The position numbers and the translations under genes are program-made. The notes beneath the pieces are model-generated. The model searched no databases. It saw nothing but the letters and a program-made list of their open reading frames with translations, and had not been told where the DNA came from. Below are positions 1 to 35,492 of a stretch of 35,492 nt of DNA, piece after piece. This DNA is from Lachnospiraceae bacterium (GTDB taxonomy: Bacteria; Bacillota; Clostridia; Lachnospirales; Lachnospiraceae): contig JAFUFL010000012.1 in the NCBI GenBank assembly GCA_017469935.1, forward strand, positions 1 through 35,492. The letters are read 5' to 3'. Every line of letters starts with the position of its first letter. Position 1 is the first letter of the stretch.

Positions 1-770
1 GTGATCTCGCCTTCTCCCGAAGAGTTCGCGTTTCTCGACTCAAGGCTGACAAGGTTTTCGATGCCCTCGATCTGCAGCTCCGCGGAGTCCTCGATGGTGA
101 TAATTCTCTCGTCCTTGGGAATGTAGTTGGACAGTGCGTTCAGGAATGTGGTCTTTCCCGAACCTGTTCCGCCGCTGATAAAGATGTTATATTTTGACCT
201 GACGAGAAGCTCCAGGAACTGCGCGATGTCCTTGGTAATGGAGCCGTACTGGATCAGTTTCTCTATGGTCATCGGATTCTTGGAGAACTTTCTGATCGTG
301 ACGATGGGTCCCGTGAGGGAGATCGGCCGCAGCACGACATTGACACGGTCCCCGCTATCGAGACGGGTGTCTACGATCGGATGCGCCTCATCGACGGAGC
401 GTCCCGCTTTGCCTACGATTCTCTGAATGATGTCTCTGAGCTTCTTTTCGCTCTCAAAAGTCTGATTCAGGCGGTGTACCCGACCGTTCTGCTCTACGAA
501 AATACAGTCCGGCCCGTTGATCATAACTTCCGTGATGGTGTCATCCGCCATGATCGTATCCAGGATTCCCAGTCCGCGGATCGAGGAGAAGACAGCTTCC
601 ACAATCATGGCGCGCTGCTGCAGAGGAATATACTGGCCGCTCAGTTTCTCGGCCACCAGTTCCTCGATGGCGTCATGAAGCGCATCGTCCCCCATATCGC
701 TGAGCGGAAACGTATTCATGACTGTTTTCTTAGTAGCCTCTATAAAGTTGTCCATAGCCGCTTGCGTCAT
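1..770 (-). CDS. cpaF: TadA/CpaF-type secretion ATPase (partial, C-terminus off the left edge)
   Basis: Cytoplasmic hexameric ATPase that powers assembly of Tad/Flp pili. About 256 residues are present: an N-terminal domain (about 1-150) and the start of the RecA-like domain with Walker A GGTGSGKTT at about 200-208, followed by the ERIITIEDSAEL segment (about 221-232) characteristic of CpaF/TadA. The sequence runs out soon after SLESRNANS, so the Walker B, His-box and C-terminus are not visible. Start ATG at 768-770 has a GGAGG site 9 bases upstream. It is the last visible gene of a minus-strand operon, 22 bp after tadZ; TadB/TadC would be expected beyond the edge. Family assignment is secure. 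Whether the machine builds a pilus or a related secretion device cannot be read from this fragment. Confidence 0.93.
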   Translation of the reverse strand, partial: MTQAAMDNFIEATKKTVMNTFPLSDMGDDALHDAIEELVAEKLSGQYIPLQQRAMIVEAVFSSIRGLGILDTIMADDTITEVMINGPDCIFVEQNGRVHRLNQTFESEKKLRDIIQRIVGKAGRSVDEAHPIVDTRLDSGDRVNVVLRPISLTGPIVTIRKFSKNPMTIEKLIQYGSITKDIAQFLELLVRSKYNIFISGGTGSGKTTFLNALSNYIPKDERIITIEDSAELQIEGIENLVSLESRNANSSGEGEI

Positions 771-792
771 TATGGTTTCCTCCGATCTGCGG

Positions 793-1851
793 TCAGACCA
801 GTCCGGCGAACAGGTTCTGCGATGCGATCATATCGACCATTTTCCCGGGAGCGTAATCCCTGTAATTATTGATGGTCGCAAAGATCGTCTCCCCAAATTC
901 CGTGCGCGCTTTCGAAGACTTGCTCCCGAATGCGTTATAGATAATCTGGACGCGGGAAAACTGCCTGGTGCTGTCGCGCTCGTCAAGCAGATAGAATTCC
1001 TGCAGTCTTTTTGCAAGTTTCTGGTTGCTGATGGGAAGTCCGGAGGCAACGATAAAAATATTGGTCGCCCTGTTTGCAATCAGATTTCTTTTGGCGGAGA
1101 CGTTCGGATCCATATCAACTATGATGCTCTCGAAATTTCCGGTGTTGATCAGGCTGTCGACCAGCTTTTCCAGCTCCTCCGGAGTCAGTTCCGCTTCGTC
1201 CAGCGTCACCGCGAAGGGATTCAGGAAGCTCACGCCGCTGGGATCCTTGTCAATCATACTGGTCAGCTTGAGAATAAGGTTTGAGTGATTGCTCTTGACG
1301 GCGTACAGGGCATCGGACAATCCCTGGCTGAGCTCACCGGTAAAAATCTGGCTGATCACGCCATTGCTCTCCAGGTTCAGATAGAGCACTTTCCTGCCGT
1401 TCTGCGCCAGATTTTTGGCACAGGCGGCGGCCACCGTAGTCGTTCCCACGCCTCCCGAAGCGCCGATGAACAGCTGGATCGAGCACTCCCCGCTCCATGC
1501 CTTGACAGATATTCCGAGATCCAGTTCCGAGAACAGATTCAGGATTTCCTTGTAAATAATATCGACCTTCTGATATTTACAGATTGTTCTCTTTTCCCGA
1601 ATAGTATCGATGTCGACGCTGGTTGAAAAATAAGCCATCCCCATATAGTCGGGGACGTCAAAAGATTCCTCCACACAGCCCGGCTCGATCAGAAGAATAT
1701 CGAGCTTGTGCTTCCTGATCTGCTCGAGCATGGTGTCGATATTGGAGTACATGTGCGTCTCGATGGAATCGGAATAATGCAGGTTTAAATAGTTCACCAG
1801 CTTGTTAACGTATCGGGTATCTTTGTCAAAAAATCCAACTCTGATCTTCAT
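793..1851 (-). CDS. tadZ: TadZ/CpaE-like pilus localisation ATPase with lysine-less Walker A
   Basis: MinD/ParA-superfamily protein of 352 residues. Residues 1-110 form a receiver-like N-terminal domain (starts MKIRVGFFDKD, with DILLIEPG at 51-58 in the usual strand position). The P-loop-like segment GASGGVGTTT is at 130-139. In MinD/ParA this loop reads KGGVGKT; here both lysines are replaced by Ser and Thr, as described for atypical TadZ proteins. IIVDMDP at about 244-250 is the Walker B-like strand. TadZ/CpaE proteins mark the polar site of Tad pilus assembly and bind the TadA ATPase, and tadA follows 22 bp downstream. Strand, spacing and pairing with the ATPase support the call. ATP hydrolysis is doubtful because of the missing lysines. 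Confidence 0.9.
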   Translation of the reverse strand: MKIRVGFFDKDTRYVNKLVNYLNLHYSDSIETHMYSNIDTMLEQIRKHKLDILLIEPGCVEESFDVPDYMGMAYFSTSVDIDTIREKRTICKYQKVDIIYKEILNLFSELDLGISVKAWSGECSIQLFIGASGGVGTTTVAAACAKNLAQNGRKVLYLNLESNGVISQIFTGELSQGLSDALYAVKSNHSNLILKLTSMIDKDPSGVSFLNPFAVTLDEAELTPEELEKLVDSLINTGNFESIIVDMDPNVSAKRNLIANRATNIFIVASGLPISNQKLAKRLQEFYLLDERDSTRQFSRVQIIYNAFGSKSSKARTEFGETIFATINNYRDYAPGKMVDMIASQNLFAGLV

Positions 1852-1898
1852 AAGTCATTCATTTCCTAATCATAGACCTTTAGTGTACGTGTTTCTGC

Positions 1899-2117
1899 TC
1901 AGCGGCAGGAATCAATATTCTGCTCGGTGTGCACGACAACCCTCTCATAGAGAATCCTGAATTTGGGATCTTCAGCTTCCGAAATGAGTTGTTCGGTCGT
2001 ATCATAGATCTCGTCCGTATCATCCGTCTCTTCTGCCGCCTCAAGGATCATATTGTTCGGCAGAGGCTCCGGCGGAATCTCTTTTTCTTTTTTCTGAAAT
2101 AACTTGTCCCAAAACAT
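1899..2117 (-). CDS. Small acidic hypothetical protein (72 aa)
   Basis: Not recognised as a known family. It starts with MFWDKLFQKKEKE, a short amphipathic, basic N-terminus, followed by a strongly acidic middle (EETDDTDEIYDTTEQ) and a C-terminus with one Cys. There is no signal peptide or membrane segment. It lies 12 bp after the PP2C gene and 47 bp before tadZ, with a GAGG site 10 bases upstream of its ATG, so it is probably translated as part of the operon. Its Thr/Asp-rich centre (TDDTDEIYDTTE) could be a substrate for the kinase encoded upstream; that is inference only. Confidence 0.6.
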   Translation of the reverse strand: MFWDKLFQKKEKEIPPEPLPNNMILEAAEETDDTDEIYDTTEQLISEAEDPKFRILYERVVVHTEQNIDSCR

Positions 2118-2129
2118 ATGCTTTATGCC

Positions 2130-2906
2130 TCACTGTATTTTTATGCCGACTGCTGTCGCGTTATCGCGTTCCCCTCGTTCATAGCAAAGGTTTGTCAGAT
2201 ACTCCAGGTGCATTTTCATATCTCTTTCGGTACAGATCTGCTCCGGCTGCAGATATCTTTCCATCTCCTCGATCTCCAGATTGTGCCAGAATCCGTCCGA
2301 ACACAGCAGGAAGCACTCTCTGCCGTAATAAGAGCCGATATAAAATTTTACGGTGACGCCGGAAGAGACGCCGACGCAATTCGTCAGCACATTCTTCTTC
2401 TCGTAATTTCTGGCCTCTTCCTCCGTGATCTTTCCTTCACTGAGCTTCTGTGCGACCACGCTGTCATCCGCCGTGATCTGCCGCAGTCTGTCGGTAAACA
2501 GGTAGGCTCTGGTGTCGCCGGCGTGAAAGATCAGATAAGTCTGTTTCCAGAAAATGATTCCCGTTACCGTACTGCCGATCTTGATGTCATGCTCCCTGCC
2601 AAAAAAGACAAGGTGCTCGTTGATATTCTTAATCAGAAAATCAAGTTCCGTCTGTACTGCGTTTCGCCAATCCTTATCCGCAGACGATTGGACAATGCTG
2701 GGAAAGCGGGTTTTAAACCAGTCCACAATCTTAGTGACACAGTATTTGCTCGCAAGTTCCCCCTGCGCATAACCTCCCATACCGTCGCACACTAAAGCGA
2801 GCAGAGTTTCGCCGGATTCGGCCGCCGCCTTGACAATCGCCAGAGAATCCTGGTTGCTCTTTCTGTGCCCGCCCTTATCTGTATGAAATGACTGAACGAA
2901 CTCCAT
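2130..2906 (-). CDS. PP2C-family Ser/Thr protein phosphatase
   Basis: Metal-dependent (Mn/Mg) protein phosphatase of 258 residues, a normal size for bacterial PP2C. Catalytic signatures are present in order: SNQDS near residue 17 (the R/K-x-x-N-x-D block), CDGMGGYAQGE at about 39-49, CSDGFW at about 201-206 and GERDNATAV near the C-terminus, which gives the expected metal-binding aspartates. It is soluble, with no signal peptide or TM segment. It starts 4 bp after the stop of the FHA-like gene, with a GGGAG site overlapping that stop, so the two are tightly coupled. It is expected to reverse phosphorylation by the kinase encoded two genes upstream. Its position in a Tad operon suggests the targets include the FHA-like protein or pilus proteins (inference). 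Confidence 0.93.
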   Translation of the reverse strand: MEFVQSFHTDKGGHRKSNQDSLAIVKAAAESGETLLALVCDGMGGYAQGELASKYCVTKIVDWFKTRFPSIVQSSADKDWRNAVQTELDFLIKNINEHLVFFGREHDIKIGSTVTGIIFWKQTYLIFHAGDTRAYLFTDRLRQITADDSVVAQKLSEGKITEEEARNYEKKNVLTNCVGVSSGVTVKFYIGSYYGRECFLLCSDGFWHNLEIEEMERYLQPEQICTERDMKMHLEYLTNLCYERGERDNATAVGIKIQ

Positions 2907-2910
2907 TGTT

Positions 2911-4113
2911 CTACTCCCACAAGAATTCTTCGCCGATGAAAGGAAGGAAGACCAGCTCCAGATCTCCCACGCTGATCCGGTCGTATGGCGATAAATATAC
3001 GCTCTTATTCACGATCTGCCCGTTCAGATAGCCGGTTTCTGCGGGATACTTCTGAAAAACAAATCTTTTGAAAGGCACATAGAAGAATATTCTGCCGTAG
3101 ATCCGCATTCCGCTTCCCGCCTTGGGCCTGCACCTCAGTGTGCTTCCATCGAAGCAGATGAGATTGTCCCCTTCGAAAATTTCAATACTCCTGCCGTATT
3201 TTTTCCCGGCGCCGGTGCAGACGAGCCATCCGGCCACGCGTTTACCGGCTATTTCTTCCTCATACTGCCTGTCCGCAGCATCCGTGCCCACAGTCTCTTT
3301 GCGGTCGCCCTCTTCCGCTTCTCTGCCGGGCAGTGTTGACTGCATCCGGTCTGACGCTCTGTTCGGCAGCGGCGACTGTTCCTCTTCGTAGGACGCCTTC
3401 GGCAGCGGTGACTGCTCCTCCCCGTAGGACGTCTTCGGCAGCGGTGACTGCTCCTCTTCATAGGACGTCGCCTTCGGCAGCGGTGACTGCTCCTCTTCGT
3501 AGGACGTCCTCGGCAGCGGTGACTGCTCCTCTTCGTAGGACGTCCTCGGCAGCGGTGACTGCTCCTCCTCGTAGGACGTCTTCGGCAGCGGTGACTGCTC
3601 CTCTTCGTACGACGTCTTCGGCAGCGGTGACTGCTCCTCCTCGTAGGACGTCTTCGGCAGCGGCGACTGTTCCTCTTCGTACGACGTCTTCGGCAGCGGT
3701 GACTGCTCCTCCTCGTAGGACACTCTCGGCAGCGGCGACTGTTCCACTTCGTAGGGCGTCCTCGGCAGTGGCGACTGCTCCTCTTCGTACGACACCTTCG
3801 GCAGCGGCGACTGCCTGTCGTCGTCATCGTCGTCCAAGGCGACCGTTCTGTCGTCATCGTCGTCCAAGGCGACCGTGCTGTCATCGTCCTCATCCGGGTT
3901 CGGTATATACGGCGTTGTGCCTCTCGCCCACTCTTCTTCCGTCAACATCCGGGGCGTGTTATCTTTATCGAACATATCGTGAGGAACACTTCCAAACGGG
4001 TATTCAATCTTTTCTTTCTGTATGTTTTTCTTCTTACAATACGGGCATGTCTCGTAGATCGCCGCATCATAGATATGATTGTTGTCACAATACTTCAGAA
4101 TAGGTAAGCTCAT
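2911..4113 (-). CDS. Zinc-ribbon / acidic-repeat / FHA-like protein
   Basis: Protein of 400 residues in four blocks. (1) 1-30: a mini zinc-binding motif with C9, H13, C23 and C26 (CPYC). (2) 75-100: a poly-Asp stretch with two TVALDDDDD units (Thr80 and Thr90). (3) 101-263: thirteen 12-13 residue units starting QSPLP and usually ending SYEEE, plus a last degenerate QSTLP. (4) 290-400: an FHA-like domain with YGR at 306-308, a YLNGQIVN turn at 362-369 and DRISVG at 378-383. The usual SRxH block is not recognisable, so phosphothreonine binding is uncertain. The start overlaps the kinase gene by 29 bp with an AGAGG site. TxxL in an acidic context resembles intramolecular FHA ligands such as those of GarA/OdhI, so a kinase-controlled switch is plausible (inference). 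Confidence 0.8.
   Translation of the reverse strand: MSLPILKYCDNNHIYDAAIYETCPYCKKKNIQKEKIEYPFGSVPHDMFDKDNTPRMLTEEEWARGTTPYIPNPDEDDDSTVALDDDDDRTVALDDDDDDRQSPLPKVSYEEEQSPLPRTPYEVEQSPLPRVSYEEEQSPLPKTSYEEEQSPLPKTSYEEEQSPLPKTSYEEEQSPLPKTSYEEEQSPLPRTSYEEEQSPLPRTSYEEEQSPLPKATSYEEEQSPLPKTSYGEEQSPLPKASYEEEQSPLPNRASDRMQSTLPGREAEEGDRKETVGTDAADRQYEEEIAGKRVAGWLVCTGAGKKYGRSIEIFEGDNLICFDGSTLRCRPKAGSGMRIYGRIFFYVPFKRFVFQKYPAETGYLNGQIVNKSVYLSPYDRISVGDLELVFLPFIGEEFLWE
3325..3813 (-). repeat. 36-bp tandem coding repeat (QSPLP units)
   Basis: About 13.5 copies of a 36-bp unit in frame, encoding QSPLP-K/R-T-SYEEE-type 12-mers. One copy carries an extra codon (13 residues, KATSYEEE). Central copies are nearly identical at DNA level, while the outer ones diverge (RTPYEVE, NRASDRM). 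This indicates expansion from the middle and likely copy-number variation between strains. Confidence 0.95.
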
Positions 4114-5218
4114 AATCCTCTTCTACCATCATTTCTTCCTGCGTTGCCTCTCCCAATATGCGAGAGGAAAGCGGACTCTTAAGGAAAATAAAAGTTGCTC
4201 CTGCCAATACCGCGATCATCAGAATAACAATGACCACCGGCAATATGGAAGACTGCTCCTGATCATTCAGCGCATCCCAGAATGCAATGACCGAGTCGTA
4301 CCTTTCCATAGGATCAAGATTAAGTGCCTGGAACAGAGCATTCTCGGCGTTCTTCGGAATACTGATTCCCACTTCCGAAGGTCTCGGGATGATCTCGTGA
4401 TTTTCCAGTCTTTTCTGCGAATCGACAGGTTTTGCCAGCGTGATGCAGTAATAAATTGTTGCCGCAAGCCCGTAGACGTCCGTCCACGTGCCGATCGGCC
4501 CATTGGCCTGATATTGTTCGGGCGGTGCATATCCCCTTTTGAAGGAGACAATATCGTCCACTTCTCTGTTATTAATGTCTACCGCGCCGCCGAAATCCAG
4601 CAGTTTGATCCTTCCGTCATTCAGGACCATGATGTTGTCGGGGCTGATATCCTTGTGGATGACATCGAAGGAATGAACCTTATCGAGCGCCATGAAAACA
4701 GGCGCCACCATCTCCATCGTGTTTTCAAATGTAAGCGGGCCGTATTTCTGAACAAAGTCGCGAAGCGTGATCCCGTCGAGCCATTCCATGACAATATAGG
4801 AAGTGTTATTCTCCTCAAAGTGCTCTCTTACATTTACAATACCTTCGCTGTCCTTCTCGGTGAAGCGTGCCAGTACTCTGGCTTCCTGCAGAAATCGCTT
4901 CTTGTTCTCCTCAAAGACAGCCTGCCTGCTCGGTTCGACTATGACTTCCGGGCCGCGCCGCTTTGACTTTTTCTTTAAGAACAGTTCCTTAATGGCAACC
5001 TTTGTCTCAAGGTGAAGATCATATCCTATATAAGTGATTCCAAATCCGCCCTGCCCTTTTGCTCTTCCCAGGATATACTTGCCGTTGAGAGGCGTCATCG
5101 GGGGGAGGTGGTCCGGAGGAACAATGTACTTAGAATTCTCAAATCCGCAGTACGGACACATATCACTGCCGTCCGGTTTATTTCTCATACAATTGAAACA
5201 TATGTTACGAATTTTCAT
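4085..5218 (-). CDS. Membrane-anchored Hanks-type Ser/Thr protein kinase with N-terminal zinc ribbon
   Basis: Protein of 377 residues. An N-terminal zinc ribbon has C7-x2-C10 and C21-x2-C24. The kinase domain spans about 46-315: glycine loop GQGGFG at 55-60, ATP-binding Lys77 in VAIK, catalytic HKD at 188-190 (HRD with Lys for Arg), Asn195, DFG at 208-210 and APPEQ at 231-235. One TM helix at about 325-346 is followed by a short acidic outer tail of about 30 residues, with no PASTA or other sensor repeats. All residues needed for activity are present. It is the first gene of the operon, behind a good promoter, and overlaps the FHA-like gene by 29 bp. The zinc ribbon is similar in layout to that of the FHA-like protein, so the two may be recruited by a shared partner (inference). 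Confidence 0.95.
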   Translation of the reverse strand: MKIRNICFNCMRNKPDGSDMCPYCGFENSKYIVPPDHLPPMTPLNGKYILGRAKGQGGFGITYIGYDLHLETKVAIKELFLKKKSKRRGPEVIVEPSRQAVFEENKKRFLQEARVLARFTEKDSEGIVNVREHFEENNTSYIVMEWLDGITLRDFVQKYGPLTFENTMEMVAPVFMALDKVHSFDVIHKDISPDNIMVLNDGRIKLLDFGGAVDINNREVDDIVSFKRGYAPPEQYQANGPIGTWTDVYGLAATIYYCITLAKPVDSQKRLENHEIIPRPSEVGISIPKNAENALFQALNLDPMERYDSVIAFWDALNDQEQSSILPVVIVILMIAVLAGATFIFLKSPLSSRILGEATQEEMMVEEDYELTYSEVL

Positions 5219-5291
5219 TCCCTGACCTTATTCCGGGCACAGCTGAAATGCCGGTAATCCTTTCTCTTAAATGCCTGATAAACCACTTAAA

Positions 5292-5320
5292 ATTATAGTC
5301 TTAATACTGTTGAGATTCAA
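5292..5320 (-). promoter_or_regulatory. Promoter of the kinase-FHA-PP2C-Tad operon
   Basis: On the minus strand a -35 TTGAAT (5315-5320) and a perfect -10 TATAAT (5292-5297) are separated by 17 bp. It lies about 75 bp upstream of the kinase start and gives a leader of roughly 65 nt. Confidence 0.75.
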
Positions 5321-5462
5321 GTTGACCGGCCTGCAGCGGGGATCATTGGACAGTTTTTTACCCACAAATGCCGGGCCGCACTAAAAATTGTTGATGTATT
5401 GATTATACTCCTCTCCGAGTAACAAGTTGTAATGTAAACGTCATAATCGTTCCTTTTGCAGG

Positions 5463-5504
5463 CAAAAAATTCCGGGCGGTTTTGATTTCTCAATCCGCCC
5501 GGAA
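5463..5504 (-). terminator. Rho-independent terminator of the nitroreductase/ABC/MATE operon
   Basis: Perfect 10-bp stem (5470-5479 with 5495-5504), 15-nt loop, then six T on the minus strand. It lies about 60 bp after the MATE stop codon. Confidence 0.9.
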
Positions 5505-5562
5505 AGATCCGTGTTAAAGCCCGCAGAGCGAGTCGCTATGGCTGCGCCGCTCTAAAGCCCGA

Positions 5563-6936
5563 TTATCTGTTTTCTCTCAGTCTTCTCCTGAACCTGAAGT
5601 AGAGCACCCCCGCCGTAACCGCCGACGTGACCTCCGCAAAGGGCGTCGCCAGCGTGACGCCGTTCAGCCCGATCAGCATCTTGAAGAGGATCATGGCCGG
5701 AATATCCACGACGCCTTTTCTCATGATCGAGAGAATAAGGGAATAGCGCCTCAGTCCCGCCGCCTGGAAGATGGTGTTGGCCATATAGGACAGCGCGCAG
5801 AGCGGAGCCGCAAAGGCGATGACGCTCAAAAACTGCGTGCCGAATTCCACGCTGGCCGGCTCGTCGATGAAGAACGTGATCAACTGTGGTGCAAACGTCC
5901 GGAACAGGATGGTGCAGCAGATCGTGAAGGTCAGCGCCACACCGGCCGTGAATTTGATCGTCTTCTCCATGCGCTCGAACTTCCGGGCGCCGTAATTGTA
6001 GGCGATGAGCGGCAGAACGCCCTGGGTCAGGCCCATGCAGGTGTTGAAGGCGATCATGTTCACTTTTTTGGCAATGCCCATGCCCGCCACCGCCGCGCTC
6101 CCGTACTCCACCACCAGTTTGTTGGCGAAGATGTTGGAGACCATGGCCAGGAAGGTCTGCAGAGCCGCCGCCGATCCGATGGAGAAGACTTCTCCCGGAA
6201 TGCCCTCCCCGACGGTCAGATCGCCCGGCGAGAAGGTGAACACCGGATTGTCCCGGTGCCTGTACAGATAGATCAAAAAATAGCCCAGCGCAATGGTATT
6301 GGACAGGCAGGTCGCGATCGCGGCGCCCGTTACTTCCATCCCTCGCGGCAGCAGCACGAACATGAACAGCGGATCCAGGATGATGTTGAGCACGCCGCCC
6401 AGCGACATGCCAAAGCCGGCCTCCTTCGCCGCGCCGATGGACCGCACCAGGTGCCCGCAGAGCGCGTTGCCCAGCGTCGGGATGGCGCCCACCACCATGG
6501 TCCAGAACATGTAGTCATAGATGTAGGCGTAGGATTCCTCGTTGCCTCCGATCAGCGGGATCAGCCAGGGGCGCACGAAGAACAGGACGATCCCATAGAC
6601 GACCGCCGCCGCCAGCCCTCCGTACAGGCTGAAAGCGAAAATTTTGCGCGCACGGTCCGGCTCCTTCCTTCCAAGTGCCCTGGAGATCGCGCTGGAGCCG
6701 CCGATTCCGAACAGGTTGGCCAGTGCCATGATAATGACATAGATGGGAAGGCTCACGGAGAGCGCAGCCACCATGGCCGGGCTCCCGGTCCGCCCCACAT
6801 ACCAGGCGTCCGCGAAATTGTAGATGACGTTGATCAGCTGCGTGATGATGGTCGGAATGGCCATGGTAAACACGGCCTGCGGGATCGGGGCCTGTTCAAA
6901 GATCCATATTCTGTTCTTGTTGTCCTCTCTGCTCAT
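5563..6936 (-). CDS. MATE-family multidrug/Na+ antiporter
   Basis: Integral membrane exporter of about 457 residues, the normal MATE length, with about 12 hydrophobic helices. Family-typical features are the N-terminal PTIITQLINVIYNFADAWYVG region and internal repetition of the two six-helix halves (AGMGIAKKVNMIAFNTCMG in the second half). The ATG at 6934-6936 (MSREDNKNR) is preferred; an in-frame GTG 21 bases upstream lacks a ribosome binding site, while GGGAAG lies before the ATG. It is the last gene of a three-gene operon with an ABC exporter 31 bp upstream and a nitroreductase. The combination suggests detoxification or export of a redox-active or xenobiotic compound. The substrate cannot be read from sequence. 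Confidence 0.93.
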   Translation of the reverse strand: MSREDNKNRIWIFEQAPIPQAVFTMAIPTIITQLINVIYNFADAWYVGRTGSPAMVAALSVSLPIYVIIMALANLFGIGGSSAISRALGRKEPDRARKIFAFSLYGGLAAAVVYGIVLFFVRPWLIPLIGGNEESYAYIYDYMFWTMVVGAIPTLGNALCGHLVRSIGAAKEAGFGMSLGGVLNIILDPLFMFVLLPRGMEVTGAAIATCLSNTIALGYFLIYLYRHRDNPVFTFSPGDLTVGEGIPGEVFSIGSAAALQTFLAMVSNIFANKLVVEYGSAAVAGMGIAKKVNMIAFNTCMGLTQGVLPLIAYNYGARKFERMEKTIKFTAGVALTFTICCTILFRTFAPQLITFFIDEPASVEFGTQFLSVIAFAAPLCALSYMANTIFQAAGLRRYSLILSIMRKGVVDIPAMILFKMLIGLNGVTLATPFAEVTSAVTAGVLYFRFRRRLRENR

Positions 6937-6967
6937 GTTTTGTCTTTCTTCCCGCACTTATTTATGT

Positions 6968-9007
6968 TTAATGGTCCGAGCCGTACCCCTGCTCGCTCTT
7001 TCTGATCATCTCTTCCCGAAACTCCTCGTAGGGATCCCCGTAGAGATAGAGCTCGTCTTCCGTCTCCAGGCGCCTGCGCGCCTCCTCGGCTCTTTTTCTG
7101 GCGCCCCGGTGGCCGCCGTAGGAGCCGCCGGCATCCTGTCCGATGGGTCCCTCCGGCTCCTGCTCTTCTTCCGGCAGCTCCATGGCGCCCTTGAACTGCG
7201 TCTCGTAGAGCTCCGTGTAGACGCCGCCCACTTTAACCAGGTCTTTGTGCTTGCCACGCTCCGCGATCATGCCGTCCTTGATCACCAGGATCTCATCCGC
7301 CGCCAGAATAGTGGACAGCCTGTGCGCGATCAGGATACTGGTCCTGGAAGAGACCAGCGGGTCGATCGCGTCCTGGATCTTGCGCTCGGAGATGGAATCC
7401 AGCGCCGAAGTCGCCTCGTCGAAGATGAGCAGCGCCGGGTCGCGCAGCAGCACGCGCGCGATGGAAAGCCTCTGTTTCTCGCCGCCCGAGAGCTTGAGCC
7501 CGCGGTTTCCGACCATGGTGTCCAGCCCATCCGGCTGCCGGGAGATGAAGTCGTAGATATTGGCCCTCTCGCAGGCGTCGATCAGCTCCTCCTCGGTGGC
7601 CTCGGGCTTTACGTAGAGCAGATTGTCGCGGATGGTCCCATTGAACAGGTAAGTATCCTGCGTCACCACACCGATATTGCCGCGCAGGAACTTCAGGTCC
7701 AGCTTTTTGACATCGATTCCGTCGAAGTCCACTTCGCCGCTCACGGCGTCGTACAGGCGCGGGATCAGGTTCACCAGCGTGCTCTTGCCTGAGCCCGAGG
7801 GCCCGACGATCGCGATGCTGTGCCCGGTCTCCAGCTTGAAACTGACGTCCTTCAGGATCTGTCTGGAGGGCTCATAGTGGAAGTTCACATGCTTGAACTC
7901 CACATTTCCCTCCGCGTGGTCCGGCGTGATCGCGTCGGGCGCGTTCTTGATCTCCACAGGCATGTCAAAATAGTCAAAGATCCTGGAGAACATGGCCATG
8001 GACCGCATCCAGTCGACCTGGATGTTGAGCAGCGAGTTCACAGGGCCGTACATCCTGCCCAGAAGGGCTACGAGCACCGTGATATCACCGACCGTGAGAT
8101 TGGAGTTGTAGTGCAGCATCAGAATGCCGCCCACCAGATACAGGAGCATGGGGCCCACGCTTGTGATCGTGGACAGCACGACTCGGAACCAGCGTCCCGC
8201 CATGCTCTCTCTGATGTTGAGCTCAATCATCTTGCGGTTGGCGGTCTCATAGCGGTTGTATTCGTACTCTTCCTTGCAGAAGAGCTTGACCAGCGTCTGT
8301 CCGCTGACGGACATGGTCTCGCCCAGAATGCCGTTGATCTCGTCGTTGCAGGCCTGCGCCTCCCTTGTGAGGCTCCAGCGCTTCTGCCCCGCCTTTCTGG
8401 TCGGGATCGTAAAGAGCGGCACAATGATAATGCCCACCGTCGCCAGGATCCAGTTCTTGCGGTACATGGCCACCAGCGCCACGATCAGAGTGATCGAATT
8501 GGACAGGATGCTGGTGAACGTGCCGGAGATCACTGTTTTGACCCCGTCGATGTCGCTGGTCATGCGCGTGATGATATCGCCCTGGTTGTTGGACGTAAAA
8601 AAGCGCTGCGACATGTTCTGCAGATGGCTGTACATCTGGTTTCGCATGTCAAACGTGATGTGCTGTGCGATCCAGGTATTGAGATAGCTCTCCGCCACGC
8701 CGATCAGGTTGGCGCCGGCGGTCACCGCCAGGGACAGCACGATATAGAAGATCAGCTTGTCGAAATTCCTGCCGATCAGCCCCTCATCGATGATCTTTCC
8801 GGTGAGGATCGACGGCATCAGCGACATGATCGAGGAGAAGACGATGCACAGAAGCGTCAGTGCAAACTGCTTCCAATAGGGCGCCAGATAGGAAAAGACG
8901 CGCTTTAAGAGCGCCGGCGTCACCTGCGGCAGATTTTGCTTTTCTTCCTCGGACATAAAGTTCCTGCTTCCGGGGCCGAACCCCATTCCATGACCTCCAG
9001 GGGGCAT
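6968..9007 (-). CDS. ABC exporter, fused permease-ATPase (multidrug type)
   Basis: Single-chain half transporter of 679 residues. After a Gly/Pro-rich start (PPGGHGMGFGPG) comes a six-helix ABC transmembrane domain (about 35-330) and a nucleotide-binding domain (about 365-600) with Walker A GPSGSGKST, Q-loop VVTQDTYLFNG, signature LSGGEKQRLSIAR, Walker B LLIFDEATSALD and an AHRLST His-switch. All catalytic residues are present, so it can act as a homodimer. A highly charged 75-residue tail (about 605-679, EEEQEPEGP then Arg/Glu-rich) is longer than usual and predicted disordered. The start has an AGAGG site. A 7-bp palindrome lies 22-38 bp upstream (see the repeat at 9029). Confidence 0.95.
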   Translation of the reverse strand: MPPGGHGMGFGPGSRNFMSEEEKQNLPQVTPALLKRVFSYLAPYWKQFALTLLCIVFSSIMSLMPSILTGKIIDEGLIGRNFDKLIFYIVLSLAVTAGANLIGVAESYLNTWIAQHITFDMRNQMYSHLQNMSQRFFTSNNQGDIITRMTSDIDGVKTVISGTFTSILSNSITLIVALVAMYRKNWILATVGIIIVPLFTIPTRKAGQKRWSLTREAQACNDEINGILGETMSVSGQTLVKLFCKEEYEYNRYETANRKMIELNIRESMAGRWFRVVLSTITSVGPMLLYLVGGILMLHYNSNLTVGDITVLVALLGRMYGPVNSLLNIQVDWMRSMAMFSRIFDYFDMPVEIKNAPDAITPDHAEGNVEFKHVNFHYEPSRQILKDVSFKLETGHSIAIVGPSGSGKSTLVNLIPRLYDAVSGEVDFDGIDVKKLDLKFLRGNIGVVTQDTYLFNGTIRDNLLYVKPEATEEELIDACERANIYDFISRQPDGLDTMVGNRGLKLSGGEKQRLSIARVLLRDPALLIFDEATSALDSISERKIQDAIDPLVSSRTSILIAHRLSTILAADEILVIKDGMIAERGKHKDLVKVGGVYTELYETQFKGAMELPEEEQEPEGPIGQDAGGSYGGHRGARKRAEEARRRLETEDELYLYGDPYEEFREEMIRKSEQGYGSDH

Positions 9008-9028
9008 AAGACACCTCTTTCTGTTTCA

Positions 9029-9045
9029 GGCTCGCCGGGCGAGCC
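9029..9045. repeat. Palindrome copy 1 (GGCTCGC-CGG-GCGAGCC)
   Basis: Perfect 7-bp inverted repeat with a 3-nt loop, between the nitroreductase stop and the ABC exporter start. The same architecture recurs at 20727-20743 and, as GGCCCGC/GCGGGCC, at 27206-27222. Confidence 0.8.
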
Positions 9046-9060
9046 GCGCCGTGTGCATTA

Positions 9061-9597
9061 TCAGTATTTGTTGATGTGGATCTTTCCGTAGGGAAGCGCA
9101 TCCAGCGGCGTCGACGGCCACTCCTGCTCGGGCATTCCCAGGGACAGGATCGCCTCCAGTCTGCACTCCGCGGGATACTGCAAAATAGTGCGGGCATACT
9201 CCTCCGCCGTCTCCCCGTCCATGGCCATTCTCTCGCGGCCCTGGATCCAGCAGCTGGCGACGCCCAGCGCGCTCGCCATCAGGTGCATGTTTTCCATGAC
9301 GCAGCAGCAGTCCTCGGTCCAGACGTCGGACTTCTCCTCATCTCCCACGACCACAATGGCCAGGTCCGCTCCCGCCAGCATTCTGGCGGCTCCACCCATT
9401 CGGCTGCTCGACAGATCGATCAGCTTCTGTTTGTCCCTGACGACGATCAGCTCCCAGGGGCGGATGGCCCGGCCGGACGGCGCCAGCATGCCCGCCTGCA
9501 GGATCAGGTTCAGTTTCTCCATGGGCACCGGCTCGCCGGAATAGCTGCGAACGCTCCTTCTTCTCTGCATGATTTCCAGTAATTCTTCACCGCTCAT
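9061..9597 (-). CDS. Nitroreductase-family FMN oxidoreductase
   Basis: NAD(P)H-dependent flavin enzyme of about 178 residues, cytoplasmic. The RRRSVRSYS block at the N-terminus is the classical FMN-phosphate-binding motif, followed by LAPSGRAIRPWELIVV and, near the C-terminus, the LGVASCWIQG segment typical of the family. It is of the short type (178 aa, versus about 215 for NfsB). The ATG at 9595-9597 with GGAGG 12 bases upstream is chosen; an upstream in-frame TTG at 9628-9630 has no ribosome binding site. It is first in an operon with the ABC and MATE exporters, which suggests reduction of a nitro or quinone-like compound coupled to export (inference). Confidence 0.9.
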   Translation of the reverse strand: MSGEELLEIMQRRRSVRSYSGEPVPMEKLNLILQAGMLAPSGRAIRPWELIVVRDKQKLIDLSSSRMGGAARMLAGADLAIVVVGDEEKSDVWTEDCCCVMENMHLMASALGVASCWIQGRERMAMDGETAEEYARTILQYPAECRLEAILSLGMPEQEWPSTPLDALPYGKIHINKY

Positions 9598-9653
9598 ACT
9601 ATTTTGACACCTCCCGATTATTCGTATCAATGGAAACTTTCGTCCACGCTACT

Positions 9654-9682
9654 ATTGTACCAGATAAGCGCTGCGGAAATAA
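9654..9682 (-). promoter_or_regulatory. Possible extended -10 promoter for the nitroreductase operon
   Basis: On the minus strand TGGTACAAT (extended -10; TACAAT at 9654-9659) lies about 57 bp before the nitroreductase ATG. The -35 region is weak (TTATTT) and falls within the neighbouring hairpin. Confidence 0.4.
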
Positions 9683-9694
9683 AATCCGCAGCGC
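9668..9694 (-). terminator. Hairpin after the AGCS symporter gene, probable terminator
   Basis: Perfect 10-bp stem (GCGCTGCGGA with its complement) and a 7-nt loop, 36-62 bp downstream of the symporter stop. The following minus-strand bases (TTATCTGG) are only weakly T-rich, so it may be an inefficient terminator. Confidence 0.5.
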
Positions 9695-9729
9695 CCATAA
9701 AAAGATTTCAATATGTTCCCGCCGTGTGC

Positions 9730-11121
9730 TTACAGGACGCCCTTGTTGGCGTTCTTGAGCACGGGGATCTCCGTCTCGTCCCTGTCGTTGATGTGCGAGC
9801 CGCTGTACTTCTTGGTCTCAGCCGCAATGACATTACTCAGGAGCAGTACCGCAAAGATGTTGGGGATAGCCATAAGGCCGTTGAGCAGGTCCGCCAGATC
9901 CCAGATCAGGTTCAGCTCCACCAGCGAACCGACGAAGATACCGATTACCCAGAGAATCTTGTAGAGCATGATGACCTTCTCGCCAAACAGATAGACGGCG
10001 CATCTCTCGCCGTAGTAATACCAGCCCAGGATCGTCGAGAACGCGAATGTGATCAGGCCTACGACCAGGACCGGAACTCCGATGTAAGGGATCATGCCAA
10101 AAGCCAGACTGGTCAGCTCGCTTCCGTTTCCGGAAAGTCCGTCGATGCTGGGGTGCTTGATGATACTGGAGACCAGGACAAGGCCGGTCATAAGGCAGAT
10201 GACAACCGTATCCCAGAACGTGCCGGTCATGGAGACCAGAGCCTGTCTCTTGGGATTGCGGGTCTGTGCCGCGGAGGCGACCAGAGGAGCGGAACCCATA
10301 CCGGACTCATTGGAGAAAAGTCCGCGCGCGAAGCCGTAGCGGCAGGCGCTCGCGATGGTGCTTCCCACGAAACCGCCGCCGACTGCCTTGGTCGTGAAGG
10401 CAGAAGAGATGATGACGCCGATTGCCTGTCCAAGGACATCCGCGTTCTTGACCAGGATGACCAGACATCCCAGTACATAGAAAGCTGCCATAAAGGGAAC
10501 CAGCTTCTCGGACACCTTGGTGATGGACTGAATGCCGCCGATGATGACCAGCGCCACAATCGCGCTCAGGATCACTGCTACGATGATCGGATTGACCTTG
10601 AAATTCGTCGTGATATTGGCTACGACAGCATTCGCCTGAACGGTGCAGCCGATTCCGAAGGCGCACAGCGCCGCAAGGCTTGAGAACAGAATGCCCGCCC
10701 ACTTGGCGTTCAGGCCGCGGTCCAGCGCGTACATGGCGCCGCCGATCATGGTGCCGTTCTCACTCTTTACTCTGTATTTGACGCCGATGAGGGTCTCCGC
10801 ATATTTGGTCGCGATGCCGAAGATACCGGTCATCCACATCCAGAAGACCGATCCCGGTCCGCCCATGGCAATTGCCGTGCCGACACCGATAATGTTACCG
10901 GTTCCGATCGTAGAAGAAAGTGCCGTCGTCAGTGCGCCGAACTGAGAGACATCGCCTTCCGAGTCCTCGTCAGCTGTGACAGACATCTTGATCGCCTTGA
11001 AAATGTCCTTCTGAATGAATCCCGTCCGGATCGTCATGAAGATATGCGTGCCGAACAGCAGGATGATCAGCGGCCATCCCCACAGGAAACCGTCAATGGT
11101 GCTAATGAGTTTTGCAAACAT
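9730..11121 (-). CDS. AGCS-family sodium:alanine (amino acid) symporter
   Basis: Integral membrane amino acid carrier of about 463 residues, normal for the alanine/glycine:cation symporter family. The family signature is present near residues 80-120: ALSSTIGTGNIIGVGTAIA followed by GGPGSVFWMWMTG. About 10-11 hydrophobic helices follow, with NESGMGSAPLVASAAQT in the middle as in AlsT/DagA proteins. The start at 11119-11121 (MFAKLISTIDGFLWG) is chosen because GAAGGGG precedes it; an upstream extension MAKEGEK would include that site. It is flanked by hairpins on both sides, so it is a single-gene unit. It imports alanine or glycine with Na+. Confidence 0.95.
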   Translation of the reverse strand: MFAKLISTIDGFLWGWPLIILLFGTHIFMTIRTGFIQKDIFKAIKMSVTADEDSEGDVSQFGALTTALSSTIGTGNIIGVGTAIAMGGPGSVFWMWMTGIFGIATKYAETLIGVKYRVKSENGTMIGGAMYALDRGLNAKWAGILFSSLAALCAFGIGCTVQANAVVANITTNFKVNPIIVAVILSAIVALVIIGGIQSITKVSEKLVPFMAAFYVLGCLVILVKNADVLGQAIGVIISSAFTTKAVGGGFVGSTIASACRYGFARGLFSNESGMGSAPLVASAAQTRNPKRQALVSMTGTFWDTVVICLMTGLVLVSSIIKHPSIDGLSGNGSELTSLAFGMIPYIGVPVLVVGLITFAFSTILGWYYYGERCAVYLFGEKVIMLYKILWVIGIFVGSLVELNLIWDLADLLNGLMAIPNIFAVLLLSNVIAAETKKYSGSHINDRDETEIPVLKNANKGVL

Positions 11122-11264
11122 CTTTTCCCCTTCCTTCGCCAAGTCGGCGTTACTTTCGCTTTCCTTGATCCCCCAAAACGAAAAGCGCCAATATACACCG
11201 TCACTTCAGCGTGCTAAATATAATTCGAATACAACTTTACCACATCATAGGGGGAAAGTAAAAC

Positions 11265-11305
11265 AAAAAAAGGCTGTGACGAGTGCCCGGCACTCTTCAC
11301 AGCCT
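11265..11305 (-). terminator. Rho-independent terminator of the Asp-repeat protein gene
   Basis: Long hairpin: 9-bp outer stem (11271-11279 with 11297-11305) and inner GAGTGC/GCACTC stem, followed on the minus strand by a T run interrupted by one G. It lies about 40 bp after the stop at 11344. Confidence 0.9.
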
Positions 11306-11343
11306 CCGACTCGGACCGATTCAGTCACATGTCGCTCTCCACG

Positions 11344-11784
11344 TTATTTCTTCATCCTCTTCTGCAGTTCCTTGACAACTTTGGCAAGGGCACGAAGCGC
11401 GTCATAAGTCTCTTCTTCCGTCGCCTCATCGCTGACCAGGGTCGCGTAAATCTTCACAAGCTTCAGCTGAGACTTGTTCTTAATTGTCTCTCCCATGCTC
11501 AGAAGTTTGATATTGCCGTCTCCGTTCTGGTCGATGTAAGCGGTGTCCGGGAAATTATTATCGTTTGTATCATCCAGGAACAGGTTAAATTTGCCGTCCC
11601 CCGTCAGATCGAGTGCAAGAAGATCCGGTGCGCCGTTCCCCGTAGTGTCAATAAGAGCCGCATCCGCCATTTTGTCGCCGTTCAGATCGACCAGAATACG
11701 ATCAGCCTCCATCGCAAGAACACTGATCTTCGCCGCATTGATCGCACTTGTAAACCTTTTCTTAGTCTGTTTTAAAGTTCCCAT
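11344..11784 (-). CDS. Small protein with five Asp-rich calcium-loop-like repeats
   Basis: Protein of 146 residues, not assigned to a named family. About residues 32-95 hold five consecutive 12-14 residue units with the loop pattern D-x-N/T-G/D-D/N-G-x-x-D: DLNGDKMAD, DTTGNGAPD, DLTGDGKFN, DTNDNNFPD and DQNGDGNIK, each followed by a short hydrophobic strand. This is the spacing of calcium-binding loops in thrombospondin type 3, dockerin and related repeats. The N-terminus (MGTLKQTKKRF) is basic with no signal peptide or membrane helix. The C-terminus (about 100-146) is a charged helix ending LQKRMKK. Calcium-loop repeats in a protein without an export signal are odd. It has its own promoter and terminator and a GGAGGGG site. 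Confidence 0.75.
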   Translation of the reverse strand: MGTLKQTKKRFTSAINAAKISVLAMEADRILVDLNGDKMADAALIDTTGNGAPDLLALDLTGDGKFNLFLDDTNDNNFPDTAYIDQNGDGNIKLLSMGETIKNKSQLKLVKIYATLVSDEATEEETYDALRALAKVVKELQKRMKK

Positions 11785-11868
11785 GTCAAAGTCCCCTCCG
11801 AATTATTGTCTTCGTGTGATACTGTAACTACCCAGCCGTTTTCATCGTTCTGAACAGCATATATATTT

Positions 11869-11896
11869 AGTATATTCCAAATTGTGTCCAAATCAA
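11869..11896 (-). promoter_or_regulatory. Promoter of the Asp-repeat protein gene
   Basis: Minus strand: -35 TTGATT (11891-11896), 16-bp spacer, -10 TATACT (11869-11874). The implied leader is about 80 nt before the ATG at 11784. Confidence 0.65.
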
Positions 11897-11899
11897 GTC

Positions 11900-12676
11900 T
11901 CAGGTCTCATCCTTCATACTGTCTTCCAGGGCATCCACGATCGTCTCTACCACCTTTGTCGCCTTCTTCTGCACGCTCTCCGGCGCGTAAGGGAAGGTAT
12001 AGGAGACGTCGGAGGCCTCAAGAAGCGGAAGGTCGTTGACGGAATCGCCGATTCCGTACAGCTTGATCTCTCCGTAAGTCTCTCTCATGTACTCGCGCAG
12101 GAACTCAACGCCCTTGCCCTTGGAGCATCCCTTGGGCGCGATGTCGATCTCGATGACGTTCTGGAAGGCGTTTACGCTGTCGCCCCAGATCTCGTTGATC
12201 TCCGCGGCCATTCTCTCCGCCTCGTCCAAGCTCTCCGTGTGGATGCTGACCTGATGGATCAGCCCCTTGGGGCAGTCCGCGACGCTCTTGACGACATAGT
12301 ACTTGCCCGGATAATCCATGGGGGCAAATACGCAGATATCGCCCTCGACGTCCAGCGTGAACCTGTAATTCTCGATTCCGTACTTATCAAGGATCTCCTG
12401 GGCCACGACCGGATCCACGCCGCGCTTTCTGATATCTTTCAGGTCCTTGTCCACGATGTTGGCGCCGCTGCTGGTGATAAAGAAATCCGGCTCCACAAAT
12501 CCTGTAATGAAAGGCGTCAGGCCGCCCACCTGTCTGCCGGTGCACAGTCCGAAAAGATGTCCGGCTTTCTGATACTCGCGAATCTTCTCCACGTTCTCGG
12601 CGGGGAGCTTGCGGTCGTCCTCCGCCTTGTAGAAATACAGTGTCCCATCAAAATCACTTGCAAAAACCTTCTTCAT
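11900..12676 (-). CDS. HAD-superfamily Cof-type phosphatase
   Basis: Cytoplasmic phosphohydrolase of 258 residues. Motif I DFDGTLY carries the nucleophile Asp8 and acid Asp10. Motif II is LCTGRQ with Thr near residue 46. The motif III region has a lysine before GVEFLREY, and motif IV is GIGDSVNDLPLLEASD. The C2-type cap between motifs II and III places it in the Cof/YidA group that acts on sugar phosphates and other small phosphates. Its start is preceded by AGGAG. It lies 29 bp after the GH32 gene on the same strand, so a role in sugar-phosphate turnover with that enzyme is possible but unproven. Confidence 0.92.
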   Translation of the reverse strand: MKKVFASDFDGTLYFYKAEDDRKLPAENVEKIREYQKAGHLFGLCTGRQVGGLTPFITGFVEPDFFITSSGANIVDKDLKDIRKRGVDPVVAQEILDKYGIENYRFTLDVEGDICVFAPMDYPGKYYVVKSVADCPKGLIHQVSIHTESLDEAERMAAEINEIWGDSVNAFQNVIEIDIAPKGCSKGKGVEFLREYMRETYGEIKLYGIGDSVNDLPLLEASDVSYTFPYAPESVQKKATKVVETIVDALEDSMKDET

Positions 12677-12705
12677 GATTCTGGTCTCCTTTCAGGTTCC
12701 GGGTC

Positions 12706-14163
12706 TCAGACTACGAAATCATCCTTGACGGACGCTTTGAGCTTCCATATTTTGACCTGTACGTCGCCCTGGGCCGTATAATTAAACTCCTCGGATGTCG
12801 GATAGCTGTGGGCCGTAAACGTCGCTTCGCCGTCGTTGGCAAAATATTCCACGGAGCTTCTGTCCACGAAAATCTCCAGTTTTCTCAGGCCGTTCTCAAG
12901 AGGCATCTCCAGGACTTCTCCGACCTGCTCGTTGCAGCGGTTGGTCATACCTCTCTTATCGAAGGTGCAGACGCCTCTGGCCGCATCGTAGTGCATAGTC
13001 AGCCCGCCGCTTCCGTCCGCCTTTGTGAACAGATTGAAATCCGCGTCTCCGTCGCCAAAGAGCACCTGGATCTCGCAGGCCGCAGGGATCATGCCGTTTG
13101 CGGGAAGCTCCCCGTCGCGCAGATCGTATACACCGGGTACCGGAGTCTGAATGAGCTTTCCGTCTACGATGCGAAGCTCTCTGGGCAGGCTCATGCTGCC
13201 CTCCCAGTCCTCGGGCTCCGTGCAGTAGTGGTTGTCCGGAAGTCCGATCCAGCCGATCAGGATGGCCTTGTCGGGATCGCCCACGTTGGAAGCGCCCTGC
13301 GCCGCATAGAAGTCAAATCCGAAGTCCAGATACTGATAATCGCCGTCCGGCGTGAACGTCAGCGTGTCATAGTCCATCGTTCCGATCAGATAGACGTTGT
13401 GATTTGTGCTCTCGGCCCTGCCCGGAAGTTTCGTGTACTGAGGGGAGAAGATCAGCAGGTCCTTGCCGCTGATATTGACGATGTAAGGGCACTCCCACAT
13501 GCCGCCGAAGCTCTCATAGCCCGGCACATGGAGCTGTCCGGCGAAGCTCCATCCGCTCAGAAGCTCCTTGGATTTATAGATCAGGATCGTTCCTTTTTTG
13601 TCCAAGGTCTGTGCGCCGATCAGGATGTAATACATCTGTTTCTCTTCGTTGTAGATGACCTTGGGATCTCTCTGATGCTCGCTGTAGTCGTCGCGGGGGC
13701 CGAACAGAGGCTCGGGGAGTTTGACCGGCTTGCCGTCCTCACCCAGATAGGCGGCGCAGGTCCAGGGCGTGCGTACCCAGTTCTCGTCCCTGTGGTTTCC
13801 AGTGTAGAAGAAATACAGATCGTCTCCTGCCGAGATCGCGGAACCGGAGTGCGTACCCTTGTTGTCGTAGTCGCGGTCGGGTTTGAGACCGACGCCTGCG
13901 TTCTTCCAGTGCACGAGGTCCTCGCTGGTCACGTGGTACCAGTACTTGAGTCCGTGGACGGCTCCCCAGGGGCACCACTGGTAGAACAGGTGCCATACCC
14001 CTTTGTGATAAGTAAATCCGTTCGGATCGCTGGACAGGCCTGTCACGGGCTGCACGTGGTACAGCTGCCGGTAGACCGATTTCGAAATTCTTTCGTGAAG
14101 ATCCCTGATCTCATCCGCGCTCTGAAGCACTCTGTAGCGCTCATCTCTGCTCCATTCCCTCAT
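12706..14163 (-). CDS. sacA: GH32 sucrose(-6-phosphate) hydrolase / beta-fructosidase
   Basis: Intracellular glycoside hydrolase family 32 enzyme of 485 residues. The three catalytic blocks are visible: SSDPNGF (nucleophile Asp46; family consensus WMNDPNG, here LSSDPNG), QRDPK with transition-state Asp166, and WECPY with acid/base Glu224. The five-blade propeller (about 36-345) is followed by a C-terminal beta-sandwich with the typical DRSSVEYF segment near 430. There is no signal peptide, so it acts on imported sucrose, sucrose-6-phosphate or short fructans. The start ATG at 14161-14163 has a GGGAGG site 6 bases upstream; a further upstream ATG would place that site inside the coding region. 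No PTS or ABC sugar importer is nearby. sacA is a family-based symbol; the exact substrate is not shown. Confidence 0.9.
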   Translation of the reverse strand: MREWSRDERYRVLQSADEIRDLHERISKSVYRQLYHVQPVTGLSSDPNGFTYHKGVWHLFYQWCPWGAVHGLKYWYHVTSEDLVHWKNAGVGLKPDRDYDNKGTHSGSAISAGDDLYFFYTGNHRDENWVRTPWTCAAYLGEDGKPVKLPEPLFGPRDDYSEHQRDPKVIYNEEKQMYYILIGAQTLDKKGTILIYKSKELLSGWSFAGQLHVPGYESFGGMWECPYIVNISGKDLLIFSPQYTKLPGRAESTNHNVYLIGTMDYDTLTFTPDGDYQYLDFGFDFYAAQGASNVGDPDKAILIGWIGLPDNHYCTEPEDWEGSMSLPRELRIVDGKLIQTPVPGVYDLRDGELPANGMIPAACEIQVLFGDGDADFNLFTKADGSGGLTMHYDAARGVCTFDKRGMTNRCNEQVGEVLEMPLENGLRKLEIFVDRSSVEYFANDGEATFTAHSYPTSEEFNYTAQGDVQVKIWKLKASVKDDFVV

Positions 14164-14229
14164 AGGTAACCTCCCTGAATACAATATGGAAAATATCTAT
14201 ACCACTTCTGTTACCTCTATTTTAACATG

Positions 14230-14997
14230 TTATTGCGGCTTGTATATATAGTAATAGGCGGCGGGAACGATCAGGCCTCCGCCGATGATATTTCCGATTG
14301 TGACAGGGAGGAGATTTCCGATCAGCATCTGTCCCGCGCTCACGGGAGCTCCCAGCATCATTCCGAGGGGAATGTACGTCATGTTTGCCACGCTGTGCTC
14401 AAATCCCGCAAAGACAAACATGGCAATGGGGAACCAGATGGCCAGGATCTTTCCGGTCAGGTCCTTGGCTCCCGCCTGCATCCAGCAGGCCAGAACGACC
14501 AGAATATTGCAGAGGACGCCTCGGATCAGGCCCTCCCCGAAGCTCATCGCCACTTTGGAAGTCGCCACAGCCACCGCTCTCTCTCCGAGCGCGCCGCCGT
14601 ACAGGCCGCTCCCGGCCAGAAGGGCGGACAGAAACAGTGCGCCCGCAAAGTTTCCCAGGTAGACTACTACCCAGTTGGTCAGCATCTGCTTCATGGAGAT
14701 CTTTTTATCCGCCAGCGCCAGCGTCAGCAGACAGTTCCCCGTGAACAGCTCCGCCCCGCACAGGATGACCATCATAAGTCCCGCGGGAAAGAGAGACGCT
14801 CCCACAAGTTTGCCCATCATCTGCTCGAATCCCGTTTCCGCACCCGCCGTGGCGATCAGAAATACATGCGAGCCCAGCCCGATATAGATGCCGGCGGCTA
14901 TACCCAGCAAAAACATCTTGGCGATCGGCAGATTTGCCTTTTTTGTTCCGTTTCCGATCCAGATCTGCAGAATCTCGGCCGGTGAATTTGTTCCCAT
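14230..14997 (-). CDS. Formate/nitrite transporter (FNT family, FocA/NirC-like)
   Basis: Membrane channel of 255 residues, usual length for FNT, which forms pentamers with six helices per subunit. Recognisable blocks are GAELFTGN in the first half (omega-loop helix break), LVVLACWM, KILAIWFPIAMFVFAGFEHSVANM with the conserved central His (FEHSVANM), and the matching second-half break. The neighbouring phosphate acetyltransferase gene, typical of mixed-acid fermentation, supports formate as substrate; hydrosulfide or nitrite cannot be excluded. A GGAGG site precedes the ATG. Its likely leader includes the terminator hairpin of the upstream pta gene (15031-15064). Confidence 0.92.
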   Translation of the reverse strand: MGTNSPAEILQIWIGNGTKKANLPIAKMFLLGIAAGIYIGLGSHVFLIATAGAETGFEQMMGKLVGASLFPAGLMMVILCGAELFTGNCLLTLALADKKISMKQMLTNWVVVYLGNFAGALFLSALLAGSGLYGGALGERAVAVATSKVAMSFGEGLIRGVLCNILVVLACWMQAGAKDLTGKILAIWFPIAMFVFAGFEHSVANMTYIPLGMMLGAPVSAGQMLIGNLLPVTIGNIIGGGLIVPAAYYYIYKPQ

Positions 14998-15030
14998 AGC
15001 AGTTCCTCCGTTTCGTAATTCTCTCTAAGT

Positions 15031-15064
15031 AAAAAACGCGCCTGCGGGTTGTCCCGCAGACGCG
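15031..15064 (-). terminator. Terminator of pta
   Basis: Minus-strand stem CGCG-T-CTGCGGG pairing with CCCGCAG-G-CGCG around a 4-nt loop, followed by six T. It lies 90-123 bp after the pta stop and just upstream of the FNT gene. Confidence 0.9.
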
Positions 15065-15075
15065 CCGACGCTTGC

Positions 15076-15104
15076 ATTATACAAGTGGACTGGCCGTAAT
15101 AGAA
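15076..15104 (-). promoter_or_regulatory. Possible promoter for the FNT gene, upstream of the pta terminator
   Basis: Minus strand: perfect -10 TATAAT (15076-15081) with a poor -35 TTCTAT at 17 bp. A small inverted repeat CACTA-N3-TAGTG lies at 15115-15127, just upstream of the -35. If used, the transcript would pass through the hairpin at 15031-15064 before reaching the FNT gene. Confidence 0.35.
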
Positions 15105-15153
15105 GTACTAAAACCACTAAAATAGTGATTATTTACGGCTCATTCATGTATTT

Positions 15154-16143
15154 TTATGCCATAGCTGCCGTGATGATAGCCATGGAATAAACCTCGATCG
15201 CGTTGCAGCCGCGGGAGAGGTCGTTGATCTGAGCGTTCAGACCCAGGAGGATCGGGCCGTAAGCTTCGAAGTTACCCATACGCTGAGCAATCTTGTAACC
15301 GATGTTGCCTGCGTTGATGTCAGGGAAGATGAAGGTATTGGCATAGCCTGCAACCTTGGAGCCGGGCTTCTTCTGCTGGCCTACGTTGGGTGCAACAGCT
15401 GCGTCGAACTGCATCTCGCCGTCGATCGGAAGATCAGGATACTTCGCCTGAGCCTTCTTTGTGGCATTCTGCATCTTGGTTACGGAATCATCCTTAGCGG
15501 ATCCTGCTGTGGAGAAGGAAAGGAAAGCGATCTTGGGATCGATACCGAATACCTTCGCGCACTCAGCGGTCTCGCCGCAGATCTCAACCAGATCATCCTC
15601 GGTAGGATTGATGTTGATCGCGCAGTCGCCCATGGCGATAACTTCTCTTTCACCGGTAGCCGCGCCGCGGACCAGAATGAAGCAGGAAGAAACGATGCTG
15701 TTGCCGGGTTTCGTCTTGATGATCTGCAGAGCAGGACGAACCGTGTCAGCTGTGGAATAGGTAGCGCCGCCCAGCAGGCAGTCCGCAATACCCATCTTTA
15801 CAAGCATGGTTCCGAAATAGTTGGGCTGAGAGAGGATCGGTCTGGCCTTCTCGGGGGTCATTCCCTTGCTCTTTCTCAGTTCGCAGAAAACATCAACCAT
15901 CTCATCAAAGCGATCATACTTGAGAGGATCGATAATCTGTGCTCCGCGGATGTTGTAGCCTTCATCTTCCGCTGCGTCCAGAATCTCATCTTCGTTGCCG
16001 ACCAGGATAGGGGTCAGGAAATTGCTTGCCAGAAGACGGGAAGCCGCCTCAAGGATTCTTGCATCTGTTCCCTCTGTGAAGACGATCGTCTTGGGATTTG
16101 CTTTCAGTTTTTTAATCATTCCGCCAAAGCCATAAGCACTCAT
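15154..16143 (-). CDS. pta: Phosphate acetyltransferase
   Basis: Interconverts acetyl-CoA and acetyl phosphate in the acetate-forming branch of fermentation. It has 329 residues, the short single-domain form without the N-terminal DRTGG region of enteric Pta. Typical blocks are KTIVFTEGTDARILEAASRL near the N-terminus, GIADCLLGGATYSTADTVRPALQII in the middle, and the FLSFSTAGSAKDDSVTKM and FPDINAGNIGYKIAQRM segments in the C-terminal half. The start has AGGAGG 7 bases upstream. No acetate kinase (ackA) gene is next to it; downstream after a terminator is an FNT channel. It appears monocistronic, with a probable extended -10 promoter upstream. Confidence 0.96.
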   Translation of the reverse strand: MSAYGFGGMIKKLKANPKTIVFTEGTDARILEAASRLLASNFLTPILVGNEDEILDAAEDEGYNIRGAQIIDPLKYDRFDEMVDVFCELRKSKGMTPEKARPILSQPNYFGTMLVKMGIADCLLGGATYSTADTVRPALQIIKTKPGNSIVSSCFILVRGAATGEREVIAMGDCAININPTEDDLVEICGETAECAKVFGIDPKIAFLSFSTAGSAKDDSVTKMQNATKKAQAKYPDLPIDGEMQFDAAVAPNVGQQKKPGSKVAGYANTFIFPDINAGNIGYKIAQRMGNFEAYGPILLGLNAQINDLSRGCNAIEVYSMAIITAAMA

Positions 16144-16186
16144 TTGTAATACCTCCTAAATTAATGTTGTAATCATCCTTGAACAC

Positions 16187-16217
16187 AATATATCACAAAA
16201 AACGACCAAGAGACCAA
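16187..16217 (-). promoter_or_regulatory. Promoter of pta
   Basis: Minus strand: extended -10 TGATATATT (TATATT at 16187-16192) with TTGGTC 19 bp upstream as a loose -35. It gives a leader of about 40 nt that contains the AGGAGG site. Confidence 0.5.
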
Positions 16218-16298
16218 CTTAATTGTTTATCTTTCAAGACAATCGGATAGTTATTTTTTTGACACAATTGTTTTTTGCCCCGGCTGTTTCCGTCCTGA

Positions 16299-18023
16299 TT
16301 ATTTTTTTGCCAGGCGAAGGCTCCTGTAGCGGTTCACACAGCTGTAGATCTCCTGAATCCTGGGCACGGCCATGGCCGGAATGTTATACCTGCTGTCCGA
16401 AAGGGACGTCAGTCCGCCCTTTTCGATCTTTTGGCGCAACAGTTCCAGCGCCTCCGAGACCGTGCGCTTCCCGTCAAAGCACTCGGCCTCCAGGACCTTC
16501 AGGCACTGGGCCAGCGCCTGCACCTGTTCCCTGTCCACGATCTGCTCGACGCCCCTCAGGTCGACGCTCTCCTTGTTCAGGCTGAAGCTGTCTTTGCCGG
16601 TCACTTTGGACTTGACGCGGCCTCCGTGTATTTCCGGTCGTCTTCCCGGCAGCGGCTTTCTGTCAAAAGACGGCCTGCCCGGATACGCGGCGGAGATCTT
16701 CTCCGCTCCCCGGCTGTCAAACTCCTGCGCCGCGGCCTTCGCCTTGCCCGTGATTTCAAAGGGCACATACTCGTCCATCTGGATCACCCTGTTCGCCACG
16801 TGGAAATAGGCGCCGGAGCTGCCCGCTACCAGCACAGTGGAAATCCCCTCCTTCTCGTACAGGGCGCGCACCCTGGCGATAAAGGGCGTGATCGGCTCCT
16901 TTTCGCCCGCCACGACGCTCGCCATCAGCTCATCGCGCAGCATAAAGTTCGTCGCACAGGTGTCCTCGTCGATCAAAAAGGTCCGGCAGCCGGCCTCAAT
17001 GGCCTCCACCGTTCCGGCCGCCTGGGAGGTGCTGCCACTGGCATTCTCGGAGTAGAAATGGCGGCAGTCCGCCCCGCTGGGCAGGTTGTTAATGAACATG
17101 GAGATATCCGTCCCGCAGATTCTCCTGCCGTCTTCCGCGCGCAGCTTTACCGCCGTCTCTTCCGTAATCACCAGCTCTCTTCCGTCGCCGCCCACATGGT
17201 TGTAGACGCCCCGCTCGAGCGCCTGCAGCAGCGTCGACTTCCCGTGATAGCCGCCGCCCACGATCAGCGTGATTCCCTTGGGAATGCCCATTCCCGTCAC
17301 GTCTCCCCGGTTCGGGAGCGGGATCGTCACCCGCATCTCCTCCGGCGACCGGAAAGGCACGGCGTTTCTCATGGGCTTTTGCGAGACGCCGCTCTCTCTG
17401 GGCAGGACCGCCCCATCGGCGACGAAAGCGACGAGCCCATTCTCGCTCAAAAACCTGCGCACGGCAGCCTGGTCGTCGGCCAGTTCTGCTGCTGCGGTGA
17501 GCCTTTTCTCATCTTCTTTGTGCCAAAATAGTGCCCTCTCCACGATCCTCGGCAAAAAATCGAAAAGAATCTTGATCAGTTCCCCCGCATTGACCGACCT
17601 TCCGTTTGCCGGAAAGCCGATCTCCAGGCGCAGCAGAATATCCCCGCTCGCCTGCTCCACCTCGCAGGACGTCCTCTTCAGGACCTCCTGCCCCGGCTTC
17701 GAGCACTCGATCAGCCCGCTCTTTCCGGAACCGGACGCCTTGAAGGAATATTTTGACGCCTCTGCCGCAAAAGCTCTCAGAAGCCCGTCCTCAAAGGCCG
17801 TTTTCCTCACTTCATTTTTGTACAGGGCGGGCGGAAATCCGCTCCTGTCTCCCCGCACCTTCACACTCACTTTGGAAGGCGCCGCGAAGGGGTCTCCCTG
17901 CACATGATCGATATTCAGCTCAAAGGCGCTGAATTTCCAGCCGCCCGCCAGGCCTTTGTAGGCCGGATAGCCCCTGTGATCGATCTTCTGAATTTCCTGC
18001 CTGAGTTCTGAGTCTTTTTTCAT
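16299..18023 (-). CDS. ABC-class P-loop ATPase of the COG3044 / ABC_ATPase (DUF) family
   Basis: Soluble ATPase of 574 residues belonging to the poorly characterised ABC-ATPase family that includes trypanosomal MRB1590. The N-terminal domain (about 1-245) is family-specific. The P-loop is GGGYHGKST at 256-264 (His before Gly-Lys is typical), followed by LQALERGVYNHVGGDGRE, a signature-like SGSTSQAAG region, and Walker B-like FLIDEDTCATNFM. The C-terminal part (about 430-574) has basic segments (RKPLPGRRPEIHGGRVKSK). There is no membrane segment and no transporter partner. The start has AGGAG. The family is thought to bind nucleic acid in the one studied eukaryotic case; the bacterial function is unknown. 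Confidence 0.88.
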   Translation of the reverse strand: MKKDSELRQEIQKIDHRGYPAYKGLAGGWKFSAFELNIDHVQGDPFAAPSKVSVKVRGDRSGFPPALYKNEVRKTAFEDGLLRAFAAEASKYSFKASGSGKSGLIECSKPGQEVLKRTSCEVEQASGDILLRLEIGFPANGRSVNAGELIKILFDFLPRIVERALFWHKEDEKRLTAAAELADDQAAVRRFLSENGLVAFVADGAVLPRESGVSQKPMRNAVPFRSPEEMRVTIPLPNRGDVTGMGIPKGITLIVGGGYHGKSTLLQALERGVYNHVGGDGRELVITEETAVKLRAEDGRRICGTDISMFINNLPSGADCRHFYSENASGSTSQAAGTVEAIEAGCRTFLIDEDTCATNFMLRDELMASVVAGEKEPITPFIARVRALYEKEGISTVLVAGSSGAYFHVANRVIQMDEYVPFEITGKAKAAAQEFDSRGAEKISAAYPGRPSFDRKPLPGRRPEIHGGRVKSKVTGKDSFSLNKESVDLRGVEQIVDREQVQALAQCLKVLEAECFDGKRTVSEALELLRQKIEKGGLTSLSDSRYNIPAMAVPRIQEIYSCVNRYRSLRLAKK

Positions 18024-18071
18024 GGTGTTCTCCTTTGAGTTTTTTCTAAACTAAACTTGCCCTGCTCAGCC

Positions 18072-18183
18072 ATACGATATGGAAAATAATTGTTTTTCGT
18101 CGGTCTCCCTTGGCCGGAACTAGCCTGGCACTTGCCCTCGACACACCGACGAGATAAGAATTATTTCCTGTTCGTCGGTCTCT
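18072..18183. repeat. Structured repeat with three arms able to form alternative stems
   Basis: CGTCGGT occurs at 18098-18104 and again at 18173-18179, and its complement ACCGACG at 18145-18151. AAATAATT (near 18083) matches AATTATTT (near 18159). The middle arm can therefore pair with either the upstream or the downstream arm. A short palindrome, CCATA-CGA-TATGG, sits at the left end near 18071. The element lies between the divergent ABC-ATPase and metF starts. Confidence 0.6.
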
Positions 18184-18234
18184 CCGGCTTTCGCGATGGG
18201 CAAAATCTCCTTACTGGCATCCTTAACACTTCTA

Positions 18235-18243
18235 TGATATACT
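18235..18243 (+). promoter_or_regulatory. Extended -10 promoter of metF
   Basis: Plus strand TGATATACT (extended -10, TATACT at 18238-18243), with no good -35. It is followed by a leader of about 70 nt that contains a 7-bp inverted repeat CAAAGTG/CACTTTG (18248-18254 with 18263-18269). No SAM riboswitch or T-box is recognisable. Confidence 0.5.
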
Positions 18244-18319
18244 GTGCCAAAGTGTTAAAGCGCACTTTGACATGTAAGTATTGTGCCGTCGAACAGCGGC
18301 GGCGGAATGGAGAATTATT

Positions 18320-19183
18320 ATGAAAATCAGCGAAATCCTTACATCTGAACCGATAACCATTTCCATGGAGGTATTTCCTCCCAAATCCGATGTTAAGCTT
18401 GATTCCGTGCGCGCCACTGTACGTGAGATCGCCCGCCTGAAGCCCGCCTTCGTCAGCTGTACTTATGGAGCAGGCGGCGGCACCAGCCGCTACACTGTCG
18501 AGATCTCACAGGATATTATGGAAGAAGGAGTGGCTTCTATGGCCCACCTTACCTGCATCAGCTCAACCAGAGACAGTGTGCACGAGCAGATTGCCAGAAT
18601 AAAAGAAGCAGGTATACAAAACATACTCGCTCTCAGGGGCGACATCCCGGCTGGGATGGATTTTCCCAGCCCCCGCTACTACGAACACGCCATACAGCTT
18701 GTCGAGGAAATCCGAAAAGATTATCCGGAAGCCTGCATCGGAGGTGCCTGCTACCCCGAAAAACATCCTGACGCCTTCAATAAAGATGAGGACATCCGGC
18801 ACATCAAAGAAAAAGTGGACGCAGGCTGCGACTTCCTGACAACGCAAATGTTTTTCAACAACTCAATCTATTACAATTACCTCTATCGCCTCAGAGAGGC
18901 GGGCGTCACCGTTCCGATCCTTGCCGGTATCATGCCCGTCACCAGCCGCCGTCAGATGGAGCGCTCGATCCAGCTTTCCGGCTGTGTGATCCCGCCCGAG
19001 CTCACCGCTCTGGCGGACCGCTTCGGGGACTCTCCCGAGGCTATGCAGCAGGCAGGAATCCTGTACGCCTCTCACCAGATCATTGATCTGATTGCCAACG
19101 GATGCGGACACATCCATGTCTATACAATGAATAAACCTGAAGTCGCCGCAGGAATTCTTAACAATCTGAAAGGAATTCTGTGA
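18320..19183 (+). CDS. metF: Methylenetetrahydrofolate reductase
   Basis: FAD enzyme that reduces 5,10-methylene-THF to 5-methyl-THF for methionine synthesis or the methyl branch of one-carbon metabolism. It has 287 residues, normal for bacterial MetF. It starts MKISEILTSEPITISMEVFPPKSD with the conserved SxEVFPPK segment, then SCTYGAGG (about 48-55), ILALRGD (about 105-111), GGACYPEKHPDA, DFLTTQMFFNN and PILAGIMPVTS, all in family order. The ATG at 18320 has GGAG 7 bases upstream and matches the family start better than an in-frame TTG 39 bases earlier. It is the only plus-strand protein gene in the central window and is not linked to other methionine or folate genes here. It ends in a clear terminator. 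Confidence 0.97.
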   Translation: MKISEILTSEPITISMEVFPPKSDVKLDSVRATVREIARLKPAFVSCTYGAGGGTSRYTVEISQDIMEEGVASMAHLTCISSTRDSVHEQIARIKEAGIQNILALRGDIPAGMDFPSPRYYEHAIQLVEEIRKDYPEACIGGACYPEKHPDAFNKDEDIRHIKEKVDAGCDFLTTQMFFNNSIYYNYLYRLREAGVTVPILAGIMPVTSRRQMERSIQLSGCVIPPELTALADRFGDSPEAMQQAGILYASHQIIDLIANGCGHIHVYTMNKPEVAAGILNNLKGIL

Positions 19184-19230
19184 TACCGGATCATCTGCGT
19201 TTCCAGGTGATGATAACATGATTTTACAGC

Positions 19231-19258
19231 AAAAGCCGGACTTTGGAGTCCGGTTTTT
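19231..19258 (+). terminator. Rho-independent terminator of metF
   Basis: CCGGACT/AGTCCGG stem (19236-19242 with 19247-19253), TTGG loop, A run before and five T after on the plus strand, about 50 bp past the metF stop. Confidence 0.92.
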
Positions 19259-19345
19259 GTGTGTAAGGCTCACAAGGTGTGCCGTATAAGACAGTACACT
19301 TGCTTAATTTCTGGGCTCTGCAATGCCATTTCGCCGGAAGGCAAA

Positions 19346-19406
19346 TGTGTCAAGGGGACGTATCAGGTGACACATTTTGTGTCACCTGATACGTCCCCTT
19401 GACACA
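19346..19406. repeat. 29-bp perfect inverted repeat with 3-nt loop (REP-like palindrome)
   Basis: Arms 19346-19374 and 19378-19406 are perfectly complementary over 29 bp, with only TTT between. The ends read TGTGTCAAGGGGACG and its complement. A second, partial copy of the outer end (CCCCTTGACACA) follows directly at 19409-19420. There is no T tract on either strand. It sits between the converging ends of metF and the ABC permease gene. The GTGTCAAGGGGAC type of end resembles REP-like palindromes linked to Y1 (RAYT-type) transposases; that link is inference. Confidence 0.85.
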
Positions 19407-19432
19407 CCCCCCTTGACACACCCGATGCAATA

Positions 19433-20692
19433 CTACTCTCTCCTAAGCGCATCAATAGGATTAAGATTCGCCGCCTGCACGGACGGCAGAAATCCGAAGA
19501 TCACACCGATCGCCATCGAAAACAGCACGCTCAGAATAATCGCCGGTATGCTGATCGCGACCGGCGTGCCGGCGGCCTTGGAAATAACTTCCGCAAGGAT
19601 GATGCCCGATATGACACCGATAATGCCGCCAAGGCTTGTGAGCACCACTGCCTCGGTAAGAAATTGTGCCAGAATCCGGCTGTTCCTTGCTCCAAGGGCC
19701 TTTTTGAGTCCGATCTCGTTCGTTCTCTCCGTCACGGAGACCAGCATGATGTTCATGACGCCGATTCCGCCGACCAGAAGAGCAATGCTGGCGATCCAAA
19801 TCAGCAGGCTGTTGGTACTGTTGGCCAGTTCCTGCTTATTGCGAGCTTTCTCCAGAAGGTCCTCCGCCTTATAGGTGACCGCATCTTCTCCCGAGCCGCT
19901 GCCGCCGACGGATTTTTTCATGATCTGCTCGACCTTCCGGCCCACTTCACTCATCCTTTCCGTGGACACCGCTCTCACAACGCAGTCCTGCGGCTCATCA
20001 TAATTGTACAGGATCGGCCAGTCCGCGTCGGGAATCAGGACCAGTCCGAACTCCTCCCTGGTGTACGTTTCGTAGTCCTGCAGCGTCTCGATCACCGGCT
20101 GGAAATTGTCCGCCTTTTTGATCAGGCCCACCACAATAAAGGGCTCTCCCATAAGTTCCACCGTCCGACCGACCGCGTCTTTCCCGGGAAACAGAAGCTG
20201 TGCTGCCTTTTCATCCAGCAGTGCCACTTTGCGGAATCTCTTATAATCCGATTCCACGAAGGGCCTCCCCTGATAGACAATGTATCCAACCGTCGACAGG
20301 TAGTGGGAATCCACCCCGAAAAGGCTTCCTCCCGAAAGAGAATTGACGCCTGCCGTAATTTCCGACGCGTACTTCCTCTTAAGGTAGAAGGATGCGTCTG
20401 CCACGCCGCTCAGTTCCCTGATCTCTTTGATCTGAGAATCCGTGACGGGAATCACATTGCCCGGCATTCCCGCGTCCATCCAATATTCCGATTCTCCCTG
20501 CCGCAAAGAGATCGTCACGTTATTATTTCCTGCGCCGATCAGATTCTGCATGATCTGCTCGTTTGTCCCCTTAATGGTGGAGACGATGGCAATGATCGAT
20601 GCGATTCCGATGATCACGCCCAGCATGGTCAGAAAGGAACGCAGCTTATGCGACCAGATTCCTTTCAGCGCAAGCCTGATATTTTCGCTCAT
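19433..20692 (-). CDS. MacB/YknZ-type ABC transporter permease
   Basis: Membrane subunit of 419 residues with MacB topology. TM1 follows MSENIRLALKGIWSHKLRSFL and covers LTMLGVIIGIASIIAIVS (about 23-40). A large extracellular domain (about 45-275) is followed by three C-terminal helices of the FtsX domain with the VSVTERTNEIGLKKALGAR motif (about 315-333). It lacks a nucleotide-binding domain, which is encoded separately two genes upstream. The ATG at 20690-20692 with GAGGAG is preferred; an upstream in-frame ATG has no site. It is the last gene of a four-gene operon. MacB-like systems use mechanotransmission rather than direct transport, moving peptides or lipids with a periplasmic or wall-side adaptor. 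Confidence 0.93.
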   Translation of the reverse strand: MSENIRLALKGIWSHKLRSFLTMLGVIIGIASIIAIVSTIKGTNEQIMQNLIGAGNNNVTISLRQGESEYWMDAGMPGNVIPVTDSQIKEIRELSGVADASFYLKRKYASEITAGVNSLSGGSLFGVDSHYLSTVGYIVYQGRPFVESDYKRFRKVALLDEKAAQLLFPGKDAVGRTVELMGEPFIVVGLIKKADNFQPVIETLQDYETYTREEFGLVLIPDADWPILYNYDEPQDCVVRAVSTERMSEVGRKVEQIMKKSVGGSGSGEDAVTYKAEDLLEKARNKQELANSTNSLLIWIASIALLVGGIGVMNIMLVSVTERTNEIGLKKALGARNSRILAQFLTEAVVLTSLGGIIGVISGIILAEVISKAAGTPVAISIPAIILSVLFSMAIGVIFGFLPSVQAANLNPIDALRRE

Positions 20693-20726
20693 ATCCGTAC
20701 TCCTCATGTCTGTTCACGGATTTCAA

Positions 20727-20743
20727 GGCTCGCATGGCGAGCC
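20727..20743. repeat. Palindrome copy 2 (GGCTCGC-ATG-GCGAGCC)
   Basis: Perfect 7-bp stem and 3-nt loop, 35 bp upstream of the permease start. It shares TTTCA(A) before the stem with the copy at 9029. Further small hairpins (CTGCC/GGCAG, GTGTGC/GCACAC) follow up to 20838, so the whole 146-bp gap is structured. Confidence 0.75.
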
Positions 20744-20838
20744 GTCGCACCGCATGCGGACTGCCACCAAGGCAGCTTCCACCTTTTCGCACGCGTGTGC
20801 ATCACTTAAGGCACACCGCGCCGCGCGCGGCTGCCTTC

Positions 20839-23421
20839 TCACTCATAAAGCTCTCTGAGCGTCGCCTCTCTGGTCTTCGCCCCCTCTTTCACGTTTTTGC
20901 CGTAAGGGAATGCGACCCAGTCGCTCTCGCTCAGCCCGTCGATCACTTCATAGCCGTTGTCGCTCAGCGTCCCGGTTATGATGTACTGCTTGGTGAGCTT
21001 TCCGTTTTCATCCCGCTTATAGACATATTTTTTGTTGCCATCTTCCCTGACAAAAGCTTTCATCACTGTCAAAGTATTGCTCGTCCCGGTGTTTTCGGAA
21101 GTCGTGTAAGAGACCTCGACCCACTCTCCGTTCATCATCTGGGCACTCTTGTCACCCACAACGGCGGTAAAAGGATAATACGTTTCCGTGCCGCTGCCGT
21201 CAAACATCCCCGTAGTGTCCGGATAAGGGGAAATGCTCTTGATTTCCGCCGGATACTGCCCGCCGGTCTGCCAGGAAGTCACCATGACTATGTCCCCTTC
21301 TTTGATGGTCCCCAGCTTACTCTCCTTGATTCCGCTCCTTACGTAGAGTCCCTCTGTTCCGGAGACAACGATAAATGCGCTTCCGTCCGTCGGCGGCGCC
21401 TCCGGATCTCCCGCCGTCTTGACGATGCCGTCCATGCCGGCGGTCACAACGCCCTTATCCAGCGCATTCTGGGCCTTCTCGATCTTGATCTCGGATTCCT
21501 TGAGGTCCACCTCCAGGTCACGTAACTTTTCCCGGGCTTCCCGTCTGGCTTTGGCCAGCTCGTCGCTCGTATAGCTGATATCTCCCGACAGGATCTGGCT
21601 TCCGGATCCCGAGCCCGTGCCCGTGCCGGGTGCCGGAGCTGTTGCGGGAACCGACTCTCCGCCGGTCGCGTTCTCATTCTGCGCAGGCTCCTCCTGGGGC
21701 TCCTCCTGGGGCTGCTCCTCAGGCTCCGGTGCCGGCTCTTTCGGCTCCTCGGACTCCTGTGCCGGCTCTTTCGGCTCCTCGGACTCCTGTGCCGGCTCTT
21801 GTACCGGCTCTTTAGGCTTCTCGGACTCCTCTTCCGGCTTCGAAGGCTCCGCCGAAATCTCTTCTTCCTTAGTCGGATCAGTGGTTTCCGGTTTCACAGT
21901 CGGAACATTTTCATCATCTTCACTTTTCTTTTCGTCATCCTTCTGTTTCGCCAGCAGCTCCTCTATTTCTTCGCCTCTCAATTCAACGAGTGCCTTAAGC
22001 TGATCGTCAGTCAGATTCATAAAGAACGTTTCCATTTTTTCCGGATCCAGACTAGCAATTTGAGTGTCCGTCATCTCCGTAAACAGTTTGGTAAGAAACT
22101 CATTATCCAATTCTTTAATCTGAGTTTCGCTCAACCCGTTAAAAAACGTCGCTATAACACTTGAATCAATTTTCTCGATCTGCTCAGCCGAAAGCTTCTG
22201 CAGAAAAGCGGAAAGCACCACCGAATCAATCGCCTTGATCTGCTCCTCACTGGCATTCTCCAAAAGCATCGTCAGCATGTCGGCAAGAGCTTCCGAATCA
22301 ATTTCTTCAATCTGCTCAGTCGTAAGATTTTCGGAAAGGCTCTTAAACATGACGGAAAGTGTCTTCCCGTCCAGAAGGGCCGCTGCAGCCGCAAACTCTT
22401 CTGCAAAGTTCTCCTCATAAAGCGCATTCCCGCACAGCTCGTTAAGCATCCCCGCTAGCAGCGCTCCGCGCTCTGCGAGCTGGTCCGGCGTCTGATCCGA
22501 TCCCGAAGTGATCAGGAGCTTATCCATGAGGGTGGCGAGCCATGCGCCGCGTTCCTCCTCCGGGACATCCGTCAGAATCTTTCGGAGCAGCTGCGCCAGT
22601 TCTTCCGGCTTATTCATGGCGGCGTAACTTGTTTTTCCTGTCGCCATGTCCACTTCAATGTCATACAGCTGATCCAGAAGCATGATATCCGTGATCCACG
22701 CTTTCTGCAGCGCCTTTGCGCTGTCTCTGGTCTGCAGCGCTATGTAGAGATGTTTTGCCTTTTTCTTTTCGGCTGTTTTCTGCCATTTTTTGATAAAGTC
22801 TTTGGTGATCACGACCGATCCGCCCTTGCACAGAAAAACATAGGGCGTATCTTCCGTTCCCAGGAAAATGTCCTCGGGATCGTCGCTGACAGGCTTTGCA
22901 TCCGCCTTCAGAATGTGCTCGTGCACCTGGGCCTTGCTGAGTATATCCTCCGCCTCGATCTCGCTGAAATCCCAGGCCAGGTCAATATCTCCCCCGTCGG
23001 AAGTCGGTGAAGCATTGTCAAGGGTCTTGATATTTTCCTTGGCAACTACGATCGCCAGCTCTATTTTTTCGCGGTTGAGCTTCTCTTTCTCAAGTTTGAG
23101 CTCGGTGGCCCTGGTGTCGTAACGCAGGAGCGCATCGCCCTTATGGACGGCCTGCCCCTCCTGCACCAGCACTTCCTCGACCTTTTCCGTATCGGAAAGA
23201 TAGACGTTCTGCTCGGCCTCCGTCGTGATCATGCCGGTCACACTGTTTTGCCAGTCCAGATAATTTCCGTAATTGAGGTCGGCAACCGGCACGACCGCCA
23301 CTGTCGATGAAGTGGTCGATCGGACCGCTGCCACGATCCCTGCAATGATCGCGGCCACAAGGAGCAGCGAAACCGCTCCTATTGCCGCTTTCTTTTTATT
23401 TCCGCTCAGGTTGTTAAACAT
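20839..23421 (-). CDS. HlyD/MacA-like membrane-fusion protein with large helical-repeat and P/E-rich insertion
   Basis: Protein of 860 residues, about twice the usual adaptor length. TM helix at about 12-33. First lipoyl half at about 65-103 (VEEVLVQEGQAVHKGDALLRYD), then one hairpin helix (about 105-135). Normal adaptors return within 50-150 residues; here about 140-610 is inserted: a charged unrecognised domain (about 180-350), then 20-residue units at about 366-475 with the pattern L-S/T-x-x-Q-I-x-x-I/L-D followed by a short hydrophobic helix (five clear copies, a sixth decayed), then a Pro/Glu/Lys-rich linker (about 500-600) and a Gly/Ser stretch. The second hairpin helix (about 615-655), lipoyl half (GVVTAGMDGIVK) and beta domain follow. 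The GGAGGAG site fits the start. It sits between the ATPase and permease genes. Confidence 0.85.
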   Translation of the reverse strand: MFNNLSGNKKKAAIGAVSLLLVAAIIAGIVAAVRSTTSSTVAVVPVADLNYGNYLDWQNSVTGMITTEAEQNVYLSDTEKVEEVLVQEGQAVHKGDALLRYDTRATELKLEKEKLNREKIELAIVVAKENIKTLDNASPTSDGGDIDLAWDFSEIEAEDILSKAQVHEHILKADAKPVSDDPEDIFLGTEDTPYVFLCKGGSVVITKDFIKKWQKTAEKKKAKHLYIALQTRDSAKALQKAWITDIMLLDQLYDIEVDMATGKTSYAAMNKPEELAQLLRKILTDVPEEERGAWLATLMDKLLITSGSDQTPDQLAERGALLAGMLNELCGNALYEENFAEEFAAAAALLDGKTLSVMFKSLSENLTTEQIEEIDSEALADMLTMLLENASEEQIKAIDSVVLSAFLQKLSAEQIEKIDSSVIATFFNGLSETQIKELDNEFLTKLFTEMTDTQIASLDPEKMETFFMNLTDDQLKALVELRGEEIEELLAKQKDDEKKSEDDENVPTVKPETTDPTKEEEISAEPSKPEEESEKPKEPVQEPAQESEEPKEPAQESEEPKEPAPEPEEQPQEEPQEEPAQNENATGGESVPATAPAPGTGTGSGSGSQILSGDISYTSDELAKARREAREKLRDLEVDLKESEIKIEKAQNALDKGVVTAGMDGIVKTAGDPEAPPTDGSAFIVVSGTEGLYVRSGIKESKLGTIKEGDIVMVTSWQTGGQYPAEIKSISPYPDTTGMFDGSGTETYYPFTAVVGDKSAQMMNGEWVEVSYTTSENTGTSNTLTVMKAFVREDGNKKYVYKRDENGKLTKQYIITGTLSDNGYEVIDGLSESDWVAFPYGKNVKEGAKTREATLRELYE

Positions 23422-23482
23422 TTTAAGCTCTCCTCCGGGTCAGGTTCGGACTGCTTGCCGCTCTCCGGTCCTGTCTGTTTCT

Positions 23483-23558
23483 GTCTCATCCTTCTTCCGG
23501 GCGTCCCGGTTCCCCGTCTTAGTCTCATCCTTCTTCCAGGTGTCCCAGTTCCCCGTCT
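23483..23558. repeat. Tandem 37-bp duplication at the 3' end of the ABC ATPase gene
   Basis: Two copies (23483-23519 and 23522-23558) with 3 mismatches and a 39-bp period. The right copy encodes the last residues and stop of the ATPase (HLEEG). The left copy is non-coding, downstream of the stop. Confidence 0.85.
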
Positions 23559-24208
23559 CTGATCTCCACTCTGTTCCTGGCCCGCCCGGCGATTCCCTGG
23601 TCATGCGTGATCATGAGCACTGTCACTCCGTCCGCGTTGAGTTCTTCGAACAGATCCATGACCTGTGCCCCCGAATGGGAATCCAGGGCTCCCGTCGGCT
23701 CGTCCGCAAGAACGATTCTGGGGTTATTGACGAGCGCCCGCGCGATCGCCACTCTCTGCTTCTGTCCGCCGGACAGCTGATTGGGCAAAAAATCCATTCT
23801 GTCCGTCAGTCCGACTCGGGCCAGCGCCTGCTCTGCCCTCTCTCTTCTCACTTTGCGCGGTATATCGGCATACGTCAGGGGGAGCTCCACGTTTTCAAGG
23901 GCCGTCTGTCCGCCCAGCAGCTGAAAGTTCTGGAAGACAAACCCGATCTTCTCCAGGCGAAGATCCGCCAGCTCGTTCTCCGTCAGCTTTCCCACCTCTT
24001 TTCCATCGATCAGCAGGCTCCCGCTCGTGGGTTTGTCCAGGCAGCCGATCAGGTTCATCAGCGTGGACTTACCGGACCCGGAGGGACCGATGATGGCCGT
24101 GTAGTCCCCTTCTTCCATGGTAAAATTTATGTTCTTAAGTACGGGTACCTCTATTTTGCCCTGGTAATAGTTCTTATAGAGATCAATGCACTCCACGATT
24201 TTCTTCAT
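23525..24208 (-). CDS. MacB/LolD-type ABC transporter ATPase
   Basis: Cytoplasmic ATPase subunit of 227 residues. Walker A GPSGSGKST (about 42-50), Q-loop VFQNFQLL, signature LSGGQKQRVAIAR, Walker B ILADEPTGALD (DEPTGALD is the form typical of the MacB/LolD class) and His-switch MITHDQ are all intact. The ATG overlaps the stop codon of the preceding adaptor gene by one base (TAATG), indicating translational coupling. It partners the permease at 19433-20692 and the two adaptor proteins. The 3' end has been tandemly duplicated beyond the stop. Confidence 0.96.
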   Translation of the reverse strand: MKKIVECIDLYKNYYQGKIEVPVLKNINFTMEEGDYTAIIGPSGSGKSTLMNLIGCLDKPTSGSLLIDGKEVGKLTENELADLRLEKIGFVFQNFQLLGGQTALENVELPLTYADIPRKVRRERAEQALARVGLTDRMDFLPNQLSGGQKQRVAIARALVNNPRIVLADEPTGALDSHSGAQVMDLFEELNADGVTVLMITHDQGIAGRARNRVEIRDGELGHLEEG

Positions 24209-25623
24209 TACTGCCCTCCGACCACATCAAGAACTCCGGAGCCGGCTCCGCCCTCCTGCGGAATATCTCCTGCTTCCTCGGAGACGCCTTCTTCTCCCTC
24301 GACCGGGCTTTCCTCTCCGGCAGGCTCCTCTCCGGCTTCCGGGAGTCCTTCCATAACCGAGGAGGTGCCTTCTGTCTGTGAAGGAGCAGCCGCTTCGCCG
24401 CCTTCATTCATCTCTTCGTCGCCGGACTGTCCGTCTTCCTCTGCCGGTTTCTCGCTCATCGGCGCCGTCTTCATGCCGACGCTCAGAGACGGGTCAGGAA
24501 TACAAATAGAATCCTCCGGCGAAAGTCCTTCCGAGATCTTCACCTTGTCCAGTTCTTCCCTTACTTCCGAGATCGTCACTTCCTGCTTGACCAGCTTGCC
24601 GTGAGAATCTTTCCAGACAAAAGGGTGATCCGGATCTGTCTGGTCCACCATATAAGAGGGGAGCCAGATTCCTTCGGATATGCCCTCCTCGCCCTGGTCC
24701 AGATCAGGTTCCACGTAGACGTGCTGTCCCATGATCAGCCCTTCACTGTTTTCAAGCTCCACATAAAAAGGATAGCTCGTGCTCTTACTGCCTTCGGAAT
24801 TCATGCCCATGAAGTTCCCGCCTTCCGAAGTCACGGCGTTATCGGTGTCAATCTTGGTGATCGTTCCCTTCCAGGTATTGTCGTTGACTCTTGAATGAAC
24901 GATGACGGGCGCGTCCACGTAAAGATCGCCTATATTTTGTTCATTTACGGTTCCCTTTACCCGGTAATTGCCCACCTTCATAACGGTGATGAAACTGTTG
25001 TCACCGGAGTCCGAGGAGGAGCCGCCCTCGTTGATTTTCTTTACAACGCCGTCGATCCCGCTCTTTACTTCCGCATTCCCGATGTTGTCCTCGAGCTTAT
25101 CGATCTCCGCTTCTTTCATCTCAATATCAAGTTCCTTGTCCTTGAGAGAGAGATTCTGTTCCTTGATCTGGACAGTGTAGTTGGCCTGCTCCGACGATGA
25201 GGCTTCCCTTTTTTCCTTTTCCAGCTGCGCGATCGCCTCCACTGTGCTGTCGTATTCATTGCTGAGCCGCTCCAGATCGATCTCCGCCTGCCTCAGGTCT
25301 TCCTCATACTTGGTGGTATCATAAACAAAGAGGACATCGCCCTCTTTCACTTCATCGCCTTCCGAGACAAAAATCTCCTCGACGTCGACATCGCTGTTCT
25401 TGGTCACCGACCAGGTTCCCTGCGGCTCGATGACACCCGAATAGCGGTTGATCATGCCAAGCGACGCATTTTGCCCCGTCAGATTCTCAACCGTCTCCAC
25501 ATAGGCTGTTCCTTCATTCAGACTGCCTGACCCTGCATGCCTGAAGATCAGTACCGCCGCGATGATCAGTACTGCGGCAGCGACTATGATCCATTTCTTA
25601 TTTTTCTGAATAACCTCAACCAT
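24208..25623 (-). CDS. HlyD/MacA-like membrane-fusion protein (first adaptor of the operon)
   Basis: Adaptor of about 471 residues. Short basic N-terminus then TM helix (WIIVAAAVLIIAAVLIF, about 10-27), lipoyl half (VEEIFVSEGDEVKEGDVLFVYD), a coiled-coil hairpin of about 90 residues rich in Glu/Lys (about 100-190), lipoyl half (VKSGIDGVVKKINEG) and a beta-barrel domain. The C-terminal 85 residues are an acidic Glu/Gly/Pro/Ser-rich tail without clear fold. ATG at 25621-25623 is chosen, since the hydrophobic anchor follows 10 residues later; the ribosome site AGAGAG is weak. The layout resembles YknX of the Bacillus YknWXYZ system. The downstream ATPase gene is coupled by overlap. Confidence 0.9.
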   Translation of the reverse strand: MVEVIQKNKKWIIVAAAVLIIAAVLIFRHAGSGSLNEGTAYVETVENLTGQNASLGMINRYSGVIEPQGTWSVTKNSDVDVEEIFVSEGDEVKEGDVLFVYDTTKYEEDLRQAEIDLERLSNEYDSTVEAIAQLEKEKREASSSEQANYTVQIKEQNLSLKDKELDIEMKEAEIDKLEDNIGNAEVKSGIDGVVKKINEGGSSSDSGDNSFITVMKVGNYRVKGTVNEQNIGDLYVDAPVIVHSRVNDNTWKGTITKIDTDNAVTSEGGNFMGMNSEGSKSTSYPFYVELENSEGLIMGQHVYVEPDLDQGEEGISEGIWLPSYMVDQTDPDHPFVWKDSHGKLVKQEVTISEVREELDKVKISEGLSPEDSICIPDPSLSVGMKTAPMSEKPAEEDGQSGDEEMNEGGEAAAPSQTEGTSSVMEGLPEAGEEPAGEESPVEGEEGVSEEAGDIPQEGGAGSGVLDVVGGQ

Positions 25624-25669
25624 ATATTTCTCTCTTTTCTTTTTACTGCAGGAAATATGTTCCCCTTGT

Positions 25670-25698
25670 GTTATACGATATGAGAGCGCAAAATCCAA
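25670..25698 (-). promoter_or_regulatory. Promoter of the double-adaptor MacAB-like operon
   Basis: Minus strand -35 TTGGAT (25693-25698), 17-bp spacer, -10 TATAAC (25670-25675), about 45 bp before the first adaptor's ATG. Confidence 0.5.
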
Positions 25699-25924
25699 CC
25701 TTCCTGTTCAAATCTCTTTTCCGTATCTCATTCCGAATATTAAATTCAGTATAAATCGTTTCTGCTCCGTTTTTGTGTTTTATTTGTGAAGAGGCAGTAT
25801 TCAAGGCCGTCTTCGCGGGCTTCCAAAATATAATCCGCACCGGATTCTCCGAAAACTCCGCCAAAAAAGCACCGCAAATAAAAGCTTCGTAAAAAAGTTC
25901 CGAGAATAAAAAAGCACCGCAAAT

Positions 25925-25966
25925 AAAAAGCTCCGCACACCGCAGAGTGCGCGAAGCTCTTTTTTA
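25925..25966 (-). terminator. Bidirectional terminator after the cyclophilin gene
   Basis: Stem AGCTCCGCACAC (25929-25940) with GTGCGCGAAGCT (25947-25958), two wobble pairs, 6-nt loop, flanked by an A run on the left and a T run on the right, so it can act on both strands. For the minus-strand cyclophilin gene it lies 60-100 bp after the stop. Confidence 0.8.
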
Positions 25967-26024
25967 TGACATTGTCATGAACTGTTTGTTATTGCCCGGT
26001 GCCCGTAAGGGACACCTCTGCCTT

Positions 26025-26501
26025 TTATTCCACGATCCTGATCGTATCGATGACCTGGTCCTCATAAGGCCTGTTGTTCCATCTGTTGGTGGGAACCGAG
26101 GCGATCTTGTCCACGACTTCCATTCCCTTTACGACTTTTCCGAACGCCGCGTACTGGCCATCCAGATAGGCCGCGTCCGCATGCATGATAAAGAACTGGC
26201 TGCCCGCGCTGTTGGGGTCCTGCGCCCTTGCCATGCTGATCACGCCTCTGGTGTGGCCGATCGGATTGTTCCATCCGTTGGCCGCGAACTCACCTTTGAT
26301 GTGCCAGCCGGGGCCGCCCATGCCGGTTCCCTCGGGATCTCCGCCCTGGATCATAAATCCCGGGATGACTCTGTGGAAAATAAGTCCGTCGTAGAACCCA
26401 TCCTTCACAAGTTTTTCAAAGTTCTCCACCGTGATCGGCGCCGCTTTTTTGTCAAGCTCGAGGTCGATCACTCCGCCGTCCTTCATAGTAATTCGAATCA
26501 T
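26025..26501 (-). CDS. Cyclophilin-type peptidyl-prolyl cis-trans isomerase
   Basis: Cytoplasmic single-domain cyclophilin of 158 residues with no signal peptide. Typical segments: KKAAPITVENFEKLVKDGFYDGLIFHRVIPGFMIQGGDP (shown in pieces: FHRVIPGFMIQGGDPEGTG at about 48-66), the catalytic Arg in FHR, then GVISMARAQDPNSAGSQFFI with Gln/Phe of the active site, and AAFGKVVKGMEVVDKIA near the C-terminus. The start has a GGAA site. It lies 69 bp after the C39-like gene on the same strand and ends at a bidirectional terminator. General folding role. Confidence 0.96.
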   Translation of the reverse strand: MIRITMKDGGVIDLELDKKAAPITVENFEKLVKDGFYDGLIFHRVIPGFMIQGGDPEGTGMGGPGWHIKGEFAANGWNNPIGHTRGVISMARAQDPNSAGSQFFIMHADAAYLDGQYAAFGKVVKGMEVVDKIASVPTNRWNNRPYEDQVIDTIRIVE

Positions 26502-26570
26502 AATGAATCCGTTCCTTTCTGCGGCAGGCCCTGCCTGTCTGTTTTTTTTCGCTGTTCCGTTAAAGACCCG

Positions 26571-27188
26571 TTAAAGACCCAGTCTGACGATCACCGCCCG
26601 CTTGTCCAGCTCCGCATGCCTTTTCACCGCGGTCATCCTGGAGTAGTGTGCGGTGCCTTCCGTCTTCATGGGGTCGTTAAAGACCAGCTCGTTGACATCG
26701 CTGCCGATCAGGAGCATACTCTGCGCCCCGTCGATCCAGCGGATTGTCCTGCCGTCCTTTTTGCATACCCAGCTGTATCCGGGATGGGTCGGCTTCATTC
26801 CTTCGCTCGCCCAGTAAATGACCGGCACTCCTTTGTTTATGCCTTCGGCCAGGAGCTCATCGGTCGATCTTCCCGTCGCGTCCTCCGCCTTGTAAGGCAG
26901 TCCCTTCTGCGCAAAGCAGTCGTTCATCGCCTTGATGAGCACGCCCGGATAGCATCCGTAAGAGTTCCTGTCGTAGGGACTTCCGGCGAATTCCTTGTCC
27001 GGATCGGGGCCGCTCAGCTGTCCCTCCTTGCGCCTCATCTGTCCCTGCGGCAGAAAGAAATCCACAAATTCATTCACGCTGATCCTGATCCCCAAATAGC
27101 GCAGAAGCATAACCGCGCACAGGCATTCATCACCTGCCGGCCATTCATCCGTCTGCTCTATATGCGGAACTTTCAAAATAGTCCCCAC
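26571..27188 (-). CDS. C39-like (Peptidase_C39_2) protein with catalytic Cys and His replaced
   Basis: About 205 residues, cytoplasmic. Fold markers of the C39-like papain family are present: VPHIEQTDEWPAG, the AVMLLRYLG helix, NSYGCYPGVLIKAMN and LVFNDPM. However, the canonical GCE active-site triplet reads GDE (Asp20 for Cys), and the EHAVVLTGYD-type His segment reads GAQSMLLIGSD (Gln for His). Both catalytic residues therefore appear lost. The GTG at 27186-27188 is chosen because AAGGAGG lies 5 bases upstream. The longer frame with ATG at 27231-27233 would start 2 bases after the stop of the DtxR-family gene, with AGGA abutting it. A palindrome (27206-27222) lies in this interval. It is co-directional with the regulator gene. 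Function unknown. Confidence 0.75.
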   Translation of the reverse strand: MGTILKVPHIEQTDEWPAGDECLCAVMLLRYLGIRISVNEFVDFFLPQGQMRRKEGQLSGPDPDKEFAGSPYDRNSYGCYPGVLIKAMNDCFAQKGLPYKAEDATGRSTDELLAEGINKGVPVIYWASEGMKPTHPGYSWVCKKDGRTIRWIDGAQSMLLIGSDVNELVFNDPMKTEGTAHYSRMTAVKRHAELDKRAVIVRLGL

Positions 27189-27205
27189 AACAGCCTCCTT
27201 GTCAT

Positions 27206-27222
27206 GGCCCGCATCGCGGGCC
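27206..27222. repeat. Palindrome copy 3 (GGCCCGC-ATC-GCGGGCC)
   Basis: Perfect 7-bp stem and 3-nt loop between the DtxR-family stop and the AAGGAGG site of the C39-like gene. It is a variant of the copies at 9029 and 20727 (T to C in the third base, compensated on the other arm). Confidence 0.65.
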
Positions 27223-27235
27223 GCTGTTTCCATTC

Positions 27236-27622
27236 CTACTGATAGGCACCGGCCATGTGCTTTTCGTAGAATTCGTTGATCTTTTCGTAGGTATTGTCGT
27301 CGATAACGTGTTCGATGCGGCACGCTTCTTCCGCGGCCGTCTCTTCATCAACGCCCATCGCTACCAGCACCTTCTCCAGGAGCTGGTGCCTTTTATAAAT
27401 TCGCCTTGCAATCTCTTCTCCGTGGGGAGTCAGGGAGATATAACCGTTCAGATCCATCTCCACCAGACCCTCGGATTTGAGTTTCTTCATAGCGATACTG
27501 ATACTGGGTTTTGAATAGTTCATCTCATTGACGATATCGATCGATCTGACATTTCCCTTTCTCTCGCGGAGAATCAGGATTGTCTCCAGATAATCTTCCG
27601 CCGACTCATGACTCTTTTTCAT
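27236..27622 (-). CDS. DtxR/MntR-family metal-dependent transcriptional regulator
   Basis: Repressor of 128 residues. Winged helix at about 5-65 (SIDIVNEMNYSKPSISIAMKKLKSEGLV) and a dimerisation/metal-binding domain at about 70-128, with no SH3-like third domain, as in MntR. Metal-site residues by alignment: Asp10 and Glu13 (MntR-like, where DtxR has Met10), His79, and Cys101, Glu104, His105 (EACRIEH, the DtxR-type Cys where MntR has Glu). The metal specificity (Fe or Mn) is therefore ambiguous. It starts 11 bp after glgB, suggesting a shared transcript, and is followed directly by the C39-like gene. No metal transporter is in the window. Confidence 0.93.
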   Translation of the reverse strand: MKKSHESAEDYLETILILRERKGNVRSIDIVNEMNYSKPSISIAMKKLKSEGLVEMDLNGYISLTPHGEEIARRIYKRHQLLEKVLVAMGVDEETAAEEACRIEHVIDDNTYEKINEFYEKHMAGAYQ

Positions 27623-27633
27623 ATCGCAACCTC

Positions 27634-29673
27634 TTACAATGAAAATTCAAATATAACTGCTCCATAAGCCGGAAGATCAAACTCAAGGTATTGCTCACGG
27701 CCGTCGCACTCTCCCTTTTGCGCCTTGATTACCTCGGGAACGCTCGTTTCGCCGTCGCCGCCAAACACAAGCTCCGTGCTGTTGAGAAGGAGCTTATACT
27801 GTTTGCGCACCGGAACACCCACTCTGTATCCCTCGCGCTTGACGGGCGTCATGTTCAGGATGAACAGAAGGCTCTTCTTCTGGGAAGGGCACTTGCGGAA
27901 GAAGGAATAAATGCTTCTGTCCGCGTCGTCCGCGTTAATCCACTCAAAGCCGGCCCAGTCGTCGTCGATCTCATACAGGCACTTGTGGCTTCTGTAGATC
28001 TCGAGGAGTCTCTGCATGTAATACTTCATGCCGATGTTGAGATAATTGTCGTCCTTGCCTTCTTCCAGTCTCCACCACTCGAGCTCGGTCGCTTCGTTCC
28101 ACTCATGCTCCTGGCCGAATTCCTGTCCCATGAAGAGCAATTTTTTGCCCTCGTGGCCGAACATGAAAGTGTAGCCCACGCGCAGGTTCGCGTACTTGTC
28201 CACTTTGTAGCCGGGCATCTTGTTGACCATGGAGCACTTCAGGTGCACGACCTCGTCGTGGGACAGAGGCAAAATATACTTCTCCGCACTGTTGTAGCTC
28301 ATCGCGAAGGTGAGACCGTTGTGATCGCCCTTTCTCATGATCGGGTCGAGCTTCATGTACTCGCAGAAATCGTGCATCCAGCCCATGTTCCACTTGAAGG
28401 AGAAGCCAAGTCCTCCGTCCTCGGGCTTTGCCGTGATCTTGGGCCATGCCGTGGACTCCTCGGCAATGGTAAGGAATCCCGGATACTCGCCTTTGATCAC
28501 CGAGTTGAGGTGCTTGAAGAACTCGATCGCATCGAGGTTCTCGTTTCCGCCGTACTTGTTGGGAAGCCACTGTCCTTCCTTCTTGCCGTAGTCCAGATAC
28601 AGCATGGAAGCCACTGCATCGACTCGGATGCCGTCGATGTGGTACTCGTTGATCCAGTAGCGCACGTTTGCGATCAGGAAGTTGGACGCTTCATGTTTTG
28701 CCAGATTGAAGATCCTTGTGCCCCAGTCGGGATGCTGGCCGCGGCGCGGATCGGGATCTTCATAGATGCAGGTGCCGTCGAATTCGGCGAGGCCGAAATC
28801 ATCGGGGCAGAAATGAGCGGGCACCCAGTCAAGGATGACGCCGATATTGTTCTTGTGCAGCGTGTCCACCAGGTACATGAAATCCTTGGGATGGCCGTAT
28901 CTGGATGTGGGAGCATAGTAGCCCGTCACCTGATAGCCCCAGGAGCCGTCAAAAGGATGCTCGGAAATGCCCATGAGCTCTACATGGGTAAATTTCATGA
29001 CCTTGAGATAGTCGACCAGACGGTCCGCGAACTCTCTGTAGTTGTAGAAGCCGTCTGCCGTTCCGTCGGGGTGCTTCATCCAGGAGCCGATATGGCACTC
29101 ATAAACGGCCAGAGGCTCGCGGTTGGGGTCCTTCCCCTTGCGGGCGTTCATCCAGCGGGTGTCGCCCCACTTATAACCCGAAATATCCACGGTGCGCGAC
29201 GCGTTTCCGGGGCGAAGTTCTGACCAGTTCGCATAAGGATCTGCCTTATACTTCTTGCTGCCGGCAGCGGTCGTGATGCAGTATTTGTACAGTTCTCCCT
29301 CGCCGATGCCGGGAATGAACAGCGTCCAGATTCCGCCCGCGTTGAATTCCTTCATCGGATACTGTTCCTCGTTCCAGCCGTTGAAAGTGCCGATCACGTG
29401 GACAGCCTTTGCATTGGGCGCCCAGACCGCAAAGAACATACCTTTCTCTCCGTTCTCCTCGGACGGATGGGAGCCAAGCTTCTTATAGATCTGATAGTGC
29501 GTCCCATTGCCGAACCAATAGGCGTCGTCGTTGGAAATGAAGATCCTGTTGTCTTTTGCCTCCTTGACTGCGGCAGGCTTTTTCACCGATTTGGCGACCG
29601 TTTTCCTGCCCTTCGCCTCCGCCGTCTTCGTTTTCTTTTCCGCCGTACTGTTAGCTGCTTTTCTGACTGCCAT
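27634..29673 (-). CDS. glgB: 1,4-alpha-glucan branching enzyme with Lys/Ala-rich N-terminal tail
   Basis: Adds alpha-1,6 branches to glycogen. It has 679 residues. Residues 1-42 are a basic, Lys/Ala-rich tail (13 or so Lys, almost no hydrophobics) resembling histone H1-like tails. A CBM48 domain lies at about 75-165 (FFAVWAPNAKAVHVIGTFNGW) and the GH13 barrel at about 185-560, with DWVPAHF (282-288), nucleophile Asp352 in DGIRVDAVASML, Glu405/406 in AEEST, and SHDEVVH. The C-terminal beta domain follows. The start has GGAGG. No glgC, glgA or glgP is nearby, which is unusual. It shares a strand and an 11-bp gap with the DtxR-family regulator gene. Confidence 0.96.
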   Translation of the reverse strand: MAVRKAANSTAEKKTKTAEAKGRKTVAKSVKKPAAVKEAKDNRIFISNDDAYWFGNGTHYQIYKKLGSHPSEENGEKGMFFAVWAPNAKAVHVIGTFNGWNEEQYPMKEFNAGGIWTLFIPGIGEGELYKYCITTAAGSKKYKADPYANWSELRPGNASRTVDISGYKWGDTRWMNARKGKDPNREPLAVYECHIGSWMKHPDGTADGFYNYREFADRLVDYLKVMKFTHVELMGISEHPFDGSWGYQVTGYYAPTSRYGHPKDFMYLVDTLHKNNIGVILDWVPAHFCPDDFGLAEFDGTCIYEDPDPRRGQHPDWGTRIFNLAKHEASNFLIANVRYWINEYHIDGIRVDAVASMLYLDYGKKEGQWLPNKYGGNENLDAIEFFKHLNSVIKGEYPGFLTIAEESTAWPKITAKPEDGGLGFSFKWNMGWMHDFCEYMKLDPIMRKGDHNGLTFAMSYNSAEKYILPLSHDEVVHLKCSMVNKMPGYKVDKYANLRVGYTFMFGHEGKKLLFMGQEFGQEHEWNEATELEWWRLEEGKDDNYLNIGMKYYMQRLLEIYRSHKCLYEIDDDWAGFEWINADDADRSIYSFFRKCPSQKKSLLFILNMTPVKREGYRVGVPVRKQYKLLLNSTELVFGGDGETSVPEVIKAQKGECDGREQYLEFDLPAYGAVIFEFSL

Positions 29674-29813
29674 AATACCCTACCTCCTGATTCTGTTTTC
29701 CGCCCCGTCTTCTCCCGCCTGTTCCGTGCCGGAGCCGGGTGCCTGCCTGCGCACCTGCCAAAAGTCAGACCCCTTCTGTTTCGTCCTTTCGGCGTGCGCT
29801 GTATAAATGTATC

Positions 29814-32264
29814 TCAATAATGAAGGAAATCCTTATCCCTCAGAATAATTCTCTGCGCTCCTCCCTTTCTGCGGGAGAAGGAATCCACAAGGCTCGAGAT
29901 CGTCTTGCGGCTTGCATAATAGATCGCCTCATCCACGATATCCCGAATGTCTTCCAGCGTGACGCTGTGCTCTATAGTCTGCATGGACAGGATCCTGCTC
30001 TGCAGGGCACTGATTCCGTACTCATCGATTTCGCACTGCTGCTTGCCGGCATACTCCCTCGCATATCCCAGGAGCGTGTCCACGCTCAGAGCCGCTATGT
30101 CCACTCTGGCCGGGAACATTTCCCTGAGTCTGGGATGATCATTCAGGAATGCGTCCATGACGCCCTTCCTGTCTATCATGATGATCAGAATGCTCCGCTC
30201 CGGAACCGCCAGCATCTCGCACAGCGCTGCGGCGCCCTCCTCAGACATCCGCGATGCTCTCTCGATGATCAGCGCTCCGAACGGCATTCTGGGAATCACG
30301 CGCACCACGTTCTCCCTGGTGATATATATGCCTTCCGACTTGGCGATCTGCCCGACGAAATTAGGGTTGATCTGCCGGTACCTGCGCACCAGCTCTCTCG
30401 ACAGGCTCAGTGTTCCCGCGCCTTCGTCACCGGTGATCACGACATTTCCCCTGCCGCCTTCCAGGAAGATCCTTCCCAGAGCGTCCGACAGCTGCCGGAT
30501 GGAATCCTCGGAGTGAAGATACATATGCCCCGTCGTCTTGCGCTTTCTGTCGGTGGTGGTGAGCGTCATCTGCTCAACCGTGAATTCTTTCGGGAAGTCT
30601 CCCCCGCCCTCCGTCACGAAAAGGCTGGTATCATATCCCTCGTTGCCTTCGTCGTTATCTCTGATCTGAAGTGCCTTGCGAACTTCCCCCGGATCCCATG
30701 ACTTGGTCCCCGACGAAGCTGCACCGCCCTCTCCGGACCTTCCGTCTCTCATAAGCGGCGGCACCTTTACCGTCTCGTCCCCCGGCTCCCGGGGCTCGTC
30801 CGCCTCAAGGCCGTTGGATTCGTAGAAATCCCTCTTGACCTTCTCCCACTCCTGCATGATCTCCTCGAGACTCAGCTGTCCCGTGATCTGCTTGTCGGGT
30901 TTGGGCTCTTCCTGCATGACCATGGCATACTGTCCGTCGGTCTCCTGCATAAGGACCGTGTCGTAGTTTTCAAGGTCCCGGAGTCCCTTGGCCACCGTCT
31001 CCTGCATCTTCTCCTGAGAGAACATGGGCTCGTCCATACCGCCCACTTCAAAGGAATGGTCCTCAAACACCGCATGGTCCGGAGTCGACGGCACGTCAGC
31101 CTCCCGATCGTGTGTCTCCGCCCCGCGCGTTTTCCTTCTCGAAGCCGAATCCTGTCTGCGGTTTTTTCCCCGTTCCTTCTCTGTTGTCCTCTTTTTCCTT
31201 TTCAGCTCTCTGGGGCTGACCTCGTACTCCTCGTACTCCCAGGGTATTTCCGCGGTCTCCGGCTCCCTGTTGAGAGCGGGAATGGAATCAACGGACTCCT
31301 GCGGCTGCACGGACTCCCGCTGTGCGGGCTCCAATCCCTGCTCGTCCCGGCCGCCGGGCTCCTCCCCGGCATGGTCGGTTCGTTCCGGTTCCTCTTCCCG
31401 AGGGGCTCCGCCTTCGGGATCTGCCGGCTCCGGCTCCGCTTCATTTTGGTCCGGCTCCGCTCCCGCGGCGCTTTCCGCCTCTGACCGGTCACTGTCGTAA
31501 GTGTCTCCGCCGCTCTCGTCCCACGCTTCGGGTTTCCCGGCCGCAGCCTCTTCGGAGGTTTCCTCCCGGGGACCGGCTTGCGCAGCTTCTGCGGGCTCCG
31601 CCTGCCGCTCCGGTTCCTGTACCGTCTCCGCCTGCGGAACTTCCTCCTCTTCTCCGTTCATCTTTCTGTAAAGCGCCTTTTGCTTTTCAGTCAGTTCCGT
31701 AAAAGAGGCTTTCAGCTGCAGTGCCTTATACACATATTTGCCATATCCGAAAAAGGCAATGATCTCATCGCACTCGGAAGCACACAGCGTTCTCTCTCCG
31801 GCTTCCAGATAGAGCCTGGCCAGTTCATAGGCCCATTTGTCCCTGAAATCATACCTGGCCATCTCCTCGAGGACGGCGATCCTCTCGTTTACGCTCACAT
31901 TCTGGGCCTTGTACAGCTTGTACTGAAGTACATAGCGGTCCGCGTCTCTGGGCGCCACATTGATATACTCGTTATAGAGCTGCAGTGCCCGCACATAATT
32001 TCCCAGTTTCAGTTCGAGTTCACACAGTGAAAAAATGATCTGCCTTCCGTACGGGCTCTTGGCATAAGCCAGTTCCAGAACCCGCTTGCTGTCATGGTAT
32101 CTTTTATTTATTTTATAGACGTCGCTGATCCTGCAGAGCGTCCTGACATTCTTCACTCTGCGCCAGTCTACCGAATCAGCCACCTCGGCTGCATCCTTGA
32201 AGCGACGCCGTGCGATCAGTGAATCTATTTCATTGATCGTAACTTTAAGTTCATATTTATCCAA
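29814..32264 (-). CDS. TPR protein with long acidic linker and degenerate CbbX/EccA-like AAA+ domain
   Basis: Protein of 816 residues. About 1-200: alpha-helical TPR-like repeats (ALQLYNEYINVAPRDADRY and similar). About 205-560: Glu/Pro/Arg-rich disordered linker with a basic patch (RELKRKKRTTEKERGKNRR, 352-370). About 575-790: AAA+ fold. The Walker A position reads GDEGAGTL (612-619) with Thr for the essential Lys, and the Walker B position reads ALIIERA (664-670) where CbbX/EccA have FIDEA. Both ATPase motifs are thus broken, while FVGQIAKSEG and the following spacing still match that group. Start TTG at 32264 has GAGG 7 bases upstream; no in-frame ATG fits. It is monocistronic behind a TTGACA promoter. 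Function unknown; a scaffold is likely. Confidence 0.8.
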   Translation of the reverse strand: MDKYELKVTINEIDSLIARRRFKDAAEVADSVDWRRVKNVRTLCRISDVYKINKRYHDSKRVLELAYAKSPYGRQIIFSLCELELKLGNYVRALQLYNEYINVAPRDADRYVLQYKLYKAQNVSVNERIAVLEEMARYDFRDKWAYELARLYLEAGERTLCASECDEIIAFFGYGKYVYKALQLKASFTELTEKQKALYRKMNGEEEEVPQAETVQEPERQAEPAEAAQAGPREETSEEAAAGKPEAWDESGGDTYDSDRSEAESAAGAEPDQNEAEPEPADPEGGAPREEEPERTDHAGEEPGGRDEQGLEPAQRESVQPQESVDSIPALNREPETAEIPWEYEEYEVSPRELKRKKRTTEKERGKNRRQDSASRRKTRGAETHDREADVPSTPDHAVFEDHSFEVGGMDEPMFSQEKMQETVAKGLRDLENYDTVLMQETDGQYAMVMQEEPKPDKQITGQLSLEEIMQEWEKVKRDFYESNGLEADEPREPGDETVKVPPLMRDGRSGEGGAASSGTKSWDPGEVRKALQIRDNDEGNEGYDTSLFVTEGGGDFPKEFTVEQMTLTTTDRKRKTTGHMYLHSEDSIRQLSDALGRIFLEGGRGNVVITGDEGAGTLSLSRELVRRYRQINPNFVGQIAKSEGIYITRENVVRVIPRMPFGALIIERASRMSEEGAAALCEMLAVPERSILIIMIDRKGVMDAFLNDHPRLREMFPARVDIAALSVDTLLGYAREYAGKQQCEIDEYGISALQSRILSMQTIEHSVTLEDIRDIVDEAIYYASRKTISSLVDSFSRRKGGAQRIILRDKDFLHY

Positions 32265-32348
32265 CTTTAGACCTCGGTCAGTTACTCGTCACAATTTACT
32301 ACAAACCGGCCATTACCCATTGAAAAACAGGGCAAATTTACTAATTTC

Positions 32349-32377
32349 AGTTTATCATACGCCTATGGCAATGTCAA
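32349..32377 (-). promoter_or_regulatory. Promoter of the TPR/AAA-like gene
   Basis: Minus strand: perfect -35 TTGACA (32372-32377), 17-bp spacer, extended -10 TGATAAACT (TAAACT at 32349-32354), about 85 bp before the TTG start. Confidence 0.75.
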
Positions 32378-32455
32378 AAAACAATGCCCTTCTTGTTGGC
32401 TCAATTGCCCTGCTCCGGGTCCGGCGAAAGACTGCCTCCCTATGGAGTCGACGCC

Positions 32456-33343
32456 TTATTCTTCGCCGCCCGTCCCGGGGTCCAGAAGGAGCGAGAGAAG
32501 CGCGAACTGCTCCAGCGAGAGGTCCTCTCCCCTGACGGTCGGCGGCAGTCCGATTTTCTCAAGCGCCTGCGTCACTTCTTCCCTGGTGTACTGCTTTCCG
32601 CCGAGCGTATAGCCGTGGGAGATCGCGTTTGCCAGCGTCTTGCGCCTCTGGTTGAAAGCCGCCCGGATCAGGGCGAACATGACCTTCTCGCTGCACTCCA
32701 CCGGTGGCTCCGCATACGCCTTCAGGCACAGGACGCAGCTGTCCACCCCCGGCCGCGGGATGAAATTGGAGGGGCTCACGTTCAGTGCCAGCTCCGGCTC
32801 GGCAAAATATTGCACAGCCAGCGACAGCGCCCCGTATTCCTTGCTTCCGGGCCCTGACCGGATCCTGTCCGCCACTTCCTTCTGCACCATAACCGTGATG
32901 CTCGTGAACACATTCTTCTGCTCCAAAAGCTGCATCAGGATCGGCGTCGTCACATAATACGGAAGATTGGCCACCACCTTGAGCGGCTTTCCTCCATTAT
33001 AATCCTCACAGATCTGCCGCAGGTCCGTCTTGAGAATGTCCTGCCACAATATTTTGACATTGTCGCAGTCCTCCAGCGTCTCCGCCAGCACCGGACGCAG
33101 ACTCTCGTCGATCTCGACGCAGATGACTTTCCCGGCCGCCTTCGACAGAAGCTGCGTCATGCTGCCGATTCCCGGCCCGATCTCCAGCACGCAGTCGTCC
33201 TCCGTGATCTGCGCGGCATCAATAATGCCTCTGATCAGGTCCGCGTTGATCAAAAAGTTCTGGCCGTACTTCTTGCGCGCCCTGATCCCGTATTTTTCCA
33301 AAATATACCGGGTCGCCCCCGGTGAAGCCAAAATTTCTCTCAT
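32456..33343 (-). CDS. rsmA: 16S rRNA (adenine1518/1519-N6) dimethyltransferase
   Basis: KsgA/RsmA of 295 residues: dimethylates two adjacent adenines in helix 45 of 16S rRNA with SAM. KKYGQNFLIN near the N-terminus, SAM-binding EIGPGIGSMTQLL (about 54-66), VICVEIDE (motif II) and catalytic NLPYYVTTPI (motif IV) are intact. The C-terminal helical domain follows, with FIPRPGVDSCV. It starts 19 bp after tatD with an AGAGG site and forms the common tatD-rsmA pair; the ribonuclease M5 gene (rnmV), often found between them in Firmicutes, is absent here. Confidence 0.97.
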   Translation of the reverse strand: MREILASPGATRYILEKYGIRARKKYGQNFLINADLIRGIIDAAQITEDDCVLEIGPGIGSMTQLLSKAAGKVICVEIDESLRPVLAETLEDCDNVKILWQDILKTDLRQICEDYNGGKPLKVVANLPYYVTTPILMQLLEQKNVFTSITVMVQKEVADRIRSGPGSKEYGALSLAVQYFAEPELALNVSPSNFIPRPGVDSCVLCLKAYAEPPVECSEKVMFALIRAAFNQRRKTLANAISHGYTLGGKQYTREEVTQALEKIGLPPTVRGEDLSLEQFALLSLLLDPGTGGEE

Positions 33344-33362
33344 ATTAAAAACCTCTGATAAG

Positions 33363-34127
33363 TTATAAATGGTACATCTTTATTGCGTTCTGCTCCGTGA
33401 CGCGGATTACTTCCTCTTCCGTGATCCCCTTGATCTGTGCCAGCTTCGTCACTACATAAGGCAGATACAGGGAGCTGTTGCGCTTTCCGCGATAAGGAAC
33501 CGGCGCCAGATACGGACAGTCTGTCTCCAGAAGAAGATTCTCAAGCGGGATCTGCTGTGCGACTTCCACCAGTTTCCTGGCATTCTTGAAGGTCAGAACT
33601 CCTCCCACCCCTATATAGTAACCCATCTTGACATACTCTTTTGCAAGTTCTGCACTGTAGGAATAACAGTGTATCACGCCTCCGGTCTTTCCGTCATGAT
33701 TTTCTTTCAAGATCCGCATTGTATCTGCCGCCGCTTCCCTGGAATGGACGACTATGGGAAGATCTTCCTCCACGGCCAGCTGCAGCTGCCTGGCGAACCA
33801 ATATTTCTGAATCTCGTGATCCGGCTCCGGCCAGTAGTAGTCCAGGCCGATTTCGCCGACTGCCAGTGCCCTCTCATCCTGAAGCTTTACCCTGATCTCT
33901 TCCAAAAGAGCGTCCGACATCTCCGCGCAGTGCTCGGGATGAATTCCCAGCGCGCAATAAACGTGCGGATATTTGTGAGCAAGTTTCAGGCATTCGTCTA
34001 TACTTTCCGGCGATGCCGCTATATTTACAACCGTTCCGATCCCCGCTCCGGGGAGCGACTCCAGCAGTTCTTCCCTGTCATTGTCAAAAGCTTCATCGTC
34101 ATAATGTGCATGTGTATCAAATATCAT
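33363..34127 (-). CDS. tatD: TatD-family metal-dependent DNase
   Basis: Metal-dependent hydrolase of 254 residues. Metal ligands are seen in order: FDTHAHYDD (His6 and His8), GEIGLDYYW (Glu), PIVVHSREA (His), IHCYSYSAEL (His) and LETDCPYLAP (Asp). The fold is a TIM barrel. The start ATG has GGAAGG. It is first of the tatD-rsmA operon. Assigned as 3'-5' DNase or quality-control nuclease by family. Confidence 0.95.
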   Translation of the reverse strand: MIFDTHAHYDDEAFDNDREELLESLPGAGIGTVVNIAASPESIDECLKLAHKYPHVYCALGIHPEHCAEMSDALLEEIRVKLQDERALAVGEIGLDYYWPEPDHEIQKYWFARQLQLAVEEDLPIVVHSREAAADTMRILKENHDGKTGGVIHCYSYSAELAKEYVKMGYYIGVGGVLTFKNARKLVEVAQQIPLENLLLETDCPYLAPVPYRGKRNSSLYLPYVVTKLAQIKGITEEEVIRVTEQNAIKMYHL

Positions 34128-34159
34128 ATCCTTCCTCTGTAAAAAAAAATAAAAAAGGC

Positions 34160-34188
34160 TTGCATTTTCAAAACTCTTCCCCTATAAT
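34160..34188 (+). promoter_or_regulatory. Promoter of the tRNA-Lys gene
   Basis: -35 TTGCAT (34160-34165), 17-bp spacer, perfect -10 TATAAT (34183-34188), about 50 bp upstream of the tRNA. Confidence 0.8.
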
Positions 34189-34237
34189 AACACTTGCGTC
34201 GCGAATAAGAAAACTTTTTCAAGACACAAATCAATAA

Positions 34238-34310
34238 GCGCTTCTAGCTCAGCTGGTAGAGCACCTGACTCTTAATCAGGGTGTCCAGGGTTCGAGTCCC
34301 TGGAGGCGCA
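34238..34310 (+). tRNA. tRNA-Lys (anticodon CUU)
   Basis: 73-nt cloverleaf. The acceptor arm is GCGCTTC with GAGGCGC (one G-U pair) and discriminator A. The D arm has GCTC/GAGC. The anticodon stem CCTGA/TCAGG closes loop CTCTTAA with CTT at 34271-34273, and the T arm CAGGG/CCCTG closes TTCGAGT. The CCA end is not encoded. It reads AAG codons and stands alone rather than in a tRNA cluster. Confidence 0.97.
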
Positions 34311-34317
34311 CGAAGCG

Positions 34318-34355
34318 AAAAGCTTGTGAGAACCATGTTTTCACAAGCTTTTTTT
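34318..34355 (+). terminator. Terminator of the tRNA-Lys transcript
   Basis: Stem AAAAGCTTGTGA with TCACAAGCTTTT, 8-11 nt loop, continuing into a T run, directly after the tRNA. Confidence 0.93.
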
Positions 34356-34646
34356 GTTGCGCTTCAGGGGCGAATTTCATTCCGATCTGTACCCCTAAAT
34401 GGTAACACTTTCTGACATTCTACCCCCCACCATACACAATCTATATTAAGATCAAAATTCACTCCGCATCTCTTATTTTCTTCTCTTTTTCCCGGCTAAA
34501 TCAACTCTATTCAACACTTCCAGACTCCCTCGTTATTACATTTATTAAGAATTTGTTACAGAATTTGTATTTAATATTTGCAATTGTGTCATCTCTTCGT
34601 TATAATCTATGTAAATGTTGTTAATATTTCACGGAGGAGTTTTTCT
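34356..34646. other. Intergenic region upstream of the secreted repeat protein
   Basis: AT-rich stretch of 291 bp. Apart from the promoter at 34578-34606 it holds only a short direct repeat (AGAATTTGT twice near 34550-34570). I see no RNA gene or ORF. Confidence 0.6.
34578..34606 (+). promoter_or_regulatory. Promoter of the secreted repeat protein gene
   Basis: -35 TTGCAA (34578-34583), 17-bp spacer, perfect -10 TATAAT (34601-34606). It gives a leader of about 35 nt that includes GGAGGAG. Confidence 0.8.
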
Positions 34647-35492
34647 ATGAAACGCAAAATAGCTTTAATTCTTGCCGGATGCCTGGCAATATCACCTGTC
34701 TCAGCAGGTCTTTACACCACACAGGCATTTGCAGCCGAGACCGATACTATTTCCGAAGCAGCTCAGCAGACTCCCCTGGTAGTAGAAGTAAAAGACGAAA
34801 ATGATGTAACTCTGACAGAGTCCGGGAAAGAGACAGAAGCCGAAAAGTACACCATAGAAGTCGGTGAAACCCGCAGGCTTACTGCTCACATTGAACAGGG
34901 CTCCGACTCTCCCGTCCTATCTGAATGGAGCAGCGATGCACCCGAGATCATCTCCATCGACGATGAAGGCGTGATCACTGCACAATCCGCCGGCGCCGGC
35001 AAGATCTCTCTCAGCATCTCAGGCGACGCTGATCAGGATCCCTTACTTATTGAATTTGAGATTATCGTCATCTCCGGGGAAGATGAATCTTCCGATACAG
35101 TCATAAATGAAGAAACTTCTGAAATCGATGCCGATGAAACCGCAGATGCATCTGCTTCCGCGGAAGCCGCAGCAGAAACTCCGCAGGCAGAAGATCCGGT
35201 TATTGAAGAAAATTCTGTAAAGGAAGCAGCGGAACCTGTTTCTACCGAACAGACCGAAAATGCTTCCGAATCTGCGACCGCGGCCACGACAGAAGAAACC
35301 GCTCAGGACGCAGCCGTTGCCACGACAGAAGAACCCGCACAGGATGCAGTCTCTGCCACAACGGAAGAAGCCGCTCAGGACGCAGCCGTTGCCACGACAG
35401 AAGAACCCGCACAGGATGCAGTCTCTGCCACAACGGAAGAAGCCGCTCAGGACGCAGCCACTGCCACACCAGAAGAAATCGCACAGGATGCA
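34647..35492 (+). CDS. Secreted Big2-domain protein with Thr/Glu/Ala repeats (partial, C-terminus off the right edge)
   Basis: 282 codons are visible and no stop is reached. Signal peptide MKRKIALILAGCLAISPVSA... with probable cleavage after AFA (about residue 29). About 45-135 contains a bacterial Ig-like (Big2) domain: VGETRRLTAHIE, LSEWSSDAPEIISIDDEG and VITAQSAGAGKISLSIS. An acidic Ala/Glu/Ser-rich stretch follows, then from codon 214 (nt 35286) in-frame 12-residue repeats of the type TTEE-P/A/T-AQDA. The start has GGAGGAG 7 bases upstream and a strong promoter. The repeats are probably a wall-spanning stalk or linker toward domains beyond the edge (inference). A surface anchor is not visible. 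Confidence 0.88.
   Translation, partial: MKRKIALILAGCLAISPVSAGLYTTQAFAAETDTISEAAQQTPLVVEVKDENDVTLTESGKETEAEKYTIEVGETRRLTAHIEQGSDSPVLSEWSSDAPEIISIDDEGVITAQSAGAGKISLSISGDADQDPLLIEFEIIVISGEDESSDTVINEETSEIDADETADASASAEAAAETPQAEDPVIEENSVKEAAEPVSTEQTENASESATAATTEETAQDAAVATTEEPAQDAVSATTEEAAQDAAVATTEEPAQDAVSATTEEAAQDAATATPEEIAQDA
35286..35492 (+). repeat. 36-bp tandem coding repeat, 72-bp higher-order period
   Basis: Five full units and one cut by the edge. Units 2 and 4 (35322-35357 and 35394-35429) are identical. Units 3 and 5 differ at two bases. The alternation of two unit types gives a 72-bp period. It encodes ATTEE-x-AQDA-type 12-mers. Confidence 0.95.

Follow-up and report, generated by a model that had tools for sequence, protein, structure and literature searches.

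A two-adaptor MacAB-like gene set of Lachnospiraceae with an unnamed conserved domain at the hairpin tip of one adaptor

ATP hydrolysis drives extrusion by MacB-type motors, and hexameric tubes are built from MacA-type adaptors (PMC5768738); the TolC-docking motif RxxxLxxxxxxS/T lies at the tip of the adaptor hairpin (PMC3391258). Because the known job of the hairpin is to meet an outer-membrane channel, a review has called its conservation in Gram-positive adaptors puzzling (PMC4338810). The window analysed here, a stretch of 35,492 nucleotides from a Lachnospiraceae bacterium, encodes an adaptor with a very long segment between its two lipoyl halves, and raises the question of what a hairpin tip could be doing in such a host. 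The sequence-only reading of this DNA had suggested a long helical arm in the place of the hairpin. It is now evident that the larger finding lies beyond the helical repeats, in a conserved two-adaptor gene set and an unnamed tip domain.

The adaptor, termed adaptor B or MFPB, is encoded by one intact open frame whose coordinates are borne out, and its parts are as follows.

20839..23421, minus strand: adaptor B (MFPB), 860 aa; hairpin tip enlarged by 479 residues
23323..23388, minus strand: single transmembrane helix, residues 12-33, from the sequence by eye; model helix 8-35, low confidence
23119..23304, minus strand: N-terminal core and first lipoyl half, residues 40-101; Biotin_lipoyl_2 at 80-102, region conserved in relatives
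23017..23118, minus strand: hairpin arm 1, residues 102-135; model helix, 34 aa in 90/96 MFPB
22873..23016, minus strand: short linker on the N-side of the tip domain, residues 136-183; pLDDT <50 for 141-185
22636..22872, minus strand: conserved tip domain, residues 184-262; HMM core 186-247
22327..22635, minus strand: helical region between tip domain and repeats, residues 263-365; modelled helices, block pLDDT mostly 53-78
21952..22326, minus strand: five to six 20-residue helix-pair repeats, alpha-solenoid, residues 366-490; from self-score, unit HMM and models
21580..21921, minus strand: disordered Pro/Glu then Gly/Ser linker, residues 501-614; pLDDT 25-32 for 501-610
21451..21579, minus strand: hairpin arm 2, residues 615-657; model helix, 43 aa in 87/96 MFPB
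20842..21450, minus strand: second lipoyl half, beta-barrel and membrane-proximal region, residues 658-860; TIGR01730 at 621-848, region conserved in relatives

The lipoyl halves, the transmembrane helix, the repeats and the Pro/Glu and Gly/Ser stretches are where the sequence-only reading had placed them, and the domain that it could not recognise is real and turns out to be the widespread part of the MFPB insert. To judge from its sequence, MFPB is a MacA/HlyD-type adaptor with an expanded hairpin tip, and by the Pfam matches in the window it is encoded together with a MacB-type ATPase and permease. Biotin_lipoyl_2 matches with 25.2 bits (E 1.4e-5), below the Pfam cut-off of 29.8, and TIGR01730 (RND_mfp) matches in two stretches, of which the one listed is the best, with E 7.5e-20 and 71.1 bits, below its cut-off of 94.9. 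Two lipoyl halves around a helical hairpin are indicated by these profiles, the modelled helices and the constant arm lengths, the lipoyl fold itself being of low confidence in the model. AlphaFold, supplied with the window protein and eight relatives (9 sequences), predicted helices at 103-135 and 619-656 on either side of the insert, with block pLDDT of 67-79 mid-helix and 46-54 at the ends; the full-length model is weak in the core (mean pLDDT 49.1) and is relied on here for no more than the two arms, the helical repeats and the disordered linker. Its top Foldseek match is Spr0693 (5xu0_B, E 1.9e-3), and no PDB entry matched either this model or that of the insert with an E of 0.001 or lower; the latter shows a likeness to generic helical solenoids only. 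The 479 residues that separate the arms (136-614) include a Pro/Glu-rich stretch at about 501-600, within which lies a DNA tandem repeat (21686-21839; units of 12, 30 and 42 nt among others), and a Gly/Ser stretch at about 601-611.

It is hardly conceivable that so unusual a protein is an assembly artefact or a chance fusion of two genes, as the same architecture recurs in eight contigs, two of them partial, from assemblies of other Lachnospiraceae, with overall identities of 47-76%, and parts of it are under purifying selection. The expectation that a similar insertion would be found beside MacB-like permeases elsewhere in Lachnospiraceae has proved correct across the family. In the window, MFPB is accompanied by three further genes.

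24208..25623, minus strand: adaptor A (MFPA), MacA-type membrane-fusion protein; ordinary 81-residue hairpin, TIGR01730 E 1.5e-18
23525..24208, minus strand: MacB-type ATPase subunit (NBD); ABC_tran E 8.4e-37, NF007826 E 3.8e-78
19433..20707, minus strand: MacB-type permease subunit; MacB_PCD E 1e-28 and FtsX E 4e-21, both above cut-off

The TIGR01730 score of MFPA is 66.9 bits, below the cut-off; its open frame extends to a TTG at 25698, with the ATG at 25623 (MVEVIQKNKKW...) the likelier start by eye. The MacB model NF007826 covers the ATPase over its first 221 model positions and scores below its whole-protein cut-off. All four genes lie on the same strand, with the MFPA and ATPase frames overlapping by a base and the two remaining gaps measuring 103 and 131 nt, and they are probably co-transcribed.

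The order MFPA-ATPase-MFPB-permease, with MFPB as the third gene, is complete in 80 of the 88 loci collected, which comprise 74 places in 73 genomes (own excluded), 8 close relatives and, from a second family of what is probably the order Lachnospirales, 6 loci. Six of the 88 are truncated by contig ends (L038, L039, L085, L091, L098, L132), and in L084 and L086 MFPA stands directly before MFPB, with no intervening ATPase found in the fetched stretch. In the family search, at least 74 of 299 genomes matched at E 1e-20, a lower bound since the family member L205, with its two-adaptor order, comes from a genome outside the 74. Gene order and phylogeny agree that two distinct adaptors are encoded with one transporter: MFPA and MFPB fall on either side of a single branch (SH-aLRT 100, 37 rows each) in a quick tree of 37 chosen loci, computed with no bootstraps, from which rows of fewer than 250/270 core residues were dropped and in which L127_B and L129_B are long branches. 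Sequences were assigned to A or B by whichever window protein gave them the higher BLAST score, which is somewhat circular for the count of gene orders; the tree separates the two independently.

Further afield, 57 of 298 genomes in the phylum search were among the matches listed, and 15 loci were picked among the better ones, 14 of them (12 genomes) outside the family and the fifteenth being L205, which belongs to it and shows the two-adaptor order. In nine of the 14 outside loci an adaptor lies beside an ATPase and a permease, one adaptor in each, either in the order adaptor-ATPase-permease (L201, L202, L204, L206, L208, L212, L213) or in another (L210, L215); the remaining five (L203, L207, L209, L211, L214) have no ATPase/permease pair beside the adaptor. 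All 15 picked loci, L205 included, lacked a detectable tip domain. Given the single adaptor of the outside sets, the lineage leading to this group apparently gained a second one, placed between the ATPase and the permease, the direction of the change being presumed. A mobile-element origin was also considered and rejected, no plasmid match having been found. One unannotated phage record matches the C-half of the adaptor only, at 38%.

How do the two adaptors differ? The MFPA hairpin has 81 residues in 80 of 92 sequences, while in MFPB both arms are kept at the constant lengths listed above and the stretch between them runs from 4 to 754 residues (median 264.5, n=96). These lengths were cut from MAFFT alignments at the window columns and include partial frames (L038, L039, L091, L114 and others), from which the short values mostly come. 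The two MFPB arms together make 77 residues, close to the MFPA hairpin, and the insertion point is the tip, in agreement with the sequence-only reading. The hairpin, on the other hand, is neither missing nor replaced, as had been proposed: both arms are present, at constant length and with helices in the model. Some inserts are very simple, with a plain hairpin in L111 (4 residues between the arms), bare Pro/Glu or Ser/Asp-rich linkers in L122, L103 and L101, and a linker alone at the tip in L205, while L069 has up to three tip domains in one insert. The plain hairpin of L111 and the linker of L205 imply that whatever sits on the tip is dispensable.

The OEP/TolC family (PF02321) has 0 matches in the own genome, which is 98.55% complete, and none in 8 same-genus genomes; of 13 genomes searched, three have weak matches, and these three belong to other families of the order. 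The docking pattern was present in 0 of 92 MFPA hairpins (one of them empty, its ORF being cut) and in 4 of 96 MFPB arm pairs, counts that carry no chance estimate, and by eye it is absent from the arms of the window MFPB. The 8 named close relatives of MFPB are all Lachnospiraceae, and together with the missing TolC family this upholds the Gram-positive host that had been supposed.

The widespread component of the MFPB insert is a domain of about 67 residues, modelled in the window as strand-helix-strand with low confidence (block pLDDT mostly 33-71). Its HMM, seeded on the motif G-T-x-x-x-P-Y-x-F-L-C and then iterated, matches 37 of 39 first-round ORFs, among them the window's own; of the two without a match, one frame is cut by the end of the locus and the other is a fragment of the window protein. 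Across the 88 MFPB frames the domain is found in 63, a count that rises to 69-72 because the limits were relaxed and the model was rebuilt on the same frames. A further 18 frames match the profile weakly, each copy below 35 bits, and 16 of the 88 have no match even after iteration; among these, L070, L107 and L121 resemble diverged copies by eye and the others are clearly without the domain. On the tip-presence tree, 8 changes are required, so that the domain has been lost, or has diverged past detection, several times; in this tree the tip domain of seven rows (win_B, L148, L153, L155-L158) was assigned by eye, and rows of fewer than 260 core residues were dropped.

In wider samples the domain keeps to the same setting. 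In the order sample, 13 of 295 genomes match the profile, two of them weakly and partially (one at E 6e-4 in a frame of 29 residues, probably by chance, the other at E 8e-4 within an MFPB), and the 11 of these 13 that were traced to a gene, G550 and G567 being left out, all lie in MFPB, that of the own genome by position. In the phylum sample of 299 genomes only the own genome matches. A Pfam scan of 34 copies gave no family in more than two members, with a best E of 0.0014 in one copy, and an hmmsearch against PDB sequences found no relative (best E 0.89). An identity as an enzyme was considered and rejected on this lack of a family match and the scarcity of invariant residues, of which the alignment holds only G8 and P13 (first-row numbering), and hence no sign of a catalytic set.

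The domain is under purifying selection. Between close relatives, its dN/dS is 0.03-0.19, against 0.03-0.18 for the cores and 0.23-0.45 for the linker, from a simple Nei-Gojobori count over four pairs, two of which share L033; where copies fall out of register or are saturated, the figures for solenoid and linker are not dependable, and dS of the solenoid between the window and L035 is not defined. These figures bear on the idea that a hairpin tip freed from TolC is simply unconstrained, so that repeats and low-complexity sequence pile up there with no function. The wide range of insert lengths, the DNA tandem repeats and fast evolution of the linker, and the several MFPB with no detectable tip domain are what such tolerated expansion would produce. 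Nevertheless, a tip domain with a dN/dS as low as that of the cores, detected in 63-72 of 88 frames, is difficult to reconcile with it, and MFPA at the same loci has not expanded; we consider this explanation quite improbable.

The helical repeats, which first drew attention to the locus, are real as well. Over residues 361-490, the mean BLOSUM62 self-score at offset 20 is 1.09, compared with a shuffle mean of -0.59 (sd 0.21), and 0 of 2000 shuffles reach 1.09 at any offset from 5 to 44, which places the 20-residue period of MFPB far beyond chance. The unit HMM finds five units (366-385, 390-409, 410-429, 430-449, 450-469), to which a degenerate sixth may be added by eye; since its unit set came from the window MFPB, it counts the repeats and does not test them. 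The array is helical in the models, with block pLDDT of 71-86 over 341-490 in the full-length model and similar values in the insert model, and so differs from a non-helical domain of a known enzyme family. In the family sample of 299 genomes, the solenoid profile matches the own genome and gives two weak hits, one of these (E 1.1e-5) being an MgtE-like frame by eye, judged by reading. Even within the genus the array varies: by the window-derived HMM there are five units in the window and L035, three in L033, L040 and L148, and two in L034 and L038, while L155-L158 by eye have two tip domains and no array.

Within the samples searched, the array is thus a lineage-specific extension confined to the window's own clade, and as a general feature of MFPB inserts it is ruled out. 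A weak Foldseek match (2oux) and the MgtE-like frame had also prompted the thought that the repeats are MgtE_N (PF03448), with which they share short helical repeats; the profile comparison excludes membership (hhalign, 9.5% probability over 32 columns), and MgtE_N is not among the Pfam matches of MFPB. A long helical wall-spanning arm in place of the hairpin, as first supposed, had in its favour that the repeats, the site and the host were as described. With both arms of the hairpin in place and an array restricted to the own genome and two weak matches, it cannot be the general arm, and it now appears very improbable; the widespread part is the tip domain with its variable linkers.

With gene order, two adaptor clades, fixed arms around a variable insert, a selected tip domain and helical repeats in hand as observations, a mechanism can be proposed, to which we would give about an even chance: a mixed tube of A and B on a MacB-type motor, in which the MFPB tips, rather than meeting TolC, extend a headgear into the wall. 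MFPB would be the second adaptor of a four-protein MacAB-like ABC exporter (MFPA, ATPase, MFPB, permease), in which ATP-driven movement of the permease would push a substrate, most likely a peptide or an amphiphile, into the tube; outward direction and substrate class are both presumed. MFPA and MFPB may jointly build that tube, a mixing suggested by analogy with TriA and TriB. As the MFPA hairpin and the MFPB arms match in length, one barrel of even height is possible, and, the AlphaFold core being poor, this can be argued from the arm lengths in the sequence. What speaks against the reading are the two loci with no ATPase between the adaptors, the MFPB in which the tip domain is undetected or weakly matched, and the bare tips of L111 and L205.

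Atop the hairpin, most MFPB would bear the headgear, that is, the domain of about 67 residues on flexible, fast-evolving linkers, to which some lineages would add modules: the 20-residue solenoid in the window, and Cna_B or List_Bact repeats in two others. As there is no outer membrane to dock with, this headgear most likely extends into the peptidoglycan or beyond it, and would there bind a wall or surface component and fix the mouth of the tube at the wall; wall binding is suggested by position and composition. The MFPB arm may likewise span the wall, as first supposed, which would fit the composition of the linkers and their position above a tube whose pneumococcal counterpart has been modelled up to the peptidoglycan (PMC5768738).

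The added modules could also be taken to mean surface display or adhesion, in which the tube would lift adhesin-like modules through the wall and transport would be secondary. The L066 insert holds a Cna_B module (E 1.5e-10) and that of L055 a Flg_new/List_Bact_rpt module (E 2.6e-8), both above cut-off, and Pro/Glu, Ser/Asp and Gly/Ser stalks occur within inserts. However, a recognised surface-protein module was present in just 2 of 20 MFPB relatives scanned, and 80 of 88 loci keep the ATPase and permease alongside the adaptors, which makes display a poor candidate. Somewhat less unlikely, though still improbable, is that the headgear is a receptor, its tip domain capturing an extracellular ligand or substrate such as an antimicrobial peptide and handing it over to the exporter or gating it. 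Gram-positive MacB-type exporters protect against the peptides LL-37 and SDP (PMC5768738; PMC8277102), and a conserved domain tethered by flexible linkers, together with the swapping of modules, would suit such a role. Yet in a receptor for varied ligands the binding domain should vary most, whereas among close relatives it is the linkers that vary, the tip domain being conserved. For the wall-anchored headgear, a wall component is preferred as ligand over an extracellular one, since the wall is within reach in every host.

How the set arose can be put more tentatively still. In one possible history, which we consider less likely than not, an adaptor gene was duplicated, one copy kept the plain hairpin, and the other turned its tip into an exchangeable docking head that would fix the exporter mouth to a wall or surface partner, the counterpart of TolC docking with a new domain on tethers of tuned length. 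The loci amount to a natural experiment, in which adjacent adaptors differ in that one has a rigidly fixed hairpin and the other usually a conserved new tip domain together with a freely varying tether. They also form a natural series, from the plain hairpin (L111) by way of linkers alone (L122, L205) to inserts with one, two and three tip domains, and the domain itself is a definable unit that could be expressed and tested.

A search of the open-licence literature brought up no description of the two-adaptor arrangement or the tip domain among the papers listed, and related systems help to place both. The MacAB-like pump Spr0693-0694-0695 of Streptococcus pneumoniae has, like the window set, Gram-positive MacA/MacB-type parts and an adaptor with lipoyl domain, barrel and hairpin, and its assembly has been modelled to extend about 154 A, close to the dimension of the inner wall space, and to reach the peptidoglycan (PMC5768738). 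It differs in having one adaptor, whose hairpin turns through a short loop (142-163) that is untraced, and the passages on Spr0693 mention no tip domain, solenoid or long linker such as those of MFPB (PMC5768738). YknWXYZ of Bacillus is also a four-component Gram-positive MacB-type exporter with an adaptor; its fourth component, however, is a four-TM protein, where the window set has a second adaptor (PMC8277102; PMC4338810). Two adaptors are found in TriABC-OpmH of Pseudomonas aeruginosa, where both are needed and are presumed to form mixed oligomers, although this is an RND pump with an outer-membrane channel and the passages on it describe no expanded hairpin tip (PMC4338810). Finally, DSY0927 of Desulfitobacterium is another unusual Gram-positive ABC-associated adaptor, which is described as a fusion of two different parts (PMC4338810), unlike MFPB, one adaptor with a tip insert. 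The adaptor of the outside-family locus L206, with its repeated lipoyl-type segments, recalls that fusion.

In L101 (5377-7068), a relative locus with the two-adaptor set, the MFPB insert, the extra sequence at the hairpin tip of adaptor B, consists of a long Ser/Asp-rich repeat. It is reminiscent of the wall-spanning stalks of staphylococcal adhesins. Low-complexity sequence occurs in the window's adaptor A:
24208-24500, (-) strand, long Glu/Gly/Pro-rich low-complexity tail at the C-terminal end of adaptor A
Ordinary MacA proteins are not known to carry such a tail.

Gene order differs in two relative loci, L084 and L086, which run adaptor A, adaptor B, permease, with adaptor B directly after adaptor A; no MacB-type ATPase was found within the fetched stretch of either, that of L084 stopping at the contig end. 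In the window, a 19-nt sequence spanning the end of the ATPase gene, stop codon included, is repeated (23483-23540, (-) strand), with the second copy 39 nt off, between that gene and adaptor B.

Three genomes sharing the window's order but of other families (G299, G300, G302) match PF02321, the outer-membrane efflux family, weakly, though mostly above the cut-off; such matches are unexpected in Gram-positives.

Beyond the two-adaptor set, the single-adaptor gene set of locus L206 encodes an 890-residue adaptor with repeated lipoyl-type segments (3693-6362, (-) strand), bringing to mind DSY0927, the ABC-associated Desulfitobacterium fusion adaptor (PMC4338810). A relative of the adaptor C-half (38% identity) is encoded at 40333-40986 of MT835472.1, a record labelled Bacteriophage sp. 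that is perhaps host DNA on a mislabelled contig.

One further window ORF was noted:
29814-32264, (-) strand, 816-residue ORF
At E 1e-5 it has no match in Pfam, and its NCBIfam matches are weak only.
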